DNA of 64,000 bases. It comes from Anaerolineales bacterium. GTDB lineage: Bacteria > Chloroflexota > Anaerolineae > Anaerolineales > UBA11579. Location of the stretch: positions 1 through 64,000 of the forward strand of contig CP075526.1 in the NCBI GenBank assembly GCA_025808555.1. Direction: 5' to 3'. Both the position numbers and the translations under genes were made by a program. Positions 1 to 64,000 of this stretch are shown piece after piece; within the stretch, counting starts at the first letter, position 1, and the number at the start of each line of letters is the position of its first letter. Below the pieces are notes generated by a model. It did not search any database. It was not told where the DNA came from and saw only the letters and a program-made list of their open reading frames with translations.

Positions 1-1
1 C

Positions 2-502
2 CCTTACCGCGAAGACGACTTTGAAATTCTGCAGGCCACGCTGGGCGTGGCGGAGATGACCGCCTACCTGGGCGGGCCTGAAAGTGAAGAGAAGTTGCGC
101 TCGCGTCACGCCCGCTATGTTGCATTACCAAACACCGGCCACAATGCCATGTATGTGATCTTGGCTGGCCCGCAAGAACAGCCCGCTGGCACTGTGGGTT
201 ACTGGGAGCACGAACACGACGGCCAGCAAGCCTGGGAGACAGGCTGGGCGGTTGTGCCGGCATGGCAGGGCCACGGCATCGCCACGCAGGCCACGCTGGC
301 CGCGGCGGCGCTGGCGCATGCGCAACAGCGTCACCGCTATTTCTTCGCCTACCCCACAGTTGAAAACCTGGCATCCAACGCGGTCTCCCGCAAGGCTGGT
401 TTCGAACTGCTCGGCACTAGCGCCTATGAATATCCCAAAGGTAATCCGATTATCTGTAACGTATGGCGGCTTGACCAGCAGACGCTGCCACACGCGGCGT
501 GA
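2..502 (+). CDS. GNAT-family N-acetyltransferase, 5' end outside the window
   Basis: The frame is open to the left edge of the window, so the protein starts upstream; the first in-window Met (base 47) lies inside the fold and is not a credible start. A GNAT transfers acetyl from acetyl-CoA to an amine. Support is the acetyl-CoA-binding loop QGHGIA near the middle, preceded by WAVVPAWQ, and the late NxxSNAVSRKAGF segment typical of GNATs that act on small molecules or ribosomal-protein N-termini. The substrate cannot be told. It runs in the same direction as the metallopeptidase gene 73 bp downstream. Confidence 0.85.
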   Translation, partial: PYREDDFEILQATLGVAEMTAYLGGPESEEKLRSRHARYVALPNTGHNAMYVILAGPQEQPAGTVGYWEHEHDGQQAWETGWAVVPAWQGHGIATQATLAAAALAHAQQRHRYFFAYPTVENLASNAVSRKAGFELLGTSAYEYPKGNPIICNVWRLDQQTLPHAA

Positions 503-575
503 ATACAAGCAGAAACAAAATTCAGCTAGAATCGCAACCCCCTGCAGAAAGTTGGCAGAGTTCATCGGAGGATGA

Positions 576-1445
576 ATGTCATTCAATGATCGTAAACGAC
601 TTGACCCATCACAAGTGCAAGACCGGCGCGGGCGCAGCACAGGCCGCACGGTGCTGGTAGGCGGAGGTGGGCTGGGTCTTATATTGCTGTTGGTTTCGAT
701 GTTCCTCGGCGTGGACCCTTCGGTTTTGCTCGGCGAGACTTCCTCAGGCTCGGATGGCTACTATCAGGACGCTGCAGACTTGGCCTCTGAATGCCAGACC
801 GGCGCAGACGCCAACCAGCGCGAAGACTGTCAGCTGGTCGGTTTCGTCAACAGCATCCAAGCCTTCTGGACGAACGAACTGCCGGAGTATGGCATGAACT
901 ATGTGCCAGCCCAGACCGTGCTGTTCTCCGGTTCTACTGAAGCCGCGTGCGGCTTCGCATCCAGCGCCACAGGCCCGTTCTATTGCCCGCGCGACCAGAT
1001 GGTCTATGTTGATCTGTCATTTTTTGAAACCATCATGGCGCGCCTTGGCGCGCAGGGTGGCCCCCTGGCCAATGCCTATGTGATCGCACATGAGTATGGA
1101 CATCATGTCCAGAACCTGTTTGGTGTACTGAACACTTCGGGCGCCATCAGAGACACTGGCCCGGATAGCGAGATCGTCTTCACCGAGTTGCAGGCAGACT
1201 GCCTGGCCGGCATCTGGATGCATCACGCCACGCAAACCGGATACATCGCAAGCCTGACCCGCGAAGACATCATCCAAGCATTGGATGCGGCTGCCTCGAT
1301 CGGCGACGACCGCATCCAGCAGCAGACGCAAGGTTACATCGTTCCCGACGCGTGGACGCATGGCTCATCCGAGCAACGCCTGGCGGCGTTGCAAGATGGT
1401 TTGCAGTCCGGCGACCTTGACTCCTGCAATAGCCCGGGATGGTAG
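576..1445 (+). CDS. ypfJ: Neutral zinc metallopeptidase, YpfJ/KPN_02809 family
   Basis: This 289-residue protein matches the neutral zinc metallopeptidase family (PF04228) in length and layout. A short basic N-terminus is followed by one membrane segment at about residues 28-46, then an extracytoplasmic domain carrying the zinc motif HEYGHH (His172, Glu173, His176), with FTELQADCLAG downstream supplying the third ligand region. Family members are membrane-anchored proteases whose substrates are unknown. A Shine-Dalgarno CGGAGG lies just upstream of the ATG. The gene is followed by a clear terminator and faces the convergent MFS gene. Confidence 0.93.
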   Translation: MSFNDRKRLDPSQVQDRRGRSTGRTVLVGGGGLGLILLLVSMFLGVDPSVLLGETSSGSDGYYQDAADLASECQTGADANQREDCQLVGFVNSIQAFWTNELPEYGMNYVPAQTVLFSGSTEAACGFASSATGPFYCPRDQMVYVDLSFFETIMARLGAQGGPLANAYVIAHEYGHHVQNLFGVLNTSGAIRDTGPDSEIVFTELQADCLAGIWMHHATQTGYIASLTREDIIQALDAAASIGDDRIQQQTQGYIVPDAWTHGSSEQRLAALQDGLQSGDLDSCNSPGW

Positions 1446-1461
1446 CAAACTATAGCCAACA

Positions 1462-1494
1462 AAAAAAACCCTTTCCTCGAAAGGGCTTCTTTTT
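1462..1494. terminator. Bidirectional intrinsic terminator between ypfJ and the MFS gene
   Basis: An A-run precedes a perfect 6-bp stem (CCCTTT/AAAGGG, 1469-1485) followed by CTTCTTTTT. A/T runs on both sides mean it can serve the two convergent genes. Confidence 0.85.
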
Positions 1495-1508
1495 GATTCT
1501 CACAACGT

Positions 1509-2762
1509 TCATCGCTCTTTGAAGCTGGCGACCCATGCTGCGATAACGAACAGCAGCGCCGCCAACCCGTACAAGGCTAGATAGCCCAGAGTGCCGTCTG
1601 TGGTGAGCTTATTGAGCGGGTCGATCAGCAGGCCACCTAGCAGGCGCGCCACCGTGCCGCCAGCCGCCCCGGCAATGCCCGCCAGACCAATATAGCGCCC
1701 AGCCTCTGGCTTGGGCACGATATCGGTCAGTTGGGCGAAGTTGGCCGACAGGTAGGCGCCCGCCCCGCAGCCGATGAGGCCAGCGGCCAGGGTTAGCCAG
1801 CTGAGGTCACGCAGGAACAGCACCATCACCGTGCCCAGCGCGGCCATCAGGCAGGCGGCGATCACCACCGGCGCGCGGCCATGCCGGTCGGCCAGGCGGC
1901 CGGCGGGCACCGCCACCGCCAAGATCGCCCCACCCAGCACGATCGAAAGCCGCGCCAGGTAGCGCTGGGCTTCGGCTTCCGGGAGACCGACGACGTCCAC
2001 CACGAACAGCAGCAGGAACTGGCTTAAGGTCACAAAGCCGATCCAGAACAGGAAGCGGTTGGCAAACCACCAGCGGAACGCAATTTGGCTGCGCCAGTCG
2101 AATCGGAAGCTGTCGATGTAGGTCTTGAGCAATGGCTCACGCACCGGCTCGCCTTGCTCATAGGGTTCATTACGCATGCCGAGCCAGGTGAACAGCAGCG
2201 CCAGCAGCAGCCCGGCCACCGGCACGGCCATGGCAGCGAATAGGGCGGTATCCCCCAGCGTAACTTGGCGCGAGAGCAGCTCGCCGGCGGCCAGGCGGCC
2301 CACCAGCACGGCCAGGATCTCGGTCAGCGATTTGAGGCCAGAGGCCAGGCCGCGTTGCGCCGCCGGGACGCGGTCCGCGTACAGCGCCTCCCAGGGGGCG
2401 AAGATGATGTTGTCGCCAAAGCGCCACAGCAGCACGCCCAGCACAAAGACCCACACCGCCGGAGCCAGGCCCACAGTGAACAGCCCGGCGATCATCAGCG
2501 GCACGCCGATCAGGAAGTATGGCAGGCGGCGGCCGAGCGGTGAACGGGTACGATCAGATAGTAGGCCGACCAGCGGCCCCATCAGCAGCACCAGCAGCGA
2601 GCCGGCGGCGGTGCTGAATCCGAGCAGGGTGTTGGGATTGTCAGGCGCAAGTTGCAGCACTTTGAATCCGTACAGCGCTGGGTCAAGCGTGTTGCTGAAC
2701 AGAGTGAGAGCGAAGCCGAAGGACGCAATGGCGATGAGTTTCAGCAAAGATAGTGTTTGCAT
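1509..2762 (-). CDS. MFS transporter, GPH/SLC45-like
   Basis: A multi-pass membrane protein of about 417 residues. The loop GLLSDRTRSPLGRR after the second helix is the MFS signature loop 2-3, in the form seen in glycoside-pentoside-hexuronide and SLC45-type carriers, and a weaker repeat (GRLADRHGRAP) opens the second half, giving the usual 6+6 helices. A longer reading to 2828 adds 22 residues without family character that overlap an interspersed repeat, so I prefer the ATG at 2762 (MQTLSLLKL). The substrate is probably a sugar or glycoside, but nothing nearby fixes it. Confidence 0.85.
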   Translation of the reverse strand: MQTLSLLKLIAIASFGFALTLFSNTLDPALYGFKVLQLAPDNPNTLLGFSTAAGSLLVLLMGPLVGLLSDRTRSPLGRRLPYFLIGVPLMIAGLFTVGLAPAVWVFVLGVLLWRFGDNIIFAPWEALYADRVPAAQRGLASGLKSLTEILAVLVGRLAAGELLSRQVTLGDTALFAAMAVPVAGLLLALLFTWLGMRNEPYEQGEPVREPLLKTYIDSFRFDWRSQIAFRWWFANRFLFWIGFVTLSQFLLLFVVDVVGLPEAEAQRYLARLSIVLGGAILAVAVPAGRLADRHGRAPVVIAACLMAALGTVMVLFLRDLSWLTLAAGLIGCGAGAYLSANFAQLTDIVPKPEAGRYIGLAGIAGAAGGTVARLLGGLLIDPLNKLTTDGTLGYLALYGLAALLFVIAAWVASFKER

Positions 2763-2789
2763 TCCAGGCGAGATTGTAAGGGCTAAACA

Positions 2790-2845
2790 TCCACAGATGA
2801 AGACTGATGAACGCTGATTTAAGTTCATCTGTGTTCATCTGTGAA
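2790..2845. repeat. Interspersed inverted repeat, CACAGATGAA/TTCATCTGTG family
   Basis: CACAGATGAA on the left is mirrored by TTCATCTGTG on the right, so the transcript can fold into a long hairpin. Related copies occur near 29875, 43857 and 52812, with a weaker one near 25345. It sits between the divergent MFS and citrate synthase genes. Confidence 0.7.
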
Positions 2846-2904
2846 CAATGCTGCGGTTAGAATATAAGCACACTACCGGTCTTTACATTCAAGGAGCATC
2901 CCCC

Positions 2905-4035
2905 ATGTCCACATATGTCCCTGGCTTGCAAGGCGTCGTTGCCGTGCAGACCAACAAGAGCAAAGTAGACGGCCAGGCCGGCGAGCTGGTCATTGCTGGC
3001 TTTAAACTGGAGGAGATCGCCAGCCGCGCCAGTTTTGAAGAGATGGTCTATTTGTTGTGGTTCGACAGACTGCCCAATACGGCGGAGCTGAAAGCGTTCA
3101 CCGAATCGCTCGCGCAGCTGCGCGCCCTGCCGGATGCCACCCTGGCGCTGCTGAAAGATGCCGCGAGTGCCAAGCTCGATCTGATGGACGCGCTACGCAT
3201 GGCGACAGGCACGTTAGGCCTCGACGCGCCCGAGCAGGACGCTGATGAATGGCTGGCCAAACGCTTGCTGGCCACCTTCCCCACCATCGTGGCCGCCGCC
3301 TGGCGCCTCTCGAATGGCAAGGAAGCCATCGCACCCGACCCGAGCCTGGGTCATGCCGCCAACTATCTCTACATGCTGGAGGGGATGGCGCCCAGCGCGG
3401 CGCGCGTGCGTGGGCTGGAGACCTACCTCAATACCGTGATCGACCATGGCTCCAACGCGTCCACGTTCACGGCGCGGGTCATCATGTCAACCGGGACAGA
3501 CTTCGTCTCGGCCATCGTGGGCGCCATCGGCGCGCTCAAAGGCCCGTTGCACGGCGGTGCGCCTGGCCCGGCGCTGGACATGGTCTTCGAGATCGGCACG
3601 GCCGAGAACGCCGAGCCGGTGCTGCGCAAGAAGTTGAGCGCGGGCGAGCTGTTGATGGGCTTTGGCCACCGCGTCTACAAGGTGCGCGACCCGCGTGCCG
3701 ACGTGCTCTCCAAGGCGGCGCATGAGTTCTACGAAGCCGACGGCGACATGGCGCTCTACAACCTGGTGCAGGATGTGGAGAAGACCGCCATCCGTCTGCT
3801 GGAGGAGTACAAACCCGGCCGCAACCTGCAAACCAACGTGGAGTTCTATACCGCCCTGCTACTGCACGGGTTGGACTTCCCCATTCCGTTGTTCACGCCC
3901 ACCTTCGCGGTCAGCCGCGTGGGCGGCTGGCTTGCGCACTGCTTCGAGCAGCGCGCCGAGGGCCGCATCATCCGCCCGCAGTCAGAGTACACGGGTGTGG
4001 ATGATAGGAAATGGGTGCCGGTCAACGACAGATAA
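2905..4035 (+). CDS. gltA: Citrate synthase (citrate/2-methylcitrate synthase family)
   Basis: It condenses acetyl-CoA (or propionyl-CoA) with oxaloacetate in the cytoplasm. The 376-residue length is that of the short citrate synthases. Active-site segments are plain: GPLHGGAPG with the first catalytic His, then MGFGHRVYKVRDPRAD with the second His and the substrate-binding Arg, and the C-terminal FAVSRVGGWLAH. The chosen ATG has AAGGAG eight bases upstream; a longer frame from 2848 lacks a ribosome site. Citrate versus methylcitrate preference cannot be read, and no prp genes are nearby, so housekeeping citrate synthase is favoured. Confidence 0.95.
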   Translation: MSTYVPGLQGVVAVQTNKSKVDGQAGELVIAGFKLEEIASRASFEEMVYLLWFDRLPNTAELKAFTESLAQLRALPDATLALLKDAASAKLDLMDALRMATGTLGLDAPEQDADEWLAKRLLATFPTIVAAAWRLSNGKEAIAPDPSLGHAANYLYMLEGMAPSAARVRGLETYLNTVIDHGSNASTFTARVIMSTGTDFVSAIVGAIGALKGPLHGGAPGPALDMVFEIGTAENAEPVLRKKLSAGELLMGFGHRVYKVRDPRADVLSKAAHEFYEADGDMALYNLVQDVEKTAIRLLEEYKPGRNLQTNVEFYTALLLHGLDFPIPLFTPTFAVSRVGGWLAHCFEQRAEGRIIRPQSEYTGVDDRKWVPVNDR

Positions 4036-4144
4036 GCAACAGCGCAAAACAAACGAGACTTTTATTGCCTAAAGGATTCCTCGGCTGTATCGCTTTTAGC
4101 ATCATTGCTGCTTGGGTATGCCGCCTCGGAATGACGGTAGGCAA

Positions 4145-4178
4145 CAAAAAAGAGCCGCTTTTCAGCGGCTGTTTTTTA
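4145..4178. terminator. Bidirectional intrinsic terminator
   Basis: AGCCGC-TTTTCA-GCGGCT (4153-4170) is flanked by an A-run and TTTTTT. It separates citrate synthase from the convergent DUF2200 gene, whose TAA lies in the T-run. Confidence 0.85.
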
Positions 4179-4550
4179 GCTAACGGTTGTGGGCTGGCGC
4201 AAGATCTTGTCCATGGCTTTGCCCTTGGCAAGCTCGTCTACGAGCTTGTCAAGGTAACGCATCTCTTTCATCAGCGGGTCTTCGATCTCTTCCAGGCGCA
4301 CGCCGCAGATCACGCCGGTGATCAAGGCGCGGGCCGGGTTCATGTCCGGCGCTTCGGCAAAGAAGGTCTCGAAGGTCGTCTCGCGCTTGATCTGTGAGTC
4401 CACCTGCTTCTTGTTGTAGCCAGTCAACCATTGGATGATCTTGTCAAGCTCGGCCTTGGTGCGGCCTTTCTTCTCGGCCTTTTGCACGTACATGGGGTAC
4501 ACGCTGGCAAAGGTGATCTTGTAGACGCGCGGGTTAAAGGTCTTGGCCAT
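4176..4550 (-). CDS. DUF2200 family protein
   Basis: A 124-residue soluble protein of uncharacterised family DUF2200. The diagnostic start [19 protein letters not shown], the basic stretch [12 protein letters not shown] and the [16 protein letters not shown] segment are all present, and length is normal. GGAGA precedes the ATG. No enzymatic residues are obvious and no function is established. It lies 28 bp downstream of the AIM24-like gene on the same strand and could be cotranscribed. Confidence 0.85.
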
Positions 4551-4578
4551 GGCTTCTCCGTATAGCTTAAATTCTACT

Positions 4579-5328
4579 CTAGCCGCCGAACAGGCCGCCG
4601 ATCACTTCGCCGGCGACGCCGCCACCAGACTTGCCCTTGCCGCGCTTGGCGCCAGCCAGAATGCGGTCAGCCAGGCGCGAAAGCGGCAGGCTCTGCAAGT
4701 ACACCTTGCCCGGCCCGGTCAGCTGCGCCAGGAACAGGCCTTCGCCGGCGAAGAGAGCGTTAGTGAAGCCGCGCATCATCTTGATGTCATAGTCCACACT
4801 GGGGGCGAAGGCCACCAGGCAGCCGGTATCCACCCGCAGGGTTTCGCCCGCGGCGAGGGTCTTCTCGATCAGGGTGCCGCCTGCGTGCACCCAGGCCATG
4901 CCTGCGCCCTCGAGGCGTTGGAGGATGAAACCTTCGCCGCCGAAGAGGCCGGCGCCGAGGCGCTTGGTGAAGGCGATCTCGATCTCGACGCTGGTGTCCG
5001 CGCACAGGAACGAATCCTTCTGGCAGATGAACTTGCCGCCCTCAGCGGTGAGGTTGATGGGCAGGATGCTGCCAGGGTACGGGGCTGCAAAGGCCACGTG
5101 CGAGACGGCTTGGCTGGCATTCGTGAAGGTGGAGATGAAGAAACTCTCCCCGGTGAACATGCGCTTGAGGCCTTTGAAGATGCCGCCCACCCCGGTTTGC
5201 ATCTCCACCCCGCTCTCCATATAAGTCATGGTGCCTGCTTCGCCGCGCACCGCCTCGCCGGGGTCAAGCTCGATCTCTAGCAGTTGCAGATCATCCCCAT
5301 AGATCTTGTAAGCGATTTCGTTTGGCAT
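4579..5328 (-). CDS. AIM24/TIGR00266 family protein
   Basis: A 249-residue beta-rich protein of the AIM24 (TIGR00266) family. Recognisable segments are [21 protein letters not shown] at the start, [12 protein letters not shown], and a repeated pattern of [25 protein letters not shown] near the C-terminus. The tail is Gly-rich ([15 protein letters not shown]). Family members adopt a tryptophan-RNA-binding-attenuation-protein-like beta fold; their bacterial role is unknown. AGGAGA lies six bases before the chosen ATG at 5328; ten more residues upstream are possible but less likely. Confidence 0.88.
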
Positions 5329-5491
5329 TGCTCTCCTCTTTTCTATTATGAGAATCACCCACAGCGGGGAGCGCTTTGGTTCTTCTCAGTCAAGTCGCTT
5401 GACGCAAAATGCACACGTATGCATCCGAGTATATACGGCGATGATGAGTTTGAGTTTCATGCGCTTCTCAGCAAAGGCTCATTTGCAACCC

Positions 5492-5519
5492 TTGACGAAC
5501 GAAGCATTTATTCTATAAA
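5492..5519 (+). promoter_or_regulatory. Sigma-70-like promoter for the padR operon
   Basis: TTGACG at 5492-5497 and TATAAA at 5514-5519 with a 16-bp spacer. The predicted start site is about ten bases before the ATG, so the leader is very short and has no ribosome site. Confidence 0.65.
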
Positions 5520-5536
5520 ATAGAAAAATAACGCAG

Positions 5537-5863
5537 ATGAAGATACTAACCCGTACTGAAGAAACGATCATGCTGGCTGTGAGGGCTTTGGCGCCCGAGG
5601 CGTATGGTTTGGCGCTCGGCGAACACCTGAAGCGGCTGACCGGCAAGCGCTGGTCCGTCGGCGCGATCTACATTCCGCTGGAGCGCCTGGAGCAGCGCGG
5701 CCTGCTGGCCGTACGCGAGGGCGAACCAACCCCGCAACGCGGCGGCCGCAGCAAGCGCTATTACTCGCTGACCCCCAAGGGCCTGAAAGCGCTCAACGAA
5801 GCCCGGCAGCTGCATGAAGCGCTGTGGGCGGCGATCCCCAGCAGCGAGCAGGGACTCTCATGA
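5537..5863 (+). CDS. PadR-family transcriptional regulator
   Basis: A 108-residue winged-helix protein. The N-terminal helix MKILTRTEETIMLAVRAL, the recognition-helix region WSVGAIYIPLERLEQRGLL and the wing GGRSKRYYSLTPKGLKAL match the PadR domain, with the usual C-terminal dimerisation helix kept short. PadR proteins are generally ligand-responsive repressors, often of adjacent membrane-protein genes. The stop overlaps the start of the next gene by ATGA, so the two are translationally coupled and the downstream membrane protein is a likely partner or target. Confidence 0.92.
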   Translation: MKILTRTEETIMLAVRALAPEAYGLALGEHLKRLTGKRWSVGAIYIPLERLEQRGLLAVREGEPTPQRGGRSKRYYSLTPKGLKALNEARQLHEALWAAIPSSEQGLS

Positions 5864-6504
5864 AGCGGCCCAGCCTGCAACCGCCTGCGCTGGCGGCGCG
5901 GCTGCTGCGCAGCGTGCTGCCAGCGCCGAGCTGTGAAGCCATCCTGGGCGATATGCACGAAACCTTCGTGCATATCGCGGGCGAACACGGCCTGCCGGCA
6001 GCACAGTTCTGGTATTGGAAGGAAGCCTTGATGGCGTTGCCGGGCTTCACCCTGCTTGCTTTACAAAACACGCGCACTCGGAGGCAAACTGTGAACGGAA
6101 ACTTGGTTAGCGAAAACTGGCTTGACAATGGCCGCAAGGCTGCGGCGCTTGGGTTGCTGCTGCTTGTGCCCGCCCTGATCGTAGAAGGCTTTGCGGTGGC
6201 GTATGTACTCTCGGGCCAGCCGCTAGCGATGGTGATGAACACCCCTGGACTTTCGCATTTGATGGCTGCGATGGAAAGCGGCGCACTCAATGTGGCCGGT
6301 GTGCAGCTGCCGATCGGCATTCTGGTGCTGGCGGGCATTCTGCTGGCGGCGGTGATCAACTTCTTTGCGGTGGTGCAGATCAAGCTGGAGACAGTGGAAG
6401 ACGGCTACAAGGCCACCGTGACGGCGCGGCGCAAGCTGTGGAACCTGCTGCTGCTGGCGCTGGTGGCGGTATTGCTGCTGGGCATGGATTGGCTAATCAC
6501 GTAG
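5860..6504 (+). CDS. Permease-prefix-domain-like membrane protein coupled to PadR
   Basis: A 214-residue protein of which residues 1-75 (PALAARLLRSVLPAPSCEAI, LGDMHETFVHIAGEHG, AQFWYWKEAL) resemble the prefix domain found before FtsX/MacB-type permeases that pair with PadR regulators. Unlike those, it continues with only about three further membrane segments (around residues 90-115, 145-170 and 195-212) and no large permease domain, so it looks like a stand-alone, reduced version. The ATG lies in an ATGA overlap with padR. A function in signalling or transport is inferred from the pairing only. Confidence 0.7.
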   Translation: MKRPSLQPPALAARLLRSVLPAPSCEAILGDMHETFVHIAGEHGLPAAQFWYWKEALMALPGFTLLALQNTRTRRQTVNGNLVSENWLDNGRKAAALGLLLLVPALIVEGFAVAYVLSGQPLAMVMNTPGLSHLMAAMESGALNVAGVQLPIGILVLAGILLAAVINFFAVVQIKLETVEDGYKATVTARRKLWNLLLLALVAVLLLGMDWLIT

Positions 6505-6520
6505 TATTTACGCAAACTCA

Positions 6521-6557
6521 GCAAAGCCCCAGGTTGCGCCTGGGGCTTTGCTTTTTA
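6521..6557 (+). terminator. Strong intrinsic terminator after the padR operon
   Basis: GCAAAGCCCCAGG (6521-6533) pairs perfectly with CCTGGGGCTTTGC (6539-6551), followed by TTTTTAA. Confidence 0.92.
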
Positions 6558-6577
6558 AGCCTGCGCATCTGCCTGAA

Positions 6578-6606
6578 TTGAGAAAAGGCCCAAAATCGGC
6601 TAAACT
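6578..6606 (+). promoter_or_regulatory. Promoter at the head of the 6.6-9.9 kb gene set
   Basis: TTGAGA (6578-6583) and TAAACT (6601-6606) are separated by 17 bp. It would drive the zinc-ribbon protein, the DUF2207-type protein and the radical-SAM-like protein as one transcript. Confidence 0.5.
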
Positions 6607-6627
6607 TGATTTCCAGGAGACGCTCAA

Positions 6628-6981
6628 ATGAAATCAATTGCAAAAATTGCATCGTGGATCCTGATCTTCTTTGGCGTGCTCTTCATCTGGGCCGCGTTTG
6701 GCACCCAGACGAGCTGGGGCAACCTGGCCACCGGCCTGATCACCGTCGGCCTGGGCTTTGGCCTAATGTGGTACGCCAACCAAAAGCTGGCCGCCCCCGG
6801 CGAGCAAAAGGTCACCTACAACGTGGACCTGACCGGCGATGTGAAGCTGGAGAAGTTTCTGTGCCAGCAGTGCGGCGGCGCCCTGAGCGACAAGAATGTG
6901 GCTCTGGTGGGCGGCGCGCTCAACGTCACCTGCCCCTACTGCGGTGCGGTCTACCAGATCGAAGAAGCCCCCAAGTGGTAA
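6628..6981 (+). CDS. Small membrane protein with a cytoplasmic zinc ribbon
   Basis: A 117-residue protein I cannot assign to a named family. Two membrane helices (about residues 5-23 and 32-50) are followed by a hydrophilic domain with two Cys pairs, CQQC and CPYC, spaced as in a rubredoxin-like zinc ribbon. CAGGAG precedes the ATG. It is the first gene after a promoter and terminator boundary and lies 58 bp before the DUF2207-type gene, so it probably belongs to that transcription unit. The Cys pairs most simply bind structural zinc, but a redox role next to a Cys-tailed protein is conceivable. Confidence 0.72.
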   Translation: MKSIAKIASWILIFFGVLFIWAAFGTQTSWGNLATGLITVGLGFGLMWYANQKLAAPGEQKVTYNVDLTGDVKLEKFLCQQCGGALSDKNVALVGGALNVTCPYCGAVYQIEEAPKW

Positions 6982-7039
6982 CCAGCCAACAGTTAACAGC
7001 TCACAGACGACAGCAAAGCTAGTTGCCAGGAGCTAACCA

Positions 7040-8728
7040 ATGAAACTCCGCCATCGCATTCTCTCCATTGCTCTGTTGTTGCTCATCACGCTGGTTCCGC
7101 TCAGCGTGGCCTATGCGCAGACCTATGCCTTCCAGGTGCCAACCCAGCGCGTAGATGTGTACTGGGAGCCCAACGGCACGCTGAGCGTCACCTACGAGAT
7201 CACCTTTCGCAATGAGAGCTACGCAGACCCGATCGATTATGTAGACGTAGGCCTGCCCAACAACAGCTACTCGGTCTCCAACGTCAGCGCATCCATTGAC
7301 GGCCGCCCCATCTCGCACATTGCCTATTCGCCCTACATTGACAGCGGCGTGGAGCTGGGCCTGGGGGCATATGCGATCCAACCCGGGCAAAGCGGCACGG
7401 TGCGCATGACCGCTACCAACGTGAGCAATGTGCTGTACGAGGACAACGAAGACAGCAGCTATGCCAGCGCGCTGTTCATGCCGAACTATTTCGACTCTGA
7501 TTTCGTGAACGGCAGCAGCGACATCACGGTAGTGTTCCACCTGCCGCCGGGCGTGCAGCCCAGTGAGCCGCGCTGGCACACGGCCGGGCATCCCGGCTTC
7601 CCTGACACGCCAGTGACCGGCGTAGACAACACTGGCCGCATCACCTACACCTGGCGCAACACCAACGCCAGCGCCGGGCGGGATTATTTATTTGGCGCCT
7701 CGTTCCCCGCCCGCTCCGTACGCGAGGGCAGCGTGACCGTGCCCACTTTCTGGCAGCGCTACGGCATTGACCCTGACGTGGTCATCGGCCTGATGGTGTG
7801 CTTGTGTTTTGCTGGCTTCTTCACCTTTATTGTGGTGATTGCAGTGCGGGCCGAGCGCAGCCGCAAGCTGAAGTATTTGCCTCCCAAGATCTCGGTCGAA
7901 GGGCACGGCATCAAACGCGGCCTGACCGCTCCGGAGGCCGCCATCCTGCTGGAACAGCCGATGGACAAGATCCTCTCGATGATCATGTTCTCGGTGGTCA
8001 AAAAGGGCGCAGCCGAAGTTGTGACCCGCGACCCACTCGATGTGGCGCGTGTCACCAAACAGCCGACCGGCTTGAAGGAATACGAGAACGACTTCCTGAA
8101 CGCGTTCGCCGAGAGCGACAAAGCCAAGCGCCGCCGTGAGCTGCAGCAGATGATGGTGCGCATGGTGCGCGGCGTGGCCAACAAGATGCGCGGCTTCAGC
8201 AAGCGCGAAACGGTTGAGTTCTACAAAAAGATCACCGCCGACGCCTGGGCCGAAGTGGAAGCCGCCGATACGCCCAAGGTCAAGAGCGAAGCGTTCGACG
8301 AGAACCTGGAATGGACCATGCTGGACCCAAACTACGACCGCCGCACGCGGGATGTGTTCTCGGATGGGCCGGTGTACCTGCCGCGCTGGTATGGCGGCTA
8401 CAACCCGGCCTACAACACGGCGGGCAAGACCTCATCCGCCCCCAGCGTGGGCCGCAGCAGCGGCAGCCCCACGCGCAGCACCGGCAGCCCCTCGCTGCCC
8501 ACCCTGCCCGGCGGCGACTTTGCCGCCTCGGTAGTGGGCGGGGTGCAGAGCTTTGCCAGCAGCGTCGTGGGCAACCTGTCTGACTTTACCGGCGGCGTGA
8601 CCAAGGTGACCAACCCGCCGCCCCCACCCTCCACCAGCAGCGGCGGTGGCGGCTTCAGCGGCGGCGGTTCATCATGTGCGTGTGCGTGCGCAGGCTGTGC
8701 CTGCGCCTGCGCCGGAGGAGGCCGCTAA
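7040..8728 (+). CDS. DUF2207-type membrane protein with a six-cysteine C-terminal tail
   Basis: A 562-residue protein. A signal peptide (about 1-27, ending AYA-QTY) is followed by an extracellular beta domain of DUF2207 type (about 29-225), one membrane helix (about 244-268), a cytoplasmic domain with VEGHGIKRGLTAPEAAILL, and a low-complexity Ser/Gly/Thr linker from about 450. The end is SSCACACAGCACACAGGGR, with Cys at 546, 548, 550, 553, 555 and 557. DUF2207 proteins often end in plain Gly/Ser tails, so the paired CACACA blocks are unusual. Topology puts the tail in the cytoplasm. The stop overlaps the next start (TAATG). I infer that the tail is a substrate for modification; an unmodified metal-binding tail is the alternative. 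Confidence 0.82.
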   Translation: MKLRHRILSIALLLLITLVPLSVAYAQTYAFQVPTQRVDVYWEPNGTLSVTYEITFRNESYADPIDYVDVGLPNNSYSVSNVSASIDGRPISHIAYSPYIDSGVELGLGAYAIQPGQSGTVRMTATNVSNVLYEDNEDSSYASALFMPNYFDSDFVNGSSDITVVFHLPPGVQPSEPRWHTAGHPGFPDTPVTGVDNTGRITYTWRNTNASAGRDYLFGASFPARSVREGSVTVPTFWQRYGIDPDVVIGLMVCLCFAGFFTFIVVIAVRAERSRKLKYLPPKISVEGHGIKRGLTAPEAAILLEQPMDKILSMIMFSVVKKGAAEVVTRDPLDVARVTKQPTGLKEYENDFLNAFAESDKAKRRRELQQMMVRMVRGVANKMRGFSKRETVEFYKKITADAWAEVEAADTPKVKSEAFDENLEWTMLDPNYDRRTRDVFSDGPVYLPRWYGGYNPAYNTAGKTSSAPSVGRSSGSPTRSTGSPSLPTLPGGDFAASVVGGVQSFASSVVGNLSDFTGGVTKVTNPPPPPSTSSGGGGFSGGGSSCACACAGCACACAGGGR

Positions 8729-9894
8729 TGGGCTTTCTGGACAAACTACGCGGCGGCGAAAAGGCTCAGCCGTTGGAGCCGGGCCTGTTCTCGTACACCT
8801 CGCCGCCCAGCCACCCAAACCACTATCGCCTGCACCTGCGGGTTGAGCCCGGCGGCGAAGGCCTGCTGGTGATCAACGCCAGCACGGTGCTGCACCTCAA
8901 CCAGACCGCCACGGAAATGGCTTGGCACTTCATCCGCCTGACGCCGCCGGAACAAGTGGCCGAGCAGATCGCCAAGCGTTACAGCACCGACAAGAAGCAT
9001 GCGGCTGACGATTACGCCGAGTTCGCCAAGACGGTGCAGACCCTGATCGAAACGCCGGACCTTGACCCGGTCACCTATCTGGACGTAGACCGCGCCACGC
9101 CTTACGAAGACTTGAGCGCGCCGTACCGCCTGGATATTGCCCTGACCTATCGCCTGCCGGAGGGCGCCCCCACCGATGCAGCGCCCAGCAAGCGGGTGGA
9201 GCGCGAGCTGAGCACCGCAGAGTGGAAGCAAGTGATCGACAAGGCCTACGAAGCCGGCATCCCGCACATCACCTTCACCGGCGGCGAGCCGACCCTGCGC
9301 GAGGACCTGGCCGAGCTGCTGGCGCACGCCGAGACGCGCGGGCTGGTGACCGGCCTGGTGACCGATGGCCACAAGCTCACCGACACACGCTACCTGAAGA
9401 CCCTGCTGGACGCCGGGCTGGACCATGCCATGATCGTACTGCAACCCAGCGGCACGCAGACCTGGGACTCGTTGGCTAGCTTTGCCTACTGGCGGGAAGT
9501 GCTGAACGACGACATCTTCATCGCCGCCCATCTAACACTGACCAAGGACAATGCGGCCCAGGCCAATGGGCTTATCGACAAGCTGTCTGGCAGCGGCATC
9601 CGCGCCCTTTCGCTGAGCGAAGCGGACAGCTCGCTCAGCGAGGCGCTACAGGCCGCCCGCGACCATGCGGCGGCGCTGAACCTGCCGCTGGTGTGGGACC
9701 TGCCGGTCCCATATTCGGCGCTCAATCCGGTCAGCCTGGAGCTAGCGGCTGCGCACGGCCGGGAGTTGCCCCAAGGGGCAGGCAAGGCCTGGCTGTACGT
9801 GGAGCCAGACGGCGATGTGCTGCCGGGCCAGGGCACGAACAAGGTGTTGGGTAATTTTGTACGCGATGGTTGGGATGTGATCTGGGGGAAGTAG
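8728..9894 (+). CDS. Cysteine-free radical-SAM-like protein with PqqD-like N-terminus
   Basis: A 388-residue protein clearly related to the intact radical SAM enzyme encoded at 12238-13857. Both have an N-terminal PqqD-like region (LHLRVEPGGEG, VLHLNQTATEMAW), then PY-x-x-DIALTY, TFTGGEPTLREDL, and near the end EPDGDVLPGQG. Where the intact enzyme has CNNECPHC this protein reads RLPEGAPTDAA, and it contains no cysteine at all, so it cannot hold a [4Fe-4S] cluster by the usual motif. It also stops where the SPASM domain would begin. GGAGGAGG precedes the ATG inside the Cys-tail gene. A substrate-binding or regulatory partner of the intact enzyme is the likely role; a decaying duplicate is possible, although the frame is undamaged. 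Confidence 0.8.
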   Translation: MGFLDKLRGGEKAQPLEPGLFSYTSPPSHPNHYRLHLRVEPGGEGLLVINASTVLHLNQTATEMAWHFIRLTPPEQVAEQIAKRYSTDKKHAADDYAEFAKTVQTLIETPDLDPVTYLDVDRATPYEDLSAPYRLDIALTYRLPEGAPTDAAPSKRVERELSTAEWKQVIDKAYEAGIPHITFTGGEPTLREDLAELLAHAETRGLVTGLVTDGHKLTDTRYLKTLLDAGLDHAMIVLQPSGTQTWDSLASFAYWREVLNDDIFIAAHLTLTKDNAAQANGLIDKLSGSGIRALSLSEADSSLSEALQAARDHAAALNLPLVWDLPVPYSALNPVSLELAAAHGRELPQGAGKAWLYVEPDGDVLPGQGTNKVLGNFVRDGWDVIWGK

Positions 9895-9944
9895 ATCACA
9901 AAGAAAACTGAAAAATATCTGTTGCTACAACAGCAGTTCAATAA

Positions 9945-9968
9945 GTCGCCTTGTGGCGGTTTTCTTAT
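9945..9968 (+). terminator. Weak intrinsic terminator candidate
   Basis: A 4-bp stem CGCC-TTGT-GGCG (9947-9958) is followed by GTTTTCTTA. The stem is short, so this is tentative. Confidence 0.35.
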
Positions 9969-10041
9969 CCTCGCCATATATCGTCATCTCGATCATTTAG
10001 CAGCGGGGCATATACAGTTCATGTAAATAGTGAGAGCTCTT

Positions 10042-10548
10042 GTGAATTGGAAAAATAAAAGCCTCGTATTTTTTGTTGTTATGGCCTTAATTTCCTGTTC
10101 GGGAAGTAGAGTAACGCGTGCTAACCCAACAGAACTTGCTTTGACTGCGGAGTATTCTCTAGCGGCAAGGGAATTAATCGAAACCCATGAAGAAAGCAAG
10201 CTGGATTCCTTGTCTTTTGCTGGTCCAGACCGATTAGTAATCCTTAAAGCACAGGTAGAGGACTTGATAGTGATAGAGGCTACAGCGGAGAAGCTAAGGG
10301 TAATTGCTTGTGTTAAAAGCACCTTGGTTCAACTAGATAGTGCTAACGAGCCGATAACCGACCCTTGGACTCGCGAATTCCGCGGAGTGTACATTTTTGT
10401 GCCTGAAAATGACCGATGGAGGCTAGCGAATTTTCTAGATACCACTGACCCTGAGCAAACATATCAGGATTGGGATTCTCTGCCGGAGGATTTAAAGAGC
10501 TTAAGTGGACCAATAGAGGATTTTGCTTTTAAGCAATGTGTGCCATGA
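10042..10548 (+). CDS. Putative lipoprotein of unknown function
   Basis: A 168-residue protein with a basic start, a hydrophobic stretch (LVFFVVMAL) and a lipobox-like ISC, with the candidate lipidated Cys at residue 19. I choose the GTG at 10042 because TGAGAG sits five bases upstream; a GTG at 10030 is also possible. The rest is acidic and shows no family I recognise. Base composition is clearly more AT-rich than its neighbours, which suggests later acquisition. It lies alone between two converging parts of the radical SAM locus, so a link to that system is not implied. Confidence 0.6.
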   Translation: MNWKNKSLVFFVVMALISCSGSRVTRANPTELALTAEYSLAARELIETHEESKLDSLSFAGPDRLVILKAQVEDLIVIEATAEKLRVIACVKSTLVQLDSANEPITDPWTREFRGVYIFVPENDRWRLANFLDTTDPEQTYQDWDSLPEDLKSLSGPIEDFAFKQCVP

Positions 10549-10654
10549 AAAAAGCTTCGAAGAAGCACTAGCCGGGCAGATCAAAAAGGGCAAGCCAGCG
10601 AAAACTCTGATTCTCGAATTAGCTGAGCTCGGCGTACTTGACATCTTTATATTA

Positions 10655-10705
10655 GATTGCTTCGTCCGCACTGCTACGCAGTGCAGTCCTCGCAATGACG
10701 GGGAA
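10655..10705. repeat. Hairpin repeat, GATTGCTTCG...GCAATGACGG family, copy 1
   Basis: An internal stem GCACTGC-TAC-GCAGTGC (10668-10684) lies within a unit that recurs at 28351-28398, where the stem reads GCGCTGC-TAC-GCAGCGC. The matched change on both arms indicates that the pairing is conserved. Confidence 0.75.
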
Positions 10706-11707
10706 TCACCCATAAAACGTAGTCCTGCGGATATCGCTCAGCAGCGCGGCTGTGACCGCGTCGGCATCATCGCCGAGGTCTAGCTTGACGTCGCGCTCGT
10801 CTACGATGCCGTCCAGCTCGGCGTAGACGGCTTGTACCCATTGGGCGAAGGTTCGCGGACCTAAGGCGACCGGCTGCTTGCGCAGCCATTGGGGCACGTA
10901 GGAGTAATCAGGCTGGTCGAGGACGCTGACGAAATCAGCGCCTAGCAGCACCCAGCCCAGATTGCGGTTGAAGATGCGCTCGCGGTCAAAGGTCAGCTTG
11001 CCGTCGCTGCGGGCTTCCTTCGGGGCACGGTCAATGATGAGGTCGTAGTAGGTGCGGGTTTCATCCAAGCTGTAGCCCCCCGCCCGCCCGGCCACATAGC
11101 GCACCAGCGGCTGCACCGCCACGCCTAGGTCGAGCTGGCAGACCGGCACGCCGGGATGGCTCTCGATAATTTCTAAGAACGGCTCTTCAAACTTGTGCAG
11201 GGAGGCGTTGATGGCCTGAGCGGCCAGGCGGCGGCGTTCGCCGCGCTCCTGGGCGGTGAGCTGCAGCCCGTGGGTGCAGAAGGCTTCGTCCACTTCGACG
11301 GTGAACGGCTCGCCGTGGGTCTGGCGCAGAACGCCCTTTTTCAAAAGCTCGAACAGCAGCAAGGCCAGGGTGATATTGATCGGCCGGCCGAGCAGCACGG
11401 CTGCCTCGGGCGGCGTGAGGCCGCGCTTCACGCCGCCGCCCTCGATGCGGGCTACGGCGGGCAGATAGCTGGCTGCCTGCGCCCGACGCCATGCGGCCCA
11501 GGCCAGTGCGGCGAGTAGCGGAATGAAGGCCAGCGGCAGCGCGGCGGGCACGGCCCAGAATAGCGCCAGGAGCCCGCCTCCCAGGGCGGCGAAGGGCAGC
11601 TTGCCGTGGCCACGGGCCAGCTGCAAGAACAATAGCCACAGCAACGCCGTGAACACGGCGGCTATGGCTATGCGCAGGATGGCGTTAGCTTCGAAGGCGG
11701 CAAGCAT
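10706..11707 (-). CDS. Membrane protein related to the cytoplasmic half of the DUF2207-type protein
   Basis: A 333-residue protein starting with about three membrane helices (residues 8-30, 38-60 and 62-72), then a soluble domain. Its IEGGGVKRGLTPPEAAVLL and LLFELLKKGVL parallel VEGHGIKRGLTAPEAAILL and MFSVVKKGAAEV of the protein at 7040-8728, so the two share this cytoplasmic domain. It has neither the extracellular beta domain nor a Cys tail. The ATG overlaps the stop of the transposase gene (TAATG). With the radical SAM gene it forms a minus-strand unit facing the plus-strand one, which suggests both units act in one system. Confidence 0.72.
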   Translation of the reverse strand: MLAAFEANAILRIAIAAVFTALLWLLFLQLARGHGKLPFAALGGGLLALFWAVPAALPLAFIPLLAALAWAAWRRAQAASYLPAVARIEGGGVKRGLTPPEAAVLLGRPINITLALLLFELLKKGVLRQTHGEPFTVEVDEAFCTHGLQLTAQERGERRRLAAQAINASLHKFEEPFLEIIESHPGVPVCQLDLGVAVQPLVRYVAGRAGGYSLDETRTYYDLIIDRAPKEARSDGKLTFDRERIFNRNLGWVLLGADFVSVLDQPDYSYVPQWLRKQPVALGPRTFAQWVQAVYAELDGIVDERDVKLDLGDDADAVTAALLSDIRRTTFYG

Positions 11708-12231
11708 TATTGCCCTGCCTCCTGGCTCAGCAGCAACGGATTGTAGAGGATGTATTCGCGGAACTTATTGAGTTCGGATTCATCACGAATAATGCGATCA
11801 AAGTAGTTTCGCTGCCAAACACTACGGCCAATTCGCTGACTGACCTTGGATTTGAATCCAGCGATGATGGATCCGAGTGAGTTAGGTTCGCGACGAAGAC
11901 GAGAGTTATGTAGGGGCGCACCGCGGTGCGCCCCTAACGAATTCCGATTTGGGGAACCGTCGCTTGCTAAAGGTTTCCCCTGGAGAAGCAAAATTGCGTG
12001 AAAGTGGTCTGGCATTACAACAAATTCATCCAAAGAAACATCGCTGCGCAAGTCAGATGTCTTTCTCCATTCTTCAACCACGATTTGGCCAGCCTCATGC
12101 AACACAATCTGCTCACCAACCAGTCTTCCAAAAATGGCTTCACGATTCTTCGAAACCAAGGTAACAAAATAAGCTCCTGGCAACGAATAATCGTAACCCT
12201 GGAGCCTATTGGAATCTCTGCGCAGTTTCAA
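11707..12231 (-). CDS. REP-associated tyrosine transposase (RAYT), IS200/IS605-like Y1 family
   Basis: A 174-residue single-stranded-DNA transposase of the Y1/HUH class. Diagnostic features are the opening RLQGYDYSLPGAYFVTL, the metal-binding HFH in VMPDHFHAILLL, GSIIAGFKSKVSQ, and VWQRNYFDRIIRDESELNKFREYI, which includes the expected catalytic Tyr. RAYTs are domesticated transposases thought to move or process REP hairpins. The start codon appears to be TTG. It lies just after the radical SAM stop and its own stop overlaps the next start, so it is embedded in that operon. A perfect 26-bp REP-like palindrome lies inside its coding sequence at 11911-11936. Confidence 0.93.
   Translation of the reverse strand: MKLRRDSNRLQGYDYSLPGAYFVTLVSKNREAIFGRLVGEQIVLHEAGQIVVEEWRKTSDLRSDVSLDEFVVMPDHFHAILLLQGKPLASDGSPNRNSLGAHRGAPLHNSRLRREPNSLGSIIAGFKSKVSQRIGRSVWQRNYFDRIIRDESELNKFREYILYNPLLLSQEAGQ
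11911..11936. repeat. Perfect 26-bp REP-like palindrome inside the RAYT gene
   Basis: TAGGGGCGCACCG is followed directly by its reverse complement. It is translated in frame (around GAHRGAPLHN). A sister palindrome with the same TAGGGGCGCA arm lies at 63491-63514. Confidence 0.85.
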
Positions 12232-12237
12232 AGCAAA

Positions 12238-13857
12238 CTATTGAATCTCGTCGAGGGAGATCATGTCAAAGTTGCCGCTGGCACGCGTCTTGGTGCGCGT
12301 GGTACTGGGCGACGGCGTGAAGCCGCCGGCGGGAATGTACCCGGCGGTATGAGAGTGCCCCTTGACCTGGTGGGCCGAACTGCCAGTGCCACAGCTGCCA
12401 CTGCAGCCCGAGCAACCGCCGCCGCTGCCCTCGGCGACACGCACACCGTCACGCGCTTCGCGCTCGATGCGGCAGCCGCCGCCGCATAGCGGCAAGTCAG
12501 GACAGGTCCAGCATTTTTCGGGCAGGCCATAGCCCTTGGGATCGAGCTCGCGGTAGCGGAAGCTGCGGAACAGCTCACCGTCCCAGATCTGCTCCCACGG
12601 GTCATGCAGGATGTTACCAGCGGAAACGTAGTACGACTGGCACGGCAGCACGTTGCCGTTGGGCTCAATGCACAGCGAGTATTCGCCGGCGTTGCAGCGC
12701 TTGGCGCCGATCTCAAGCTCCACCGGCGACATGCGGCAGTACTCGGTGGGCGTGTACCACAGGAAGCGCATGCCCAGCTCGCGGGCCTTGTCTCGCACGC
12801 GCACCAGCAGGGCCGGCATCTCTTTTTCGTCAATGGCGTTGGAGTGGGCAAAACCACCACCGGAGTAGATCAGCCCGTTCATGGCAAAGGTGCGGATACC
12901 GAGCGAGTACAAGAACTCGATGATCTCTTCGACGTGGCCCATGTTGGCGCGCATCAGGGTGGTGTTGGTGATCACATGGACACGGCTGGCGATAGCATTC
13001 TCGATGCCTTGCACGGTCTGGTGCCAGGCCTTAGCGCCCATCATGGCGTTGTGCACATCCGGGCGGTTGGAGTCGAGCGTGAACTGCACATGGTTCAGGC
13101 CGGCTTCGGCCAGCTGCTGCATGTACTCGTTGTGAGCGATGTGTCGGCCGTTGGTATTGAGGCCGACAACCATGCCAAGCTGGTCGGCATAGCGGATGAC
13201 CTGCGGCAGGTCCGGGTGCAGGGTCGCCTCGCCGCCGGTGAGGATGAGGTGCGGCACGCCCAGCTCAGCCAGGCGGTCGAGCACGGCGTACCACTCCTGC
13301 AAGTGCAGCGAGGGCATGTTGAGGCGATCAGCCTCGTTGTAGCAGTGTGGGCACTCGTTGTTGCAGCCGTAGGTGAGTGCAATGTCTACTTTATAGGGCG
13401 CGTTGACTTCCACGCTGAACATCGGCGACATCTCGAGGGTATCGCTCAGTTCGCAGGTCGGGCAGTCGCCGTCCGGGTGGGCGAAGCCCTCGACCATGTC
13501 GTAGATCTGGGTCAGCTCGCGCTCGATCTGGGCCAGCGGCGCCTCAGGGTGCCAGCCGCCAATACGGGCACGAGCCTGCGGCCGCGGCACGCCGTCTAGG
13601 GCCATCTTGGCCATCAGGGCAGCAGTGTGGTTGAGGTGGACTACATCGGTCACGTCCACAAACATGACGCCGTTGCCGCTGGGCTCGATGCGCAGATGAA
13701 TACGCATGCTGCGCCCGTTGGCCATGGCGATGTCGTAGGCGTGCAAACCGATGCGGGGTTTTTCGGGCTGGGAAAAGGCGGCCATGAAGTTGGCCGTATC
13801 GCTGCGAAGTCCCTGCCAGAGCTTTTTGACCGAAGCGGAACGTATATCGAGCGCCAT
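12238..13857 (-). CDS. Radical SAM/SPASM enzyme with PqqD-like N-terminus and Cys/Gly-rich tail
   Basis: A 539-residue putative peptide-modifying enzyme. Residues about 50-125 resemble PqqD, the RiPP recognition element. The radical SAM core starts at PYKVDIALTY with CxxxCxxC at Cys165, Cys169 and Cys172 and LTGGEATL at about 207. A SPASM-type region supplies Cys388, 396, 406, 449, 452, 458 and 462 for auxiliary clusters. Beyond it is an extra tail with GSGGGCSGCSGSCGTGSS (Cys482, 485, 489) and a Ser/Thr-rich end. SPASM enzymes typically form thioether or C-C crosslinks on ribosomal peptides or modify a partner protein. No small precursor gene is visible; the Cys tail of the protein at 7040-8728 is the best nearby substrate. 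A TATACT box seven bases upstream suggests a leaderless mRNA. Confidence 0.9.
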   Translation of the reverse strand: MALDIRSASVKKLWQGLRSDTANFMAAFSQPEKPRIGLHAYDIAMANGRSMRIHLRIEPSGNGVMFVDVTDVVHLNHTAALMAKMALDGVPRPQARARIGGWHPEAPLAQIERELTQIYDMVEGFAHPDGDCPTCELSDTLEMSPMFSVEVNAPYKVDIALTYGCNNECPHCYNEADRLNMPSLHLQEWYAVLDRLAELGVPHLILTGGEATLHPDLPQVIRYADQLGMVVGLNTNGRHIAHNEYMQQLAEAGLNHVQFTLDSNRPDVHNAMMGAKAWHQTVQGIENAIASRVHVITNTTLMRANMGHVEEIIEFLYSLGIRTFAMNGLIYSGGGFAHSNAIDEKEMPALLVRVRDKARELGMRFLWYTPTEYCRMSPVELEIGAKRCNAGEYSLCIEPNGNVLPCQSYYVSAGNILHDPWEQIWDGELFRSFRYRELDPKGYGLPEKCWTCPDLPLCGGGCRIEREARDGVRVAEGSGGGCSGCSGSCGTGSSAHQVKGHSHTAGYIPAGGFTPSPSTTRTKTRASGNFDMISLDEIQ

Positions 13858-13899
13858 AAATGTAAGTATACGCGATTAAGCCAATAATCGATTAGTCTA

Positions 13900-14655
13900 T
13901 TGGTTATCCCTATGCTTGAGCCCACGGCAGCCCACCAACGCTATATGCAGCAAGCCGCCTGGACTGCGCCGGCGCGGCGTCATCTGTTGGCGGCGGCCGG
14001 GCTGCCCAATGCCCGCGGCGTGCTGGAAGTGGGCTGTGGCACCGGCGCAGTCCTAGGCACGATCACTGCGCCTGCAGGCGCAGTGATCGTGGGCCTGGAT
14101 ATTGACCGTGCCGCCCTGCCGCTGGCGCGGCAGCACGCGCCAGATGCAGCGCTGACGGCGGGGGACGCGCACGCACTGCCCTACCCTGACGCTTGCTTTG
14201 ACATTGCCTTCTGCCACTTTGTGCTGCTGTGGGTGGCCGAGCCTGCCAAAACGCTGGCCGAGATGCGCCGCGTGGTGCGCCCCGGCGGCGCGGTGCTGGT
14301 GCTGGCCGAGCCGGACTATACCCAGCGTATCGACGAGCCAGCCGAGCTGGCCGCGCTGGGCCAGGCACAGACCGAGGCGTTGAGCGCCCGCGGGACAGAC
14401 CCTGCGGTTGGCGGCCGCCTGCCGGCGCTGTTTGCTGCGGCCGGGCTGCAGGTGGTGGACGCCGGGCCGCTGCAAACCAGCTGCCCCAGCGCCAGCACCG
14501 CCGCCGAGGAAGCCAGCATGCTGCGCGCCGACCTGAGCGGACATGTGCCCGCCGAGCAGCTGGAGCGCTGGCTGGCACAGGATGCGGCGGCCTGGGCAGC
14601 GGGCACCCGCAAACTGCAAGTGCCTACATACTACGCGCTGGGGCGGGTCAGCTAG
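13900..14655 (+). CDS. Class I SAM-dependent methyltransferase
   Basis: A 251-residue Rossmann-fold methyltransferase. Motif I is VLEVGCGTGAVLG, followed by VGLDIDRAALPLAR, DAHALPYPDACFDIAFC and the post-core MRRVVRPGGAVLVLAEP, as in the UbiE/COQ5-like Methyltransf_11 family. The substrate is unknown. The ATG at 13900 is chosen, but ATG 13912 (MLEPTAAHQRY) is equally plausible and neither has a ribosome site. It is divergent from the radical SAM gene with only 42 bp between, so the two share an upstream region. Confidence 0.85.
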   Translation: MVIPMLEPTAAHQRYMQQAAWTAPARRHLLAAAGLPNARGVLEVGCGTGAVLGTITAPAGAVIVGLDIDRAALPLARQHAPDAALTAGDAHALPYPDACFDIAFCHFVLLWVAEPAKTLAEMRRVVRPGGAVLVLAEPDYTQRIDEPAELAALGQAQTEALSARGTDPAVGGRLPALFAAAGLQVVDAGPLQTSCPSASTAAEEASMLRADLSGHVPAEQLERWLAQDAAAWAAGTRKLQVPTYYALGRVS

Positions 14656-14658
14656 CTT

Positions 14659-14689
14659 TTGAAACTTATTGGTCCTCAAAGCGTATAAT
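14659..14689 (+). promoter_or_regulatory. Promoter for the LiaI/LiaF-like membrane protein
   Basis: TTGAAA (14659-14664) and a perfect TATAAT (14684-14689) with a 19-bp spacer, just after the methyltransferase stop. Confidence 0.5.
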
Positions 14690-14706
14690 CATCAGACGGA
14701 GGCTTC

Positions 14707-15363
14707 ATGCTCAAAGACAGCCGCAACATTCTTGGACTCGTACTCATCCTGGCCGGCGCCTTCCTGGCGCTGGAGCAGTTTGACCTGATCCCCGGCTCGG
14801 CGCGGGATGGCTTCTTTGGTGTGCTGCTGGCCATCGCGGCGGTGGCGCTGTTCACGCTGTTCCTGGCGGACCGCAGCCGCTGGTGGGCTGTGATGGTGGG
14901 CTGCTTCGTTTCCGGCCTGGCGCTCGTGAGTCTTCTGGGCACTTTCTTGCCTGAGGTGAGCGAAAACCTGGGCGGGCCGATCTTTTTGGGCTTCATGAGC
15001 CTGGGCTTCCTTTCGGTGTTCACCTTGAACCGCGAGATGTGGTGGGCGCTCATCCCCGGCGGCGTGATGCTCTCGCTGGCAGCCGTGGCGTACTTTGAAA
15101 GCCGCCCCGGCAACCTGCCCTTTGATCCATCCGGATTGCTCTTCATTGGCTTGGGGCTTACTTTCCTACTGCTTTCCACGGTAAAGGTCGGCACGCAGCG
15201 AATGGGCTGGGGCATCTACCCTGGCATTCCGCTGCTGCTGTTTGGTCTGATGCTGGCGCTGGGTTTTGAAGCGCTGTGGTCTTATATTGGACCGCTGATG
15301 CTGATCGGTGGCGGCGCATGGCTGCTGTACAGCTCGCTACGCAAAACAAAAAACGGCGCCTGA
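14707..15363 (+). CDS. Multi-pass membrane protein, LiaI/LiaF transmembrane-like
   Basis: A 218-residue protein with about six or seven hydrophobic helices. The start LKDSRNILGLVLILAGAFLAL resembles the transmembrane region of LiaI/LiaF-type envelope stress proteins, and a second similar block near residue 165 (GWGIYPGIPLLLFGLMLAL) suggests an internal repeat. There is no C-terminal soluble LiaF domain. GGAGG lies six bases before the ATG. A role in envelope stress sensing is only a guess; the neighbouring sigma/anti-sigma pair is convergent, not cotranscribed. Confidence 0.65.
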   Translation: MLKDSRNILGLVLILAGAFLALEQFDLIPGSARDGFFGVLLAIAAVALFTLFLADRSRWWAVMVGCFVSGLALVSLLGTFLPEVSENLGGPIFLGFMSLGFLSVFTLNREMWWALIPGGVMLSLAAVAYFESRPGNLPFDPSGLLFIGLGLTFLLLSTVKVGTQRMGWGIYPGIPLLLFGLMLALGFEALWSYIGPLMLIGGGAWLLYSSLRKTKNGA

Positions 15364-15380
15364 GCGCCGTTTTTTTTTAT
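15350..15380. terminator. Bidirectional terminator overlapping a stop codon
   Basis: ACGGCGCC-TG-AGCGCCGT (15353-15370) is flanked by A- and T-runs. The TGA of the membrane protein gene is in the hairpin loop, so its last codons form the terminator arm. Confidence 0.88.
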
Positions 15381-16114
15381 TGAATTGATCCGGCAACGCG
15401 CAGGAGTTCATCCAGCGGCAGGTTGCCTTCCAAACGATAGGTAAGCTCGCCTACCTGCCAGATGAGAGCAGGCGCCTGCACTAGGATGCCTGAGCCCACG
15501 TCATTGCCAAAGCGCAAAAGGTGGCTTCCAATCACCAGGGCAGCCGGATGGCCGTTGACTTGCAAAGTCTGCACTGTTTGTGGCTCGGTCTTGCTGAGGA
15601 ATGCCCCTTGGGCAAGGATATACAGCGCCAATTGGGGAGTTGTGTGCTCATCCATCCAGAGCAGGATGGCAAAGGGATCCTGATCCACATACTGCAAGTA
15701 AACGCGGTCGGGTTTACCCAGGCTGGGTGGATATGCTGGCAGGCTGAATGTAAAGCCCATCTCAGCCTGCGCCTGCTCCAGAGTGGTTTCGCCATCCAGT
15801 TCGCTGAGTGGCACAATCTGGCCATATTCGCCAGTAGACCAAGGTTCCCAGGCGACAGGGGAAACGCCCTCGGGCGGCAAGGCGATCTGCACGCTACCCA
15901 CCTGCAGAAATTCCAGCACACGAGCGCGCACATCCGGCACGGCCAGCAGGCTAGCGGCCATGGCCAGCAAGGCGCCCAGCGCCCAACCCAGCCGCAAAGC
16001 CGGCCGGGGGCGTTCGGCGGCAGACGCGGCCAGATCAGGAGTTATTGGATACGGTAACTGGCGCCCGGCCTGCAACAGGGCTTGCTCCAGCTTTACGATT
16101 GCGCGTTCATTCAT
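15377..16114 (-). CDS. Putative membrane-bound anti-sigma factor
   Basis: A 245-residue protein with a short cytoplasmic N-terminus (about 1-45), one membrane helix (about 46-66, GWALGALLAMAASLLAV) and an extracellular domain rich in Pro and aromatic residues, ending LTYRLEGNLPLDELLRVAGSI. That ending is the DUF4367-like pattern common in anti-sigma proteins of Gram-positive and Chloroflexota lineages. The ATG at 16114 lies within the 3' end of the sigma gene (8-bp overlap), giving the classic coupled sigma/anti-sigma order. No zinc-binding HxxxCxxC is present, so it is not a ZAS-type anti-sigma. Confidence 0.72.
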   Translation of the reverse strand: MNERAIVKLEQALLQAGRQLPYPITPDLAASAAERPRPALRLGWALGALLAMAASLLAVPDVRARVLEFLQVGSVQIALPPEGVSPVAWEPWSTGEYGQIVPLSELDGETTLEQAQAEMGFTFSLPAYPPSLGKPDRVYLQYVDQDPFAILLWMDEHTTPQLALYILAQGAFLSKTEPQTVQTLQVNGHPAALVIGSHLLRFGNDVGSGILVQAPALIWQVGELTYRLEGNLPLDELLRVAGSIQ

Positions 16115-16670
16115 AGCGGTCCTCCACCAACTGCGGGAAGTCTGCCCGTATAACTTCATGCAGTTTTTGCAACGCCCGATGGGTCTGCGATTTCACAGTC
16201 CCCACGGGCAGATCCAAAGCCTGGGCGGCTTCTTCCACCGAAAGCTCCAGAAAATAGCGCAGGTACAGCACGGTCTGCTGGCGCTGCGGAAGCCTGCGGA
16301 CTGCCGCCCACAACTCCTCCGCCTGCTCGGCCGCCTCCCTGCCCGGCTGAGGACTGTCCGCCGCCTGCGGTTGCTGGCGTGCGGCGCGCTGCAGGGCGGC
16401 CCAGTAGCGGCCCGCGCTGCGGCGGCGGTTACGCGCCAGGTTGGCCACGATGCGCAGCAGCCAGGGCCGCAGCGGGCGCTGGGCGTCAAAGCGGCCAAGG
16501 TGGCGGAAGGCGCGCACGAAGCAGTCTTGGGCTGCGTCTTGCGCCTCGGCCGCATCGCCCAGATGCAGATAGGCCAAGCGGAATACGGCCTGTTGGTGCA
16601 GGCGCACAAGCTCCGCCCAGGCAGACTGGCTGCCCTGCCGGGCCTGGGCTACTAAACTGATTTCATCCAA
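16107..16670 (-). CDS. ECF-type RNA polymerase sigma factor
   Basis: A 187-residue sigma-70 family protein with only regions 2 and 4. Region 2 shows LVRLHQQAVFRLAYLHLGDAAEAQDAAQDCFVRAFR, and region 4 shows LPQRQQTVLYLRYFLELSVEEAAQAL with the helix-turn-helix GTVKSQTHRALQKL. The start codon reads TTG with GAGG seven bases upstream. It directs transcription of a small regulon once the partner anti-sigma, encoded immediately downstream and overlapping, releases it. Confidence 0.93.
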   Translation of the reverse strand: MDEISLVAQARQGSQSAWAELVRLHQQAVFRLAYLHLGDAAEAQDAAQDCFVRAFRHLGRFDAQRPLRPWLLRIVANLARNRRRSAGRYWAALQRAARQQPQAADSPQPGREAAEQAEELWAAVRRLPQRQQTVLYLRYFLELSVEEAAQALDLPVGTVKSQTHRALQKLHEVIRADFPQLVEDRYE

Positions 16671-16817
16671 ATGTTGCCTCGAGGCGGCCTTGGCTGACCG
16701 CGGTGTACTGATACTACTCCGCTGGCCTCGCTCAGGTTCCTACTCCACCCCTGTTTGTTATATAATGCAACTAATTACGAACTTCACAAAAGTTCTTATC
16801 TCTACCAAGGAGCTCCA

Positions 16818-17870
16818 ATGGCAACAAGAGCTGCGGCTCGCAAGACCGCAAAGACGCACCCCATCCCGCTGGTTAAACGCTGGCAGATGGTTCTGAATGG
16901 CTGCAACATCCCCCAACTTGAACTTGCAGATGGAGTGACTCGCTGGCTAGTAATTTCCCGAGCGTGCGTGTTCTCCATGTCATTCACCTCCGGCATGCTG
17001 GGCCTGCTGATCGCCGCTGAGCAGGTAGGCATTGGCAATGTGAACTGGTTGCTAGGCTTCCTGGCTGTGATCGGTATTGTGGCCGCCCACGCATCCAACA
17101 ACCTGCTCAACGATTACTTTGACGTACGCCAGGGTGTGGACACTGAAGACTACCCGCGCGCCCAATACAGCGTGCACCCGATCCTGGGCGGTCTCACCAC
17201 CCCCAAGGGCTTGCTGCTGGCCGCCGGCCTGCTGAACCTGGTAGACCTTGCCATCATGCTGTACCTGTACAGCCAGCGCGGCATCCTGATCGTGGGCTTC
17301 GCCGTGGCCGGTTTGCTGCTCAGCCTGCTGTACACCAGCGTGCTCAAGCGCGCCGGCCTGGGCGAGCTAACTGCCCTGCTGGTGTGGGGTCCGCTGATGA
17401 TCGGCGGCACCGCCTTCGCCGCGGCGGGCGTGATCACGCCCGCCATCTGGGTGCTGTCGCTGCCCTATGGTCTGATCGTGGCCTCGGTACTGATCGGCAA
17501 GCATATTGACAAGATCAAGCCCGACAAGAAAGTGGGCGTGAATTCGGTGCCGGTACTGCTGGGCGAGAAGCGCTCGCTGCAGCTCAACAAGGTCACCTTC
17601 ATCATCTTCTACATCCTGATCGTCGCCATGGTGGCGCTCAAGTACACCGGCCCATCGGTGCTGCTGACCTTCCTGGCGATCCCGCGCCTGCGCCAGACCT
17701 GGAAGGCTTACTCCGAGCCCAAGCCCGCCAAGGCTCCGGCCGGCTGGACTGTGTGGCCGCTGTGGTACGTGAGCTGGGCGATGCTGTTCAACCGCAAGGC
17801 CGGCGAATTTTTCACGCTGGGCCTGCTGCTGAACCTGGCTACTCCGTATGTGATGGGTTTGTTTAGGTAA
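16818..17870 (+). CDS. UbiA-family prenyltransferase
   Basis: A 350-residue integral membrane enzyme with about eight or nine helices. The prenyl-diphosphate/Mg site NDYFDVRQGVD is at residues 98-108, and the second Asp motif appears as HIDKIKPDKKVG. UbiA enzymes attach isoprenoid chains to aromatic rings (quinones, hemes) or to phosphoribose. AAGGAG lies seven bases before the chosen ATG, and a TATAAT at 16761-16766 may be its promoter. The GT2 fusion gene begins only 3 bp after its stop, so it may serve the downstream lipid-linked-sugar genes rather than menaquinone synthesis; both remain open. Confidence 0.88.
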   Translation: MATRAAARKTAKTHPIPLVKRWQMVLNGCNIPQLELADGVTRWLVISRACVFSMSFTSGMLGLLIAAEQVGIGNVNWLLGFLAVIGIVAAHASNNLLNDYFDVRQGVDTEDYPRAQYSVHPILGGLTTPKGLLLAAGLLNLVDLAIMLYLYSQRGILIVGFAVAGLLLSLLYTSVLKRAGLGELTALLVWGPLMIGGTAFAAAGVITPAIWVLSLPYGLIVASVLIGKHIDKIKPDKKVGVNSVPVLLGEKRSLQLNKVTFIIFYILIVAMVALKYTGPSVLLTFLAIPRLRQTWKAYSEPKPAKAPAGWTVWPLWYVSWAMLFNRKAGEFFTLGLLLNLATPYVMGLFR

Positions 17871-17873
17871 GAC

Positions 17874-19289
17874 GTGCTGGCGTATACAAAAACTCGTCGG
17901 AATTTTTGGGATGTGCTGCATTCCAAGGCTAGCCGGAAACCCCGGCTAGCCTTGTACTACCACGAACTGTTGGCCAGGCGGTACAGATCACTTGTACCTA
18001 AAGGACAACGAGTTCTTGAACTTGGATGCGGTAATGGGCGCCTCCTCGCGGCACTCAATCCAAAGGTAGGCGTTGGCATTGATTTCAGCAAAGGGGCAAT
18101 TGCATTAGCAAAAAGTCGCTATCCGTCACATCACTGGATCCAAGCAGATGCGCACGAGCTTCCCTTGAGTGGGACGTTTGATGTAATCATCTTGTCCGAT
18201 CTAGTAAACGATCTTTGGGATGTTCAGCTTCTTCTTGAGCGCTTAAAGAAATTAGTCCATCACCGCACGCGCATTATCCTAAATTCCTACAGTCGCCTCT
18301 GGCAGTTACCTCTAAGCATATTCGAAACGCTAGGACTTAAGCAAAAAACTCTTCAACAAAACTGGCTTACGGTTGAAGATCTAGAAAACTTAATGGGGTT
18401 AACTGACTATCAGACTATAAAAACAACGCCTGAAATTCTTTTTCCGCTTAAAGTTCCTCTGTTATCCAGTTTTTTAAATGGCTTTCTCGCCAAGCTTCCG
18501 TTTTTTAATTTGTTTGCCTTAACCAATTTCATTGTGACACGCCCAATGCAAGGAGCCAGGGCTGCAGTGCCCAGCGTCTCAATCATTATTCCCGCACGAA
18601 ACGAGGCCGGCAACATTGCAGAGATATTTAAGCGTGTTCCACAGATCGGAAGCGCTCTTGAATTCATCTTTGTGGAAGGCCACTCCAAAGACACCACATA
18701 CAAGGTGATCGAAGACGAAATCGAGAAGAATCCACAGGTTAAGTCACTTCTGCTTAAACAAAGTGGAATCGGCAAGGCAAATGCTGTTTGGCAGGGCTTT
18801 GCTGCCGCAAGCAATGACATTCTCTTTATTTTAGATTCAGATCTTTCTGTGCCCCCAGAAGATCTAGAGCGCTTCTTTCAAGCGATTGCCTCAAATAAAG
18901 GTGAATTCATCAACGGCACACGCTTAGTTTATCCAATGGAGCAGAAAGCAATGCAAGCTGCCAACCTGGTTGGCAACAAAGCATTCAGCATGATTTTTTC
19001 CTGGCTACTTGGCCAACCAGTCAAAGACACTCTTTGCGGGACAAAAGTGCTCTACCGCTCAGACTTTGAATTGTTAAAACGTGAATACGAGTTGTTTAAC
19101 AAAGTGGATCCTTTTGGAGACTTCGACTTACTCGTTGGCTCATCAAGAATTAACCTGAAAATTGTAGATCTGCCAGTGCGGTATCGGGAGCGCAAATACG
19201 GGCAAACAAATATTCAGCGGTGGCGCCACGGATGGATGCTTTTGCGTATCACGTTGGCGGCAATGTTTAGTCTAAAGTTTTCTTCATAG
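17874..19289 (+). CDS. Fused SAM methyltransferase and GT2 glycosyltransferase
   Basis: A 471-residue two-domain protein. Residues 1 to about 210 are a class I methyltransferase (VLELGCGNGRLLA; GIDFSKGAIALAK). From about 227 a GT-A fold glycosyltransferase begins with VSIIIPARNEAGNI, FVEGHSKDTT, DSDLSVPPEDL and DTLCGTKVLYR, resembling polyprenyl-phosphate sugar synthases (DPM1-like). Translation starts at a GTG three bases after the UbiA stop. Codon use is AT-richer than upstream genes, marking the start of a distinct block. It would make a lipid-linked sugar at the membrane and methylate a related substrate; the sugar is unknown. Confidence 0.85.
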   Translation: MLAYTKTRRNFWDVLHSKASRKPRLALYYHELLARRYRSLVPKGQRVLELGCGNGRLLAALNPKVGVGIDFSKGAIALAKSRYPSHHWIQADAHELPLSGTFDVIILSDLVNDLWDVQLLLERLKKLVHHRTRIILNSYSRLWQLPLSIFETLGLKQKTLQQNWLTVEDLENLMGLTDYQTIKTTPEILFPLKVPLLSSFLNGFLAKLPFFNLFALTNFIVTRPMQGARAAVPSVSIIIPARNEAGNIAEIFKRVPQIGSALEFIFVEGHSKDTTYKVIEDEIEKNPQVKSLLLKQSGIGKANAVWQGFAAASNDILFILDSDLSVPPEDLERFFQAIASNKGEFINGTRLVYPMEQKAMQAANLVGNKAFSMIFSWLLGQPVKDTLCGTKVLYRSDFELLKREYELFNKVDPFGDFDLLVGSSRINLKIVDLPVRYRERKYGQTNIQRWRHGWMLLRITLAAMFSLKFSS

Positions 19290-19292
19290 AAA

Positions 19293-21266
19293 ATGCAAAG
19301 AAGCTTACGGAATGCAAAAGCAGAGCAATTGGTCTTTTGGGGTGCTCTTTTAGTTTTTACACTTTCCCAGATGTATCTGACTGCGGCTCCGTTTGTGATT
19401 CGCAGTGCGCCCATTGAAGCCGATGATGCTTACAGTTATATTGCCAAGGCAACGCAGATGCAAACTTGTTTCTTACAGGACTGCGCTGCACTTACTACTC
19501 TAAATCAGCAATTAACTTTCGAAACCGATGATGAAGAACTCGCATTAACTCAGATACGCGTATACCATCGGCTATTTGTCACGTACCACCCGCTACACTC
19601 AATTCTACTGAGCGGACTACACGACATAGGCATTAGCAATGAAACTGCTTATGCCTCTATTGCAATTAGCATGAAGTTGGTGCTGTGCCTTGGGTTGGCT
19701 TATTGGCTTTTAAATTTGCTTGGGAGGCTACCCACCGCGCTTGCTTTGTTCATGCTCTCGCCAGTCACTTTTGCAGGTACAGGCTTGCATACAATAGTGC
19801 CCAGCACGATGGCCCTGGCGCTGGCATTGTGGCTCTGGGGCCTCATCGCGAGTCAACACCGTCTTGCAACGAAGCTTTTTCTTCCCCTGTCATTAGCCAT
19901 GATGCTCTTTCACCAAGTTGGCAAGTTATATGCCGGAGCCGCCCTGGGCATGTACTTGCTTATTAACTTCAAGGTTGTAGCATCCACGAAAAGGCAGCAG
20001 CTTTTTATACTGCTAACTGGAGCAGCAATAGCGATTGCGTTACTACTGCCGAGTCTTGTCACACGGCCAGTTCTAAGTTTTAATCCACTCGCTTTTTATC
20101 CTTACGACTGGAATATGCTAGCAAACATTATCCCAGCCAACCTTTCATCATTGAAAATTGTAATTGTCTGGTTCTCCGCATTCACCTTTCCGGTTTTTGG
20201 CTTTCTCCTTTTAGGGAATGGAATCTATCAACTCCATATAAATAAACTCCACAAAGTTTTTGCGACTTTGATCACTCTTACAATGCTGGCTGCGCTTGGA
20301 GTGGTGTACGTGGTGCCTTGGTTTGGGGCCTTAATGTTCGAGCGGACGTGGGTAGCTCTTGGCATTCTCTTCACGGCGCTGGTAGCGTTTGGCATTGTGT
20401 GTGCAGCTAAACTCTTGGCATCTCAAATTCAGGCTGGCTTGAAATCGAACTCAATCTTCACCCGGCCACCAAAATTGACGAGCCTCGCCGCCGGTGGTGC
20501 ACTTCTTCTTTTTTGCCTCGCGGGTATCACTTATCCAGGTTTTTATCTAAGACACTACTCTCTAACCCTAGAGAATCAGATCTCCCGTCAGGACCTAGAA
20601 TTTGCGCCCGAGCCCGCCACCGAAGTTTTGGAACAGTTAAGTAAAGAAACCGATCTGATTCTCTACACACATGAAACTCCGCTATATTATTTCTTGACGC
20701 TTGGGGGTTTGGACCATGGCGCCATCTATGCTCCTGTTGTGCTAAACACTCCCCAGGAGGAGTACTGGCTGAAAGAGCGTTCGGTTGACATTAAATACCT
20801 TGTAGCCGCTAACCCTATGCCAGCTCAAGGTATTTCTGTTTCCTCAGAAGTTGCGATTCGAGCAGCGAGGGAATTTGAAGAATTTCAAGTTTTTGTTAGC
20901 AACAATGAAGCGGAAATCCCACTTCTCATTCACTGGGGAAACAATAGAGAACCGGTGACGGAACTTATTCCCGCTAATCATCAAGGCTGGCTGGCTTTCT
21001 CAAGTCCAGGATCTGTTATTTCAGTCAGCCTGCGGACAGAGGAACCATTCAATATAAATGGGCTCAGGTTTGACAGCGCAGATAGCACTCGATGGCCATG
21101 GAATAACAACGTCACCATCACTATTTTCTTAGAAAATGCAGAAAGTAAATTTTCTATAAGCCACTCCGCCATAGCCAATTCGCTACCATACGAACTTGAA
21201 GTTATCGAAGATAGCAGCTCGCTAATAATCGCCAAGGTAATAGCGCCAAAGCAGCAAGGCGAATGA
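19293..21266 (+). CDS. Multi-pass membrane protein, putative GT-C glycosyltransferase (paralogue 1)
   Basis: A 657-residue protein with about ten to twelve helices in the first two thirds and a soluble C-terminal domain. After the first helix the external loop reads EADDAYSYIAKATQ (Asp44, Asp45), then CFLQDCAAL; acidic pairs in this loop mark the catalytic site of GT-C enzymes, which use polyprenyl-phosphate sugars. The next gene encodes a paralogue with the same motif. It starts 3 bp after the GT2 fusion stop. Family assignment is by architecture, not by clear homology, and the substrate is unknown. Confidence 0.65.
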   Translation: MQRSLRNAKAEQLVFWGALLVFTLSQMYLTAAPFVIRSAPIEADDAYSYIAKATQMQTCFLQDCAALTTLNQQLTFETDDEELALTQIRVYHRLFVTYHPLHSILLSGLHDIGISNETAYASIAISMKLVLCLGLAYWLLNLLGRLPTALALFMLSPVTFAGTGLHTIVPSTMALALALWLWGLIASQHRLATKLFLPLSLAMMLFHQVGKLYAGAALGMYLLINFKVVASTKRQQLFILLTGAAIAIALLLPSLVTRPVLSFNPLAFYPYDWNMLANIIPANLSSLKIVIVWFSAFTFPVFGFLLLGNGIYQLHINKLHKVFATLITLTMLAALGVVYVVPWFGALMFERTWVALGILFTALVAFGIVCAAKLLASQIQAGLKSNSIFTRPPKLTSLAAGGALLLFCLAGITYPGFYLRHYSLTLENQISRQDLEFAPEPATEVLEQLSKETDLILYTHETPLYYFLTLGGLDHGAIYAPVVLNTPQEEYWLKERSVDIKYLVAANPMPAQGISVSSEVAIRAAREFEEFQVFVSNNEAEIPLLIHWGNNREPVTELIPANHQGWLAFSSPGSVISVSLRTEEPFNINGLRFDSADSTRWPWNNNVTITIFLENAESKFSISHSAIANSLPYELEVIEDSSSLIIAKVIAPKQQGE

Positions 21267-21267
21267 T

Positions 21268-23301
21268 ATGAAGCCCTCCAGACCACAAACACCTCAAACG
21301 CTAATTGAGCGGATTCTAAAAGCGCTCGAACGCTCTACTGGTTTTAACTCAACGCTCTTGACCAGATTCTCCAAAATTCTCACGGCAGAAAGAGTTTTCT
21401 GGGGCAGCTTAGCACTATATATAGCCATACAGGCATTCATTGCATCGCCCGTAATTACTAGAATGCTCCCTGCAGGCGGAGATGACGGGTACAGCTATAT
21501 TCTCAAGGCAGCCCAATTGCGCGACTGCCCCCTTCAAGATTGCAAAGCCCTAGAGGATCTGCGAGAGCAATTCCTGCTTCCCACAGACAATCTTGATTCG
21601 GCTTACATTCGTAATCGTCAATTCACCCGCATAATCCTGCTTAGTCACCACTTTTATACATTCATCCTTTTGATGATAAGCAAACTAGGCGTGAGCCTTG
21701 AAACCGCGTTTGATATTCTGTTCTTCCTAGGCAAAATAATCGTTCCATGTTTTATAGCTTATTGGATCCATTCCCTATGGGGGTCGCGCACTGCAAGCCT
21801 GGCTCTTTTCTTGCTTACCCCGATAGTGTTCACAAGCCACGGACTGAGCCTGCCAGTTGCCTCAGTATTGGCAATTGCGCTTTCTTGTTTGGTATGGGGA
21901 CTAGTGCTCAACAGACATAAGCACTTGGATCCTGTATTAGTACCGCTCGCAATAATCCTTATACTCATGCATCCAATGGGAGTAATTTACAGTTTCATTG
22001 CTCTTTGCCTCTATTTACTACTTGCACCTTCCAAGGTGCCCAAAAGCGTACTTATCAATTCAGCGATAATTTTCGCGCTTTGCCTTGTCAATCTGCTGCT
22101 GCCAAAATTCCTAGAACGACCCACGCTTGAATTTAGCACTGTGTCTTTTTACCCAGGGAATTGGAGCTATCTCCGAGAGCTACGAGACAACCTTGATTTC
22201 TATGCACAAGTCTTTGTGCATACAGCGCAGCAATTGCCCAATACTGTAGCACTAGTTGTGCTGGTGTGGTTAGGCCTGAAGGGAATTCCTTCATCGAACT
22301 ATTTCAAATTCCTTTTGAGCGCACTAGCTGTACTTTCTCTAATTGCTTTCGCGGCTCTGTACGTTGTACCCTGGTACGGCGGCTTTACTCTTGTGCGGGT
22401 TTGGCCCTTACTTGCGATACTCCTTATCGCATTAGTCGCAAACGGTTTCGACTATCTTCTACGCTATACGAATGCAACCAAACGATCTGGGCAAACCACC
22501 AGCTTAAGATTGCTAAGCACAGTTTTGCTCCTTGCGCTAGGCACAAGTTTAGCAAAGTCCACTCTCAAAAATTACCAAGCGGCCGCTTCTTATCAGCAAG
22601 CAATCAACGAGGCAAGAGACTTTTACATCAATCCTTTGCAATCTAAGCTACTAGACGACTCAGGCGGAACAATTCTGTACATGGATGAATTGGGCATGTA
22701 CTATTTTCTCAGCCACGGCGGCTTGAGCCATGGGGCGGTTTATGAACCTGCCCTGAGACGAACACCAGATCTGCAGACCGCTCTGGAGCAAACAGACCCA
22801 ATCGTTTACATAGTTCAACGGAACCTTCTTTATGAAAGCGGAATGCCGCTCACATCACATTTGGGCATCCAGCTAAGCTACGACACACAGCTGTTAGTGC
22901 GTAGTGAATACAATTTGCTCAGCGATTCTTGGCAGTTGTTTCTAGAAGAAACCGCGGAGCCTTTTGTATTAAAGCTGGAAAGCGAGGAAGCAAGCCACCT
23001 GATTGCAATGCAGCCTGGCCCCGCGCATTGGTTCTCCCTTCCGAGTGATTTTGAGGAGACATCTATCCTTGGAATTTCCGTTGAATCAGGATTGGTGGCC
23101 ATTGGAGGGATCAGACCTGCAAGCCTCTCAGAAACTCAATGGCCGTGGGACATTGGCCTATCATTGGAATATGTAACTACTCAGGAAAGGCATAACGTTA
23201 ACTTTGACAGTTCTCGCCTAGCCGATAATCTTTTAGGTCAGCTTACTGTTCTCGATGACTACGGTTACCTAACCATCGCCTCGACAAAGACACAGCCATA
23301 A
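21268..23301 (+). CDS. Multi-pass membrane protein, putative GT-C glycosyltransferase (paralogue 2)
   Basis: A 677-residue paralogue of the preceding protein. It keeps the acidic loop GGDDGYSYILKAAQ (Asp72, Asp73), the following CPLQDCKAL, mid-protein SFYPGNWSYL and, before the soluble domain, LYYFL/MYYFLSHGGLSHGAVYEP, matching YYFLTLGGLDHGAIYAP upstream. Only one base separates it from its neighbour, and its stop overlaps the next start (TAATG). The two may act in sequence on one glycan or as a heterodimer. Codon use is AT-rich like the rest of the block. Confidence 0.65.
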   Translation: MKPSRPQTPQTLIERILKALERSTGFNSTLLTRFSKILTAERVFWGSLALYIAIQAFIASPVITRMLPAGGDDGYSYILKAAQLRDCPLQDCKALEDLREQFLLPTDNLDSAYIRNRQFTRIILLSHHFYTFILLMISKLGVSLETAFDILFFLGKIIVPCFIAYWIHSLWGSRTASLALFLLTPIVFTSHGLSLPVASVLAIALSCLVWGLVLNRHKHLDPVLVPLAIILILMHPMGVIYSFIALCLYLLLAPSKVPKSVLINSAIIFALCLVNLLLPKFLERPTLEFSTVSFYPGNWSYLRELRDNLDFYAQVFVHTAQQLPNTVALVVLVWLGLKGIPSSNYFKFLLSALAVLSLIAFAALYVVPWYGGFTLVRVWPLLAILLIALVANGFDYLLRYTNATKRSGQTTSLRLLSTVLLLALGTSLAKSTLKNYQAAASYQQAINEARDFYINPLQSKLLDDSGGTILYMDELGMYYFLSHGGLSHGAVYEPALRRTPDLQTALEQTDPIVYIVQRNLLYESGMPLTSHLGIQLSYDTQLLVRSEYNLLSDSWQLFLEETAEPFVLKLESEEASHLIAMQPGPAHWFSLPSDFEETSILGISVESGLVAIGGIRPASLSETQWPWDIGLSLEYVTTQERHNVNFDSSRLADNLLGQLTVLDDYGYLTIASTKTQP

Positions 23302-24098
23302 TGAGCATATCTAGACTTAAAGGATGGCTAGCCCACCCACTTACGCGTGGGCGAAACATCGATTCGCCAGAGACTACCGCTCTGCGCCGCCAGATTATCG
23401 ATAGCAAGCCTTTTCTAAAGAGGATTTATGAAGACTGGTATTCCAAGGTCGCAGAGGCTGTGCACAACATTTCAACTACACTGCCACTTTTGGAGCTTGG
23501 TTCAGGCGCGGGCTTCCTGGCAGAAAAGGTACCTAAGCTAATTACTAGTGAGATTTTCTTTCTTGAAGGGATGAAGATTATTTTGGATGCTCAATGCCTG
23601 CCATTTGCAGCTGGAAGTCTAAATGGGATTGTAATGACAAATGTGCTACATCACATTCCTGAGCCGGCACTGCTTTTTAGGGAAGGGGAACGCTGTATAG
23701 TACCTAGAGGCAAGATCATCATGATTGAGCCGTGGCTTACAAGTTGGTCTCGCTTCGTGTACAAGAATCTTCACCATGAGCCCGTTGATGAAGCGAATAC
23801 CAGTTGGAAAATAGATGGCGAAGGACCCTTGTCGGCTGCGAACACTGCTCTTCCGTGGATATTGTTTGCAAGAGATCGCAAGGAGTTTATACGACGCTTT
23901 CCCTCGTTGCAGATTAAGGAAGTCACCCCATTCATGCCCTTTCGGTACCTCCTCTCTGGAGGAATTTCTCTGCGCAATATATTCCCGGGGTGGAGCCATG
24001 GTTTTTTTCGCTTAATAGAATTCTTACTGTCGCCTCTACGCAATCAGCTAGGTATGTTTGCTAAAATTGTGTTGATACACAAACCCAAGGATAGTTGA
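23301..24098 (+). CDS. Class I SAM-dependent methyltransferase of the glycan block
   Basis: A 265-residue methyltransferase. LLELGSGAGFLAEKV is motif I, AQCLPFAAGSLNGIVMTNVLHHIPEP covers motifs II-III, and GKIIMIEPWLTSWSR follows. The C-terminal part is longer than usual and ends in a hydrophobic stretch. Its ATG overlaps the previous stop by one base. It probably modifies a sugar or lipid intermediate made by the adjacent glycosyltransferases. Confidence 0.82.
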   Translation: MSISRLKGWLAHPLTRGRNIDSPETTALRRQIIDSKPFLKRIYEDWYSKVAEAVHNISTTLPLLELGSGAGFLAEKVPKLITSEIFFLEGMKIILDAQCLPFAAGSLNGIVMTNVLHHIPEPALLFREGERCIVPRGKIIMIEPWLTSWSRFVYKNLHHEPVDEANTSWKIDGEGPLSAANTALPWILFARDRKEFIRRFPSLQIKEVTPFMPFRYLLSGGISLRNIFPGWSHGFFRLIEFLLSPLRNQLGMFAKIVLIHKPKDS

Positions 24099-24102
24099 CG
24101 CA

Positions 24103-24828
24103 ATGACCACTAGTCGTTCACTCCATGAAATTGAGCATGGCAAGTACTTAGCTAGTCAGGGTGCCGAAGCAACCTGGGGCTGGGGTACTGAAGCTGGCAA
24201 GCAGCGTGCACTAAAGCGGGCTAGGAAAATCCTAGACGCCGCCGGACTAAGGCCAGGAGTCCATGCATTAGAACTTGGTTGCGGCACGGGCATGTTCACC
24301 CAGTTGTTTGCCAGTAGCGGCGCCAGGATAACTGCTAATGACATTTCGCCAGATCTGATCGAATTGGCTAAAGCAAAAAACCCTGATGTAGACTTCATTT
24401 GCGCGCGCTTTGAAGATCTTCCGGAAACGGTGCAGTATGACGCCATCCTAGGCTCATCGGTCCTGCATCACCTTGAGGTTGAGCACTCTCTGGCCAAGAG
24501 CCATCGCCTGCTAAAGCCGGGCGGCTATCTAGCTTTTGCAGAACCGAATATGCTCAACCCACAGGTGTTTGCCGAACGAACCTTTCTTCGTAAAGCACTG
24601 GCTTATGTCTCCCCGGACGAAACAGCATTTGTGCGCTGGCCTCTTGCGGGGTTGTTGCGCCAACATGGCTTTATTCACATTAGCATCACACCTTTTGACT
24701 GGCTGCACCCTGCTATCCCCGCGCCTCTGATTGGTGTGACCGAGACGCTCGGCAGAGTGCTAGAAACCTTGCCGTTAATACGAGAATTTTCCGGCTCGCT
24801 GCTCATCAGTGCGCAAAAGGCCACCTAA
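24103..24828 (+). CDS. Class I SAM-dependent methyltransferase, last gene of the AT-rich block
   Basis: A 241-residue methyltransferase with ALELGCGTGMFTQLF (motif I), ANDISPDLIELAKAKN, FEDLPETVQYDAILGSSVLHHL and HRLLKPGGYLAFAEPN. It follows the other methyltransferase by four bases. With the fused enzyme at 17874 there are three methyltransferase domains in one presumed operon, suggesting a heavily methylated glycan or lipid product. GC content rises again in the next gene. Confidence 0.85.
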   Translation: MTTSRSLHEIEHGKYLASQGAEATWGWGTEAGKQRALKRARKILDAAGLRPGVHALELGCGTGMFTQLFASSGARITANDISPDLIELAKAKNPDVDFICARFEDLPETVQYDAILGSSVLHHLEVEHSLAKSHRLLKPGGYLAFAEPNMLNPQVFAERTFLRKALAYVSPDETAFVRWPLAGLLRQHGFIHISITPFDWLHPAIPAPLIGVTETLGRVLETLPLIREFSGSLLISAQKAT

Positions 24829-24831
24829 TCG

Positions 24832-25335
24832 ATGAGCCTCCAAGAATTCCGCACTGGCAAAGATGCCTTCTTTGCCACCAGCTCGCAGTCACCGCTCACG
24901 CCGGAGCAACGCGAACATTTCACCGCGCTGAGCTACTTCCCCGAGAACCCGGCGCTGCGTCTGGAAGTGGAGATTGAGCCGTTTGCCGAGCAAGCGATGG
25001 TCGAGATGGCGACCTCCACCGGGGATGTGAAGAGCTACACGCGCTATGGCCGCTTCTCGTTCGAGGTGGAAGGCCAGACCGCCGAACTGACCCTGTTCTC
25101 CAGCCCGCATGGCTACTTTCTGCTCTTCGTCGACTCGTTGGCGGGCACGGAAACCTATGGCGCGGGCCGCTATCTGGATCCGGAGCAGTTGCCGGATGGC
25201 AAGTTCCTGATCGACTTCAACTTGGCGTACAACCCCTACTGCGCCTACAATGAGATGTGGAACTGCCCCATACCGCCGGCAGAGAATCGCCTGAGCGTGC
25301 CAATAAGGGCGGGCGAGAAGACCTTCGAGAAATAA
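24832..25335 (+). CDS. DUF1684 family protein
   Basis: A 167-residue protein of family DUF1684. Recognisable blocks are the N-terminal FRTGKDAFF, the run SPLTPEQREHFTALSYFPEN, and the C-terminal signature DFNLAYNPYCAYNEMWNCPIPPAENRL. The family has no established biochemical role. It starts three bases after the methyltransferase stop, so it may be cotranscribed, but its codon use is the GC-rich chromosomal type, so it is probably not part of the acquired block. Confidence 0.9.
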   Translation: MSLQEFRTGKDAFFATSSQSPLTPEQREHFTALSYFPENPALRLEVEIEPFAEQAMVEMATSTGDVKSYTRYGRFSFEVEGQTAELTLFSSPHGYFLLFVDSLAGTETYGAGRYLDPEQLPDGKFLIDFNLAYNPYCAYNEMWNCPIPPAENRLSVPIRAGEKTFEK

Positions 25336-25398
25336 ATTGCACAAATAATCCGCGTTCCTCTTTGTTCATCCGCGGCTAAATCCATTTAGAATTCCAAA

Positions 25399-26583
25399 AT
25401 GTCCAATACATCCCAGATCCTCATCGTTGGCGGTGGCACCTTTGGCATCAACACCGCGCTGGAGCTCCGCAGCCGCGGTCACGCCGTGACCCTGCTGGAG
25501 CCTGGCCCCGTTCCGCATCCCGATGCAGCGTCTACGGATATCAGCAAGGTCATCCGTATGGATTACGGGCGCGATGAATTCTATATGGAGATGATGGAAG
25601 AGTCGCTGGCATTGTGGCGCCAGTGGAACCAGGATCTTGGCGAAACAGTGTTCCACGAAACCGGGGTGCTGTACTTCACGCTGGATGGCATGGGGCCGGG
25701 CGACTTTGAATACGAGAGCTACCAGCTGCTGCTCAAGCGCGGCCACACCATCGAGCGGCTGAACTCAGACGAGATCCGCAAGCGCTACCCGGCCTGGAAT
25801 GCAACGATGTATCCGGATGGCTACATCAATCCGCAAGGCGGTTGGTCGCCCAGCGGCCGCGTGGTGACGGTACTGGCCGCTCGGGCGCGCGCCGCCGGCG
25901 TGAACATCATCGAAGGGGCGCGCTTCACCGAACTCATCGAAGATGGCAGCCGCGTCAAAGGCGTGCGCACTGCTGACGGCAGCGAGCACTTCGCCGATAC
26001 GGTGGTGGTGTGCGCTGGCACCTGGACCAGCACACTGCTGCCCTGGCTGCAAGATGTGATCTGGTCGACCGCCCAGCCGGTGATGCACTTCCAGGTGCCG
26101 GCCGCCGAGCTGGCAAGCTACCAGCCGCCGCTGTTCCCGGTGTGGACGGCGGATGTGGGCAAGACCGGCTGGTACGGCTTCCCAGCCCAGGCGGATGGCA
26201 CACTCAAGCTGGCCAACCACGGGCCTGGCTGGCCAATGGACCCCACCCTGCCGCGCATCATGCCCGCCGGAACCGAGGCCATGTTCCGCAAGTTCTTTGC
26301 CGAATCATTGCCGGGTCTCAAAGACGCGCAGCGCACGTTTGAGCGCCTGTGTTTCTATAGCGATACGTTTGACGGGGATTTCTGGATCGATCATGACCCA
26401 GAGCGGCCCGGCCTGGTAGTCAGCACCGGCGGCAGCGGTCACGCCTTCAAGTTCACGCCACTGATTGGGCGCGTAACGGCCGATGTGGTGGAGGGCAAGC
26501 CCAACAAATATGCCCACCGCTTTGCCTGGCGGGAGCGCGGCGAGGTAACCGCCGAAGAAGCACGGTTTGTGGAGAGGAAGTAA
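25399..26583 (+). CDS. FAD-dependent amine oxidase of the DAO/sarcosine oxidase family
   Basis: A 394-residue flavoenzyme. The dinucleotide-binding GGGTFGINTALELRSRGH starts at about residue 10, followed by STDISKVIRMDYG, typical of monomeric sarcosine/N-methyltryptophan oxidases. Near the C-terminus FERLCFYSDTFDGDFWID places a Cys where that family attaches FAD covalently, and GGSGHAFKFTPLIG is the conserved closing motif. It oxidises the N-C bond of an amino acid or N-methyl amine, giving H2O2; the exact substrate is not evident. Confidence 0.9.
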   Translation: MSNTSQILIVGGGTFGINTALELRSRGHAVTLLEPGPVPHPDAASTDISKVIRMDYGRDEFYMEMMEESLALWRQWNQDLGETVFHETGVLYFTLDGMGPGDFEYESYQLLLKRGHTIERLNSDEIRKRYPAWNATMYPDGYINPQGGWSPSGRVVTVLAARARAAGVNIIEGARFTELIEDGSRVKGVRTADGSEHFADTVVVCAGTWTSTLLPWLQDVIWSTAQPVMHFQVPAAELASYQPPLFPVWTADVGKTGWYGFPAQADGTLKLANHGPGWPMDPTLPRIMPAGTEAMFRKFFAESLPGLKDAQRTFERLCFYSDTFDGDFWIDHDPERPGLVVSTGGSGHAFKFTPLIGRVTADVVEGKPNKYAHRFAWRERGEVTAEEARFVERK

Positions 26584-26604
26584 CTCCACAAATAATCAGT
26601 ACCT

Positions 26605-26640
26605 AAAAAGGCCGCAGCATACGCTGCGGCCTTCTTTATT
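26605..26640. terminator. Bidirectional intrinsic terminator
   Basis: GGCCGCAGC-ATAC-GCTGCGGCC (26610-26631) with AAAAA before and TTCTTTATTTT after, between the oxidase and the convergent SPFH gene. Confidence 0.88.
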
Positions 26641-26658
26641 TTGTCCAGATGCTAAAGG

Positions 26659-27693
26659 CTATTCGCCGCCGAGGAATTTCTCCATAGCCTTCTTGGTGAT
26701 GCGGTAGCTGCCGCCCACCTTCTTGGCGCTCAGTTCCTTGGATTCAATGGCAGCGACGATGTCGGCTTCGGTCACCTTCAAGACGTGGGCCGCTTCGGCA
26801 GCGGTCATCACGTCGGGCATGGCAGCGGCCGCCGCGGCGGCCGTGGTGCCAGCGCCCTTGAGGGCTTCGCTCATCACCTGGCCGATACCCACGCCGGCGC
26901 CGATGCCAGCCGTCAGGCCCGCACCGCCGCTGGGGTTGTTAGCCGCCTCGCGCATGGCGTCAGCCGCCTGCAGCTGCGTGTAAGTGGCACTATCCAGCAA
27001 GCCCATGCTGCGCAACGCCTCGGCCGTGGTGGCCGAAGGCGTCATGTTGGCGATCACGAAGGCTTTCAGGGTCAGGCCGCGGGCTTCAAAGTCATCCTGC
27101 GCTTTGGCACGCACGGCGGCGCTGATTTCTTCCTGATTGCCGATGATGTCCTGCACGGTGGTGTACTTGCCCTTCATCTCACCCAACAGGTCAGAGAAGG
27201 AGCGCAGCAAACGCGAGCGCAGATCGTTCTCGATGTCCACGGTGTCGTACACGCCCTGCGTGCCTACGACCTGGGTCACGAACTGCTGCGGGTCTTCAAC
27301 GGAATAGGCATAGGTGCCGAAGCCCTGCAGCAGCAGCCAGCCCAGGCCCACGCCAGGGGTCTGCATGACGATAGGTTGCGGAGTGCCCCACTTGCGGTCG
27401 AGGAACTCGCGTCGGGAGACGAAGTAGACCTCGGCCGTGAAGGGGCTGCGATCATTGAAGGCCTTGCCAACCAGATCGATGAGCAGCGGCACGTTGGCGG
27501 TGGCGATGGTGTGGCGGCCGGGCTTGAAGACATCCAGCGCTTTGCCGTCACGGAAGAAGACCGCGCTCTGCGATTCGCGCACGATCACCTGAGAGCCAAT
27601 ACGGAAGTCACCCGCGCCGCTCTCCGGGAAGCGATGGACGATCTCTTCCTTCATCTCATTGGGATATTCAATTACATCAAAAATGCGAGCCAT
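26659..27693 (-). CDS. SPFH/band-7 protein with C-terminal helix-turn-helix domain
   Basis: A 344-residue protein. Residues 1 to about 215 are an SPFH domain of the YdjI/virion-core-like type (VIEYPNEMKEEIVHRFPE, GSQVIVRESQSAVFFRDGKALD). A Gly/Ala-rich linker (GGAGLTAGIGAGVGIGQ) leads to a final 50-residue excisionase/MerR-like helix-turn-helix (MTAAEAAHVLKVTEADIVAAI, SYRITKKAMEKFL). Relatives usually end in a zinc ribbon or SHOCT domain, so this ending is notable. AGGAG is better spaced for the ATG at 27693 than for 27699. The protein probably forms oligomers near membranes. Confidence 0.85.
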   Translation of the reverse strand: MARIFDVIEYPNEMKEEIVHRFPESGAGDFRIGSQVIVRESQSAVFFRDGKALDVFKPGRHTIATANVPLLIDLVGKAFNDRSPFTAEVYFVSRREFLDRKWGTPQPIVMQTPGVGLGWLLLQGFGTYAYSVEDPQQFVTQVVGTQGVYDTVDIENDLRSRLLRSFSDLLGEMKGKYTTVQDIIGNQEEISAAVRAKAQDDFEARGLTLKAFVIANMTPSATTAEALRSMGLLDSATYTQLQAADAMREAANNPSGGAGLTAGIGAGVGIGQVMSEALKGAGTTAAAAAAAMPDVMTAAEAAHVLKVTEADIVAAIESKELSAKKVGGSYRITKKAMEKFLGGE

Positions 27694-27720
27694 GGTCATT
27701 CTCCTCTTGAGCGGTCAGCC

Positions 27721-28245
27721 TTATTCGGCTGCCTGGGCAGTGATCACTTCACTTCGCTGATCGAACGCGGCCACCAGGTCACGGCTTTGCGTGACCACGT
27801 TGCGCACAGCGGCATCCATGCCGTCTGTGCCCACCGAGGCTGCTACGTTCTGTACGCCGCGCTCGATGCTCTCGGCGTGGCTTACCAGCGCCAGGTCATA
27901 GTCATACAGGCGAGCCAGCTCATCTGCGTTGATCTTGATGGCGTCGAAGAAGCTGCTGTTGCCGTAGGCGGCGGTGCGCACTTTGTCAATGAAGGTTTGC
28001 AGCTTGGTAGCCGCCCCTTCCAGGTCGTCAATATACTTGAGCTCCTGAGCGGCGGCGAGGTCCTTCTGCACGTTGCTCAATTCCTTGCGAATGGCCTCGA
28101 ACCTGTCGGCCAGATTTTCGCGCAGAATTTTGTCTGCGGCGCGGCGGTTCTCCCGCTCAATGTAGCCTGAAAAACCAGGCAGTTTGCTGGCCAGCATGCG
28201 AAATGGATCTTGGTCTGCGGTTACTTGATCGAACAAATCACTCAT
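27721..28245 (-). CDS. Coiled-coil protein paired with the SPFH gene
   Basis: A 174-residue, largely helical acidic protein of no family I can name. IERENRRAADKILRENLADRFEAIRKEL and NVQKDLAAAQEL form a predicted coiled coil, and a helical C-terminal half follows. It starts at ATG 28245 with GTGAGG upstream and precedes the SPFH gene by 27 bp, so the two are almost certainly one operon and probably one complex. Confidence 0.7.
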   Translation of the reverse strand: MSDLFDQVTADQDPFRMLASKLPGFSGYIERENRRAADKILRENLADRFEAIRKELSNVQKDLAAAQELKYIDDLEGAATKLQTFIDKVRTAAYGNSSFFDAIKINADELARLYDYDLALVSHAESIERGVQNVAASVGTDGMDAAVRNVVTQSRDLVAAFDQRSEVITAQAAE

Positions 28246-28350
28246 GTTTAGCCTCACTCTGCACGGTTAACGTACATCGAAATGATTATACGACACTTAG
28301 CATATGCGTTTTGTAAACATTGGACGGGTCTGCCTCAGGGCAAGGCAGGA

Positions 28351-28398
28351 GATTGCTTCGTTCGCGCTGCTACGCAGCGCAGTCCTAGCAATGACGGA
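28351..28398. repeat. Hairpin repeat, GATTGCTTCG...GCAATGACGG family, copy 2
   Basis: Stem GCGCTGC-TAC-GCAGCGC (28364-28380), with an outer pair ATTGCT/AGCAAT. It matches 10655-10705. The rest of the 28258-28429 gap shows nothing further. Confidence 0.75.
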
Positions 28399-28429
28399 CC
28401 GCTAGAGCCTATAGTAAAATCAGCCCATC

Positions 28430-29869
28430 ATGACTGCTGAAGCCCCCTCCTCCATCCTCTCCGCCCTCGGCGCCGCGGCTGCCCATTACAGCGATGGCGC
28501 CATCCACATCACAGACGAAAACGCAGTGCGCAGCCACATCGGCCAGCTGGTACGCCTCGCCGGCCTCGGCAGCGAGACCGAGCAGGCCTGGGCCCGTTAC
28601 CTGGTGCGCCTGATCGCTTTGGAGCTGGGCGCAGTGCCGGCCAGCATTCATGACCTATACATGGCCCGCGGCCGTGGCGAGGTGCCCCCCACCTTCACCG
28701 TGCCGGCCATGAACCTGCGCGTGCTGGCCTTTGAAGCGGCTCGCGCCGTGTTCCGCGTGGCCCGTCGACTGGATGCGGGGGCCTTTATCTTCGAGATCGC
28801 CCGCTCTGAGATCGGCTATACCGCTCAACGCCCGGCTGAGTACGCCGCTAATATTCTGGGCGCGGCCATCGCCGAGGGCTACCGTGGCCCGGTCTTCATT
28901 CAGGGCGACCATTTCCAGATCTCGGCTTCGCGCTATAAGCAGGACCCCGATAAAGAGATCGCCGCGGTGGAGGAGCTGACCGCCGAAGCCATGCAGGCCG
29001 GCTTCTTCAACATTGACGTGGACACCTCAACCCTGGTGGATATTCACCTGGAGGGCGAGCGCGCCCAGCAAGCCATGAACGCCGAGCTCTCGGCGCACTT
29101 CACGCAGTTCATCCGCCAGCACGAGCCCGCCGGCGTCACCGTTTCGGTGGGCGGCGAGATCGGCGAGGTAGGCAGCCAGAACTCCACCGAGGAGGAGCTG
29201 CGGGCCTATGTGGATGGCTACCAGGAAGCCCTGGCAGCCAAGAACGGTTCCGCCTCTGGCGGGAGCAGCCTGGAGGGGTTGAGCAAGATCAGCATCCAAA
29301 CCGGCACATCCCACGGCGGCGTTGTGCTGCCGGATGGCAGCGTGGCCCAGGTCAAGGTGGACTTCGATACCCTGCTGCACCTCAGCCGCGTGGCGCGCAG
29401 CTATGGTTACGCCGGCGCGGTGCAGCACGGCGCCAGCACGCTGCCGCAGGACGCCTTCGGCAAGTTTGTGGAGGCCGAAGCCTGCGAGGTGCACCTGGCC
29501 ACCAACTTCCAGAACATGGTGTTTGAGCGCCTGCCCAAGCCGCTCCTCAGCGCCATCTATGCCTACGTCAACAAGCACTACAGCGTTGACCGCAAGGCCA
29601 ACCACACCAACGAGCAGTTCCTGTACGAAAACCGCAAGCGCGCCATTGGCCCGTTCAAGGAAGCGATGTGGGATCTGGCGGCCGAGGATCGCGTCAAGAT
29701 CACCGGCGCATGGGAAGAGCAGTTCGCCACGCTGTTCGATCTGCTGGCCCTGCCAGGCACGCGCCGCTACGTTGAGCAGACTACGAATCCGGCCAAGGTG
29801 GCCCCGCAGCGCAGTTTCTACTTCGGCAAGGAAGCCGAGCAGGAAGAAGTCAAAGACCTGTCCGATTAA
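28430..29869 (+). CDS. Class II fructose/tagatose-bisphosphate aldolase-like protein
   Basis: A 479-residue protein, longer than standard class II aldolases of about 300. IQGDHFQIS followed by EELTAEAMQAGFFNIDVDTSTLVD resembles the KbaZ/GatZ and FbaA barrels, EIGEVG is the conserved metal-site strand, and KISIQTGTSHGG and AGAVQHGASTLP are the phosphate-binding loops. It is expected to cleave or form a sugar bisphosphate, but the classical HxDHG zinc motif is modified, so substrate and activity are uncertain. It stands alone, with a repeat on each side. Confidence 0.82.
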   Translation: MTAEAPSSILSALGAAAAHYSDGAIHITDENAVRSHIGQLVRLAGLGSETEQAWARYLVRLIALELGAVPASIHDLYMARGRGEVPPTFTVPAMNLRVLAFEAARAVFRVARRLDAGAFIFEIARSEIGYTAQRPAEYAANILGAAIAEGYRGPVFIQGDHFQISASRYKQDPDKEIAAVEELTAEAMQAGFFNIDVDTSTLVDIHLEGERAQQAMNAELSAHFTQFIRQHEPAGVTVSVGGEIGEVGSQNSTEEELRAYVDGYQEALAAKNGSASGGSSLEGLSKISIQTGTSHGGVVLPDGSVAQVKVDFDTLLHLSRVARSYGYAGAVQHGASTLPQDAFGKFVEAEACEVHLATNFQNMVFERLPKPLLSAIYAYVNKHYSVDRKANHTNEQFLYENRKRAIGPFKEAMWDLAAEDRVKITGAWEEQFATLFDLLALPGTRRYVEQTTNPAKVAPQRSFYFGKEAEQEEVKDLSD

Positions 29870-29874
29870 TCTCA

Positions 29875-29935
29875 CCGCAGATGAACGCAGATTCACGCTG
29901 ATGCAGGTCTTGTATCTGCGTTCACGTGCAGCGAA
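29875..29935. repeat. Interspersed inverted repeat, CAGATGAACGCAG family
   Basis: CGCAGATGAACGCAG is mirrored imperfectly by TATCTGCGTTCACG. Divergent copy of the repeat at 2790-2845. Confidence 0.5.
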
Positions 29936-29959
29936 ACCATGCATGTCTATAACTGAATA

Positions 29960-30475
29960 ATGTCAACCAACCCACAGAAATTTAGCAAGACCCGCTACCA
30001 GTTCATCCCGCGCGTGCTGGTGTTCTTGACGCGTGGGGATGAAGTGCTGCTGATGAAACGCGCCGATGACCGCCCGGTCTTCCCCGGCCTATACAATGGT
30101 TTGGGCGGGCATGTGGAGCGCAGCGAGAGCGTGCTGGCGGCGGCCTACCGCGAGATTGAAGAAGAGTCTGGACTGCGGCCACAACGCCTGTGGCTATGCG
30201 CAAACGTGGCGATCGATACGGGCGACCCCGAGGTGGGCATCCACATGAGTGTGTTCTGCGGGCCGGCCCCGCAGGATGGCGAACTGCGCCAATCCAGCGA
30301 GGGGACGCTGCAATGGGTCAAAGTGGCCGAGCTGGCTGACCTGGCCATGGTGGAGGACATCCCCACCCTGCTGCCCAAGGTGCTGGCTGTCCCGCCAGGC
30401 GGCGCGCCGCTGTGGGCCTTGTACATCTACAACGCCGCCGGCGAACTGCATATGCATTTTGAAGTAACAGAATAG
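29960..30475 (+). CDS. Nudix hydrolase
   Basis: A 171-residue Nudix protein that hydrolyses a nucleoside diphosphate derivative. The box is complete: GGHVERSESVLAAAYREIEEE with SGL following, so the metal-binding REIEEE is intact. The surroundings (YQFIPRVLVFLTRGDEVLLMKRA at the start) resemble MutT/8-oxo-dGTPase-like members. Substrate is not determined. It is convergent with the TolB-like gene 9 bp away, with no terminator visible between. Confidence 0.92.
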   Translation: MSTNPQKFSKTRYQFIPRVLVFLTRGDEVLLMKRADDRPVFPGLYNGLGGHVERSESVLAAAYREIEEESGLRPQRLWLCANVAIDTGDPEVGIHMSVFCGPAPQDGELRQSSEGTLQWVKVAELADLAMVEDIPTLLPKVLAVPPGGAPLWALYIYNAAGELHMHFEVTE

Positions 30476-30484
30476 CTGAACGGC

Positions 30485-31528
30485 TTACGGCCCCCAGCGC
30501 GGCTGCCAATCACAAATGTCGTTGGTGGTCAGGCGGCGGGCATCCGAACCATCCACGCGCATCACATAAATTTCGCAGCCCAGATCCTGGCGCGGATTGT
30601 CGCGATAGGACATGAACGTAAGCCAATGCCCATCGGGTGAGAAGCTGGGTGCCAGGTTGTTGCCGCCATCCGTCAGTTGCACCACGTTCTCGCCGTTAGT
30701 ATCGAAGACGTAAATATCCCGGTCCCACGAGCTGCCCAGGTAAGTCGCCAGCAAGCCATCGACAGACCAATCATTGCGACCGCGTAGCCCGCTCAGATCG
30801 GTCACCTGGCGGGTCTGCGAACCGTCTGCGTTGATCATGAACAACTGCGGGAAGCCATTGGTCTCCGAGGCGAAGAGGATGCGGGCGCTATCCGGCGACC
30901 AGACCGGGTCCCAGCCGCCGCCGCGGCGCTGGGTGAGTTGCAACGCGCCGGAGCCATCCCGCCGCATGCTCCAGATATTGTGGCTGGCCGGGTACTGCTG
31001 GCCGTCCAGGATCGCATAGAACACGATCCAGCGTCCATCTGGCGAAGCGGTGGGAGCGTAAGCGCTGATGTTATTGAACTCGGTGAGCTGTGTCAGCTGA
31101 TCCGTGGCCAGTTCGTATTCATAGATCTGGTAACGCCCAGTGCGGTCAGACACGAACAACACATACTGCCCATCCGGCGTGATGGAGGGAAAGAAGTCAT
31201 CATACTGGCCGCCCTGGGTCAGGGTGCGCGGGTCACTGCCATCGGCGTTCATGATGCAGATCTGGTTGCGGCCCGACTGTTTGCTGTACTGGCACACGTA
31301 GACGATCTTGCCGCGCGGCCGCCCGCCGGGCTCAAAGGTGGGCGTAGGCGTGGGCGGCACTTCGGTGGCGGTGGGCGGCGTGCTGAATGGCCGCGCCGTC
31401 AGCGTGGCGGCGATGGCGGTTTGCACCGGGTTGCCAGCTTCGGATGCAGGCGTGCAGGCCGCCAGCAGCGCGGCAAGCAGCGCCAGCAGCCAGACGCGCA
31501 AGGTTTTGCCTAGGCGGCGTTGCTCCAT
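30485..31528 (-). CDS. TolB-like beta-propeller lipoprotein
   Basis: A 347-residue lipoprotein. The signal peptide ends LLAAC with the lipidated Cys at residue 25, followed by a Pro/Thr-rich linker and then repeated PD40 blades such as IMNADGSDPRTLTQGG, SPDGRWIVFY, SPDSARILFASE, MINADGSQTRQVTD and SPDGHWLTFMSY. Such propellers usually mediate protein contacts at the outer face of the membrane. I use the ATG at 31528, which gives a proper lipoprotein signal; it overlaps the end of the DUF456 gene by 19 bp, so the two are probably coupled. Confidence 0.88.
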   Translation of the reverse strand: MEQRRLGKTLRVWLLALLAALLAACTPASEAGNPVQTAIAATLTARPFSTPPTATEVPPTPTPTFEPGGRPRGKIVYVCQYSKQSGRNQICIMNADGSDPRTLTQGGQYDDFFPSITPDGQYVLFVSDRTGRYQIYEYELATDQLTQLTEFNNISAYAPTASPDGRWIVFYAILDGQQYPASHNIWSMRRDGSGALQLTQRRGGGWDPVWSPDSARILFASETNGFPQLFMINADGSQTRQVTDLSGLRGRNDWSVDGLLATYLGSSWDRDIYVFDTNGENVVQLTDGGNNLAPSFSPDGHWLTFMSYRDNPRQDLGCEIYVMRVDGSDARRLTTNDICDWQPRWGP

Positions 31529-32025
31529 ACCCACATGCCCCACACGATGATCATTACAACGCCAATGCCAAAGCGCGCCAGGAAGGACCAGCCCCAGCCA
31601 ACGGCCAGGCCGCGGGTGGTCTTGAACGCCCGTCTCCAGTCGCGATGCCGCCACCATTCAGAAGCGGCCAGGCCCAGCGGGGCGCCGATCAGGCCGCCGA
31701 ATGGCGGGAAGAACAACGTGCCCAGCACGCCGGCCGTGGCGGCCCAGAACAAGCTCCACCACGAGGCGCCGCTGCGCAGCGCCTCTTTGCCCATCAGGAC
31801 ATTGTCCACCAGCGAGCAGGCGATCATCAGCAAAGTGATGATGATGAAGAACACCCAGCCCCAGGTGCTGAAGCCGGCGGCGAGGCCATAGAACAGCGCG
31901 CCGATCCAGATGATGACCCCGCCTGGAAAGATGGGGATGATCAAACCAAACAGGCCTACAAACATCAAAATGAACGGCAGGCCGATCTGTAGAAAGCGGG
32001 TCAATATTTCAGAAAATTCAGTCAC
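31510..32025 (-). CDS. DUF456 family membrane protein
   Basis: A 171-residue protein with about five hydrophobic helices. The family hallmarks are GLIIPIFPGGVIIWIGALFYG near the start and FFPPFGGLIGAPLGLAA in the middle. The family is uncharacterised. Its start lies immediately next to the serS stop, so it can be read from the T-box-controlled serS transcript. Confidence 0.88.
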   Translation of the reverse strand: MTEFSEILTRFLQIGLPFILMFVGLFGLIIPIFPGGVIIWIGALFYGLAAGFSTWGWVFFIIITLLMIACSLVDNVLMGKEALRSGASWWSLFWAATAGVLGTLFFPPFGGLIGAPLGLAASEWWRHRDWRRAFKTTRGLAVGWGWSFLARFGIGVVMIIVWGMWVWSNAA

Positions 32026-33300
32026 CTAACCTCCAGCGGAGATTTTCTTAATCCCGCCCATCCAGGGTCGCAGCACTTCCGGAACGATCACCGAGCCATC
32101 GGCCTGTTGGTAGTTCTCCAGCACGCCGATCAGTGTGCGCGGCAATCCCAGGCCGGAGCCGTTGATGGTGTGCAGGAAGCGGCTGCCCTTTTCACCATCG
32201 GGGCGGTACTTGATGGCCGCCCGGCGGGCTTGAAAGTCTCCTACACGAGATATAGACGAAACTTCGAGCCATTCGTTGCAGCCCGCCGCCCAGATCTCGA
32301 TGTCATAGCTGATGTGGGCCGACTCGCTGGTATCGCCAGCCGCTTTCAGCAGCAGGCGATACGGCAGCCCCAGCGCCTGGCAAGTAGCCTCGGCGTCGGC
32401 CACCATCTGTTCGAACTCGGCCTCAGACTGGTCGGGCGTGGTGAACTTATACATTTCTACCTTATCGAACTGGTGACCACGCTTGATACCGCGCACATCC
32501 CGCCCGGCGCTCATCTTCTCGCGGCGGAAACACGGCGAATAGGCCGTATAGCGCAGCGGTAGCTGTTCTTCGGGCAGGATCTGGCCCATGTGCAGGCCGG
32601 TCAGTGGCACCTCGGCCGTGGGGATCATGTACAAGTCTTCCTCGGCGTCCTTGTAGAGGTTCTCCTTGAACTTGGGCAGCTGCCCGGCGCCATACAGGGT
32701 CTCGCCCTTGACCATGAAGGGCGTGTATTTCTCGGTGTAGCCCTGGCGGGTATGCAGATCCAGCATCCAGGCGATCAGGGCACGCTGTAGGCGGGCGCCA
32801 GCCCCGCTAAGGACGTAGAAACGGCTGCCGGTGACCCGCACGCCGGCATCAAAGTCAATGATGCCCAGCTGCTCGCCCAGCTCCCAGTGCGGCTTGGGTT
32901 CAAAGCTAAATGCGGGCTTGTCGCCCCATTCCTTGGCGACGATGTTGTTCTCCTCGCCGCCGGCCGGCACCTTTTCCTCAACGATGTTAGGGATCACCGA
33001 GATGGTCGCGTCAAAATCTGCATCCACAGCAGCCAAATCCGCATCGAGCGCGGCGATCTTGTCGCCAACGACACGCATTTCTGCAATGCGAGCGTCCTTG
33101 GCGGTCTTGTCCTTCATCGTGCTGATCTCTTTAGAGACGGCGTTACGCTCGGCCTTCAGCACCTCGACCTCTTTGAGCAGGTCGCGGCGGCGTGCATCCA
33201 GCCCAACGGCCTGGTCCACCAGGGCCGGGTCCATATTGCGCTTGATCAGGCTGGCCTTGACCAGTTCAGGGTTTTCACGAATCAAATTGATGTCCAGCAT
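32026..33300 (-). CDS. serS: Serine--tRNA ligase
   Basis: It charges tRNA-Ser with serine in the cytoplasm. The 424 residues comprise the N-terminal coiled-coil arm (MLDINLIRENPELVKASL; DARRRDLLKEVEVLKAERNAVSKEI) and a class II catalytic core with motif 2 CFRREKMSAGRDVRGIKRGHQF and motif 3 NGSGLGLPRTLIGVLE. AAGGAG precedes the ATG at 33300. The upstream leader is a T-box element, so expression should respond to uncharged tRNA-Ser. DUF456 and the propeller lipoprotein follow without a visible terminator. Confidence 0.97.
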   Translation of the reverse strand: MLDINLIRENPELVKASLIKRNMDPALVDQAVGLDARRRDLLKEVEVLKAERNAVSKEISTMKDKTAKDARIAEMRVVGDKIAALDADLAAVDADFDATISVIPNIVEEKVPAGGEENNIVAKEWGDKPAFSFEPKPHWELGEQLGIIDFDAGVRVTGSRFYVLSGAGARLQRALIAWMLDLHTRQGYTEKYTPFMVKGETLYGAGQLPKFKENLYKDAEEDLYMIPTAEVPLTGLHMGQILPEEQLPLRYTAYSPCFRREKMSAGRDVRGIKRGHQFDKVEMYKFTTPDQSEAEFEQMVADAEATCQALGLPYRLLLKAAGDTSESAHISYDIEIWAAGCNEWLEVSSISRVGDFQARRAAIKYRPDGEKGSRFLHTINGSGLGLPRTLIGVLENYQQADGSVIVPEVLRPWMGGIKKISAGG

Positions 33301-33307
33301 AGGTCTC

Positions 33308-33541
33308 CTTAACAAAAAACGCCCCATTCCTTTGCAGGACGGGGGCGCCGTGGTGCCACCTGCATTTGTGTGCGCCAGCCTGCGGTGCACACCTCAATTT
33401 TCGCGTTATCGGGCGAACCCGCTGCCTTTCGGCAGGCCAGCTACCGCAAAATGCGGGCGGAGTGGAAAGCGGGCGGTCTCTGCTGCCTTGCATCCACCGG
33501 CAGCTTGCTGGGAGAGACTGCGCTCGCGTAGTTCCGCAGGC
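33308..33541 (-). promoter_or_regulatory. T-box riboswitch leader of serS
   Basis: Read on the minus strand, the leader holds a Stem I with an apical GGUGGAUGCAAGGC region, then the T-box core AGGTGGCACCACGG (33348-33361), then a terminator CGCCCCCGTCC...GGGGCG followed by TTTTTTGTT. Uncharged tRNA would pair with the T-box bulge and stabilise the antiterminator. In the descending side of Stem I, the loop between CGCU and UCCGC reads UUCCAC; this offers UCC (Ser) followed by A as the specifier (33464-33466). The specifier call is my inference from pairing by eye. Confidence 0.88.
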
Positions 33542-33549
33542 GTGAAAGG

Positions 33550-33579
33550 ATTATAGCAGAGAACCCTGACCGCGCGTCA
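33550..33579 (-). promoter_or_regulatory. Promoter of the serS T-box leader
   Basis: On the minus strand, TATAAT (33550-33555) lies 18 bp after ATGACG (33574-33579). The start site falls just before the Stem I sequence. Confidence 0.65.
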
Positions 33580-33584
33580 TGATC

Positions 33585-33718
33585 GTGCATCCCGAGCGTA
33601 GAGAGGATCCTCTTAGCTTCAATCAGTAAGAGGCTCGAGCGGCAAAGCGACATGTCATTCCGAACTAGCGGTGTAGCGCCACAAAACGGCGCTAGCGCGA
33701 GAGGGGGGAATGACGGGG
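33585..33718. repeat. Interspersed repeat remnants upstream of serS
   Basis: TGCATCCCGAGCGTAGAGAGG belongs to the CCCGAGCG family (other copies near 45771, 59713, 60084). It is followed by TGTCATTCCGAA, a hairpin GGCGCTAGCGC-like stretch, and GGAATGACGG, a CATTCC...GGAATG inverted pair. No coding sequence is seen. Confidence 0.6.
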
Positions 33719-33725
33719 AGACAGA

Positions 33726-33938
33726 TTAGCCTGTACGAAACGCCAAGCCGGCATCTTTCAGCGCCTGGCGCAGCGCCGGCAACGAAGCAGGCCCGACGCC
33801 GTGAAGCTTCAAAATCTCTTTCTCGCTGTGCTTGGCCAGCTTCGCCAGGGTAGTGATGCCAGCATGCTCCAGCGCGCTGCGGGCCGGGTTGGACAGCTTG
33901 GCCAGGAACGCACTGCCGGGCTTAGCTTGCCCGGCCAC
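33726..33938 (-). CDS. Small helix-hairpin-helix protein coupled to lysS
   Basis: A 70-residue protein resembling the helix-hairpin-helix domain of the RNA polymerase alpha C-terminus: LSNPARSALEHAGITTLAKLAKHSEKEILKLHGVGPASLPAL. The GVGPASL hairpin is the nucleic-acid-contacting turn. The start is GTG, overlapping the lysS TAG by one base (TAGTG) with GGGGAG inside lysS, so translation is coupled. Binding of DNA or tRNA is plausible; no partner domain is attached. Confidence 0.8.
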   Translation of the reverse strand: MAGQAKPGSAFLAKLSNPARSALEHAGITTLAKLAKHSEKEILKLHGVGPASLPALRQALKDAGLAFRTG

Positions 33939-35476
33939 TACTCCCCTTCACGGCGGCGCAGGTGCGGGAAAAGGATCACTTCGCGGATATTGGGCTGGTC
34001 AGTGAACAGCATGGTGATGCGGTCAATACCCATGCCAAATCCGCCATTGGGCGGCATGCCGTAGCGCATGGCGCGCAGATAGTCTTCGTCCATGGGGTGC
34101 AAGTCTTCGTCGCCGGCTTTCAGGCTGCGGCCCATCTCTTCGAACCGCGCCTGCTGGTCCAGCGGGTCGTTGAGCTCACTGAAGGCGTTGCAGATCTCGA
34201 AGCCACCCATGTAGCCTTCGAAGCGTTCGACGGTGCTGGGGTCGCCCGGCTGGCTTTTGGCTAGCGGCGAGACCTCGCGCGGGTAGTCATACAAGAAGCT
34301 AGGCTGGATCAGGCGCGGCTCCACATGGTCGCCCACCAGGTCTTCGATCAGCTTGCCACGGCTGCCACCAGCGCGCACTTTGTAATTCTTCTCGGCCATC
34401 GCCTTGGAGAGGCTGGCGGCGTCAGGATACTTGCTCAGGTCAATGCCGGCGAACTCCTGCACGGCGTCGGCGATCGAGATGCGCGGCCAGGCATTCGCCA
34501 GGTCAATGGCGTGGCCCTGGTAACTGAACTTGCTGCCGCCCAGCACTTGCTTGCCGACGAAGTTCATCATCTCTTCGGTAAACTCCATCACGCGCTGGTA
34601 GTCGGCGTAAGCCATATAAAACTCCAGCATGGTGAACTCAGGGTTGTGCGTGCGGTCTACGCCTTCGTTGCGGAAGTCACGCCCGATCTCATAGACGCGC
34701 TCGATGCCGCCCACCAGCAGGCGCTTAAGGTACAGCTCGAAAGAAATACGCAGATATAAGTCCTGCTTGAGCTGATTGTGATGCGTAACGAACGGCCGCG
34801 CCGCCGCCCCACCGTAGACCGGCTGCAGCACGGGCGTCTCTACTTCCAGGAAGTCGTGCTTATCCAAAAACTCGCGCAGAGCGCGCAGGATGGCGGCGCG
34901 GGTGCGGAACACTTCGCGCACCTGCGGATTGACGGCCAGGTCAGCGTAACGCTGGCGGTAGCGCACCTCAGGGTCGGCCAAGGTAGCGTGGCGCACCACC
35001 TCGCCGTCCACCACTTCATCCTTGGCGGCCGGCAGCGGCGTGATGGCTTTGGCGATCATGCGCAACGCTTTGACATTCAGCGAGATCTCGCCGGCTTTGG
35101 TGCGGAACATCTCGCCCTGCGCTTCAACAAAATCGCCTAGGTCGTAATGATCTTTGAAATGCTGCAGCGCTTCGACGCCGAAATCATCTGCGCGCAGGAA
35201 CAGCTGCAGCGTGCCGGAGCCATCCTCAATGTGGGCGAAGGCCAGCTTGCCCATCAGGCGCATGGAGCGGATGCGTCCCACGACAACCACGGTGGGGCCC
35301 ACGACGGCGGCAGCCAGTGGCTGCTCGCCGCCGCTTTCAAAGGCGGCGATGGCGGCTGCGGTGGTGTGGGTGCGCTCTACCCGCGGCGGGAAGGGCTCGT
35401 GCCCTTGCTGGCGCAGCGCCTCCAGTTTGGCCAGGCGCAGGCGTTCGATTTCGCTGTAGTGTTGGTCTTCGCTCAT
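33938..35476 (-). CDS. lysS: Lysine--tRNA ligase, class II
   Basis: It attaches lysine to tRNA-Lys. The 512-residue length is normal. The N-terminal OB-fold region contains VVVGRIRSMRLMGKLAFAHIEDGSG, motif 2 is RNEGVDRTHNPEFTMLEFY, and motif 3 is GMGIDRITMLF, ending in FPHLRRREGE. Two ATGs are adjacent; the second (35476) is six bases from GGAG and is preferred. It is separated from upstream greA by a terminator and followed by the coupled HhH gene. Confidence 0.97.
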   Translation of the reverse strand: MSEDQHYSEIERLRLAKLEALRQQGHEPFPPRVERTHTTAAAIAAFESGGEQPLAAAVVGPTVVVVGRIRSMRLMGKLAFAHIEDGSGTLQLFLRADDFGVEALQHFKDHYDLGDFVEAQGEMFRTKAGEISLNVKALRMIAKAITPLPAAKDEVVDGEVVRHATLADPEVRYRQRYADLAVNPQVREVFRTRAAILRALREFLDKHDFLEVETPVLQPVYGGAAARPFVTHHNQLKQDLYLRISFELYLKRLLVGGIERVYEIGRDFRNEGVDRTHNPEFTMLEFYMAYADYQRVMEFTEEMMNFVGKQVLGGSKFSYQGHAIDLANAWPRISIADAVQEFAGIDLSKYPDAASLSKAMAEKNYKVRAGGSRGKLIEDLVGDHVEPRLIQPSFLYDYPREVSPLAKSQPGDPSTVERFEGYMGGFEICNAFSELNDPLDQQARFEEMGRSLKAGDEDLHPMDEDYLRAMRYGMPPNGGFGMGIDRITMLFTDQPNIREVILFPHLRRREGE

Positions 35477-35494
35477 CATTTGCTCCGCGATTAA

Positions 35495-35536
35495 AACATA
35501 AAAAGAGGCCCGAGGGCTTCTGCCCTCGGGCCTCTT
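35495..35536 (-). terminator. Strong intrinsic terminator after greA
   Basis: On the minus strand, GAGGCCCGAGGGC pairs with GCCCTCGGGCCTC (35505-35534) and is followed by TTTTTATG. Confidence 0.92.
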
Positions 35537-35551
35537 TGTGTGCGTGCTTGC

Positions 35552-36025
35552 TTACACAACCTTGGTGATCTTCACCGAGAAAGAGCCGGAGGGCGCGTTG
35601 ATATCCGCCTTATCGCCTTCCTTCTTGCCCAGCAAAGCGCTGCCCAGCGGGCTCTCATGGCTGATCTTGCCCTCACGCGGGTTGGCCTCCGCGGCGCCCA
35701 CGATCATGTACTCCTCGGGCTTGCGGCGGCCTTGCTGGATGGTCACCTTGCTGCCAATCTCGACCGCGCCGCCCTTCTTGCGGCCCTTGTTCTCGATCAG
35801 CGTGGCATTGGCCAGCAGGATCTCCAGCTCTTTGATGCGACCCTCAACAAAGGACTGCTCGTTCTTGGCAGCTTCAAACTCAGGGTCCTCAACAAACTCG
35901 CCCAGGCTGTTCTCAGCCGCCTCGCGCAGGCGCTCCGCAATTTCCTTGCGGCGCACATTGCGTAAGGTATCCAACTCGTCCTGCAGTTTCTTGAAGCCTT
36001 CTTTGGTCAAATACTCAGTAGACAT
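35552..36025 (-). CDS. greA: Transcription elongation factor GreA
   Basis: It rescues backtracked RNA polymerase by stimulating transcript cleavage. The 157-residue length is standard. The N-terminal coiled coil (YLTKEGFKKLQDELDTLRNV, RLREAAENSLGEFVEDPEFEAAK) carries acidic tip residues, followed by the C-terminal FKBP-like domain (GSKVTIQQG, ESPLGSALLGKKEGD). AAAGGGAAAG precedes the ATG. The 36026-36247 gap upstream is AT-rich and holds no further recognisable feature. Confidence 0.97.
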   Translation of the reverse strand: MSTEYLTKEGFKKLQDELDTLRNVRRKEIAERLREAAENSLGEFVEDPEFEAAKNEQSFVEGRIKELEILLANATLIENKGRKKGGAVEIGSKVTIQQGRRKPEEYMIVGAAEANPREGKISHESPLGSALLGKKEGDKADINAPSGSFSVKITKVV

Positions 36026-36247
36026 CTTTCCCTTTTACTTGTTTGTGTCGCTCAAATTTCGCTCAAATTTCAATGAACGATGCACAAAGTCTTCTTAAAA
36101 ACATTTGCTGCAAGCAAGTTCTCTTACACAAGAAGCTCGCCAACAGCCTTAAGACTATAGCATATCCATCTGCAATTATCAAGAACGAATGTTCTTTTCA
36201 AGCCAAGCTAGCCATCTACTTACTGCGAGTGTTATTATCTGGCGGTC

Positions 36248-36613
36248 ATGTTGTTCAGCCAAAAAGACCCAGCCAAACGCAAGCGCGTCCGCTATATCCT
36301 GGCCGGCATCGTACTGCTGACCCTGCCGTGCTACCTGGCCGGCTATGTAGCCGCCAACGTGCGCCTCAGCCTGACGCCCAGCCCCACCGCCACAGCAACC
36401 GGCGAACCCAGCGTTACGCCCAGCCCCAGCGAAACCAGCACCCTTACCACCACGCCCACCGAGACCAGCACCACCACGGTCACCCCCAGCCAAACGCCCA
36501 CCTGGACGCTGACCTTTACCCCGTCGTCCACTATCACGCCGACCCTCACGCCCACTCACACGCCGGTGCCGCCCAGCGAAACGCCGACGCCCACTGAAAC
36601 GCCAACACCCTAA
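36248..36613 (+). CDS. Membrane-anchored Pro/Thr/Ser-rich protein
   Basis: A 121-residue protein: a basic start (QKDPAKRKRVRY), one helix (about 17-38), then a tail of about 80 residues made almost only of Thr, Pro, Ser and some Glu (for example TPTETPTP). This looks like a cell-wall-spanning stalk without a head domain. A TATTAT box ends nine bases before the ATG, so the mRNA may be nearly leaderless. It lies 19 bp before a solute-binding lipoprotein gene. No function can be named. Confidence 0.65.
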   Translation: MLFSQKDPAKRKRVRYILAGIVLLTLPCYLAGYVAANVRLSLTPSPTATATGEPSVTPSPSETSTLTTTPTETSTTTVTPSQTPTWTLTFTPSSTITPTLTPTHTPVPPSETPTPTETPTP

Positions 36614-36632
36614 ACTGGATACAATTCAACCA

Positions 36633-37910
36633 ATGGATCATTCTCACCGCAGGTTGCTGTTCACCCTGCTGGCGCTGGCCTGCTTCGCCGCGCTGGCTGG
36701 CTGCGCAAGCCTTACCGCCAGCCTGGTGCCAACCCCCACCGCCGGCACACCTGATGTAGCCGTCGTCAGCACGGCCCAGCCAACGGCCAGCAGCGAGCGC
36801 GCCATCACACTGATCCTATGGCTGCCGCCGCAATTCGACCCCAGCAGTGGCAGCCTGGCGGCGGGCATGCTGCAAACCCGCCTGGACGAGTTCACCGGGC
36901 AGCACCCGCAAGTGCTCATTAATACGCGCATCAAGGATGAAAGCGGCACGGGCGGCTTGCTCGAGTCGCTGATGCGCGCTCAGCAAGCTGCCCCGCTGGC
37001 CCTGCCAGACGTGGTGCTAATGCCTGCGGGCCTGCTGCCCCAGGCCGCGGCCGCCGGCGTGCTGCACCCACAGAGCCAACTGACCAACGAGCTGGGCAGC
37101 AACGACTGGTATCCCTTCGCCGTCCAGCTGGCCAGCGCCGAAGATGCCCGTTATGGCCTGCCCTTTATGGCCGATGGCCTGGTAGCCGCCCACCGCAGCA
37201 CCGCGATTTCGCAAGTGCCGCCCACATGGGTGCGCCTGATGGATACGCGCATTGCCTTGGGTTTTGCGGCCGCCGACCCGCAAGCACGCCTGCCGTTGCT
37301 GCAGCTGCTTTCGCTGCCCGGGCGGGATGAAAACACGATCCCTGAGCAGAACTTGCTCGAGCTGTTTGACTTCTTCGCCACCGGGCAAGCCCGCGGCGTG
37401 TTCCCGTTCTGGCTGACCCAATACCAAAGCAACGAGCAAACCTGGCAAGCCTTCAGCGAAGGCCGCCTGCCGATGGTGACAGCCTGGACCAGCCAGGTGT
37501 TTGCCAACCGCCAAACCGAGATCAGCGGCGCGCCGCTGCCCACCCAGAACGGCCAGCCGTTCACGCTGGTGCGAGGCTGGGTATGGAGCGTGGCCACCGA
37601 AAACAGCGAGCGCGCCGCCCTGGCCAGCGAGCTGATCGCGTTCCTCTCCACGCCGGAGTTTCTGGCGCAGTACAGCGCGGCCGCATCGCTGCTGCCGCCG
37701 CGGCCCAGTTCGCTGGCCGCCTGGGCGCCTGGCGCCAACCAGGCGCTGGCCAGCCAGTTGGTCAACAACGCCCAGGCACTGCCTGACCAGGCCACGACCG
37801 AGCGCTGGGGCACGGCCCTCTCGCAGGCGGTGGTGGCAGTGCTGAAGCAGGAGATGACCGCCGCCGAAGCGGCCGCCAGCGTACGCGATGCTTTCGCTGC
37901 GGACGAATAG
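36633..37910 (+). CDS. Extracellular solute-binding lipoprotein (family 1-like)
   Basis: A 425-residue lipoprotein with lipobox LAGC (Cys24) and a Thr/Pro linker, then a periplasmic-binding fold of the carbohydrate type: ITLILWLPPQFD, LDEFTGQHPQVLINTRI, DVVLMPAGLLPQ, and near the end LASELIAFLSTPEFLAQYS. These patterns match family 1 solute-binding proteins of sugar ABC importers. No permease or ATPase gene lies nearby, so it is an orphan or has been recruited for another role. Confidence 0.8.
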   Translation: MDHSHRRLLFTLLALACFAALAGCASLTASLVPTPTAGTPDVAVVSTAQPTASSERAITLILWLPPQFDPSSGSLAAGMLQTRLDEFTGQHPQVLINTRIKDESGTGGLLESLMRAQQAAPLALPDVVLMPAGLLPQAAAAGVLHPQSQLTNELGSNDWYPFAVQLASAEDARYGLPFMADGLVAAHRSTAISQVPPTWVRLMDTRIALGFAAADPQARLPLLQLLSLPGRDENTIPEQNLLELFDFFATGQARGVFPFWLTQYQSNEQTWQAFSEGRLPMVTAWTSQVFANRQTEISGAPLPTQNGQPFTLVRGWVWSVATENSERAALASELIAFLSTPEFLAQYSAAASLLPPRPSSLAAWAPGANQALASQLVNNAQALPDQATTERWGTALSQAVVAVLKQEMTAAEAAASVRDAFAADE

Positions 37911-37994
37911 CCGCATGCCAACGCGCTCAGCAAGCTCTCATGCCTACTTAATTCTGCGCGGCGCAGCGATGATAAGATTCTTCTTGGTGTACTG

Positions 37995-39218
37995 ATGCCC
38001 AGCAAAGCAAAATCCACGCCGGAACAAAACCCCGAACACGAAGCCTCCCCTGAGACTAAGAGCCCCGCAGCCGCAAAGCCCGCGGCGCGTTCTCTGCAGG
38101 AGCGGCTGCCCGCTCCCCTGCGCCGCTACTGGAAGATCGGTCTGATCGCGGTGGTCGCGCTGGGTGTGGTATTGCTGATGAACACGGTGGCCAGCGGTAT
38201 GCAGGCTGGCCAGCAGCAGGAGCTGCGTTCCACTGCCATGGCCATGGCCCAGACCACCATCGACGCCGTGACCGGCGGCGAGGCCAGTGCGCTGATGCCT
38301 TCCTACGACGCGGTGATCGACTTCGGCCAGGGCATTAGCCGCCTGGCTTCAATGGATACAGTTATCCCCAGCCGGGCGCGTGTGGACATCATGCATCACA
38401 CGGTTGAGCGCGGTGACACACTCTTCGGCATCGCCGACCTGTACGGCTTGAAGCCGGAAAGCATTCTGTGGTTCAACTTTGATACCCTGGAAGACAACCC
38501 CAGCGAAATTCAGCCTGGGCTGATCCTCAACATTCCGCCGGTGGACGGCATTCTGGTAACCTACCACGCTGGCGAAAGCCTGTACGCCATCGCCGAGAAT
38601 GCCAGCTACACCACTACCGTCACGATTGACGACATCATCAACTGGCCCAGCAACAATCTGGACCCGTACGAGACCGACCCCAACAACCCCAACATTCCGG
38701 ATGGCTTCCAGCTCATCATCCCCAACGGCTCGCGTGAATTGCGAGACTGGGGCCCGCCGGCGATTACCCGTCAGAACGCGGCGGTGGCGGCCTACTATGG
38801 CCCGGGCGCATGTGGCGCCATCTACGAAGGCGCCATCGGTAACGGCACCTTCCGCTGGCCCACAGTGGCCACCTACCTCTCCGGCTTTGACTGGACCCCG
38901 CCTACCCACAACGGCATCGACATCGCCGGCGCCGAAGGCAATGCTGTCTATGCAACCGATGGCGGCGTGGTGGTCTACGCCGGCTGGTCGAACTACGGCT
39001 ACGGCAACCTGGTGGTGATCGACCACGGCACCGGCTGGCAATCAGCTTATGCTCACTTGTTCAGCTATGCGGTCAGCTGCGGACAGAGCGTCTCGCAGGG
39101 AACCGTGATCGGCGGTGTTGGCAACACGGGCAACTCCTCCGGCGCCCACTTGCACTTTGAGTTGACCAGCTCCCTGTACGGCAAGGTCAACCCGTGGGAT
39201 TTCCTGTTCATCCCGTAA
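37995..39218 (+). CDS. LysM and M23 peptidase cell-wall protein
   Basis: A 407-residue type II membrane protein. A cytoplasmic start of about 50 residues rich in Lys/Pro/Ala is followed by a helix (about 52-72), two LysM-like modules (HHTVERGDTLFGIADLYGL; TYHAGESLYAIAE), and a C-terminal M23 domain. Zinc ligands are present: His305 and Asp309 in HNGID, and HLH at 385-387. Such proteins cut peptidoglycan crosslinks or activate amidases. The metal site is complete, so an active enzyme is likely. Confidence 0.9.
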   Translation: MPSKAKSTPEQNPEHEASPETKSPAAAKPAARSLQERLPAPLRRYWKIGLIAVVALGVVLLMNTVASGMQAGQQQELRSTAMAMAQTTIDAVTGGEASALMPSYDAVIDFGQGISRLASMDTVIPSRARVDIMHHTVERGDTLFGIADLYGLKPESILWFNFDTLEDNPSEIQPGLILNIPPVDGILVTYHAGESLYAIAENASYTTTVTIDDIINWPSNNLDPYETDPNNPNIPDGFQLIIPNGSRELRDWGPPAITRQNAAVAAYYGPGACGAIYEGAIGNGTFRWPTVATYLSGFDWTPPTHNGIDIAGAEGNAVYATDGGVVVYAGWSNYGYGNLVVIDHGTGWQSAYAHLFSYAVSCGQSVSQGTVIGGVGNTGNSSGAHLHFELTSSLYGKVNPWDFLFIP

Positions 39219-39231
39219 ACACAACTGTTTC

Positions 39232-39260
39232 TTGCTTGCAGAGTGGCGGAGTGCTATAAT
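39232..39260 (+). promoter_or_regulatory. Promoter of tRNA-Val
   Basis: TTGCTT (39232-39237) and TATAAT (39255-39260), 17-bp spacer, eleven bases before the tRNA. Confidence 0.7.
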
Positions 39261-39271
39261 GCCGCTTCTTC

Positions 39272-39348
<77 letters not shown>

Positions 39349-39350
39349 TA

Positions 39351-39377
39351 AATCACCCGCCTGGGTGATTTTTTGAT
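39351..39377 (+). terminator. Intrinsic terminator after tRNA-Val
   Basis: AATCACCC-GCCT-GGGTGATT (39351-39370) followed by TTTTGATT. Confidence 0.88.
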
Positions 39378-39406
39378 TAAGTCCATATCCACTCGAGGAG
39401 CGCGCC

Positions 39407-40255
39407 ATGCGTGAACAGAGAGCCAACGGACTAGAAGCACTCGAGCTAGCGACTGAACTGCTGCAACGCGCCCGCCTGGCTGACCCGCTGGAAGGCGTAT
39501 GGGAAGCCGCCGATATGCAGTGGTCTTGGCGCAAGCCGCGCCGTTCCGACGAGGCCGAGAAGCTATTCTGGCTCGATGACGAAGGCCCAGTGGCTGGCGT
39601 GCTGCTTACGACCGCCAACGACGAAAGCTGGCAGTGCGACCCGGTCATCGTTCCTCACGCTGGCGTAGATCTGGATGTGGTCTGGCAGCGTGCGATCGCT
39701 CACGCCGCGGCGCACTCGCCCAAATTTGCAGTCCCCATCAACGACGATGACCACAGTCTGCGCCAGTTGGCGCTCGACTCCGGTTTCACGGCAGACGAAA
39801 GCGACAGCACGGCCTGGCTGGATACACGCCAGTTGCCGCAGCCGCGGCAGTTGCATAATGAATTCGTGCTCATCGACCGCACCCAGCGCGCTAGCGCCCC
39901 CCACCCAATGCAAGGGCGCGTTGGCGAAGGGGTTGCTCAACGCCTGGCCGAATGCTCGCTCTACGACCCTGCGCTTGACCTGGCAGTCGAGACCAGTAGC
40001 GGTGAAGTGGCAGGCGTGTCGCTTTATTGGTTTGACCCAATAACCAAGGTTGGCCTGGTCGAGCCAATGCGGGTCGAGGATGCATACCAGCGCAAGGGAC
40101 TGGCGCGTGCCATGCTGTGCGCAGGCATCCAGCGCCTGGCCGAGCGCGGCGCTGAGCGCATCAAGGTCTCTTATCAGACTGAAATTGCCGGCGCGCTGTA
40201 TCTGGGCATCGGCTTTGGCGCAGTTTCAACGACTACCTGGTACCAGGCGCCCTAG
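39407..40255 (+). CDS. GNAT-family N-acetyltransferase, two-domain
   Basis: A 282-residue protein. The C-terminal half is a typical GNAT domain: VSLYWFDPITKVGLVEPMRVEDAYQRKGLARAML supplies the acetyl-CoA pocket (QRKGLA), followed by GAERIKVSYQTE and LYLGIGFGAVSTTTWY. The N-terminal half is probably a degenerate GNAT repeat (PVAGVLLTTANDES; LRQLALDSGF). The 3' end overlaps the convergent GT4 gene by 23 bp. Substrate unknown. Confidence 0.8.
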   Translation: MREQRANGLEALELATELLQRARLADPLEGVWEAADMQWSWRKPRRSDEAEKLFWLDDEGPVAGVLLTTANDESWQCDPVIVPHAGVDLDVVWQRAIAHAAAHSPKFAVPINDDDHSLRQLALDSGFTADESDSTAWLDTRQLPQPRQLHNEFVLIDRTQRASAPHPMQGRVGEGVAQRLAECSLYDPALDLAVETSSGEVAGVSLYWFDPITKVGLVEPMRVEDAYQRKGLARAMLCAGIQRLAERGAERIKVSYQTEIAGALYLGIGFGAVSTTTWYQAP

Positions 40256-41498
40256 CCGCCAGCAAACCCGCGTACACCCCTTCCACCTCGGCCGCGGTGC
40301 GGCTCCACGAATAGCGCACCGCCTCGCTGCGGGCGGCGCTGCCCATGCGTTCCAGCGCGCCGGGCTCGCCCAGCAGGGCCATGATGCGCGCCGCCAGCTG
40401 GGGCGCATCGCCTTCGCGCACGTGGTAACCACTCACGCCGTCCTGCACCAGGTACTTGAGCCCACCCACGCTGGATGCGATCACCGGCCGCCCGCACGAC
40501 ATGGCTTCCAGCGCTACCATGCCGAACGACTCCGAATACGAAGGCATCACCAGTGCATCGGCGGCGGCGTAATACAGTGGCAGCGTGTCCTGGCTGCGGC
40601 TGCCGAGGAACTCGACCTGGTCTTGCAGCCCCAGGGCGCGGGTCACGGCGCGCAAGCGGGCGAGCTCAGTATCCAGTGCATACTGGCTGCCCTCCAGATC
40701 ACCCCCCACGATATGCACGCGGATCTGCATCTCGGGCCGCTCATCACGCACAAAGTGCAGGCTGCGGATCAGCGTATCAATCCCTTTCAGCGCCTCGATA
40801 CGGCCGACGAAGAGCAGATGATGGTCACCACCATCATCCCAGCCAAGCAGATTGCGGGCCACGGACTTGTTTTGCGGCTGGAAGCGGGCCAGGTCCACAC
40901 CCGGCGGGATGACACGCACTTTGTTGCTGCGCAGCTCGTACAGCCACTGCAGCTCCGCCCGCTCGGCGGGCGTGGCCGCCACCACCGTGTCAGCTGCGTG
41001 CATGGCACGCAGCTCGCCGCGGATGCGGGCGGCGCTCTCCTGCGCGCCCAGGGCGGTGACGCGGTTCTTGACCAGGCCGAGCGTATGGAACATCAGCACC
41101 AGCGGGACGCCCCACTGCTTCTTGAGATGCATACCGACCAGGCCCGACAGCCAGTAGTGAGCGTGCAATACGTCGTACTGCACGCCTTCCTGTTGTGCGA
41201 AGTTAAGCAGGCCGCTCTCGAACTCGGGCAGGTAGGCGGCCAGCTCGTGCACCGGTGCATCGTCCTGTGGGCCGGCGGCCAGCGAGATCACTCGCGCCCC
41301 ATTCGCCAGCGGGCGCACACTCTGGGGGCCACGGGTATACACATCCACGCGGTGCCCGCGGGCGGCCAGGTGGCGGCTGAGTTCGCCGACGTACACGTTC
41401 ATGCCGCCGCTCTTTGCGTTGCCCAACGACGCCAGCGGGCTAGCGTGATAGCTGAGCATGGCGATGTTCAGCGGTTTCGGATTCTCAGGCGGCGTCAT
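40233..41498 (-). CDS. GT4-family glycosyltransferase, MshA-like
   Basis: A 421-residue GT-B enzyme. The N-terminal domain has LSYHASPLASLGNAKSGGMNVYVGELSRHLAARGHRVDVYTRG, the GGMNVYV loop being characteristic of the MshA/sucrose-synthase-like branch. The C-terminal domain has FVGRIEALKGIDTLIRSL and MPSYSESFGMVALEAMSCGRPVIAS with the Glu pair binding the nucleotide sugar. It probably transfers a sugar from a UDP donor; an inositol-phosphate acceptor cannot be assumed. The ATG at 41498 is preferred over an upstream TTG. Confidence 0.9.
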   Translation of the reverse strand: MTPPENPKPLNIAMLSYHASPLASLGNAKSGGMNVYVGELSRHLAARGHRVDVYTRGPQSVRPLANGARVISLAAGPQDDAPVHELAAYLPEFESGLLNFAQQEGVQYDVLHAHYWLSGLVGMHLKKQWGVPLVLMFHTLGLVKNRVTALGAQESAARIRGELRAMHAADTVVAATPAERAELQWLYELRSNKVRVIPPGVDLARFQPQNKSVARNLLGWDDGGDHHLLFVGRIEALKGIDTLIRSLHFVRDERPEMQIRVHIVGGDLEGSQYALDTELARLRAVTRALGLQDQVEFLGSRSQDTLPLYYAAADALVMPSYSESFGMVALEAMSCGRPVIASSVGGLKYLVQDGVSGYHVREGDAPQLAARIMALLGEPGALERMGSAARSEAVRYSWSRTAAEVEGVYAGLLAARAPGTR

Positions 41499-41500
41499 AG

Positions 41501-41528
41501 TTGCAAGCAATTATTGAGCAGTTATAAT
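41501..41528 (+). promoter_or_regulatory. Promoter candidate upstream of tRNA-Thr
   Basis: TTGCAA (41501-41506) and TATAAT (41523-41528) with a 16-bp spacer, giving a leader of about 135 bases before the tRNA. This leader holds no gene. Confidence 0.5.
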
Positions 41529-41670
41529 CTGCCTTCGTTCCTTATAAAGCGTTGGCGCTATCGAAGTGATTGAAACCTAATACGCCAAGCACGCGTGGCC
41601 TTGCCTGGTTTTGGCAAGGCCAAACCCAAGCATTTTGTTTGCCTCCGGCAAATAAAATACGCTTGGGTAC

Positions 41671-41743
41671 GCCACCGTAGCTCAGTTGGCAGAGCAGTCG
41701 CTTCGTAAGCGACGGGTCATGGGTTCGAGTCCCATCGGTGGCT
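41671..41743 (+). tRNA. tRNA-Thr(CGT)
   Basis: A 73-base cloverleaf: acceptor GCCACCG/CGGTGGC, D-arm GCTCAGTTGGCAGAGC, anticodon stem GTCGC/GCGAC with loop TTCGTAA (anticodon CGT), T-arm GGGTTCGAGTCCC. CCA is not encoded, unlike the tRNA-Val gene. Confidence 0.96.
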
Positions 41744-41744
41744 C

Positions 41745-42014
41745 TCACGTTTCTTCGCCCATTGCGCCAGCCTGCTCGTCAGCGCTCCCATTGCCAATCT
41801 TGTTCTCCATTCTTGCAATGATGTGCTGGCGCACATCCATGTACGCATCAGCCAGCTCCAGCTTGTGGCGGCTGAACAGCATCGCCAGCCCCAGCTTGTA
41901 GCGGCGCTCTAGCCAGGCCAGCGCGGCCTCGGGCTGAGCCTTCCCTTGCTGCATGGCGCGGTCAAGCAAGCGCACGAACAGCTGGCGATACACGTCCTGA
42001 TCGTAGGGCCTCAT
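41745..42014 (-). CDS. Small hypothetical helical protein
   Basis: An 89-residue, charged, helical protein (VYRQLFVRLLDRAMQQGKAQPEAALAWLERRYKLGLAMLF). I recognise no family. Its stop lies one base beyond the convergent tRNA-Thr, so the two transcription units abut. Codon use is similar to neighbours and the frame is intact, which supports a real gene, but evidence is otherwise thin. Confidence 0.5.
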   Translation of the reverse strand: MRPYDQDVYRQLFVRLLDRAMQQGKAQPEAALAWLERRYKLGLAMLFSRHKLELADAYMDVRQHIIARMENKIGNGSADEQAGAMGEET

Positions 42015-42096
42015 CGCTGGTGATTATCAACCAGTCAATGCAAAATCTCAAATCAAAAATCTACAATCGCCGACCCCATCCTTTATAATCACCTTC

Positions 42097-42738
42097 ATGC
42101 CCGTTCCTCTTGTAATCGGCGTGGCCGGCGGCTCTGGCTCCGGCAAGACCACTGTGGCCCAGGCCATCGTACAGCGCGCCACCCCGGGCAGTGTGGCCTA
42201 CATCCAGCACGACTCGTACTACAAGGACCTCAGCAGCCTGGCCCCAGCCCAGCGCAAGACCACCAACTTTGACCACCCCAACTCGCTGGAAAGCGAGCTA
42301 ATGGTCGAACACATCCGCGCCCTCAAAGAGGGCCGCAGTGTGGAAGTGCCCAGCTACGACTTCACCACCCACACTCGCCGCAAGGAAACTAACACCGTGG
42401 AGCCGCGCCCCATCGTGCTGGTGGAGGGCATTCTGCTGTATGTGGAGGCGGAGCTGCGCGAGATGTGCGATGTCAAGCTGTTCGTGGATACAGACGCCGA
42501 TCTGCGCTTCATCCGCCGCCTGCAACGTGACATCAGTGAACGCGGCCGTTCGACCGAAAGCGTCATCCAGCAGTACTTTGCCACGGTGCGTCCCATGCAC
42601 CTGGAGTTCGTCGAACCCTCCAAGCGCTACGCCGACCTGATCATTCCCTATGGCGGCTTCAACAAAGTCGCCCTGGAATTTGTGCTGGCCCGGATTGAAG
42701 CCCGCCTGCGCGAATACAAGAAAGAATTAGCCAACTAG
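42097..42738 (+). CDS. udk: Uridine kinase
   Basis: It phosphorylates uridine and cytidine in pyrimidine salvage. The 213 residues include the P-loop GVAGGSGSGKTTVA, QHDSYYKDL, NFDHPNSLESELM, VPSYDFTTHTRR and VEGILLYVEAELREMCDVKLFVDTDADLRFIRRLQRDISERGR, all as in bacterial Udk. A TATAAT ends about seven bases before the ATG, so the message may be leaderless. Confidence 0.97.
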   Translation: MPVPLVIGVAGGSGSGKTTVAQAIVQRATPGSVAYIQHDSYYKDLSSLAPAQRKTTNFDHPNSLESELMVEHIRALKEGRSVEVPSYDFTTHTRRKETNTVEPRPIVLVEGILLYVEAELREMCDVKLFVDTDADLRFIRRLQRDISERGRSTESVIQQYFATVRPMHLEFVEPSKRYADLIIPYGGFNKVALEFVLARIEARLREYKKELAN

Positions 42739-42758
42739 TCTGAAAGGAAAATTTGCAC

Positions 42759-43265
42759 ATGTCCAAGCAATGGAACCAAGCCCCGGCGATGGAGATTGAC
42801 CCCGCCAAGAGCTACACCGCCACTATCACCACCGATAAGGGCGATATGGTCATCAAGCTCTTCGCCGCTGAAGTGCCAGCCACCGTAAATAACTTCGTCT
42901 TTCTGGCCCGCCAGGGCTATTACGACGGCACCACTTTCCACCGCGTCATCGGCAACTTCATGGTCCAGGGTGGCGACCCGACCGGCAGTGGTATGGGCGG
43001 CCCTGGCTACAAATTTGCCGATGAGTTCCACCCCAGCCTGCGCCACAGCAAGCGCGGCATCCTCTCCATGGCCAACGCCGGCCCGAACACCAACGGCTCG
43101 CAGTTCTTCATCACCCACGGCCCCACCCCGCACCTGGATAACCGCCACGCCGTTTTCGGCGAACTGGTTGAGGGCGAGGATGTGCTCATGGCCATCCCCG
43201 AGCGTGATCCCGGCCGCGGCGGCCCAGCCGGCCAGCTGGTCTCCATCACTATCCAGGAGAGCTAG
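42759..43265 (+). CDS. Cyclophilin-type peptidyl-prolyl isomerase
   Basis: A 168-residue cytoplasmic PPIase; no signal peptide is present. The cyclophilin core is complete: [33 protein letters not shown] with the catalytic Arg, [37 protein letters not shown]. It assists folding of proline-containing chains. AAAGGAAAA precedes the ATG at 42759. It follows udk by 20 bp and is followed by a DedA-like gene by one base. Confidence 0.95.
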
Positions 43266-43266
43266 C

Positions 43267-43818
43267 GTGGCGGCGCGCCCAGCCAATCTCAAGCTGTGGC
43301 GCGCCCTGGCCCTGCTGCTGGTGGTCGGCGTCAGCCTAGCCATCGTCTTTCTGCCTGACGAATACACAAGCCAATTACAGGCGCTGGGTTACCCGGGCCT
43401 GTTTTTGCTTACGCTTATCTCGTACGCCACTGTGTTCCTGCCCGCGCCCGCCGCGCTGGTCGTTTTCACCATGGGCGCACACCTGCCGCCGCTGGGCGTA
43501 GCCCTGGCGGCGGGCAGCGGCGCCGCCCTGGGCGAGCTGACCGGCTACCTGGCCGGCTTCAGCGGCCAGGCCGCCATCGAGAATACGGCGGCCTACCAGC
43601 GCATGGTCGGCTGGATGCAGCGCAACGGCATGCTGACCGTGTTCGTGCTGGCGGCGGTGCCCAACCCTATCGTAGATCTCAGCGGCATCGCCGCCGGCGC
43701 GCTGCGCATGCCGCTGCCGCGCTTCCTGCTGGCCTGCTGGCTGGGTCAGGTGCTGAAGATGCTGATGATCGCGCTGGCAGGGGCCGGTTTGTTCAGGTTG
43801 CCCTACTTCGCGAACTAA
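43267..43818 (+). CDS. DedA/VTT-domain membrane protein
   Basis: A 183-residue membrane protein with about five helices. TVFLPAPAALVVFTMGAHL, GAALGELTGYLAGF and AAVPNPIVDLSGIAAGALRMPLPRFLLACWLGQVLK follow the VTT (SNARE-associated, DedA) pattern, including the conserved Pro-containing re-entrant region. DedA proteins flip or transport undecaprenyl phosphate or phospholipids. The start is GTG at 43267, one base after the cyclophilin stop. Confidence 0.85.
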   Translation: MAARPANLKLWRALALLLVVGVSLAIVFLPDEYTSQLQALGYPGLFLLTLISYATVFLPAPAALVVFTMGAHLPPLGVALAAGSGAALGELTGYLAGFSGQAAIENTAAYQRMVGWMQRNGMLTVFVLAAVPNPIVDLSGIAAGALRMPLPRFLLACWLGQVLKMLMIALAGAGLFRLPYFAN

Positions 43819-43856
43819 CTGCTAACCTTGCTCTCTTTGTGGTTAGCTTTGAGGAA

Positions 43857-43880
43857 GTATCTGTGTTCATCTGTGGTTAA
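43857..43880. repeat. Half copy of the TTCATCTGTG repeat
   Basis: GTATCTGTGTTCATCTGTGG matches one arm of the inverted repeats at 2790 and 52812. Confidence 0.5.
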
Positions 43881-43898
43881 AACAACGAAGGAGCAGCA

Positions 43899-45263
43899 AT
43901 GGCCGATTTCAAGCAAGCAGATCAATACATTGCCACCAATCTAGACGCCAGTCTGGACGAGCTCGCCAAGCTATGCGCCGTGCCCAGCGTCGCCGCCCAA
44001 GGGATCGGCATTGACGAGGCGGTTGAGGTCGTCCAGGCCATGCTGGCCAAGCGCGGTTTTGCCACTGAGGTGATGCCCACTGGCGGCGCGCCGGTGGTCT
44101 ACGCTGAGCGCAAGGGCCGCAATACGGCCAAGACCCTGCTCTTCTACAACCATTACGACGTCCAGCCGGCCGAGCCCCTGGAGCTGTGGCATACACCGCC
44201 CTTTGAAGCAACCCGCAAGGACGGAAAGATGTACGCGCGCGGCGTCAGCGACGATAAGGGCCACTTCGTCAGCCGCCTGTTCGCCCTCGACAGCCTGCTG
44301 GCACAGAGTGACGAGCTGCCATGTAATATCAAGTTCGTCGTCGAAGGCGAAGAGGAGATCGGCAGCATCCACATGCCCGCCTTCGTCGAGAAGCATGCCG
44401 ACAAGCTGGCTGCGGATGCGTGCATTTGGGAGTTTGGCTATGTGGACGCCAACGACAAGCCCATCCAGTACATGGGCATGCGCGGCATCTGCTATGTCGA
44501 GTTCACCGTGGAACTACTCAAGACCGATGTACATTCTGGGTTGGGCGGTTCCATCTTCCCCAACGCCGCCTGGCGCCTCGTCTGGGCGCTCAACAGCCTC
44601 AAAGGCCCGGATGGCCGCATCCGTATCCCCGGCCACTACGATAAGGTCGTGCCGCCCACTGAGTTGGACCGCCAGCTGGCCGCCGCCCTCACCTATGAGG
44701 GCGATGACTACAGAGAGCGCTACGGTGTGAAAGAGTTCCTGCGCGGCACCGAGGGCAACCCAAACCTGGCCCTGCAGGAGTTCCTCGAACCCACCATGAC
44801 CATCAGCGGACTGACCGCCGGCTACCAGGGCCCCGGCACCAAGACCGTTCTGCCCGCCAAGGCCAGCGCCAAGATCGACTTCCGTCTGGTGCCAAACCAG
44901 ACCCCTGAAGACGTGATGAAAGGCCTGCGCGCCTTCCTTGACGCGGAAGGCTTCACCGATGTGCAAGTGAAGGAGCTGGGCAGCGAGCCTCCCGGCCGCA
45001 CTGACCCCAGCGACCCGTTCCTCAACATGGTGGTGGAAACCGCCGCCGAGGTCTATGGCGTGCCGATGACGCGTGTGCCGATGAGCGGCGGCTCCGGGCC
45101 CAATCACGCCTTCCTGCACTACCTCAAGCTGCCGGTGGTCACCGCCGGCCTGGGCTACCCCGGTGCGCTGGTGCACGCGCCCAACGAGAACATCCGCGAG
45201 GATCTGTACCTCAAGGCCACCCAGCACATTGCCCGCGTGGTTGAGAAGTTCGCCGAAGCATGA
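43899..45263 (+). CDS. M20-family metallodipeptidase
   Basis: A 454-residue zinc peptidase of the M20 family that cleaves dipeptides or N-acyl amino acids. Metal-site motifs are in place: NHYDVQPAEP (first His, followed by the Asp), VSDDKGHF (bridging Asp), VEGEEEIGS (catalytic and metal Glu pair), and near the end MSGGSGPNHAFLH. The inserted dimerisation domain lies between. AAGGAGCAGCA precedes the ATG. The stop overlaps the next gene by ATGA. Confidence 0.94.
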   Translation: MADFKQADQYIATNLDASLDELAKLCAVPSVAAQGIGIDEAVEVVQAMLAKRGFATEVMPTGGAPVVYAERKGRNTAKTLLFYNHYDVQPAEPLELWHTPPFEATRKDGKMYARGVSDDKGHFVSRLFALDSLLAQSDELPCNIKFVVEGEEEIGSIHMPAFVEKHADKLAADACIWEFGYVDANDKPIQYMGMRGICYVEFTVELLKTDVHSGLGGSIFPNAAWRLVWALNSLKGPDGRIRIPGHYDKVVPPTELDRQLAAALTYEGDDYRERYGVKEFLRGTEGNPNLALQEFLEPTMTISGLTAGYQGPGTKTVLPAKASAKIDFRLVPNQTPEDVMKGLRAFLDAEGFTDVQVKELGSEPPGRTDPSDPFLNMVVETAAEVYGVPMTRVPMSGGSGPNHAFLHYLKLPVVTAGLGYPGALVHAPNENIREDLYLKATQHIARVVEKFAEA

Positions 45264-45613
45264 GCTGGCAGGAGTCTGTTCAACACGAGTTGAATACGGC
45301 GGATGCGGCCCGGGCGCGTGGCAACGAAGGCATGGCCCGCGTGTGCGCCCGCCGCGCCGCTGGCTGGGCCATCAAGGCTCATCTGGGCGAAGCCGGCATG
45401 AACCTCGACACCAACTCGGTCATCGAGCACTTCCGCCATATGCTGGCGCAGGACGATACCCAGCCAGAGCTGCGCCAGCTGATCCAGCGCCTGCGCCAGC
45501 CCAAACTGCGCCCTAACCTGGCCGAGGACTCCTTTTTCCCGGAGGACATTGACCTCATTGCCGACGCGCGCCAGTTGATACGGATGCTGTTTCCAAACGA
45601 GAGCTTCGCTTAA
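45260..45613 (+). CDS. Hypothetical helical protein coupled to the dipeptidase
   Basis: A 117-residue, Arg/Ala-rich helical protein. NTADAARARGNEGMARVCARRAAGWAIKAHL resembles the first helices of HEPN-type bundles, and LAEDSFFPEDIDLIADARQLI follows, but the RxxxxxH motif of HEPN RNases is not evident. The ATGA overlap with the M20 gene implies cotranslation. Function unknown. Confidence 0.6.
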   Translation: MSWQESVQHELNTADAARARGNEGMARVCARRAAGWAIKAHLGEAGMNLDTNSVIEHFRHMLAQDDTQPELRQLIQRLRQPKLRPNLAEDSFFPEDIDLIADARQLIRMLFPNESFA

Positions 45614-45644
45614 TAGCAATACTTCCTTGTCACATACAGAACGG

Positions 45645-45800
45645 ACCCCCACAAATCGAAGCTGTGTCATTCCGAACGAGTGCATACAGCCACGCCAGAT
45701 CGCCGACTCTACATCAGTGAGGAATCCGTTCAGAGCAATCTTCCGCGCAACGCGTCTTAACTCAGCCCCAAGGATCCCTCGCTACGCTCGGGATGCACAA
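45645..45800. repeat. Repeat-rich intergenic stretch
   Basis: It contains GTCATTCCGAACGAGTG, GTGAGGAATCC and AGGATCCCTCGCTACGCTCGGGATGCAC, the last being a copy of the CCCGAGCG repeat in inverse orientation. No gene is supported here. Confidence 0.6.
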
Positions 45801-45838
45801 TTGCGTAACAAGATGGACGAAGCAATCCACCCACAAGA

Positions 45839-45868
45839 AAACGGGCCGCTTACGAAGCGGCCCGTTTT
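45839..45868. terminator. Bidirectional terminator formed partly by a coding end
   Basis: AACGGGCCGCTT-ACG-AAGCGGCCCGTT (45840-45866) with T/A runs. On the minus strand the last codons and TAA of the anti-sigma-like gene lie in this hairpin. Confidence 0.88.
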
Positions 45869-46218
45869 TTAGTCTTCAACTTGCCTTGCGGCTTGCTATC
45901 AGTCTTCTCGGCGGCTGCGGCCCGGCCGCCTGCCTTCTTGGCGCGGCGCCCCGTGAGCAGGTTCGCCACCGAGCGCACCACGGTGAAGAAGAACACCAGC
46001 ACGCCGGCGATCGCCCCACCGATCAGCAGCACCAGCTCCAGCGTGGTCAGGCTGGCCTTGGCCAGCGGGCCAGGCTTGCGCACCAGGCGCTTGCGCAGAT
46101 CCGCCGTGAACGAAGGGCGCGCATCCACCGGCTTGAACACGGATTCGAGCATGTCCTCCACTGAATCCAGCTCGCGCTGCACCTTCTTGCGCTCCCATGG
46201 CCAAATGATTCCGCTCAT
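45850..46218 (-). CDS. Putative single-pass anti-sigma-like membrane protein
   Basis: A 122-residue protein: a cytoplasmic segment of about 60 residues (KKVQRELDSVEDMLESVFKPVDARPSFTADLRKRLVRK), one helix (about 60-85), and a basic Ala/Lys/Gly-rich tail. The position 9 bp after a sigma gene on the same strand suggests it sequesters that sigma, although no zinc-anti-sigma motif is present. Its final codons build the arm of the terminator. Confidence 0.6.
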   Translation of the reverse strand: MSGIIWPWERKKVQRELDSVEDMLESVFKPVDARPSFTADLRKRLVRKPGPLAKASLTTLELVLLIGGAIAGVLVFFFTVVRSVANLLTGRRAKKAGGRAAAAEKTDSKPQGKLKTKKRAAS

Positions 46219-46227
46219 AGCTCAGCC

Positions 46228-46824
46228 CTACTCCTCATCCGGCAGTTGGCCAAAATCTTCCAACGAAAAATGGCCGGATGTATCCTTGCGGATCTCCTCA
46301 CGCAGCGAAAGCAGCGTGCGGTGATACAAACTCTTGATCGCCCCTTCGGTGCGATCCATGATCTGCCCGATCTCAGCGTTGGACATGTGCTGAGTGAACT
46401 TGAGGATCAGCAGCTGCTGGCGCTCCTCCGGCAGATTGCGGATGAGACGCATCAGCGCATTCTGCTCCTCCGTCTCCATCAGCACACTTTCCGGGTACTC
46501 CTCGCTCTTGCTGGCCCGGTAGCCGTCCTCCAGCTCCACTTCCTGCCGGCGGCTGCTGTCGCGGTGCCAGTTGGCCACCAGGTTGTGCGCAATGCGGTAC
46601 AGCCAGGCGGAGAACGGCACGCCGCGATCGGTATAGCTGGTAATGTGCCGCATGGCTCTGAAGAAGACCCGTGAGCTCAGGTCTTCGGCGTCCTGCGTGC
46701 TGCCAGTGCGATAGTAGATATAGTTGTAGATGCGCCCTGCATACTTGTCATACAGCATGCCAAACGCCTCACTATCGCCCTGGGTGGCTTTGGCGAGTAT
46801 CTTCTCGTCAGTCCACTCAGCCAC
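46228..46824 (-). CDS. ECF-type sigma factor
   Basis: A 198-residue sigma-70 family protein. Region 2: FGMLYDKYAGRIYNYIYYRTGSTQDAEDLSSRVFFRAMRHI and VPFSAWLYRIAHNLVANWHR. Region 4: LPEERQQLLILKFTQHMSNAEIGQIMDRTEGAIKSLYHRTLLSL. The start is uncertain; I use the GTG at 46824 (MAEWTDEKILAKA), but a TTG at 46851 is possible. The GTEGAIKSLYHR recognition helix is intact. Its likely anti-sigma follows directly. Confidence 0.92.
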   Translation of the reverse strand: MAEWTDEKILAKATQGDSEAFGMLYDKYAGRIYNYIYYRTGSTQDAEDLSSRVFFRAMRHITSYTDRGVPFSAWLYRIAHNLVANWHRDSSRRQEVELEDGYRASKSEEYPESVLMETEEQNALMRLIRNLPEERQQLLILKFTQHMSNAEIGQIMDRTEGAIKSLYHRTLLSLREEIRKDTSGHFSLEDFGQLPDEE

Positions 46825-46944
46825 GCGTGCGCCCGTCCAGAGCAGCGTCAATTAAATTAACCCAGGTGGTTGCAGAAGGTTGCATATCGTTCAAAAGTGG
46901 GAAACGAACTGAATAAGGCCAGTATAACATGCGCAGCTTGGCAA

Positions 46945-46977
46945 CAAAAAAGACCCGCCGTTGGCGGGTCTTTTTTC
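46945..46977. terminator. Intrinsic terminator after the polymer-forming protein gene
   Basis: AAAAAAGACCCGCC-GTT-GGCGGGTCTTTTTT; symmetric, so active on either strand. Confidence 0.88.
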
Positions 46978-46992
46978 GTTTGTGTAGAGCAG

Positions 46993-48081
46993 CTAGCTGC
47001 GGCGCGTGCTTTTCTTGGTCGCGGCGGTCTTTGCCGCAGCGCGCTTGCGCGGTGCGGGCAGCGCCGGCGGCGTGGCCGCGGGCGCAACCACCGCCCCCGG
47101 GCCGGGGTAATCCTGCCCGCCAAAGCGAGTCAGCACCACCGCGCCCAGGCCAGCCAGGCCCACCACCACGCCCAGCAGCCAGCCCAGGCACGGCACCCAA
47201 CCCACCGCGCCGGTGGCGAAGGTGAGCGTGAAGGTGCCCAGCAAGGCTTGCAGCGCCGGCGACCATACCGCCTTGAAGGCGTCCGCCATGCGGCGGCCGA
47301 CCTCCAGGCCGAGGCTGATCCAGCCGAAGGCCCAGGCGGTCACCAGCAGGAAGGGCAGCAGCACCGCCACGGGGATGAAGATGAGCGTGATGCTGAGCAT
47401 CACAGTGGCCGCGCCCACCGCCAGCACGGCCAGCAGGCCAACGCCCGCCGCCATCGGCGGCTGTTCGGTGATCACACCAGCCACGCGGCGCATGTGGCGC
47501 TCCATGAACAGCACCAGCAGCAAAGCTACCGTAGCCATCGCCACCGAGCGGAACAGCATCCACACGAACTCAGCCCAGACGCCGCGGCCAACTTCGCGGA
47601 TGATCGTCTGCGGCTGGGGCACATTGCCAAAATCGCGCATGCCCGGGTTGCGAGACCATTCGCCATCACCCCAGGGGAATTGCACGTCATACACCGTGCT
47701 ACCGCTCACGATGGCGCTGGGCGAAATCTCGGCCTGGCCGGTCGGCACGATCAAGTCCCCGCTCAGCAAGGCGCCGGCGTTGAGGGTGGCTGCGCCACCC
47801 ACCACGACCAGGTCGCCGTCAATGCTGCCAGAGATGTCAGCATCGCCACCGATCACGGCCACCTGGCCGTTCACCTGGGCGCGTTCTTCCACCACAAGGC
47901 TGCCGCCAAGCACCACCAGGTCACCATTCAGGGTGCGGCCAGCTTCCAGCGTGAAGTCACGCCCCAGCACGATCTCATCAAAGGCCGGCAGCTCAGCCGG
48001 AGCGGCAAAGGCCACGCCCGGTACAGCCAGCACAGCTACAGCAGCCAACAGCAGGGCTGCAAACCATTTAGAACGAATCAT
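46993..48081 (-). CDS. Secreted polymer-forming (bactofilin-like) membrane protein
   Basis: A 362-residue protein with signal peptide (about 1-26, ending VAFA-APA). Residues about 36-130 form a right-handed beta-helix of short turns such as LNGDLVVLGGSLVVEERAQVNGQVAVIGGDADISGSIDGDLVVVGG, as in polymer-forming cytoskeletal proteins. About four membrane helices follow (about 175-330) and a basic Ala/Lys/Pro tail. Unlike classical bactofilins the beta-helix should lie outside the membrane. It is the last gene of a sigma/anti-sigma operon, overlapping by ATGA. Confidence 0.82.
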   Translation of the reverse strand: MIRSKWFAALLLAAVAVLAVPGVAFAAPAELPAFDEIVLGRDFTLEAGRTLNGDLVVLGGSLVVEERAQVNGQVAVIGGDADISGSIDGDLVVVGGAATLNAGALLSGDLIVPTGQAEISPSAIVSGSTVYDVQFPWGDGEWSRNPGMRDFGNVPQPQTIIREVGRGVWAEFVWMLFRSVAMATVALLLVLFMERHMRRVAGVITEQPPMAAGVGLLAVLAVGAATVMLSITLIFIPVAVLLPFLLVTAWAFGWISLGLEVGRRMADAFKAVWSPALQALLGTFTLTFATGAVGWVPCLGWLLGVVVGLAGLGAVVLTRFGGQDYPGPGAVVAPAATPPALPAPRKRAAAKTAATKKSTRRS

Positions 48082-48536
48082 TTTGTCTCCTTGCGTACAT
48101 GCTTACGATCCAGTAATAGCACGGTCAGCACCAGGGCTGCCAATGCGCTGGTATTCATTACGATCCATACAACATTCGGAACCTGAGCCAGAAAGCTGCT
48201 CAGCGTGGTCACCAGCACGCGGCTAGCCACACCCAGCACGCTGAGATAACGCAGCGCATCGGCCAGCAAGCCGCCCGGCTGCAGCGCATCCAGCGGCGGC
48301 AGCAGCGCCAGCAACAGCACGAACAGCGCCAGCGTCAGCAGGCCGGAGGCTGCCAGCAGCCCGGCGGCCTGGGCGCGGGAAACCTGCGGCGTCTCGGCGC
48401 CGGCGGCGCGCCAGCGCGCCTGCCAGCGGCGGGCAAAGCCCGCCCTCGGCGCCACCATCTCGGCCGAGCGCAGGCGCTCTTCCAGCGCGGCCCAGCCGGG
48501 TGGCATCGTTTCAGTTTTGTGCAGTGGCTTGTTCAT
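48078..48536 (-). CDS. Putative anti-sigma factor of the surface-protein operon
   Basis: A 152-residue protein with a cytoplasmic part (WAALEERLRSAEMVAPRAGFARRWQARW) and two membrane helices (about 62-88 and 115-140). The segment PRAGFARRWQARW is a common feature of small anti-sigma proteins. The ATG at 48536 has AAGGAG ideally placed and overlaps the sigma gene by 26 bp. Order sigma, anti-sigma, surface protein suggests the last is part of the response. Confidence 0.7.
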   Translation of the reverse strand: MNKPLHKTETMPPGWAALEERLRSAEMVAPRAGFARRWQARWRAAGAETPQVSRAQAAGLLAASGLLTLALFVLLLALLPPLDALQPGGLLADALRYLSVLGVASRVLVTTLSSFLAQVPNVVWIVMNTSALAALVLTVLLLDRKHVRKETK

Positions 48537-49107
48537 GTTTCTTGCTCCTTGTTGCAGGGTGCTGCTGGCTACGTTCCCACGCGTCGGCCAGGCTGCGGCG
48601 GGCGCGGTGCAAGCGGCTCTTGAGCGCACTCTCGCTGAGGGAAAGCTGCGCAGCGATCTCCTCGTACGAAAGGTCATTCCAGTAATACAGAATGATGGCC
48701 GCCCGGTCACGTGGGTCCAGGCGGGCCAGCAAGGCTTGCAGCTCGTCGTGCGTTTCACGCTGCACCAGCCGTGCCGCCGGGCCTGCGCTCTTGTCGCCCA
48801 GGCTGGCCTCAGGCGACTCGTCCAGTGAGATGGTGTTCAACCGCGCCCGCCGGTACTGGTCGATGCAGTAGTTGGCGGCGATGCTCAGCAGCCAGCTGGC
48901 AAACTTGCGCTTGGGGTCATAGCGGCCGATGGCCCTGAAGGCGCGCAGGAAAGCTTCCTGCGCGGCGTCCTCCGCATCCTGCGTGTTGCCCAGCATCCGA
49001 TAGCACAAGTTATGTACTGGTGTTGCATACAGCTCCACCAGTTGTGAAAAAGCCTGCGCATTGCCCTGCTGGGCCAGGCGCAGCCATTTCTGTTCATCAG
49101 GCTGCAA
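48511..49107 (-). CDS. ECF-type sigma factor (RpoE/SigW-like)
   Basis: A 198-residue sigma factor with region 2 LVELYATPVHNLCYRMLGNTQDAEDAAQEAFLRAFRAI, the -10 recognition segment FASWLLSIAANYCIDQYRR, and region 4 LDPRDRAAIILYYWNDLSYEEIAAQLSLSESALKSRLHRARRSL. GAGGAG lies before the ATG. It leads a three-gene operon with overlapping reading frames. Confidence 0.95.
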   Translation of the reverse strand: MQPDEQKWLRLAQQGNAQAFSQLVELYATPVHNLCYRMLGNTQDAEDAAQEAFLRAFRAIGRYDPKRKFASWLLSIAANYCIDQYRRARLNTISLDESPEASLGDKSAGPAARLVQRETHDELQALLARLDPRDRAAIILYYWNDLSYEEIAAQLSLSESALKSRLHRARRSLADAWERSQQHPATRSKKHEQATAQN

Positions 49108-49196
49108 TGGATCTCCTCACTGTTCGCTTGCACCATGTTATACGCTTCTGCCTGTCTTTGGTTTCGCGTTTGGCATAATTCCGGCCGGTTTCTGCG

Positions 49197-49224
49197 TTGA
49201 CAAGAGTGCAGAACCCTCTATAAT
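49197..49224 (+). promoter_or_regulatory. Strong sigma-70 promoter for the PAS-UbiA gene
   Basis: Perfect TTGACA (49197-49202) and perfect TATAAT (49219-49224) with a 16-bp spacer. Confidence 0.85.
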
Positions 49225-49274
49225 TGTGATGAAACGCACAAGTAGATACTTTCGATAACCGCTAGGAGACTGTT

Positions 49275-50576
49275 ATGGCAAAGACCCTTGCAAAATCCGT
49301 TATCACCTGTGACATGGAAGGCCGCATCGAAACCTTCGGCGACGGCTCGGAGAAGATGTTCGGATACACCAAAGAAGAGATCATCGGCAAGAAGCGCGTG
49401 TCGCTGTTCTCCCCTGGCCAGGTCGTGCTGGAGCACGTGCCCACCTGGCTGGGCACAGCTTCCAAAGAAGGCGAGTACGTGGGCCGCACGGTCTTCGTGC
49501 GCAAGAACGGTGAGCTGTTCGCCGCCGACATTCGCATCACCCCCACCTTCAAAGATGGCGTGCAGAACGGCTTTTGCGGCGTGACCGAAGAGATCGACAT
49601 GCCGGTCAAAGAGGCCATGCCCAAGATCAGCCTGATGACCAAGATCTTCACTTGGCTGGTCATCACCCGCGCTCCGTTCCTCACCGCCGTCATCGTGCCG
49701 ATCCTCATCGGCGCGGCCTGGGTGGCGGCCAACAACATCGTCACACCCTTCCCCACCGGCAAGTTCTTCCTGGCGCTGTTTGCGGGCATTCTGCTGCATG
49801 TGGCCGCCAATACCTTCAACGATTACTTTGACTGGACCAGCGGCACCGACCCCGCCAACAATGATTACTTCCTGCCCTACTCCGGCGGCAGCCGCTCGAT
49901 CGAGCTTGGCCTGGTGAACGAGAAGACCCTGCTGGCGGTCGGCAGCATCGCTCTGCTACTGTCCTCGGCGATGGGCTTGGTGCTAGCGCTGCAGAGCGGC
50001 TGGGGCCTGCTGGCCTTCGGCTTGGTTGGCGCGTTCTTCGCCTACTTCTACACCGCGCCCCCGCTGCGCCTGGCCGCCCGCAAGGGCCTCGGCGAGTTGG
50101 CCGTGGGCCTGAGCTTCGGCCCGCTGGCCGTGGCCGGCACGGTGTACGCACTCACCGGCCGCGTGACCCTGGCGGACTTCCTGGTGGGCGTGCCCATTGG
50201 CTTGCTCACCATCGCCATCCTGTGGATCAACCAGTTCCCCGACGAAGCCGCCGACAAGGCCACCGGCAAAGAGAACCTCGTGGTGGTGCTGGGCAAGGAC
50301 CGCGCTCGCTATGGCTATATTCTGCTGCTGGCAGCCGCCTTTGGCCTGGCGCTGTACTGGACCCTGGTCAGCGGCTTGTTCCCCATCGGTGCCTTGCTGA
50401 TCCTCATCGCCGCTCCGCTGGCCATCCAAACCAGCCGCATCATCCTGCGTGAGTACCGCGAGCGCAGCCTGGTGCGCGCCAACGCCACCACCATCCAGCT
50501 GCATGCCATCGCTGGCCTTCTAATGGCGGCTGGCATCTTCTGGAGCGACTCGCTGGCCCGCCTGTTGGGGCTGTAA
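49275..50576 (+). CDS. PAS domain fused to a UbiA prenyltransferase
   Basis: A 433-residue protein. Residues 1 to about 110 form a PAS domain (VITCDMEGRIETFGDGSEKMFGYTKEEIIGK, VFVRKNGELFAADIRITPT). From about 118 a UbiA enzyme with about eight helices follows; the prenyl-diphosphate site is NDYFDWTSGTD at 182-192, and the second is QFPDEAADKATGK. UbiA proteins in the MenA branch prenylate quinone precursors. PAS domains sense redox, light or ligands, so the fusion suggests direct control of prenylation. AGGAG precedes the ATG and the promoter is near consensus. Confidence 0.92.
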   Translation: MAKTLAKSVITCDMEGRIETFGDGSEKMFGYTKEEIIGKKRVSLFSPGQVVLEHVPTWLGTASKEGEYVGRTVFVRKNGELFAADIRITPTFKDGVQNGFCGVTEEIDMPVKEAMPKISLMTKIFTWLVITRAPFLTAVIVPILIGAAWVAANNIVTPFPTGKFFLALFAGILLHVAANTFNDYFDWTSGTDPANNDYFLPYSGGSRSIELGLVNEKTLLAVGSIALLLSSAMGLVLALQSGWGLLAFGLVGAFFAYFYTAPPLRLAARKGLGELAVGLSFGPLAVAGTVYALTGRVTLADFLVGVPIGLLTIAILWINQFPDEAADKATGKENLVVVLGKDRARYGYILLLAAAFGLALYWTLVSGLFPIGALLILIAAPLAIQTSRIILREYRERSLVRANATTIQLHAIAGLLMAAGIFWSDSLARLLGL

Positions 50577-50596
50577 ACGCAACTCGCTTACAACAA

Positions 50597-50626
50597 AGAG
50601 CCGCCCAGCTTGGGCGGCTCTTTTAC
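50597..50626 (+). terminator. Intrinsic terminator after the PAS-UbiA gene
   Basis: AGAGCCGCCCA-GCT-TGGGCGGCTCT (50597-50621) followed by TTTACG. Confidence 0.88.
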
Positions 50627-50634
50627 GTTAACGC

Positions 50635-50663
50635 TTGACAAATAAACAATACACATGTAATAT
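50635..50663 (+). promoter_or_regulatory. Promoter of the small membrane protein/ArsR unit
   Basis: Perfect TTGACA (50635-50640) and TAATAT (50658-50663), 17-bp spacer. The tract between 50640 and 50690 is strikingly AT-rich. Confidence 0.75.
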
Positions 50664-50699
50664 TTTTATTACACATACCAAGCTGGAGAGAGAGACAAA

Positions 50700-50903
50700 A
50701 TGTTCGAAACCACCCCTTATCTGTTCATCATGATCGTTGCCGTTGTAGCCATCACCTTCGCTTTCATTTCGACCGTACTCAAAGGGAAGTCACGAGAGAA
50801 TTCAGCCGATGTTAAGGCTACACTCGCAGAGATCAACGAAGGCGTTCAGGAACTGCGCGGCAAAATGGCTGAGATCGAGAAGATGCTGCGCGAGGTTGAA
50901 TAA
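50700..50903 (+). CDS. Small membrane-anchored coiled-coil protein
   Basis: A 67-residue protein with an N-terminal helix (YLFIMIVAVVAITFAFISTVL) and a charged coiled coil (ATLAEINEGVQELRGKMAEIEKMLREVE). GGAGAGAGAG precedes the ATG. It lies 33 bp before an ArsR-type regulator under a common strong promoter, so it may anchor or sense for that regulator. No family recognised. Confidence 0.72.
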   Translation: MFETTPYLFIMIVAVVAITFAFISTVLKGKSRENSADVKATLAEINEGVQELRGKMAEIEKMLREVE

Positions 50904-50936
50904 CCCCGCACAGCACCATGCCAAGAGACTGACTCA

Positions 50937-51251
50937 ATGAGCAGCCCCCAGAACCCCGAGCATGATCTCCCCCTCGTTCTGGCTGCGCTGGACAACCCGC
51001 ACCGCCTGCGCATCATCGCAGCCCTGCGCGACAAGAACAACTATGTCAGCCAGCTGGCGCGCGACCTCAACATCAGCCGCCCTCTGCTGATCATGCACCT
51101 CAAAAAGCTGGAAGACGCCGGGTTGGTCAGCAGCGGCTTAGAGGTCTCACAAGACGGTAAGGCCATGCGCGTATACCAACTGGAGAATTTTGATATCCGC
51201 CTAACGCCAAACGAGATCGCTAAAGCAGCGGCTAATCTGCCGCCAGGCTAG
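50937..51251 (+). CDS. ArsR-type winged-helix regulator
   Basis: A 104-residue DNA-binding protein. LAALDNPHRLRIIAALRDKNNYVSQLARDLNISRPLLIMHLKKLEDAGLVSS is a clear ArsR helix-turn-helix, followed by a wing and the short AMRVYQLENFDIRLTPNEIAKA. There is no CxC metal site, so it is not a classical metal sensor. It is probably autoregulatory with the coupled small membrane protein. Confidence 0.88.
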   Translation: MSSPQNPEHDLPLVLAALDNPHRLRIIAALRDKNNYVSQLARDLNISRPLLIMHLKKLEDAGLVSSGLEVSQDGKAMRVYQLENFDIRLTPNEIAKAAANLPPG

Positions 51252-51263
51252 CTTGCAAGGCAC

Positions 51264-51301
51264 AACAAAAGAGCACGGCCTTCACCGTGCTCTTTTGTTG
51301 G
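51264..51301. terminator. Long symmetric terminator
   Basis: CAACAAAAGAGCACGG and CCGTGCTCTTTTGTTG pair over 16 bp around CCTTCA, serving the ArsR gene and possibly the convergent GtrA gene. Confidence 0.88.
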
Positions 51302-51320
51302 GAATAGTGTGGCTCGTTCT

Positions 51321-51785
51321 CTACTTGCCTAACTCCACATCCCCATAGGTCCAGAAGCGGTTAACGAAGAAGTTCCAGAAGAGCACGATGCCGATGGCGC
51401 CGGCCAGGGCCAGGTTGTGTGTAACCGAATAGGTGCTCAGGCCAAAGGGCATCGGGCGCGTGCCCGCCAACCGGTCGAACCAGGCCGCCAGGCCGTTGAA
51501 GATCGGTGTGCGGATCAGCAGCCCGACCAGGTTCACCAGGCCGTATTGGGCCAGCTGCTGGGTCCACGGCTTGGAGCGCGAATCCTTATAGGTCCACTTG
51601 CGGTTCAGAATGAAGTTGCTGGTGACCGCCGCCAGGAATGAGCCAGCCTGGCTAACCATCGGCAGCACATGCAGCACGTTCAGCAGAACGTTGAATACAG
51701 CAAAGTCCACCACGGCGCCAAAAGCGCCCACGGTGGAAAAGCGCGCAAAGCGTTTGATCTCACGCCGCTTGCTGCGCACGGTCAT
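51321..51785 (-). CDS. GtrA-family membrane protein
   Basis: A 154-residue protein with four helices. [26 protein letters not shown] and [19 protein letters not shown] are GtrA signatures, and a second [14 protein letters not shown] closes it. GtrA proteins are thought to flip undecaprenyl-phosphate-linked sugars. Its ATG overlaps the UDP-sugar enzyme gene by ATGA, fitting a joint role in surface polysaccharide synthesis. Confidence 0.9.
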
Positions 51786-52741
51786 TCCAACCCCAGCTGC
51801 TCACGGAAGTATGGGATGGTCTTGCTCAACCCGTCTCGAAGCGAGATGGTCGGCCCCCACTCCAGCCATTCGCGCGCCCGCGCAATGTCAGGCTGGCGGC
51901 GCAAGGGATCACCCGGCAGGAACTGCTTCTTTTGATAGACCAACCCGGCGTTCTTGCCCACCAGCCCATCGATCTCTTTGGCAAACTGCTCAATAGTGAT
52001 CTCATCCGGGTTGCCAATGTTCACCGGCTCGTGAATATCCGAGGTCAGCAAACGGTAGATGCCCTCGATCAGGTCATCCACATAGCAGAAGCTGCGCGTT
52101 TGCTGGCCATCGCCGTAAATGGTCAGCTGCTCCCCGCGCAACGCCTGCTGGATGAAGTTGGCCACCGCCCGGCCGTCATCCACATGCATGCGCGGGCCAT
52201 AAGTGTTGAAGATGCGCACGATGCATGTGTTCACCTTGTGGAAGCGGTGATACGCCATCGTCAGCGCCTCAGCAAAACGCTTGGCCTCGTCATACACCGA
52301 GCGCTCACCGATCGGGTCCACATGGCCCCAGTAACTCTCTTTCTGGGGGTGTTCCAGCGGGTCGCCGTAGATCTCGCTGGTCGAAGCCAGCATGAAACGG
52401 GCATTGTTGGCCAGGGCCACACCCAGGGTATTGTGGGTCCCCAGCGCGCCGGCCTTCATGGTCTGGATGGGCAGATTGGGATATCCGATGGGCGAATTGG
52501 GATTGGGGCTGGCCGGCGAAGCGAAGTGCATGACCGCGTCGAGCTTGCCTGGTACGGAGATGTAGTTGGAGACATCGTGGCGGATGAACAAAAAGCGCTC
52601 ATTGGTGCTGAGGTGGGCCAAATTCTCCGGCTTACCGGTGACAAAATTGTCCATGCCCACCACTTCGTGCCCCTCAGCCAGCAGGCGGTCACACAAATGC
52701 GAGCCTAAGAAGCCCGCCGCGCCAGTTACCAGTATTCGCAT
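51782..52741 (-). CDS. NAD-dependent UDP-glucuronate decarboxylase-like SDR
   Basis: A 319-residue extended short-chain dehydrogenase. [20 protein letters not shown] binds [19 protein letters not shown] supplies the catalytic Ser/Thr, YDEAKRFAE is the YxxxK catalytic pair, and [18 protein letters not shown] matches UDP-xylose synthases. It converts UDP-glucuronate to UDP-xylose, or a close relative of this reaction. It shares an operon with GtrA. Confidence 0.9.
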
Positions 52742-52811
52742 GTACGCTCTCTTTTAGGTTTGGAGTACTGCTACAAACAAGCCATTTTAACACGCCGGGG
52801 CAAATCAAATC

Positions 52812-52897
52812 GTCCACAGATAAACACAGATGGACGCCAAAAAGAACAAAAGTTATTGCCAAGAATTATCCGTGTTTATCTGTGTGCATCTGTGGAC
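52812..52897. repeat. Inverted pair of CACAGAT repeats
   Basis: GTCCACAGATAAACACAGATG (52812) is mirrored by TTTATCTGTGTGCATCTGTGG (about 52875-52895). The pair ends just before the stop of the G5 lipoprotein gene and could fold as a terminator-like hairpin. Confidence 0.65.
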
Positions 52898-52899
52898 TC

Positions 52900-54465
52900 T
52901 TACTCCCAGCTCACCGCGCTCACCAGGCCATCCCCGGTCAGCTGGCGCGCCTCGCCCGACAGCACATTCACCAGCCACAAATTGCCCTGGTATACGAAGG
53001 CGATCATCCCGCCCGCATCAGCACTTGGTGACCAGGCCAGGCGCTGCGGCTGCAGGCCAGCCGCGCCCTGCGGCGGGAACAGCGCCATGCTGTTGCCGCC
53101 CTCTGACGTGATCACCATCAGCTCATAGCTGCTGATGTCGCTCTGGGTGGGCGTAAAGGCCCGCAGGTAGGCCACCTGCCCGCCTCCGGGCTCCGGCGCC
53201 GGGTTGGCGAACATGCCCACGTTCTGCGCCAGGCGGCGCAGCTCGCCCTGCGGCGAGAGCGCCACCAGGTCAAACAGCTGCGAGCGTTGCTGGCTTTCGA
53301 CGCCGCTTTGCTCGGCATGCTCAACGGTATACAGCCAGCCATCATCGCCCCAGGCCAGCGTCGGCATCCACGCCCAATGGCTGTTGGTCTGGTACGGCGT
53401 CAGCGCCAGCAGGGTCTGCAGGCGGTCAGTGTCAATATCGGCGCTGCCGATTGCATCCGGCCGGGTGAAGGCCAGCGTCTCGCCGTCCGCGCTCCACGCG
53501 TACGCCGAGCCCCACCAGCTGTACAAGCTATCCGTGCGCCGTGCGGGCAGCCCTTGGCGCGGCTCGGTTACTTCGCCGCCGGGCGTAAAGTTGATGAACC
53601 ACAGATCATTGTTGGCTGCCCAGCCGGGCGGGTTGGGGCTGGGTTCTACGGTGGAATAAGCGATCTGGGTAGCGTCTCCACCGGGAGCCCAGCCGGCGTA
53701 ATGCACCACGTTGGCCACTCCAAGCTCGATCAGGCGCAGGTCATTCAGGCTCACCACCCACAGGGTATTGATCTGGCCTTCAACCTCGCTGGCCCGCGAG
53801 AACAACAGCCAATCGCCATCCGGCGAAATTTCAAAGATGCGCCCATCCAGGTCACCGGTGGTGACCAGCGCCTGGCGCGCCCCAGTGTTGTCTTCCAGCA
53901 GCCAGGCATTGCCGCCCGCCAGAAACGCCAGCCGCCCAGGAATAGTGACCGCGCTAAATGACGACTGCGCGCCGATCATGACGATCTCTTCCACCGGGGG
54001 AGTTATGACTTGCGAGCGCACCGCCGTGCGTGAGACCAGTTCGCCGTCCTCATACAGCAGGCGATATGTGACTTCTTCCAGCCCATTAACGCCGTTCTGG
54101 ATCAGGCGCTGCTCACCCACCGTCAGCGCCTCGTTCTGCAATGTGCGCGAGACGAAAGGCAGCGCCTGCTCTTCCACTTCGTAGGCTTCTTCGACTCGCA
54201 CCACGCGGATCTCGTCGCCGTCCGCCAGCTGCGCAAGGCTGTGCGGCTCGCTGCGGTCCAGCGGGCCCAGGGTCACGCCCGCCGCTTGCAGCGCATCGCT
54301 GACCCGGCTGCCGGCCGCCACGCTGACAGCGCGGCTTTCGCCGTCGGCTGTCACGCTAACGCTGATCGCCTCGGCGCTGGCGGCCTGGCTGCAGGCAGCC
54401 AGGGCCAGCAGCAGGCATAAAAGTTGGGCCAAAAGGCCCGGCTGGTATAATGCGCGCTTGCTCAT
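52900..54465 (-). CDS. Lipoprotein with ubiquitin-like/G5 domain and beta-propeller
   Basis: A 521-residue lipoprotein (lipobox LAAC, Cys25). A DUF348-like ubiquitin fold (about 34-90: VSVTADGESRAVSVAAGSRVSDALQAAGVTLG) is followed by a G5 domain (about 95-165: EEQALPFVSRTLQNEALTVGEQRLIQNGVNGLEEVTYRLLYEDGE), then a propeller with PD40-like blades (ISPDGDWLLFSRA, WSADGETLAFTRP). DUF348-G5 pairs occur in resuscitation-promoting factors and bind cell-wall sugars; here the lytic domain is replaced by a propeller. A surface-binding scaffold is likely. Confidence 0.85.
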   Translation of the reverse strand: MSKRALYQPGLLAQLLCLLLALAACSQAASAEAISVSVTADGESRAVSVAAGSRVSDALQAAGVTLGPLDRSEPHSLAQLADGDEIRVVRVEEAYEVEEQALPFVSRTLQNEALTVGEQRLIQNGVNGLEEVTYRLLYEDGELVSRTAVRSQVITPPVEEIVMIGAQSSFSAVTIPGRLAFLAGGNAWLLEDNTGARQALVTTGDLDGRIFEISPDGDWLLFSRASEVEGQINTLWVVSLNDLRLIELGVANVVHYAGWAPGGDATQIAYSTVEPSPNPPGWAANNDLWFINFTPGGEVTEPRQGLPARRTDSLYSWWGSAYAWSADGETLAFTRPDAIGSADIDTDRLQTLLALTPYQTNSHWAWMPTLAWGDDGWLYTVEHAEQSGVESQQRSQLFDLVALSPQGELRRLAQNVGMFANPAPEPGGGQVAYLRAFTPTQSDISSYELMVITSEGGNSMALFPPQGAAGLQPQRLAWSPSADAGGMIAFVYQGNLWLVNVLSGEARQLTGDGLVSAVSWE

Positions 54466-54487
54466 CGAAAGGTAAAGCTAATATAGC

Positions 54488-55075
54488 ATGGCGGCAAAAA
54501 AGGCATCTGCAGCAGCAAACGAAGAAAAACTCACCCTCGAAGCGCGCATTGAAGCGCTGCTCTTCGTCGCCCCCGGCTTGGTGGCAGTGAACCAGCTCGC
54601 CACCGCGCTGGAAGTGCCGCCCAAGCAGGTGGAAGCCGCCCTGCCGGCGGTGGAAGAAGCCTTCGCCACCCGCGGCATTCGCCTGCAGCGCTACCGCGGT
54701 GAGCTGCGCCTGATCAGCGCCCCGGAGGCCGCGCCGCTGGTCGAGCGCTTCCTGCATCTCGAGGCGACCACTCGCCTCAGCGCCGCGGCGCTGGAGTGCC
54801 TCGCCATCGTCGCCTATCAGCAGCCGATCACCCGCCCGCAGATCGACTCTGTGCGCGGCGTCAACAGCGACAGCTCGATCCGCTCGTTGCTGACCCACGG
54901 CCTGGTGGAAGAAGCTGGCCGCGCTGATGGCCCGGGCCGCCCCATCCTGTACTCCACCACTTCTGAATTCCTGCAGCATTTCGGCCTCAGCAAGATCGAA
55001 GATCTTCCCAAGCTGAATCTGGAAAATGTGGCTTCACAAGCCCAATTGCCAACTCTGCCAGGCCTTAAATCCTGA
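54488..55075 (+). CDS. scpB: Segregation and condensation protein B
   Basis: A 195-residue partner of Smc-ScpA in chromosome condensation. Two winged-helix domains are visible: LEARIEALLFVAPGLVAVNQLATALEV and LSAAALECLAIVAYQQPITRPQIDSVRGVNSDSSIRSLLTHGLVEEAGRADGPGRPILYSTT, the latter diagnostic. It ends FGLSKIEDLPKL. scpA is not visible in the window. It is divergent from the G5 lipoprotein with only 22 bp between. Confidence 0.95.
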   Translation: MAAKKASAAANEEKLTLEARIEALLFVAPGLVAVNQLATALEVPPKQVEAALPAVEEAFATRGIRLQRYRGELRLISAPEAAPLVERFLHLEATTRLSAAALECLAIVAYQQPITRPQIDSVRGVNSDSSIRSLLTHGLVEEAGRADGPGRPILYSTTSEFLQHFGLSKIEDLPKLNLENVASQAQLPTLPGLKS

Positions 55076-55126
55076 AATTCGCTCCGAAAAGCCCGTAAAA
55101 CGCGTCACCAACTCTGATCTTTGGGG

Positions 55127-55156
55127 TTGATTCATTTCCGTTTTACCCCTTATAAT
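55127..55156 (+). promoter_or_regulatory. Promoter of the amino-acid ABC operon
   Basis: TTGATT (55127-55132) and TATAAT (55151-55156), 18-bp spacer. The leader of about 105 bases holds three consecutive 4-bp stems (GTAT/ATAC, ACCT/AGGT, GTAC/GTAC at about 55178-55212). Confidence 0.7.
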
Positions 55157-55268
55157 CTCATTCTCCATTCTGGCGTTTAGTATACGAAATACCTACGGAG
55201 GTACTGACGTACTACTAAATGGGCCTATCCAGGCCAGTCATACCAAATCTTGTAAGGAGAAAAGATAT

Positions 55269-56381
55269 ATGACCAAGAAGCTGTACCCTGTTTTGGGTCT
55301 GCTGCTGGCCACCGCGGTGCTCCTCGCCGCCTGTGGCGGTAGCCCCGCCCCTGCCACCGGTGAAGCCCCGGTCGCCGAGCAGCCCACCGCTGCTCCCGCC
55401 GAGATCATCTTCACCACCCCCTCTGGCTACGGTGTAACCCTGGAAGCCGTGCAAGCTCGCGGCAACCTGATCTGCGGTGTGAACTCGCAGGTGCCTGGTT
55501 TCGGTTACGTTGACGCCGACGGCAACTTCTCCGGCGTGGACGTGGACTACTGCCGCGCCCTGGCTGCCGCCATCTTTGGCGACGCCACCGCTGTTGAGTT
55601 CCGCCCCGTGACCGCTGCCGAGCGCTTCACCGCTCTGCAGTCCGGCGAAATTGACGTGCTGAGCCGCAACACCACTTGGAGCACCCTGCGTGACACCGAG
55701 CTGGGCGGCAACTTCACTGCCACGACCTTCTACGATGGTCAGGGCCTGATGGTCCGCGAAGACAGCGGCATCACTGACATCGCCGGCCTCGACGGTGGCA
55801 CGATCTGCGTGCAGACCGGCACCACCACCGAGCTGAACCTGGCTGACGTCTTCGCCGCCGCCGGTGTGAGCTACACCCCGGCCGTGTTCGAAGATGCTGA
55901 TGGCACCTTCGCCGCTTACGCCGAGGGCCGCTGTGACGCCGTCACCACCGACAAGTCCGGCTTGGTTTCCCGCCGCACTGTGCTGGCTGACCCGGATGCT
56001 CACGTGATCCTGGATGTCACCATGTCCAAGGAGCCCCTGGGCCCCATGGTTCGCCACGGTGATGACCAGTGGTTCGACATTGCGCAGTGGACCGTGTTCG
56101 CCATGATCTCCGCTGAGGAGTTCGGCGTCACCTCCGCCAATGTTGACAGCATGATGACCAGCTCCAACCCCGAAGTCCTGCGTATGCTGGGCGCCGAGGG
56201 CGAGTTGGGCGCCGCTCTGGGCCTGAGCTCCGACTGGGCGTACAACATCATCAGCCAGGTGGGTAACTACGAAGAGGTCTACAACCGCAGCCTGGGTCCG
56301 GACACTCCGACCTACATCCCCCGCGGTCTGAACAGCCTCTACACCGAAGGCGGCCTGCTCTACGCTCCGCCCTTCCGCTAG
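55269..56381 (+). CDS. aapJ: Amino-acid ABC transporter substrate-binding lipoprotein, AapJ-like
   Basis: A 370-residue lipoprotein with LLAAC lipobox (Cys21) and an Ala/Pro linker. The family 3 fold shows LICGVNSQVPGFGYVDADGNFSGVDVDYCRALAAAIFGD, FTALQSGEIDVLSRNTTWSTLRDTELG and GGTICVQTGTTTELNL, all typical of the general L-amino-acid binding protein AapJ. Charged and neutral amino acids are the likely ligands. AAGGAG precedes the ATG. A hairpin downstream probably sets its excess over the membrane subunits. Confidence 0.93.
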   Translation: MTKKLYPVLGLLLATAVLLAACGGSPAPATGEAPVAEQPTAAPAEIIFTTPSGYGVTLEAVQARGNLICGVNSQVPGFGYVDADGNFSGVDVDYCRALAAAIFGDATAVEFRPVTAAERFTALQSGEIDVLSRNTTWSTLRDTELGGNFTATTFYDGQGLMVREDSGITDIAGLDGGTICVQTGTTTELNLADVFAAAGVSYTPAVFEDADGTFAAYAEGRCDAVTTDKSGLVSRRTVLADPDAHVILDVTMSKEPLGPMVRHGDDQWFDIAQWTVFAMISAEEFGVTSANVDSMMTSSNPEVLRMLGAEGELGAALGLSSDWAYNIISQVGNYEEVYNRSLGPDTPTYIPRGLNSLYTEGGLLYAPPFR

Positions 56382-56408
56382 ACCGGCTTACCTGTAACAC
56401 GAACACGA

Positions 56409-56442
56409 TACGGGGGCGGGCACATGCCCGCCCCCGTATTTG
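56409..56442 (+). terminator. Intra-operon hairpin after aapJ
   Basis: TACGGGGGCGGGC-ACAT-GCCCGCCCCCGTA (56409-56438) followed by TTTG. The stem is very strong but the T-tract is short, so partial termination or RNA stabilisation is likely. Confidence 0.75.
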
Positions 56443-56458
56443 TAAGTAGGAGGAATGC

Positions 56459-57640
56459 ATGGCAAACGCCCCCAGAGCACATGCCAACCCGCCCTTCTGG
56501 AGAGACGAGCGGGTGCTCAAACTGCTGGCCCAGCTTGTTTTTGGCGCGGCAGTGCTGATCTTTGGCTACATCCTCATCCAAAACATGATCAACGGCCTGC
56601 GCCAGCAAGGCACTACGCTGGGCATTGGCTTTTTGCAAAACACGGCCGGCTTTGACCTGGCCGAAACCCTGAACGGCTTCACGCGCAGCTCCGCTTATAT
56701 TCAGGCCTTTCTTGCCGGTTTGTACAACACGCTGCTGGTCAGCGCGGTGGGCGTCCTGTTCTCCACCATCCTCGGCATCATTCTGGGCGTGGCGCGCCTC
56801 TCCAGCAATCTGCTGGTGCGCACATTGGCCACCGCCTACCTGGAGCTGATGCGCAACTTGTCCTTATTGGTGTTCCTCATCTTCTGGTATCTGGCCGTGT
56901 TCCTCAAACTGCCGCTGGTGCGCGAGGCGATCACCTGGCCCGGCAATATCATCCTCAGCAACCGCGGCATCGGCATCCCCTGGGGTATCCCCACTGAAAC
57001 CTGGCCAGCCTTCAAACTGTTCCTGCTGGGCGGCCTGGCCCTCGCCCTTGTCATCACAGTTGCCTTTCACTTTCAGGGCAAGCGCACCGGCAAAGCCCCG
57101 CTGGCCATCATTTGGGCGCCGCTGGCCTTTCTGGCCGTGGCGGCCGCGGGCTGGTTTGTGCAGTCGGTGGCCCCGCTCAGCCTGGACCTGCCCGCCGTGC
57201 AGGGCCTCAACATCCGCGGCGGCCGCATCTTCACGCCGGAGTTTATGGCGCTGACCTCCGGCCTGGTGCTGTACACCGCCGCTTTTATCGGCGAGGTAGT
57301 ACGCGCCGGCATCCAGGCCGTGTCCAAGGGCCAGGTGGAAGCCGCCCGCGCCATCGGTCTCAGCAGCTTCCAAACCCTGCGCTTGGTCGTCTTCCCGCAA
57401 GCGCTGCAAGTCATCATCCCCCCGCTCACCAGCCAATACCTTAACCTGACCAAGAACTCTTCGCTGGCGATCGCGGTGGGCTATCCCGATCTGTTCTACG
57501 TGTCCAACACGATCCTGAACCAGAGCGGCCGCGCCGTGGAAATGATCACGCTGGTCATGCTCACCTATCTGCTTTTTAGCCTAATCACCTCGATCTTCAT
57601 GAACTGGTACAACGCCCGCGTGCGTCTGGTGGAGCGCTAA
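56459..57640 (+). CDS. aapQ: Amino-acid ABC transporter permease, AapQ-like
   Basis: A 393-residue permease with about eight helices. GFTRSSAYIQAFLAGLYNTLLVSAVGVLFSTILGIILGVARLS and the coupling loop EAARAIGLSSFQTLRLVVFPQALQVIIPPLTSQYLNLTKNSSLA match the AapQ subunit, including the long central insertion. AGGAGGAATGC precedes the ATG. The next gene begins directly after its stop. Confidence 0.93.
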   Translation: MANAPRAHANPPFWRDERVLKLLAQLVFGAAVLIFGYILIQNMINGLRQQGTTLGIGFLQNTAGFDLAETLNGFTRSSAYIQAFLAGLYNTLLVSAVGVLFSTILGIILGVARLSSNLLVRTLATAYLELMRNLSLLVFLIFWYLAVFLKLPLVREAITWPGNIILSNRGIGIPWGIPTETWPAFKLFLLGGLALALVITVAFHFQGKRTGKAPLAIIWAPLAFLAVAAAGWFVQSVAPLSLDLPAVQGLNIRGGRIFTPEFMALTSGLVLYTAAFIGEVVRAGIQAVSKGQVEAARAIGLSSFQTLRLVVFPQALQVIIPPLTSQYLNLTKNSSLAIAVGYPDLFYVSNTILNQSGRAVEMITLVMLTYLLFSLITSIFMNWYNARVRLVER

Positions 57641-58837
57641 ATGACAGCCCAAACGACCGTCAAGCCACCTCTGGCTGAGCGCCACACCCCACTGGGCTGG
57701 CTACGCAAGAACCTGTTCAACTCCTGGGGCAACGCCATCCTCACCATTGTCGCCGGCTGGCTGACCTTTGTCACGCTGCGCGGCCTGATCACTTGGGTCT
57801 TCACCGAGGCGGACTGGACCGTGATCGAGACCAACCTGCGTCTGATCCTGCTCGGCCAGTACCCCATCGCCGAGGTCTGGCGCATCTGGGTCTCGATGCT
57901 GCTGCTGGCCTTCCTCATCGGCAATTCGCTCTCGATCTGGGGCAAGGGCAAAACATCCACCCGCTTCACGGTCCTGCTCACCGGCGTGCTCCTGGCGCTG
58001 GCCTTCGTGGTCAGCGGCCCTTCACGCCAATGGCTACTGGGCATGGCGGCGCTGTTGGCCGCCGGCTGGTGGCTTGCCCGCGGTGCGGGCAAGGCTATGC
58101 GCAACGTAGTGGGAATTGGCTGGGTGGTGTGGCCGCCCATCTTCATCCTGCTGCTGCGCGGCTTCGGCGAAGGCGGCTTGCTGCCTCAGGTAGGCACGAA
58201 TTTATGGGGCGGGCTGATGCTCACCTTCATGCTCACCATCGTGGGCATCGTGTTCTCTTTCCCCATCGGTGTGCTGCTGGCCCTCGGCCGCCAATCTGAG
58301 CTGCGCATTGTGCGCTGGTTCTGCATCGCCTTCATCGAGATCGTGCGCGGCGTGCCGCTCATCACCATCCTGTTCATGGCGCAGCTGATGCTGCCGCTGT
58401 TCCTGCCGGCTGGCCTCACCATTGACCGCGTGCTTCGCGCCATGGTGGGCATTACGCTGTTCAGCGCCGCCTACCTGGCCGAGAATGTGCGCGGCGGCCT
58501 GCAAGCCATCCCCAAAGGCCAGTACGAGGCTGCCTACGCCCTGGGGCTGAGCAACCCGCAATCGATGGGCCTCATCATCCTGCCTCAGGCGCTGCGCCTC
58601 ATCATCCCCATCCTGGTCGGCCAGTTCATCGCCCTGTTCAAAGACACGGCGCTGGTTGCCATCGTGGGCCTGTTCGACCTGGTGGGTATTGCCCGCACAG
58701 TGCTGGCCCAGCCCGCCTTCCTGGGCACCCATCGCGAGGTCTACGCATTCATTTCACTGCTGTACTGGGTGTTTAGCTACGCCATGTCCTACGTCAGTAT
58801 CCGCCTGGAAGATTCACTGGGCGTAGGTAAACGATAA
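57641..58837 (+). CDS. aapM: Amino-acid ABC transporter permease, AapM-like
   Basis: A 398-residue permease that pairs with AapQ. It has a long N-terminal membrane extension (about 1-180) and then the HisM-type core: GLMLTFMLTIVGIVFSFPIGVLLALGRQSELRIVRWFCIAFIEIVRGVPLITILFM and EAAYALGLSNPQSMGLIILPQALRLIIPILVGQFIALFKDTALV. Adjacent start and stop suggest coupled translation. Confidence 0.93.
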   Translation: MTAQTTVKPPLAERHTPLGWLRKNLFNSWGNAILTIVAGWLTFVTLRGLITWVFTEADWTVIETNLRLILLGQYPIAEVWRIWVSMLLLAFLIGNSLSIWGKGKTSTRFTVLLTGVLLALAFVVSGPSRQWLLGMAALLAAGWWLARGAGKAMRNVVGIGWVVWPPIFILLLRGFGEGGLLPQVGTNLWGGLMLTFMLTIVGIVFSFPIGVLLALGRQSELRIVRWFCIAFIEIVRGVPLITILFMAQLMLPLFLPAGLTIDRVLRAMVGITLFSAAYLAENVRGGLQAIPKGQYEAAYALGLSNPQSMGLIILPQALRLIIPILVGQFIALFKDTALVAIVGLFDLVGIARTVLAQPAFLGTHREVYAFISLLYWVFSYAMSYVSIRLEDSLGVGKR

Positions 58838-58849
58838 GTGAGGAGAACC

Positions 58850-59599
58850 ATGACCGCTGACAAAACCCCTATCATCATCGCCAAGGATGTACACAAATGG
58901 TTTGGCGATTTTCAAGCCCTGCGCGGTGTGAGCATGGAAGTGAAGCAGGGTGAAGTGATCGTGATCTTCGGGCCTTCCGGCTCGGGCAAATCCACCTTCA
59001 TCCGCACCATCAACCATCTCGAAGAGCACCAACAGGGCGACATTGTCGTGGACGGCATTGAGCTGAGCCACGATGTGCGCAACATCGAAAAGATCCGCGA
59101 GGAGACCGGCATGGTCTTCCAGCAGTTCAACCTCTTTCCGCATCTCACCGTACTGCAGAACATCACTTTGGCCCCGATCTGGGTAAAGAAGTGGGATAAG
59201 CCCCGCGCCGAGGCCAAAGCCATGGAGCTGCTCAACCGTGTCGGTATCCCTGAGCAGGCCCACAAGTACCCCGGCCAGCTCTCCGGCGGCCAGCAGCAGC
59301 GCGTCGCCATCGCCCGCGCCCTCGCCATGGAGCCCAAGATCATGCTCTTCGACGAGCCCACCAGTGCCCTGGATCCTGAGATGATCAAAGAAGTGCTTGA
59401 CGCCATGATCGAGCTGGCCAAGACTGGCATGACCATGCTGGTGGTCACCCACGAGATGGGCTTCGCCCGCGCCGTGGCCGACCGCATGTTTTTCTTCGAC
59501 AAAGGCGAGATCGTCGAAAGCGGCACGCCCGACCAGATCTTCAAGTCGCCCAAGGAAGACCGCACCAAGCTGTTCCTATCTCAGATCTTGCATCACTAG
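58850..59599 (+). CDS. aapP: Amino-acid ABC transporter ATP-binding protein, AapP-like
   Basis: A 249-residue ATPase of the polar-amino-acid class. Walker [11 protein letters not shown]-loop [13 protein letters not shown], signature [19 protein letters not shown], Walker B IMLFDEP and switch [10 protein letters not shown] are all intact. GTGAGGAGA precedes the ATG at 58850. The gene ends LSQILHH with its TAG lying inside a tRNA-like remnant on the other strand. Confidence 0.95.
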
Positions 59600-59636
59600 G
59601 ACTCGAACCTGGAACCTTCGGGTTACGAGCCCGATG
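59598..59636 (-). pseudogene. 3'-half remnant of a tRNA gene, probably Thr(CGT)-like
   Basis: On the minus strand an anticodon arm TCGGG-CTCGTAA-CCCGA (59618-59634), a short variable loop and a T-arm CCAGG-TTCGAGT-CCTAG (59596-59612, with one mismatch) are in correct order and spacing. The acceptor and D-arm are absent. It overlaps the aapP stop. Confidence 0.75.
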
Positions 59637-59649
59637 ACAATTGTTCAGA

Positions 59650-59684
59650 AAAAGAGAGCGCACAGAGTGCGCTCTCTTTTTTGT
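59650..59684 (+). terminator. Terminator of the aap operon
   Basis: AGAGAGCGCAC-AGA-GTGCGCTCTCT (59653-59677) followed by TTTTTTG. Confidence 0.9.
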
Positions 59685-59712
59685 TGTACCACCCCAGCGT
59701 AACAAACACCAC

Positions 59713-59740
59713 CGTGCGTCCCGAGCGCAGCGAGGGACCC
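59713..59740. repeat. CCCGAGCG repeat, downstream flank of the GIY-YIG gene
   Basis: CGTCCCGAGCGCAGCGAGGG directly abuts the GIY-YIG stop codon. The copy at 60084-60112 is in the opposite orientation. Confidence 0.8.
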
Positions 59741-60049
59741 CTATTCACTCATCTCACCGTCAAGCCAATCCCTACTCAGATCTTTGAACTCCGGATTCAT
59801 TGTTCGGATCAAATCAAGCTTCTTGCTCCGCCGCCACCCTTTAATTATCTTCTCGGCCTTCATAGCATCAATCGGATGCTCAAACACCTCGTAAAACAGA
59901 AGTCTTGTTGTGCGATAGCGTTTGGAAAAGGCATTTGTTTCTCCGGTCATGTGCTGATGGAGTCTAGCTGCCAGGTCCGAGGTCATCCCTGTATACAGGA
60001 CACCGGTAGTATTGCCCACAATGTAGACGTAAGTCTGCTTTTTCCCCAT
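59741..60049 (-). CDS. Stand-alone GIY-YIG endonuclease-like protein
   Basis: A 102-residue protein consisting of one GIY-YIG domain. YVYIVGNTTGVLYTGMTSDLAARLHQHM holds the variant GIY-YIG pair (YIV...YTG) with the catalytic Arg, FYEVFEHPIDAMKAEKIIKGW supplies the metal-binding Glu, and LIRTMNPEFKDLSRDW closes it, as in the UPF0213/YhbQ-related small proteins. It is flanked on both sides by inverted copies of one repeat, which suggests the cassette is or was mobile. ATG 60049 is chosen. Confidence 0.9.
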   Translation of the reverse strand: MGKKQTYVYIVGNTTGVLYTGMTSDLAARLHQHMTGETNAFSKRYRTTRLLFYEVFEHPIDAMKAEKIIKGWRRSKKLDLIRTMNPEFKDLSRDWLDGEMSE

Positions 60050-60083
60050 TTCCCAATTGTACATTTAGCCAAAACAAGTCAAC

Positions 60084-60112
60084 GAGGGTCCCTCGCTTCG
60101 CTCGGGACACAC
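60084..60112. repeat. CCCGAGCG repeat, upstream flank of the GIY-YIG gene
   Basis: GGGTCCCTCGCTTCGCTCGG is the inverse of the copy at 59713-59740. Confidence 0.8.
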
Positions 60113-60186
60113 CTCACCTCCCGCAAAAAATGAGCCCACCTTGACAACTCTTGCCATCCTAGAACACATGTGCGAATATAGCCCAC

Positions 60187-61401
60187 ATGGATACCCTGCA
60201 AAAAATACGCGTCGTCGGGCGCGATATGCACCTCGAATCCGACAGCGAGAACGATCAGATCTGCGCCCCCGTGGTCGGCGGGCGGCAACTGCCCGCCCGC
60301 CCCGTGGCCACCATCCCCATCAGCGAGGTAGCCCTGCCCGGTGGCCGCAAGATGAAGGTGGTCAAGAGCATGCTCACCACCGCCTGCGAGCGCAACTGCA
60401 ACTACTGCCCCTTCCGCGCCGGCCGCAGCAAAATGCAGCGTATCACCATCAAGCCAGACGAAATGGCCCAGGTCTCCTACCAGGCCTACCGTCAGCGCCT
60501 GGTCGAGGGGCTGTTCCTCAGTTCCGGCATCATTAAGGGCGGTGTCACCACCCAGGACAAGCTCATCGACACCGCCGAGATCCTACGCAACAAGCTCGGC
60601 TTCCGCGGCTATCTGCACCTCAAGATCATGCCCGGTGCCGACCGTGACCAGGTGCGCCGCTCCATGCAACTGGCCGACCGTATCTCGGTCAACCTGGAAG
60701 GCGCCAACACCCGCCGCCTGGCGACCCTGGCGCCGATGAAAAAGTTTGCCGAGGAGCTGCTCGCCCCGCTCAAGTGGGCGCAGGAGATCCGCGTCAACGA
60801 GGCGCCCGCCAGCACCTGGAACGGGCGGTGGGCCAGCTCGGTCACCCAGTTCGTCGTCGGCGGCGCAGACGAGACCGATGTTGAGCTGGTCTCGACCTCG
60901 GAGTATCTGTATCACGAGCTCAAACTCAAGCGCACCTACTACTCAGCTTTTTCGCCCATCATCGACACCCCACTAGAGAACCACCGCCCCGAGAACCCTT
61001 GGCGAGAGCACCGCTTGTATCAAGCCTCATTCCTGTTGCGTGATTACGGCTTTGCCATGGAGGAGCTGCCCTTCAACCAAAGCGGCAACCTCCCGCTCAA
61101 CAAAGACCCCAAAACCGCCTGGGCCGAGCAGACCCTGCTGCACAAGCCGGTCGAGGTCAACACCGCCACGCGTGAGCAGCTGCTCCTGGTGCCCGGCATC
61201 GGCCCCAAGAGTGCAGATGCCATTCTGCGCGCCCGCCGCCTGCATGCCATCACCAGTCTGGAGCAGCTCAAGGAGCTTGGCATCGTGCCTAAGCGCAGCG
61301 CGCCCTTTGTGCTGCTCAATGGCCGCCAGCCCAGCTTCCAACCGCGTCTTATGGACATGGCCGAGCCTACGCCCCAACTCCGCCCGCGCTTCCCCGGTTA
61401 A
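60187..61401 (+). CDS. Radical SAM protein with C-terminal helix-hairpin-helix (rSAM_link_UDG family)
   Basis: A 404-residue protein. The cluster motif CERNCNYCPF is at Cys67, Cys71 and Cys74, close to TTACERN and FRAGRSKM, as in the putative DNA modification/repair radical SAM family TIGR03916. SSGIIKGG and LKIMPGADRDQVRRSMQLADRISVNLEGA continue the barrel. HhH modules lie at about 325-378 (NTATREQLLLVPGIGPKSADAILRARRL). The family is usually next to a uracil-DNA glycosylase, which is not in this window; an SRAP protein lies downstream instead. Confidence 0.92.
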   Translation: MDTLQKIRVVGRDMHLESDSENDQICAPVVGGRQLPARPVATIPISEVALPGGRKMKVVKSMLTTACERNCNYCPFRAGRSKMQRITIKPDEMAQVSYQAYRQRLVEGLFLSSGIIKGGVTTQDKLIDTAEILRNKLGFRGYLHLKIMPGADRDQVRRSMQLADRISVNLEGANTRRLATLAPMKKFAEELLAPLKWAQEIRVNEAPASTWNGRWASSVTQFVVGGADETDVELVSTSEYLYHELKLKRTYYSAFSPIIDTPLENHRPENPWREHRLYQASFLLRDYGFAMEELPFNQSGNLPLNKDPKTAWAEQTLLHKPVEVNTATREQLLLVPGIGPKSADAILRARRLHAITSLEQLKELGIVPKRSAPFVLLNGRQPSFQPRLMDMAEPTPQLRPRFPG

Positions 61402-61607
61402 AATGATCGCATGGGCAGAGATACCGCACCCTTCGCACCCAGTATCATCCTGAGCGGGTTTCTAAAACCACACCAGGCCGTCGCTCCAGATATCTTTTTA
61501 GTTGCACCCCCCACCCCCAGCCAAAAAACAAACAACATCTGGCCCGTCGTCTTGTCCCGAGCGCAGGACAACCACAAAGTCCAGTCCTCACCCAGCACTC
61601 CGCAACG

Positions 61608-61680
61608 CGGAGTTTGCGCTTGCTGCGAAGCAGCAGCAAACTCCAAACACCATCGGAGTGGCGTAGCCACGGAGATGGTG
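61608..61680. repeat. Cluster of nested hairpins before the SRAP gene
   Basis: GGAGTTTGC (61609) pairs with GCAAACTCC (61636-61644) around TGCTGCGAAGCAGCA. Then CACCAT/ATGGTG encloses GTGGC-GTA-GCCAC (61648-61680). The rest of 61402-61607 holds a short CCCGAGCGCAGGAC copy; an open frame here has no coding character. Confidence 0.65.
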
Positions 61681-61684
61681 TAAG

Positions 61685-62416
61685 ATGCCCGGCCGCTTCA
61701 CCCTCACATCCAGCCCCGCCCTCATCCGGGAAACCTTTCCCTGGCTCAGCGTGCCAGATCAGCTCACCCCGCGTTATAACATCGCCCCTACTCAGCCTGT
61801 GGCTGTGGTGCTCAACGATGGCAGCCACAAAGTTGACTTCGTCAATTGGGGCCTCATCCCATCCTTCAGCAGCGGCGCCAAGATGACCTCGCTGCTGATC
61901 AACGCCCGCTCCGAGGGCATCACCCGCACGCCCGCTTTCCGCGGCCCGTTCCGTTACAAGCGCTGCATCGTGCTGGCCGATGGGATCTTCGAATGGGTCA
62001 AGTTCCCGCGCAAGCGTGAGAAAGTGCCCTACTGGGTGTACCTCAAGACCCGCCGCCCGTTTGCGCTGGCCGGCGTATGGGACAGTTGGCACTCGATGGA
62101 CGGCTCCGAGGTCAAGACCTGCGCCACGATCACATGCGAGCCCAACCCGCTGGTCAAGCAGATCCATCACCGCATGGGCGTCATCCTGCCCGCTGAGCAC
62201 ATCGCCGCCTGGCTGCAGCCCGGTGAAGCCACTGACCCCAAAGGGCTGCAAGCTTTGCTACAGCCCTACCCGCCGGACGAGATGACCTATCACCAGGTCG
62301 CCCCCATCGTCAGCAGCGCCGCCAATGATGTGCCCGAATGCATAGCTCCGCTGCCCTTCGACCCGCCGATGGAAAAAATACTTGAGCAGAACTTTGGAGA
62401 GAAGCGTGAACGTTGA
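61685..62416 (+). CDS. SRAP (YedK/HMCES-like) protein lacking Cys2
   Basis: A 243-residue SRAP-domain protein. GRFTLTSSP, YNIAPTQPVAVV, NARSEGI, CIVLADGIFEW with the active-site Glu, ALAGVWDSW and HHRMGVIL with the conserved His follow the family. SRAP proteins shield abasic sites in single-stranded DNA by a thiazolidine bond formed by Cys2; here residue 2 is Pro (MPGRF), so covalent capture in the usual way is not possible. It may bind DNA without crosslinking or use another nucleophile. It overlaps the DinB-like gene. Confidence 0.9.
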   Translation: MPGRFTLTSSPALIRETFPWLSVPDQLTPRYNIAPTQPVAVVLNDGSHKVDFVNWGLIPSFSSGAKMTSLLINARSEGITRTPAFRGPFRYKRCIVLADGIFEWVKFPRKREKVPYWVYLKTRRPFALAGVWDSWHSMDGSEVKTCATITCEPNPLVKQIHHRMGVILPAEHIAAWLQPGEATDPKGLQALLQPYPPDEMTYHQVAPIVSSAANDVPECIAPLPFDPPMEKILEQNFGEKRER

Positions 62417-62900
62417 AGCCTTCCGCACCCTGTACGACTATCACATCAGTGAGAACCGCAAGATCTGGCAGCGCCATATCGCCGATCTGCCCGAAGAGGT
62501 TTGGACCCAGCCGCTGGACTATTCGATGGGCTCGCTGCGCACGCAGATCGCTCACTTGATCCGGGTTGACCACATCTGGTTTCTCGATCTCGGTGCGCCG
62601 ATGCCCGAGGAAGAGATCGACGAGAAGAACCCCGGCAAAGACCGCCCCGCCCTGCGCGCCTATTGGGACCAGGTGGAAGGGGCCATGCGCAGCTACATCA
62701 ACAACCTCACCGAAGAGACCCTGGCCAGCAAGCCGCTGCAGGGCGAAGACGCCGAACTGGCCGTATGGCAGGTGCTGCTGCACGTTGCCAACCACGGCAC
62801 AGACCACCGCGCCCAGATACTGCGCGCCCTGCACGACGCCGGCCAGAAGACCGGCCCGCAGGATTTGGTCTTCTACCTGTACGAGCAGCAAGAAAAGTAA
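62406..62900 (+). CDS. DinB-family metal-binding four-helix protein
   Basis: A 164-residue DinB-like protein. Three His typical of the metal site are visible in IAHLIRVDHIW and HVANHGTDHRAQI. The family includes thiol-dependent transferases and damage-induced proteins; the reaction is not predictable. The start is GTG (MNVEAFRTLYDYH) with GGAGA five bases upstream, overlapping the SRAP gene by 11 bp, so coupled translation is likely. Confidence 0.88.
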   Translation: MNVEAFRTLYDYHISENRKIWQRHIADLPEEVWTQPLDYSMGSLRTQIAHLIRVDHIWFLDLGAPMPEEEIDEKNPGKDRPALRAYWDQVEGAMRSYINNLTEETLASKPLQGEDAELAVWQVLLHVANHGTDHRAQILRALHDAGQKTGPQDLVFYLYEQQEK

Positions 62901-62902
62901 GC

Positions 62903-63478
62903 ATGCTCTTCACCCAGCCCACCCTCGAGGGCATCAAAGATGGGCGTATCACGCTGGCCTTCCGCACCTGGGCCAAACCGGCTGCCAGGGCCGGCAGCCT
63001 GCATAAAACCGCGGTCGGCCTGATCCAGATCGTTTCTGTCGAGCCGGTGGTGGCGGCCAGCATCACCGCCAGCGAGGCGCAAGCCGCCGGCTACGACAGC
63101 CGCCAGCAGTTGCTGGCGGCGTTGGCCGAGCGGCCCGGCACAGTCTACAAGATCACGCTGCGCTATCACTCCGCTGACCCGCGCCTGGCGCTGCTCTCGC
63201 AGCGCCAGCTCAGCGCTGAGGACACAGCGGGGCTGCTGCGCAAGCTGGCCCGCCTGGATGCTGCCAGCCGCCATGGCCCCTGGACGCGCGAAGTGCTGGA
63301 TGCCATCAGCCGCCACCCACACCTGCGTGCGGCTGACCTGGCCAAGCGCATGGGCAAAGAGAAGGAATGGCTCAAGCTCAACGTGCGCAAGCTCAAGAAC
63401 CTCGGCCTGACCATCAGCCACCACCCGGGCTACGAGATCTCGCCCCTGGGCAAGCTGATTCTTAAGAAACTAAAATAG
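62903..63478 (+). CDS. ASCH-domain protein with C-terminal winged-helix-like region
   Basis: A 191-residue protein. The first 110 residues (MLFTQPTLEGIKDGRITLAFR; VGLIQIVSVEPVVAASIT; YKITLRYHSADPRL) match an ASCH domain, an RNA-binding PUA-like fold. The second part (WTREVLDAISRHPHLRAADLAKRMGKEKEWLKLNVRKLKNLGL) looks like a winged helix. It begins two bases after the DinB-like gene. Function unknown, probably nucleic-acid binding. Confidence 0.82.
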   Translation: MLFTQPTLEGIKDGRITLAFRTWAKPAARAGSLHKTAVGLIQIVSVEPVVAASITASEAQAAGYDSRQQLLAALAERPGTVYKITLRYHSADPRLALLSQRQLSAEDTAGLLRKLARLDAASRHGPWTREVLDAISRHPHLRAADLAKRMGKEKEWLKLNVRKLKNLGLTISHHPGYEISPLGKLILKKLK

Positions 63479-63490
63479 GCCGGAGAGCGG

Positions 63491-63516
63491 TAGGGGCGCA
63501 GCATGCTGCGCCCCCG
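63491..63516. repeat. REP-like palindrome
   Basis: GGGGCGCAGCA is followed by its perfect complement (63493-63514). Related to the palindrome inside the RAYT gene. Confidence 0.85.
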
Positions 63517-63521
63517 TGTGC

Positions 63522-63558
63522 AAAAAAAAGAGGCTGCCTGTGCTTTGCACAGGCCGCC
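63522..63558 (-). terminator. Terminator of valS
   Basis: On the minus strand GGCGGCCTGTGC-AAA-GCACAGGCAGCC is followed by TCTTTTTTTTG. Confidence 0.88.
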
Positions 63559-63566
63559 TATCTCGA

Positions 63567-64000
63567 TCATCCCAGCGCCTTGATCTGCTCCTCAAGCCGC
63601 TCGATCGTCTGGGCAAGGCCGGCTAGGCGCGCCTGCTCCTTCTCAACCACCGGCGGTGGCGCCTTCCTGCCGAAGTCGCTGGCCAGCAGCGCTTCCACGC
63701 GGGCATGCTGCCCGCGTGCATCAGCAAGTTCCTTCTCCAGGCGGGCGCGCTCGGCGGCCGGGTCCACCGCATCCGCCAGCGAGAGGTAGATCTGCACCGG
63801 CCCCGCCACCAGGGCCACTGCATCCGCCGGCCGCTCGGCGCCCTTGGCAACCAGCAGCCGGTCAGCATCCAGGCCAGACAGGGCGGCCAGCGCCCGTTGA
63901 GCGCCCTGGTCACCCGTGAAAATCTCGTGGTACGGCCCGGCGTCAATGCTGGCGGCCAGCTTCTGGCCGGGCTTCACGCCCTTCTCAGCCCGCAGGTTGC
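63567..64000 (-). CDS. valS: Valine--tRNA ligase, C-terminal part only
   Basis: The visible 144 residues are the end of ValS; the frame stays open to the right edge of the window, so the catalytic core lies outside. NLRAEKGVKPGQK, GPVQIYLSLADAVDPAAERARLEKELADARG and FGRKAPPPVVEKEQARLAGLAQTIERLEEQI are the conserved linker and the C-terminal coiled-coil arm that binds tRNA. A good terminator follows. Confidence 0.93.
   Translation of the reverse strand, partial: NLRAEKGVKPGQKLAASIDAGPYHEIFTGDQGAQRALAALSGLDADRLLVAKGAERPADAVALVAGPVQIYLSLADAVDPAAERARLEKELADARGQHARVEALLASDFGRKAPPPVVEKEQARLAGLAQTIERLEEQIKALG

What the first reader, a model, noticed from the sequence alone, without database searches (positions are those of the whole stretch)
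6628..13857. Possible new RiPP-like system: radical SAM/PqqD enzyme, a cysteine-free paralogue and a membrane protein with a CACACA tail
Seen: two facing gene sets share domains. Both the DUF2207-type protein and its short paralogue carry the KRGLTxPEAA domain, and both radical-SAM-like proteins carry a PqqD-like N-terminus. One membrane protein ends in six cysteines. Known: PqqD-like domains are RiPP recognition elements, and SPASM enzymes modify Cys-containing peptides. Inference: the enzyme pair modifies the cytoplasmic tail of the membrane protein, making a modified anchor rather than a free peptide. I do not recall a described system of this form.
Basis: partly seen in the sequence, partly recalled or inferred. 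Interest (0 to 1): 0.87.

Follow-up and report, generated by a model that had tools for sequence, protein, structure and literature searches.

The report
Radical-SAM cassette for cysteine-alanine membrane tails
The window holds one copy of a gene set, found in both bacteria and archaea but not found described here, in which a membrane protein ends in an almost unchanging string of alternating cysteines and alanines and is accompanied by a radical enzyme that probably modifies that string chemically and leaves it attached to the protein.

Summary
Window 7040-8728 encodes a one-span membrane protein ending in CACACAGCACACAGGGR. A catalytically dead PqqD/radical-SAM protein (8728-9894) and an intact PqqD/radical-SAM/SPASM enzyme (12238-13857, minus strand) accompany it.

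The tail is not local. Where readable, all lie on homologues of the same protein. The radical SAM enzyme is in the stretch in 91 and elsewhere in the genome in 22; the other 4 lie near cut or broken contigs. In 247 near-complete genomes of the class, 43 have both genes, 5 only the enzyme, 1 only the tail protein, 198 neither. A zinc-ribbon membrane protein and a methyltransferase usually complete the cassette; no protease or exporter recurs.

A second pairing, a CHSA-repeat tail on a related scaffold, has its own radical SAM clade directly downstream in 14 of 14 testable genomes.

The chemistry remains untested. The window's copy is a hybrid: type I tail protein, type II enzyme, and a tail-less type II relic (10706-11707).

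The parts
6628..6981 (+). ZnR117: membrane-anchored zinc-ribbon protein (one TM, two CXXC knuckles), conserved first gene of the type I cassette
   Evidence: found upstream in 59 of 65 type I/archaeal-type tail loci with enough upstream DNA, missing mainly in Asgard archaea
7040..8728 (+). CysTM (type I): signal peptide, extracytoplasmic beta-sandwich, one TM (about 251-269), cytoplasmic KRGLT winged-helix-like and helical region, Gly-rich linker, Cys-Ala tail
   Evidence: type I clade
8675..8725 (+). The tail CACACAGCACACAGGGR-COOH (residues 546-562); 6-8 Cys in relatives; protein ends directly after Arg
8728..9894 (+). pseudoSAM: PqqD (RRE) plus degenerate radical-SAM/SPASM homologue without the SAM-cluster cysteines; start overlaps the CysTM stop (TAATG)
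12238..13857 (-). Radical SAM/SPASM enzyme of type II clade with N-terminal RRE-like domain; intact CX3CX2C and CX2CX5CX3C
   Evidence: (type II clade, support 100/99)
12241..12456 (-). C-terminal extension of the enzyme (GGGCSGCSGSCGT ... TAGYIPAGGF), conserved in Chloroflexota type II enzymes, absent or reduced in Armatimonadota and Planctomycetota ones; role unknown
10706..11707 (-). shortTM: shortened, tail-less paralogue of CysTM, grouping with type II tail proteins; probable relic or accessory
13900..14655 (+). SAM-dependent methyltransferase (Methyltransf_11) conserved in the cassette from Chloroflexota to Asgard archaea; likely start ATG near 13912

Best explanation
This is a RiPP-like protein-modification cassette whose substrate is the cytoplasmic C-terminal Cys-Ala tail of a membrane protein. 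Proposed mechanism: (1) the membrane protein is inserted with its beta-sandwich outside and its KRGLT region and tail inside (predicted); (2) the PqqD-like domain of the radical SAM/SPASM enzyme, helped in Chloroflexota by the dead PqqD/pseudo-SAM partner, docks on the tail protein (inferred); (3) the enzyme makes several crosslinks on the (CA)n stretch, most likely cysteine thioethers of the sactionine kind (inferred from nearest kinship to the sactisynthase SkfB; I give this chemistry about 0.4); (4) the methyltransferase may add a further modification (inferred, weak); (5) the tail is not released, because no protease or exporter is conserved, and it works as a permanent metal- or redox-active site at the inner membrane face next to the zinc-ribbon protein (about 0.3). 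Shown here: conservation, co-occurrence, gene order, intact or degenerate active sites, predicted topology and fold. Not shown: any modification.
For: Found by whole-protein search, independently of the tail, 39 of 61 genomes have the protein, and all intact C-termini but one carry the tail, down to 41% identity; the exception (L063) shares only the ectodomain and has no enzyme nearby. The tail plus enzyme recurs across bacteria and archaea. Presence and absence are correlated: 43/5/1/198 genomes, including species of one genus with both or neither. Two 'enzyme only' cases (L188, L189) lie on contigs that end before the tail protein could be seen, and three are the type III enzyme; the single 'tail only' contig does carry the degenerate partner rSAMx. 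All three SAM-cluster cysteines and the SPASM CX2CX5CX3C are invariant. Nearest solved relatives: SkfB (E 6.8e-29), PqqE, SuiB, and the RRE protein TfuB1 for residues 40-109; best fold match SkfB, then SuiB. No other conserved neighbour gene. A second tail type (CHSA repeats, 11-13 Cys) on a related scaffold has its own PqqD-radical SAM clade directly downstream in 14 of 14 genomes with enough DNA. Replacement in the window's family: type I tail protein kept, enzyme taken from type II.
Against: No chemical data. Tail strings are nearly invariant across domains, unlike RiPP core peptides, and could equally be a cysteine ligand site that needs no modification. The methyltransferase is missing within reach in 7 of 30 loci with 4.5 kb downstream. 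The enzyme is not next to the tail gene in a few loci, mostly archaeal (L102, L108, L130, L151, L179), although it is in the genome.
Confidence: 0.7

Rival explanations
1. The tail is an unmodified metallothionein-like or cluster-binding site; the radical SAM enzyme and methyltransferase build a small cofactor or act on something else that the tail protein binds or senses.
For: CXC repeats are typical metal ligands; the tail is invariant rather than variable; radical SAM relatives such as PqqE, NirJ and AhbD make cofactors and match by profile.
Against: The enzyme has a PqqD/RRE domain, which in known systems binds peptide substrates, and its best structural matches are RiPP maturases; a different tail is paired with a different enzyme clade on a related scaffold, which fits substrate matching better than a shared cofactor.
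Confidence: 0.18
2. The modified tail is cleaved and released as a free RiPP, with the membrane protein as an unusually large leader.
For: RRE plus radical SAM plus methyltransferase is a common RiPP set; the Gly-rich linker before the tail could be a cleavage region.
Against: No protease or exporter is conserved in the neighbourhood; the tail is predicted on the cytoplasmic side; the string hardly varies between phyla; the Arg-COOH end is fixed (33 of 33 hits to a pattern that did not ask for a stop).
Confidence: 0.07
3. The tail cysteines are lipidated or form a thiol relay, and the gene linkage reflects a shared regulon rather than enzyme and substrate.
For: Cysteine-rich juxtamembrane tails can be S-acylated in eukaryotes (general knowledge; no tool result).
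Against: No acyltransferase in the cassette; linkage persists over bacteria and archaea and survives cassette rearrangement.
Confidence: 0.05

Closest known systems
TIGR04222 membrane proteins with MNIO (DUF692) enzymes (PMC12452194)
   Same: Membrane protein with a weakly similar internal domain and a C-terminal Gly- and Cys-rich tail, linked to a RiPP-type enzyme; proposed as a modified protein rather than a free peptide.
   Different: Different enzyme (multinuclear iron, not radical SAM); tail predicted periplasmic there, cytoplasmic here; a third of genomes with TIGR04222 lack MNIO genes, whereas here the link is nearly complete; TIGR04222 matches only 4 of 26 type I proteins, best E 7e-4, far below its cut-off.
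SkfB and other radical SAM/SPASM RiPP maturases (sactisynthases; PMC6231123)
   Same: N-terminal RRE, radical SAM barrel, auxiliary cluster cysteines; SkfB is the best match by profile and by fold.
   Different: Substrate there is a small peptide that is cleaved and exported; here it would be the fixed tail of a membrane protein, with no protease or exporter.
TIGR04347 haloarchaeal pseudo-SAM/SPASM proteins
   Same: Radical-SAM homologues without the SAM cluster, like the window's 8728-9894 (60 bits).
   Different: Well below the family cut-off of 525 bits; different context.
TrsS/DVU_1556 gene set (radical SAM plus methyltransferase plus Cys-rich protein; gene set recalled from memory)
   Same: Nearest NCBIfam model for the methyltransferase (79 bits) and a hit for the enzyme (84 bits).
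   Different: Both below cut-off (155, 490); no tail-bearing membrane protein of this kind is known to me there.
DUF2207 (PF09972) membrane proteins
   Same: Signal peptide, extracellular beta domain, TM, cytoplasmic region, Gly-rich end (layout from memory); type III scaffold gives a weak match (E 0.038).
   Different: No match at E 0.1 for any of 26 type I proteins; Cys tail and enzyme are extra.

Membership tests
Radical SAM/SPASM RiPP systems | Intact CX3CX2C and auxiliary cluster motif in the enzyme | tested here: met
   Invariant in 32 type I and 14 type II enzymes; Pfam Radical_SAM and SPASM in all 32
Radical SAM/SPASM RiPP systems | RiPP recognition element (PqqD-like domain) | tested here: met
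   PqqD in 23 of 32 enzymes, in the window's pseudoSAM; profile match to RRE TfuB1
Radical SAM/SPASM RiPP systems | Genetically linked peptide or protein substrate with conserved modifiable residues | tested here: met
   (linkage and conserved residues; that it is the substrate is inferred)
Radical SAM/SPASM RiPP systems | Small precursor peptide with leader, cleaved by a protease and usually exported | tested here: not met
   Substrate candidate is a 500-700 aa membrane protein; no conserved protease or exporter
Radical SAM/SPASM RiPP systems | Demonstrated post-translational modification | not testable with these tools
   Needs mass spectrometry
Sactipeptides | Cys S to alpha-carbon thioethers made by a SkfB/AlbA-type enzyme | not testable with these tools
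   Kinship only: SkfB best match; below the SkfB equivalog cut-off (79.9 against 300 bits)
TIGR04222 / MNIO tail proteins | Match to TIGR04222 above cut-off | tested here: not met
   15.8 bits against 43; 4 of 26 members match weakly
TIGR04222 / MNIO tail proteins | Linked MNIO enzyme | tested here: inconclusive
   Clustered neighbour ORFs shared by three or more loci show no conserved extra gene, but the neighbours were not scanned with an MNIO model
DUF2207 (PF09972) | Match above gathering score | tested here: not met
   No match at E 0.1 in 26 members; 14.7 bits against 24.4 for type III

The most novel reading that the evidence does not exclude
A widespread class of enzyme-crosslinked protein tails shared by bacteria and archaea: several radical SAM clades, each matched to its own fixed Cys-rich tail, (CA)nGGGR or (CHSA)n, on a common membrane scaffold. 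They would build permanent metal- or redox-active sites at the inner membrane face, making this a protein modification system and not natural-product biosynthesis.
Probability: 0.45. Interest if true: 0.93.

Novelty: new variant of a known kind. Interest (0 to 1): 0.82.

Why it matters
If true, radical SAM/RRE maturation, known for small secreted peptides and cofactors, also builds a fixed part of a membrane protein, and does so in Asgard archaea, Thermoplasmatota, Chloroflexota and about a dozen other bacterial phyla. The near-invariance of the tail over that range implies a conserved cellular function rather than an antibiotic. Testing is simple: one C-terminal peptide with 6-8 cysteines and a known unmodified mass, in culturable hosts (Levilinea, Ornatilinea and Leptolinea are among the hits). 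Two tail types with two enzyme clades give a built-in specificity test. No curated family in Pfam or NCBIfam covers the tail protein, and no paper in the searched library mentions it.

Tried and rejected
Chance or low-complexity artefact: rejected by codon diversity, zero hits of the reversed control pattern in 301 and 79 genomes, and homology of the whole protein. Free peptide RiPP: no protease or exporter conserved. Simple membership in TIGR04222 or DUF2207: rejected by scores. Plasmid-borne spread: the tail protein gave no match in 72,556 plasmids, and the enzyme only general PqqE-type matches. Role for the transposase 11707-12231: present in only a few relatives (L037, L039), not conserved. 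Viral origin: two scans of viral contigs gave one stray hit. Papers: no hit for DUF2207 with radical SAM, for the peptide strings CACACAGGGR or CHSACHSAC, or for CXXX repeat with radical SAM. L252's printed enzyme score is a stale value (192 bases downstream) and was not counted.
Full report
WHAT IS THERE. The window lies in a 2.24 Mb single-contig genome whose relatives point to Chloroflexota, Anaerolineales-like (named organisms). The plus strand carries a 117-aa zinc-ribbon membrane protein (6628-6981), a 562-aa membrane protein (7040-8728) and, starting inside its stop codon, a 388-aa PqqD/pseudo-radical-SAM protein (8728-9894). The minus strand carries a 539-aa radical SAM/SPASM enzyme (12238-13857), a transposase of REP type (11707-12231) and a 333-aa tail-less paralogue of the membrane protein (10706-11707). 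A methyltransferase starts divergently at about 13900-13912. The membrane protein ends in SSCACACAGCACACAGGGR.

IS THE TAIL REAL AND CONSERVED? A whole-protein search of 60 relatives found the protein in 39 of 61 genomes. In the fetched loci every intact C-terminus except one ends in (CA)nG(CA)nGGGR, down to 41% identity. The exception, L063, shares only the ectodomain and has no enzyme nearby. In an alignment of 26 diverse proteins all 17 last columns are invariant. Eighty-three identical CACACAGCACACAGGGR tails have 83 different DNA sequences, so selection acts on the protein.

HOW FAR DOES IT REACH? The 111 with enough coding sequence all match the profile of the membrane protein; the other six are fragments at the edge of a contig or stretch. 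By record title they are 70 Chloroflexota, Asgard archaea (Heimdall-, Hodar-, Hermod-, Sigyn-, Lokiarchaeota), Thermoplasmatota, Armatimonadota, Fermentibacterota, Planctomycetota, Coates-, Edwards-, Zixi-, Myxo-, Acido-, Hydrogenedent-, Aminicenant- and one Actinomycetota record. Tail variants: CACACACAGCACACAGGGR 55, CACACAGCACACAGGGR 15, CACACACACAGCACACAGGGR 13, CACACAGCACACACAGGGR 11, CACACACACACAGGGR 10, others 13. A pattern without the stop codon hit 20 of 301 Chloroflexota and 13 of 79 Asgard genomes; the reversed control pattern hit none. All 33 readable hits to this pattern, including one viral-contig hit, stop directly after the arginine.

DOES IT TRAVEL WITH THE ENZYME? In 91 of the 117 stretches the radical SAM enzyme is present. 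The genomes of the remaining 26 were searched: 22 have a cassette-type enzyme (21 above 500 bits, one in two pieces), and for the other four the tail gene lies on a contig of 3.7-6.5 kb or the enzyme shows as broken or cut pieces. In 247 near-complete genomes of the class, enzyme and tail protein occur together in 43, enzyme alone in 5, tail protein alone in 1, neither in 198 (Fisher p 2.8e-41; genomes are related, so the p-value is only indicative). Of the five, two lie on contigs that stop before the tail protein could be seen (L188, L189) and three are the type III enzyme below; the single reverse case carries the degenerate partner rSAMx. Species of one genus (g19) have both or neither.

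THE CASSETTE. Type I: ZnR - tail protein - radical SAM - (pseudo-SAM, Chloroflexota) - methyltransferase. Type II: ZnR - radical SAM (long) - degenerate radical SAM that keeps SPASM cysteines - tail protein (sometimes two in tandem) - methyltransferase. The zinc ribbon is upstream in 59 of 65 loci tested and the methyltransferase in 23 of 30. Clustering of neighbouring ORFs found no further gene conserved beyond close kin. The window's family is a hybrid: its enzyme sits in the type II clade (100/99), its tail protein in type I, and its short paralogue with type II tail proteins. I infer that the type II enzyme took over the type I tail, and that the type II tail protein then lost its tail.

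A SECOND TAIL. Three 'enzyme only' genomes led to a third arrangement: a scaffold with weak TIGR04222 and DUF2207 similarity ending [54 protein letters not shown], directly followed by its own PqqD-radical SAM clade. The CHSA pattern is in 27 of 247 class genomes, and the enzyme is directly downstream in 14 of 14 genomes with enough DNA. A different tail with a different enzyme on a related scaffold is what a tail-substrate relation predicts.

STRUCTURE AND TOPOLOGY. Hydropathy gives a signal peptide and one TM followed by 4-6 K/R in most type I and archaeal proteins, and more TMs in type II, so the tail is predicted cytoplasmic. AlphaFold2 gives a confident beta-sandwich ectodomain (Foldseek: N-terminal domain of M1 aminopeptidases, ribophorin I), a TM helix, a cytoplasmic helical region and a disordered tail. 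The enzyme model (mean pLDDT 70) matches SkfB first, then SuiB; the sequence profile gives SkfB E 6.8e-29, PqqE, SuiB and, for the N-terminus, the RRE protein TfuB1.

MECHANISM. Shown: linkage, invariance, intact enzyme site, RRE, topology by prediction. Inferred: docking through the RRE, crosslinking of Cys-Ala units, retention of the tail, metal or redox role. The enzyme-substrate relation is the best reading (about 0.75-0.8); thioether chemistry about 0.4; the physiological role about 0.3.

NOVELTY. The nearest published idea is the 2025 proposal that some TIGR04222 membrane proteins are substrates of MNIO enzymes (PMC12452194), with other enzymes, a predicted periplasmic tail and a looser association. 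Radical SAM RiPP maturation is known (SkfB, PMC6231123). The combination here was not found in Pfam, NCBIfam or the searched papers, which hold open-licence papers only. I therefore call it a new variant of a known kind.

Noticed in passing
L191 6512-8227 (-), L192 8102-9859 (-), L197, L239-L253: A related membrane scaffold ends in a nearly invariant 50-residue CHSA-repeat tail with 11-13 cysteines (also histidines), followed directly by a separate clade of PqqD-radical SAM enzyme; 27 of 247 genomes of the class carry the pattern.
   Followed up: partly
window 12241-12456 (-): Type II enzymes of Chloroflexota carry their own Cys/Gly-rich C-terminal extension (GGGCxGCSGSCGT...TAGYIPxGGFxP), absent or reduced in Armatimonadota and Planctomycetota; it could be a metal site or a self-modified segment.
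   Followed up: no
L064 2233-3612, L066 1711-3081, L198 6287-7606: Type II cassettes contain a degenerate radical SAM homologue that lost CX3CX2C but keeps C-terminal SPASM-like cysteines, unlike the pseudo-SAM of type I.
   Followed up: no
L198 7622-11348, L199 7244-10755: Some Chloroflexota genomes carry two tailed membrane proteins in tandem with different tail lengths (CACACAGCACACACAGGGR and CACAGCACACACAGGGR).
   Followed up: no
window 11707-12231 (-): REP-associated tyrosine transposase next to the enzyme gene; also present at the same place in L037 and L039.
   Followed up: no
L206 (IMG/VR contig IMGVR_UViG_3300027858_000515): One contig filed as viral carries a CACACAGGGR tail, probably a misfiled host fragment.
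   Followed up: no
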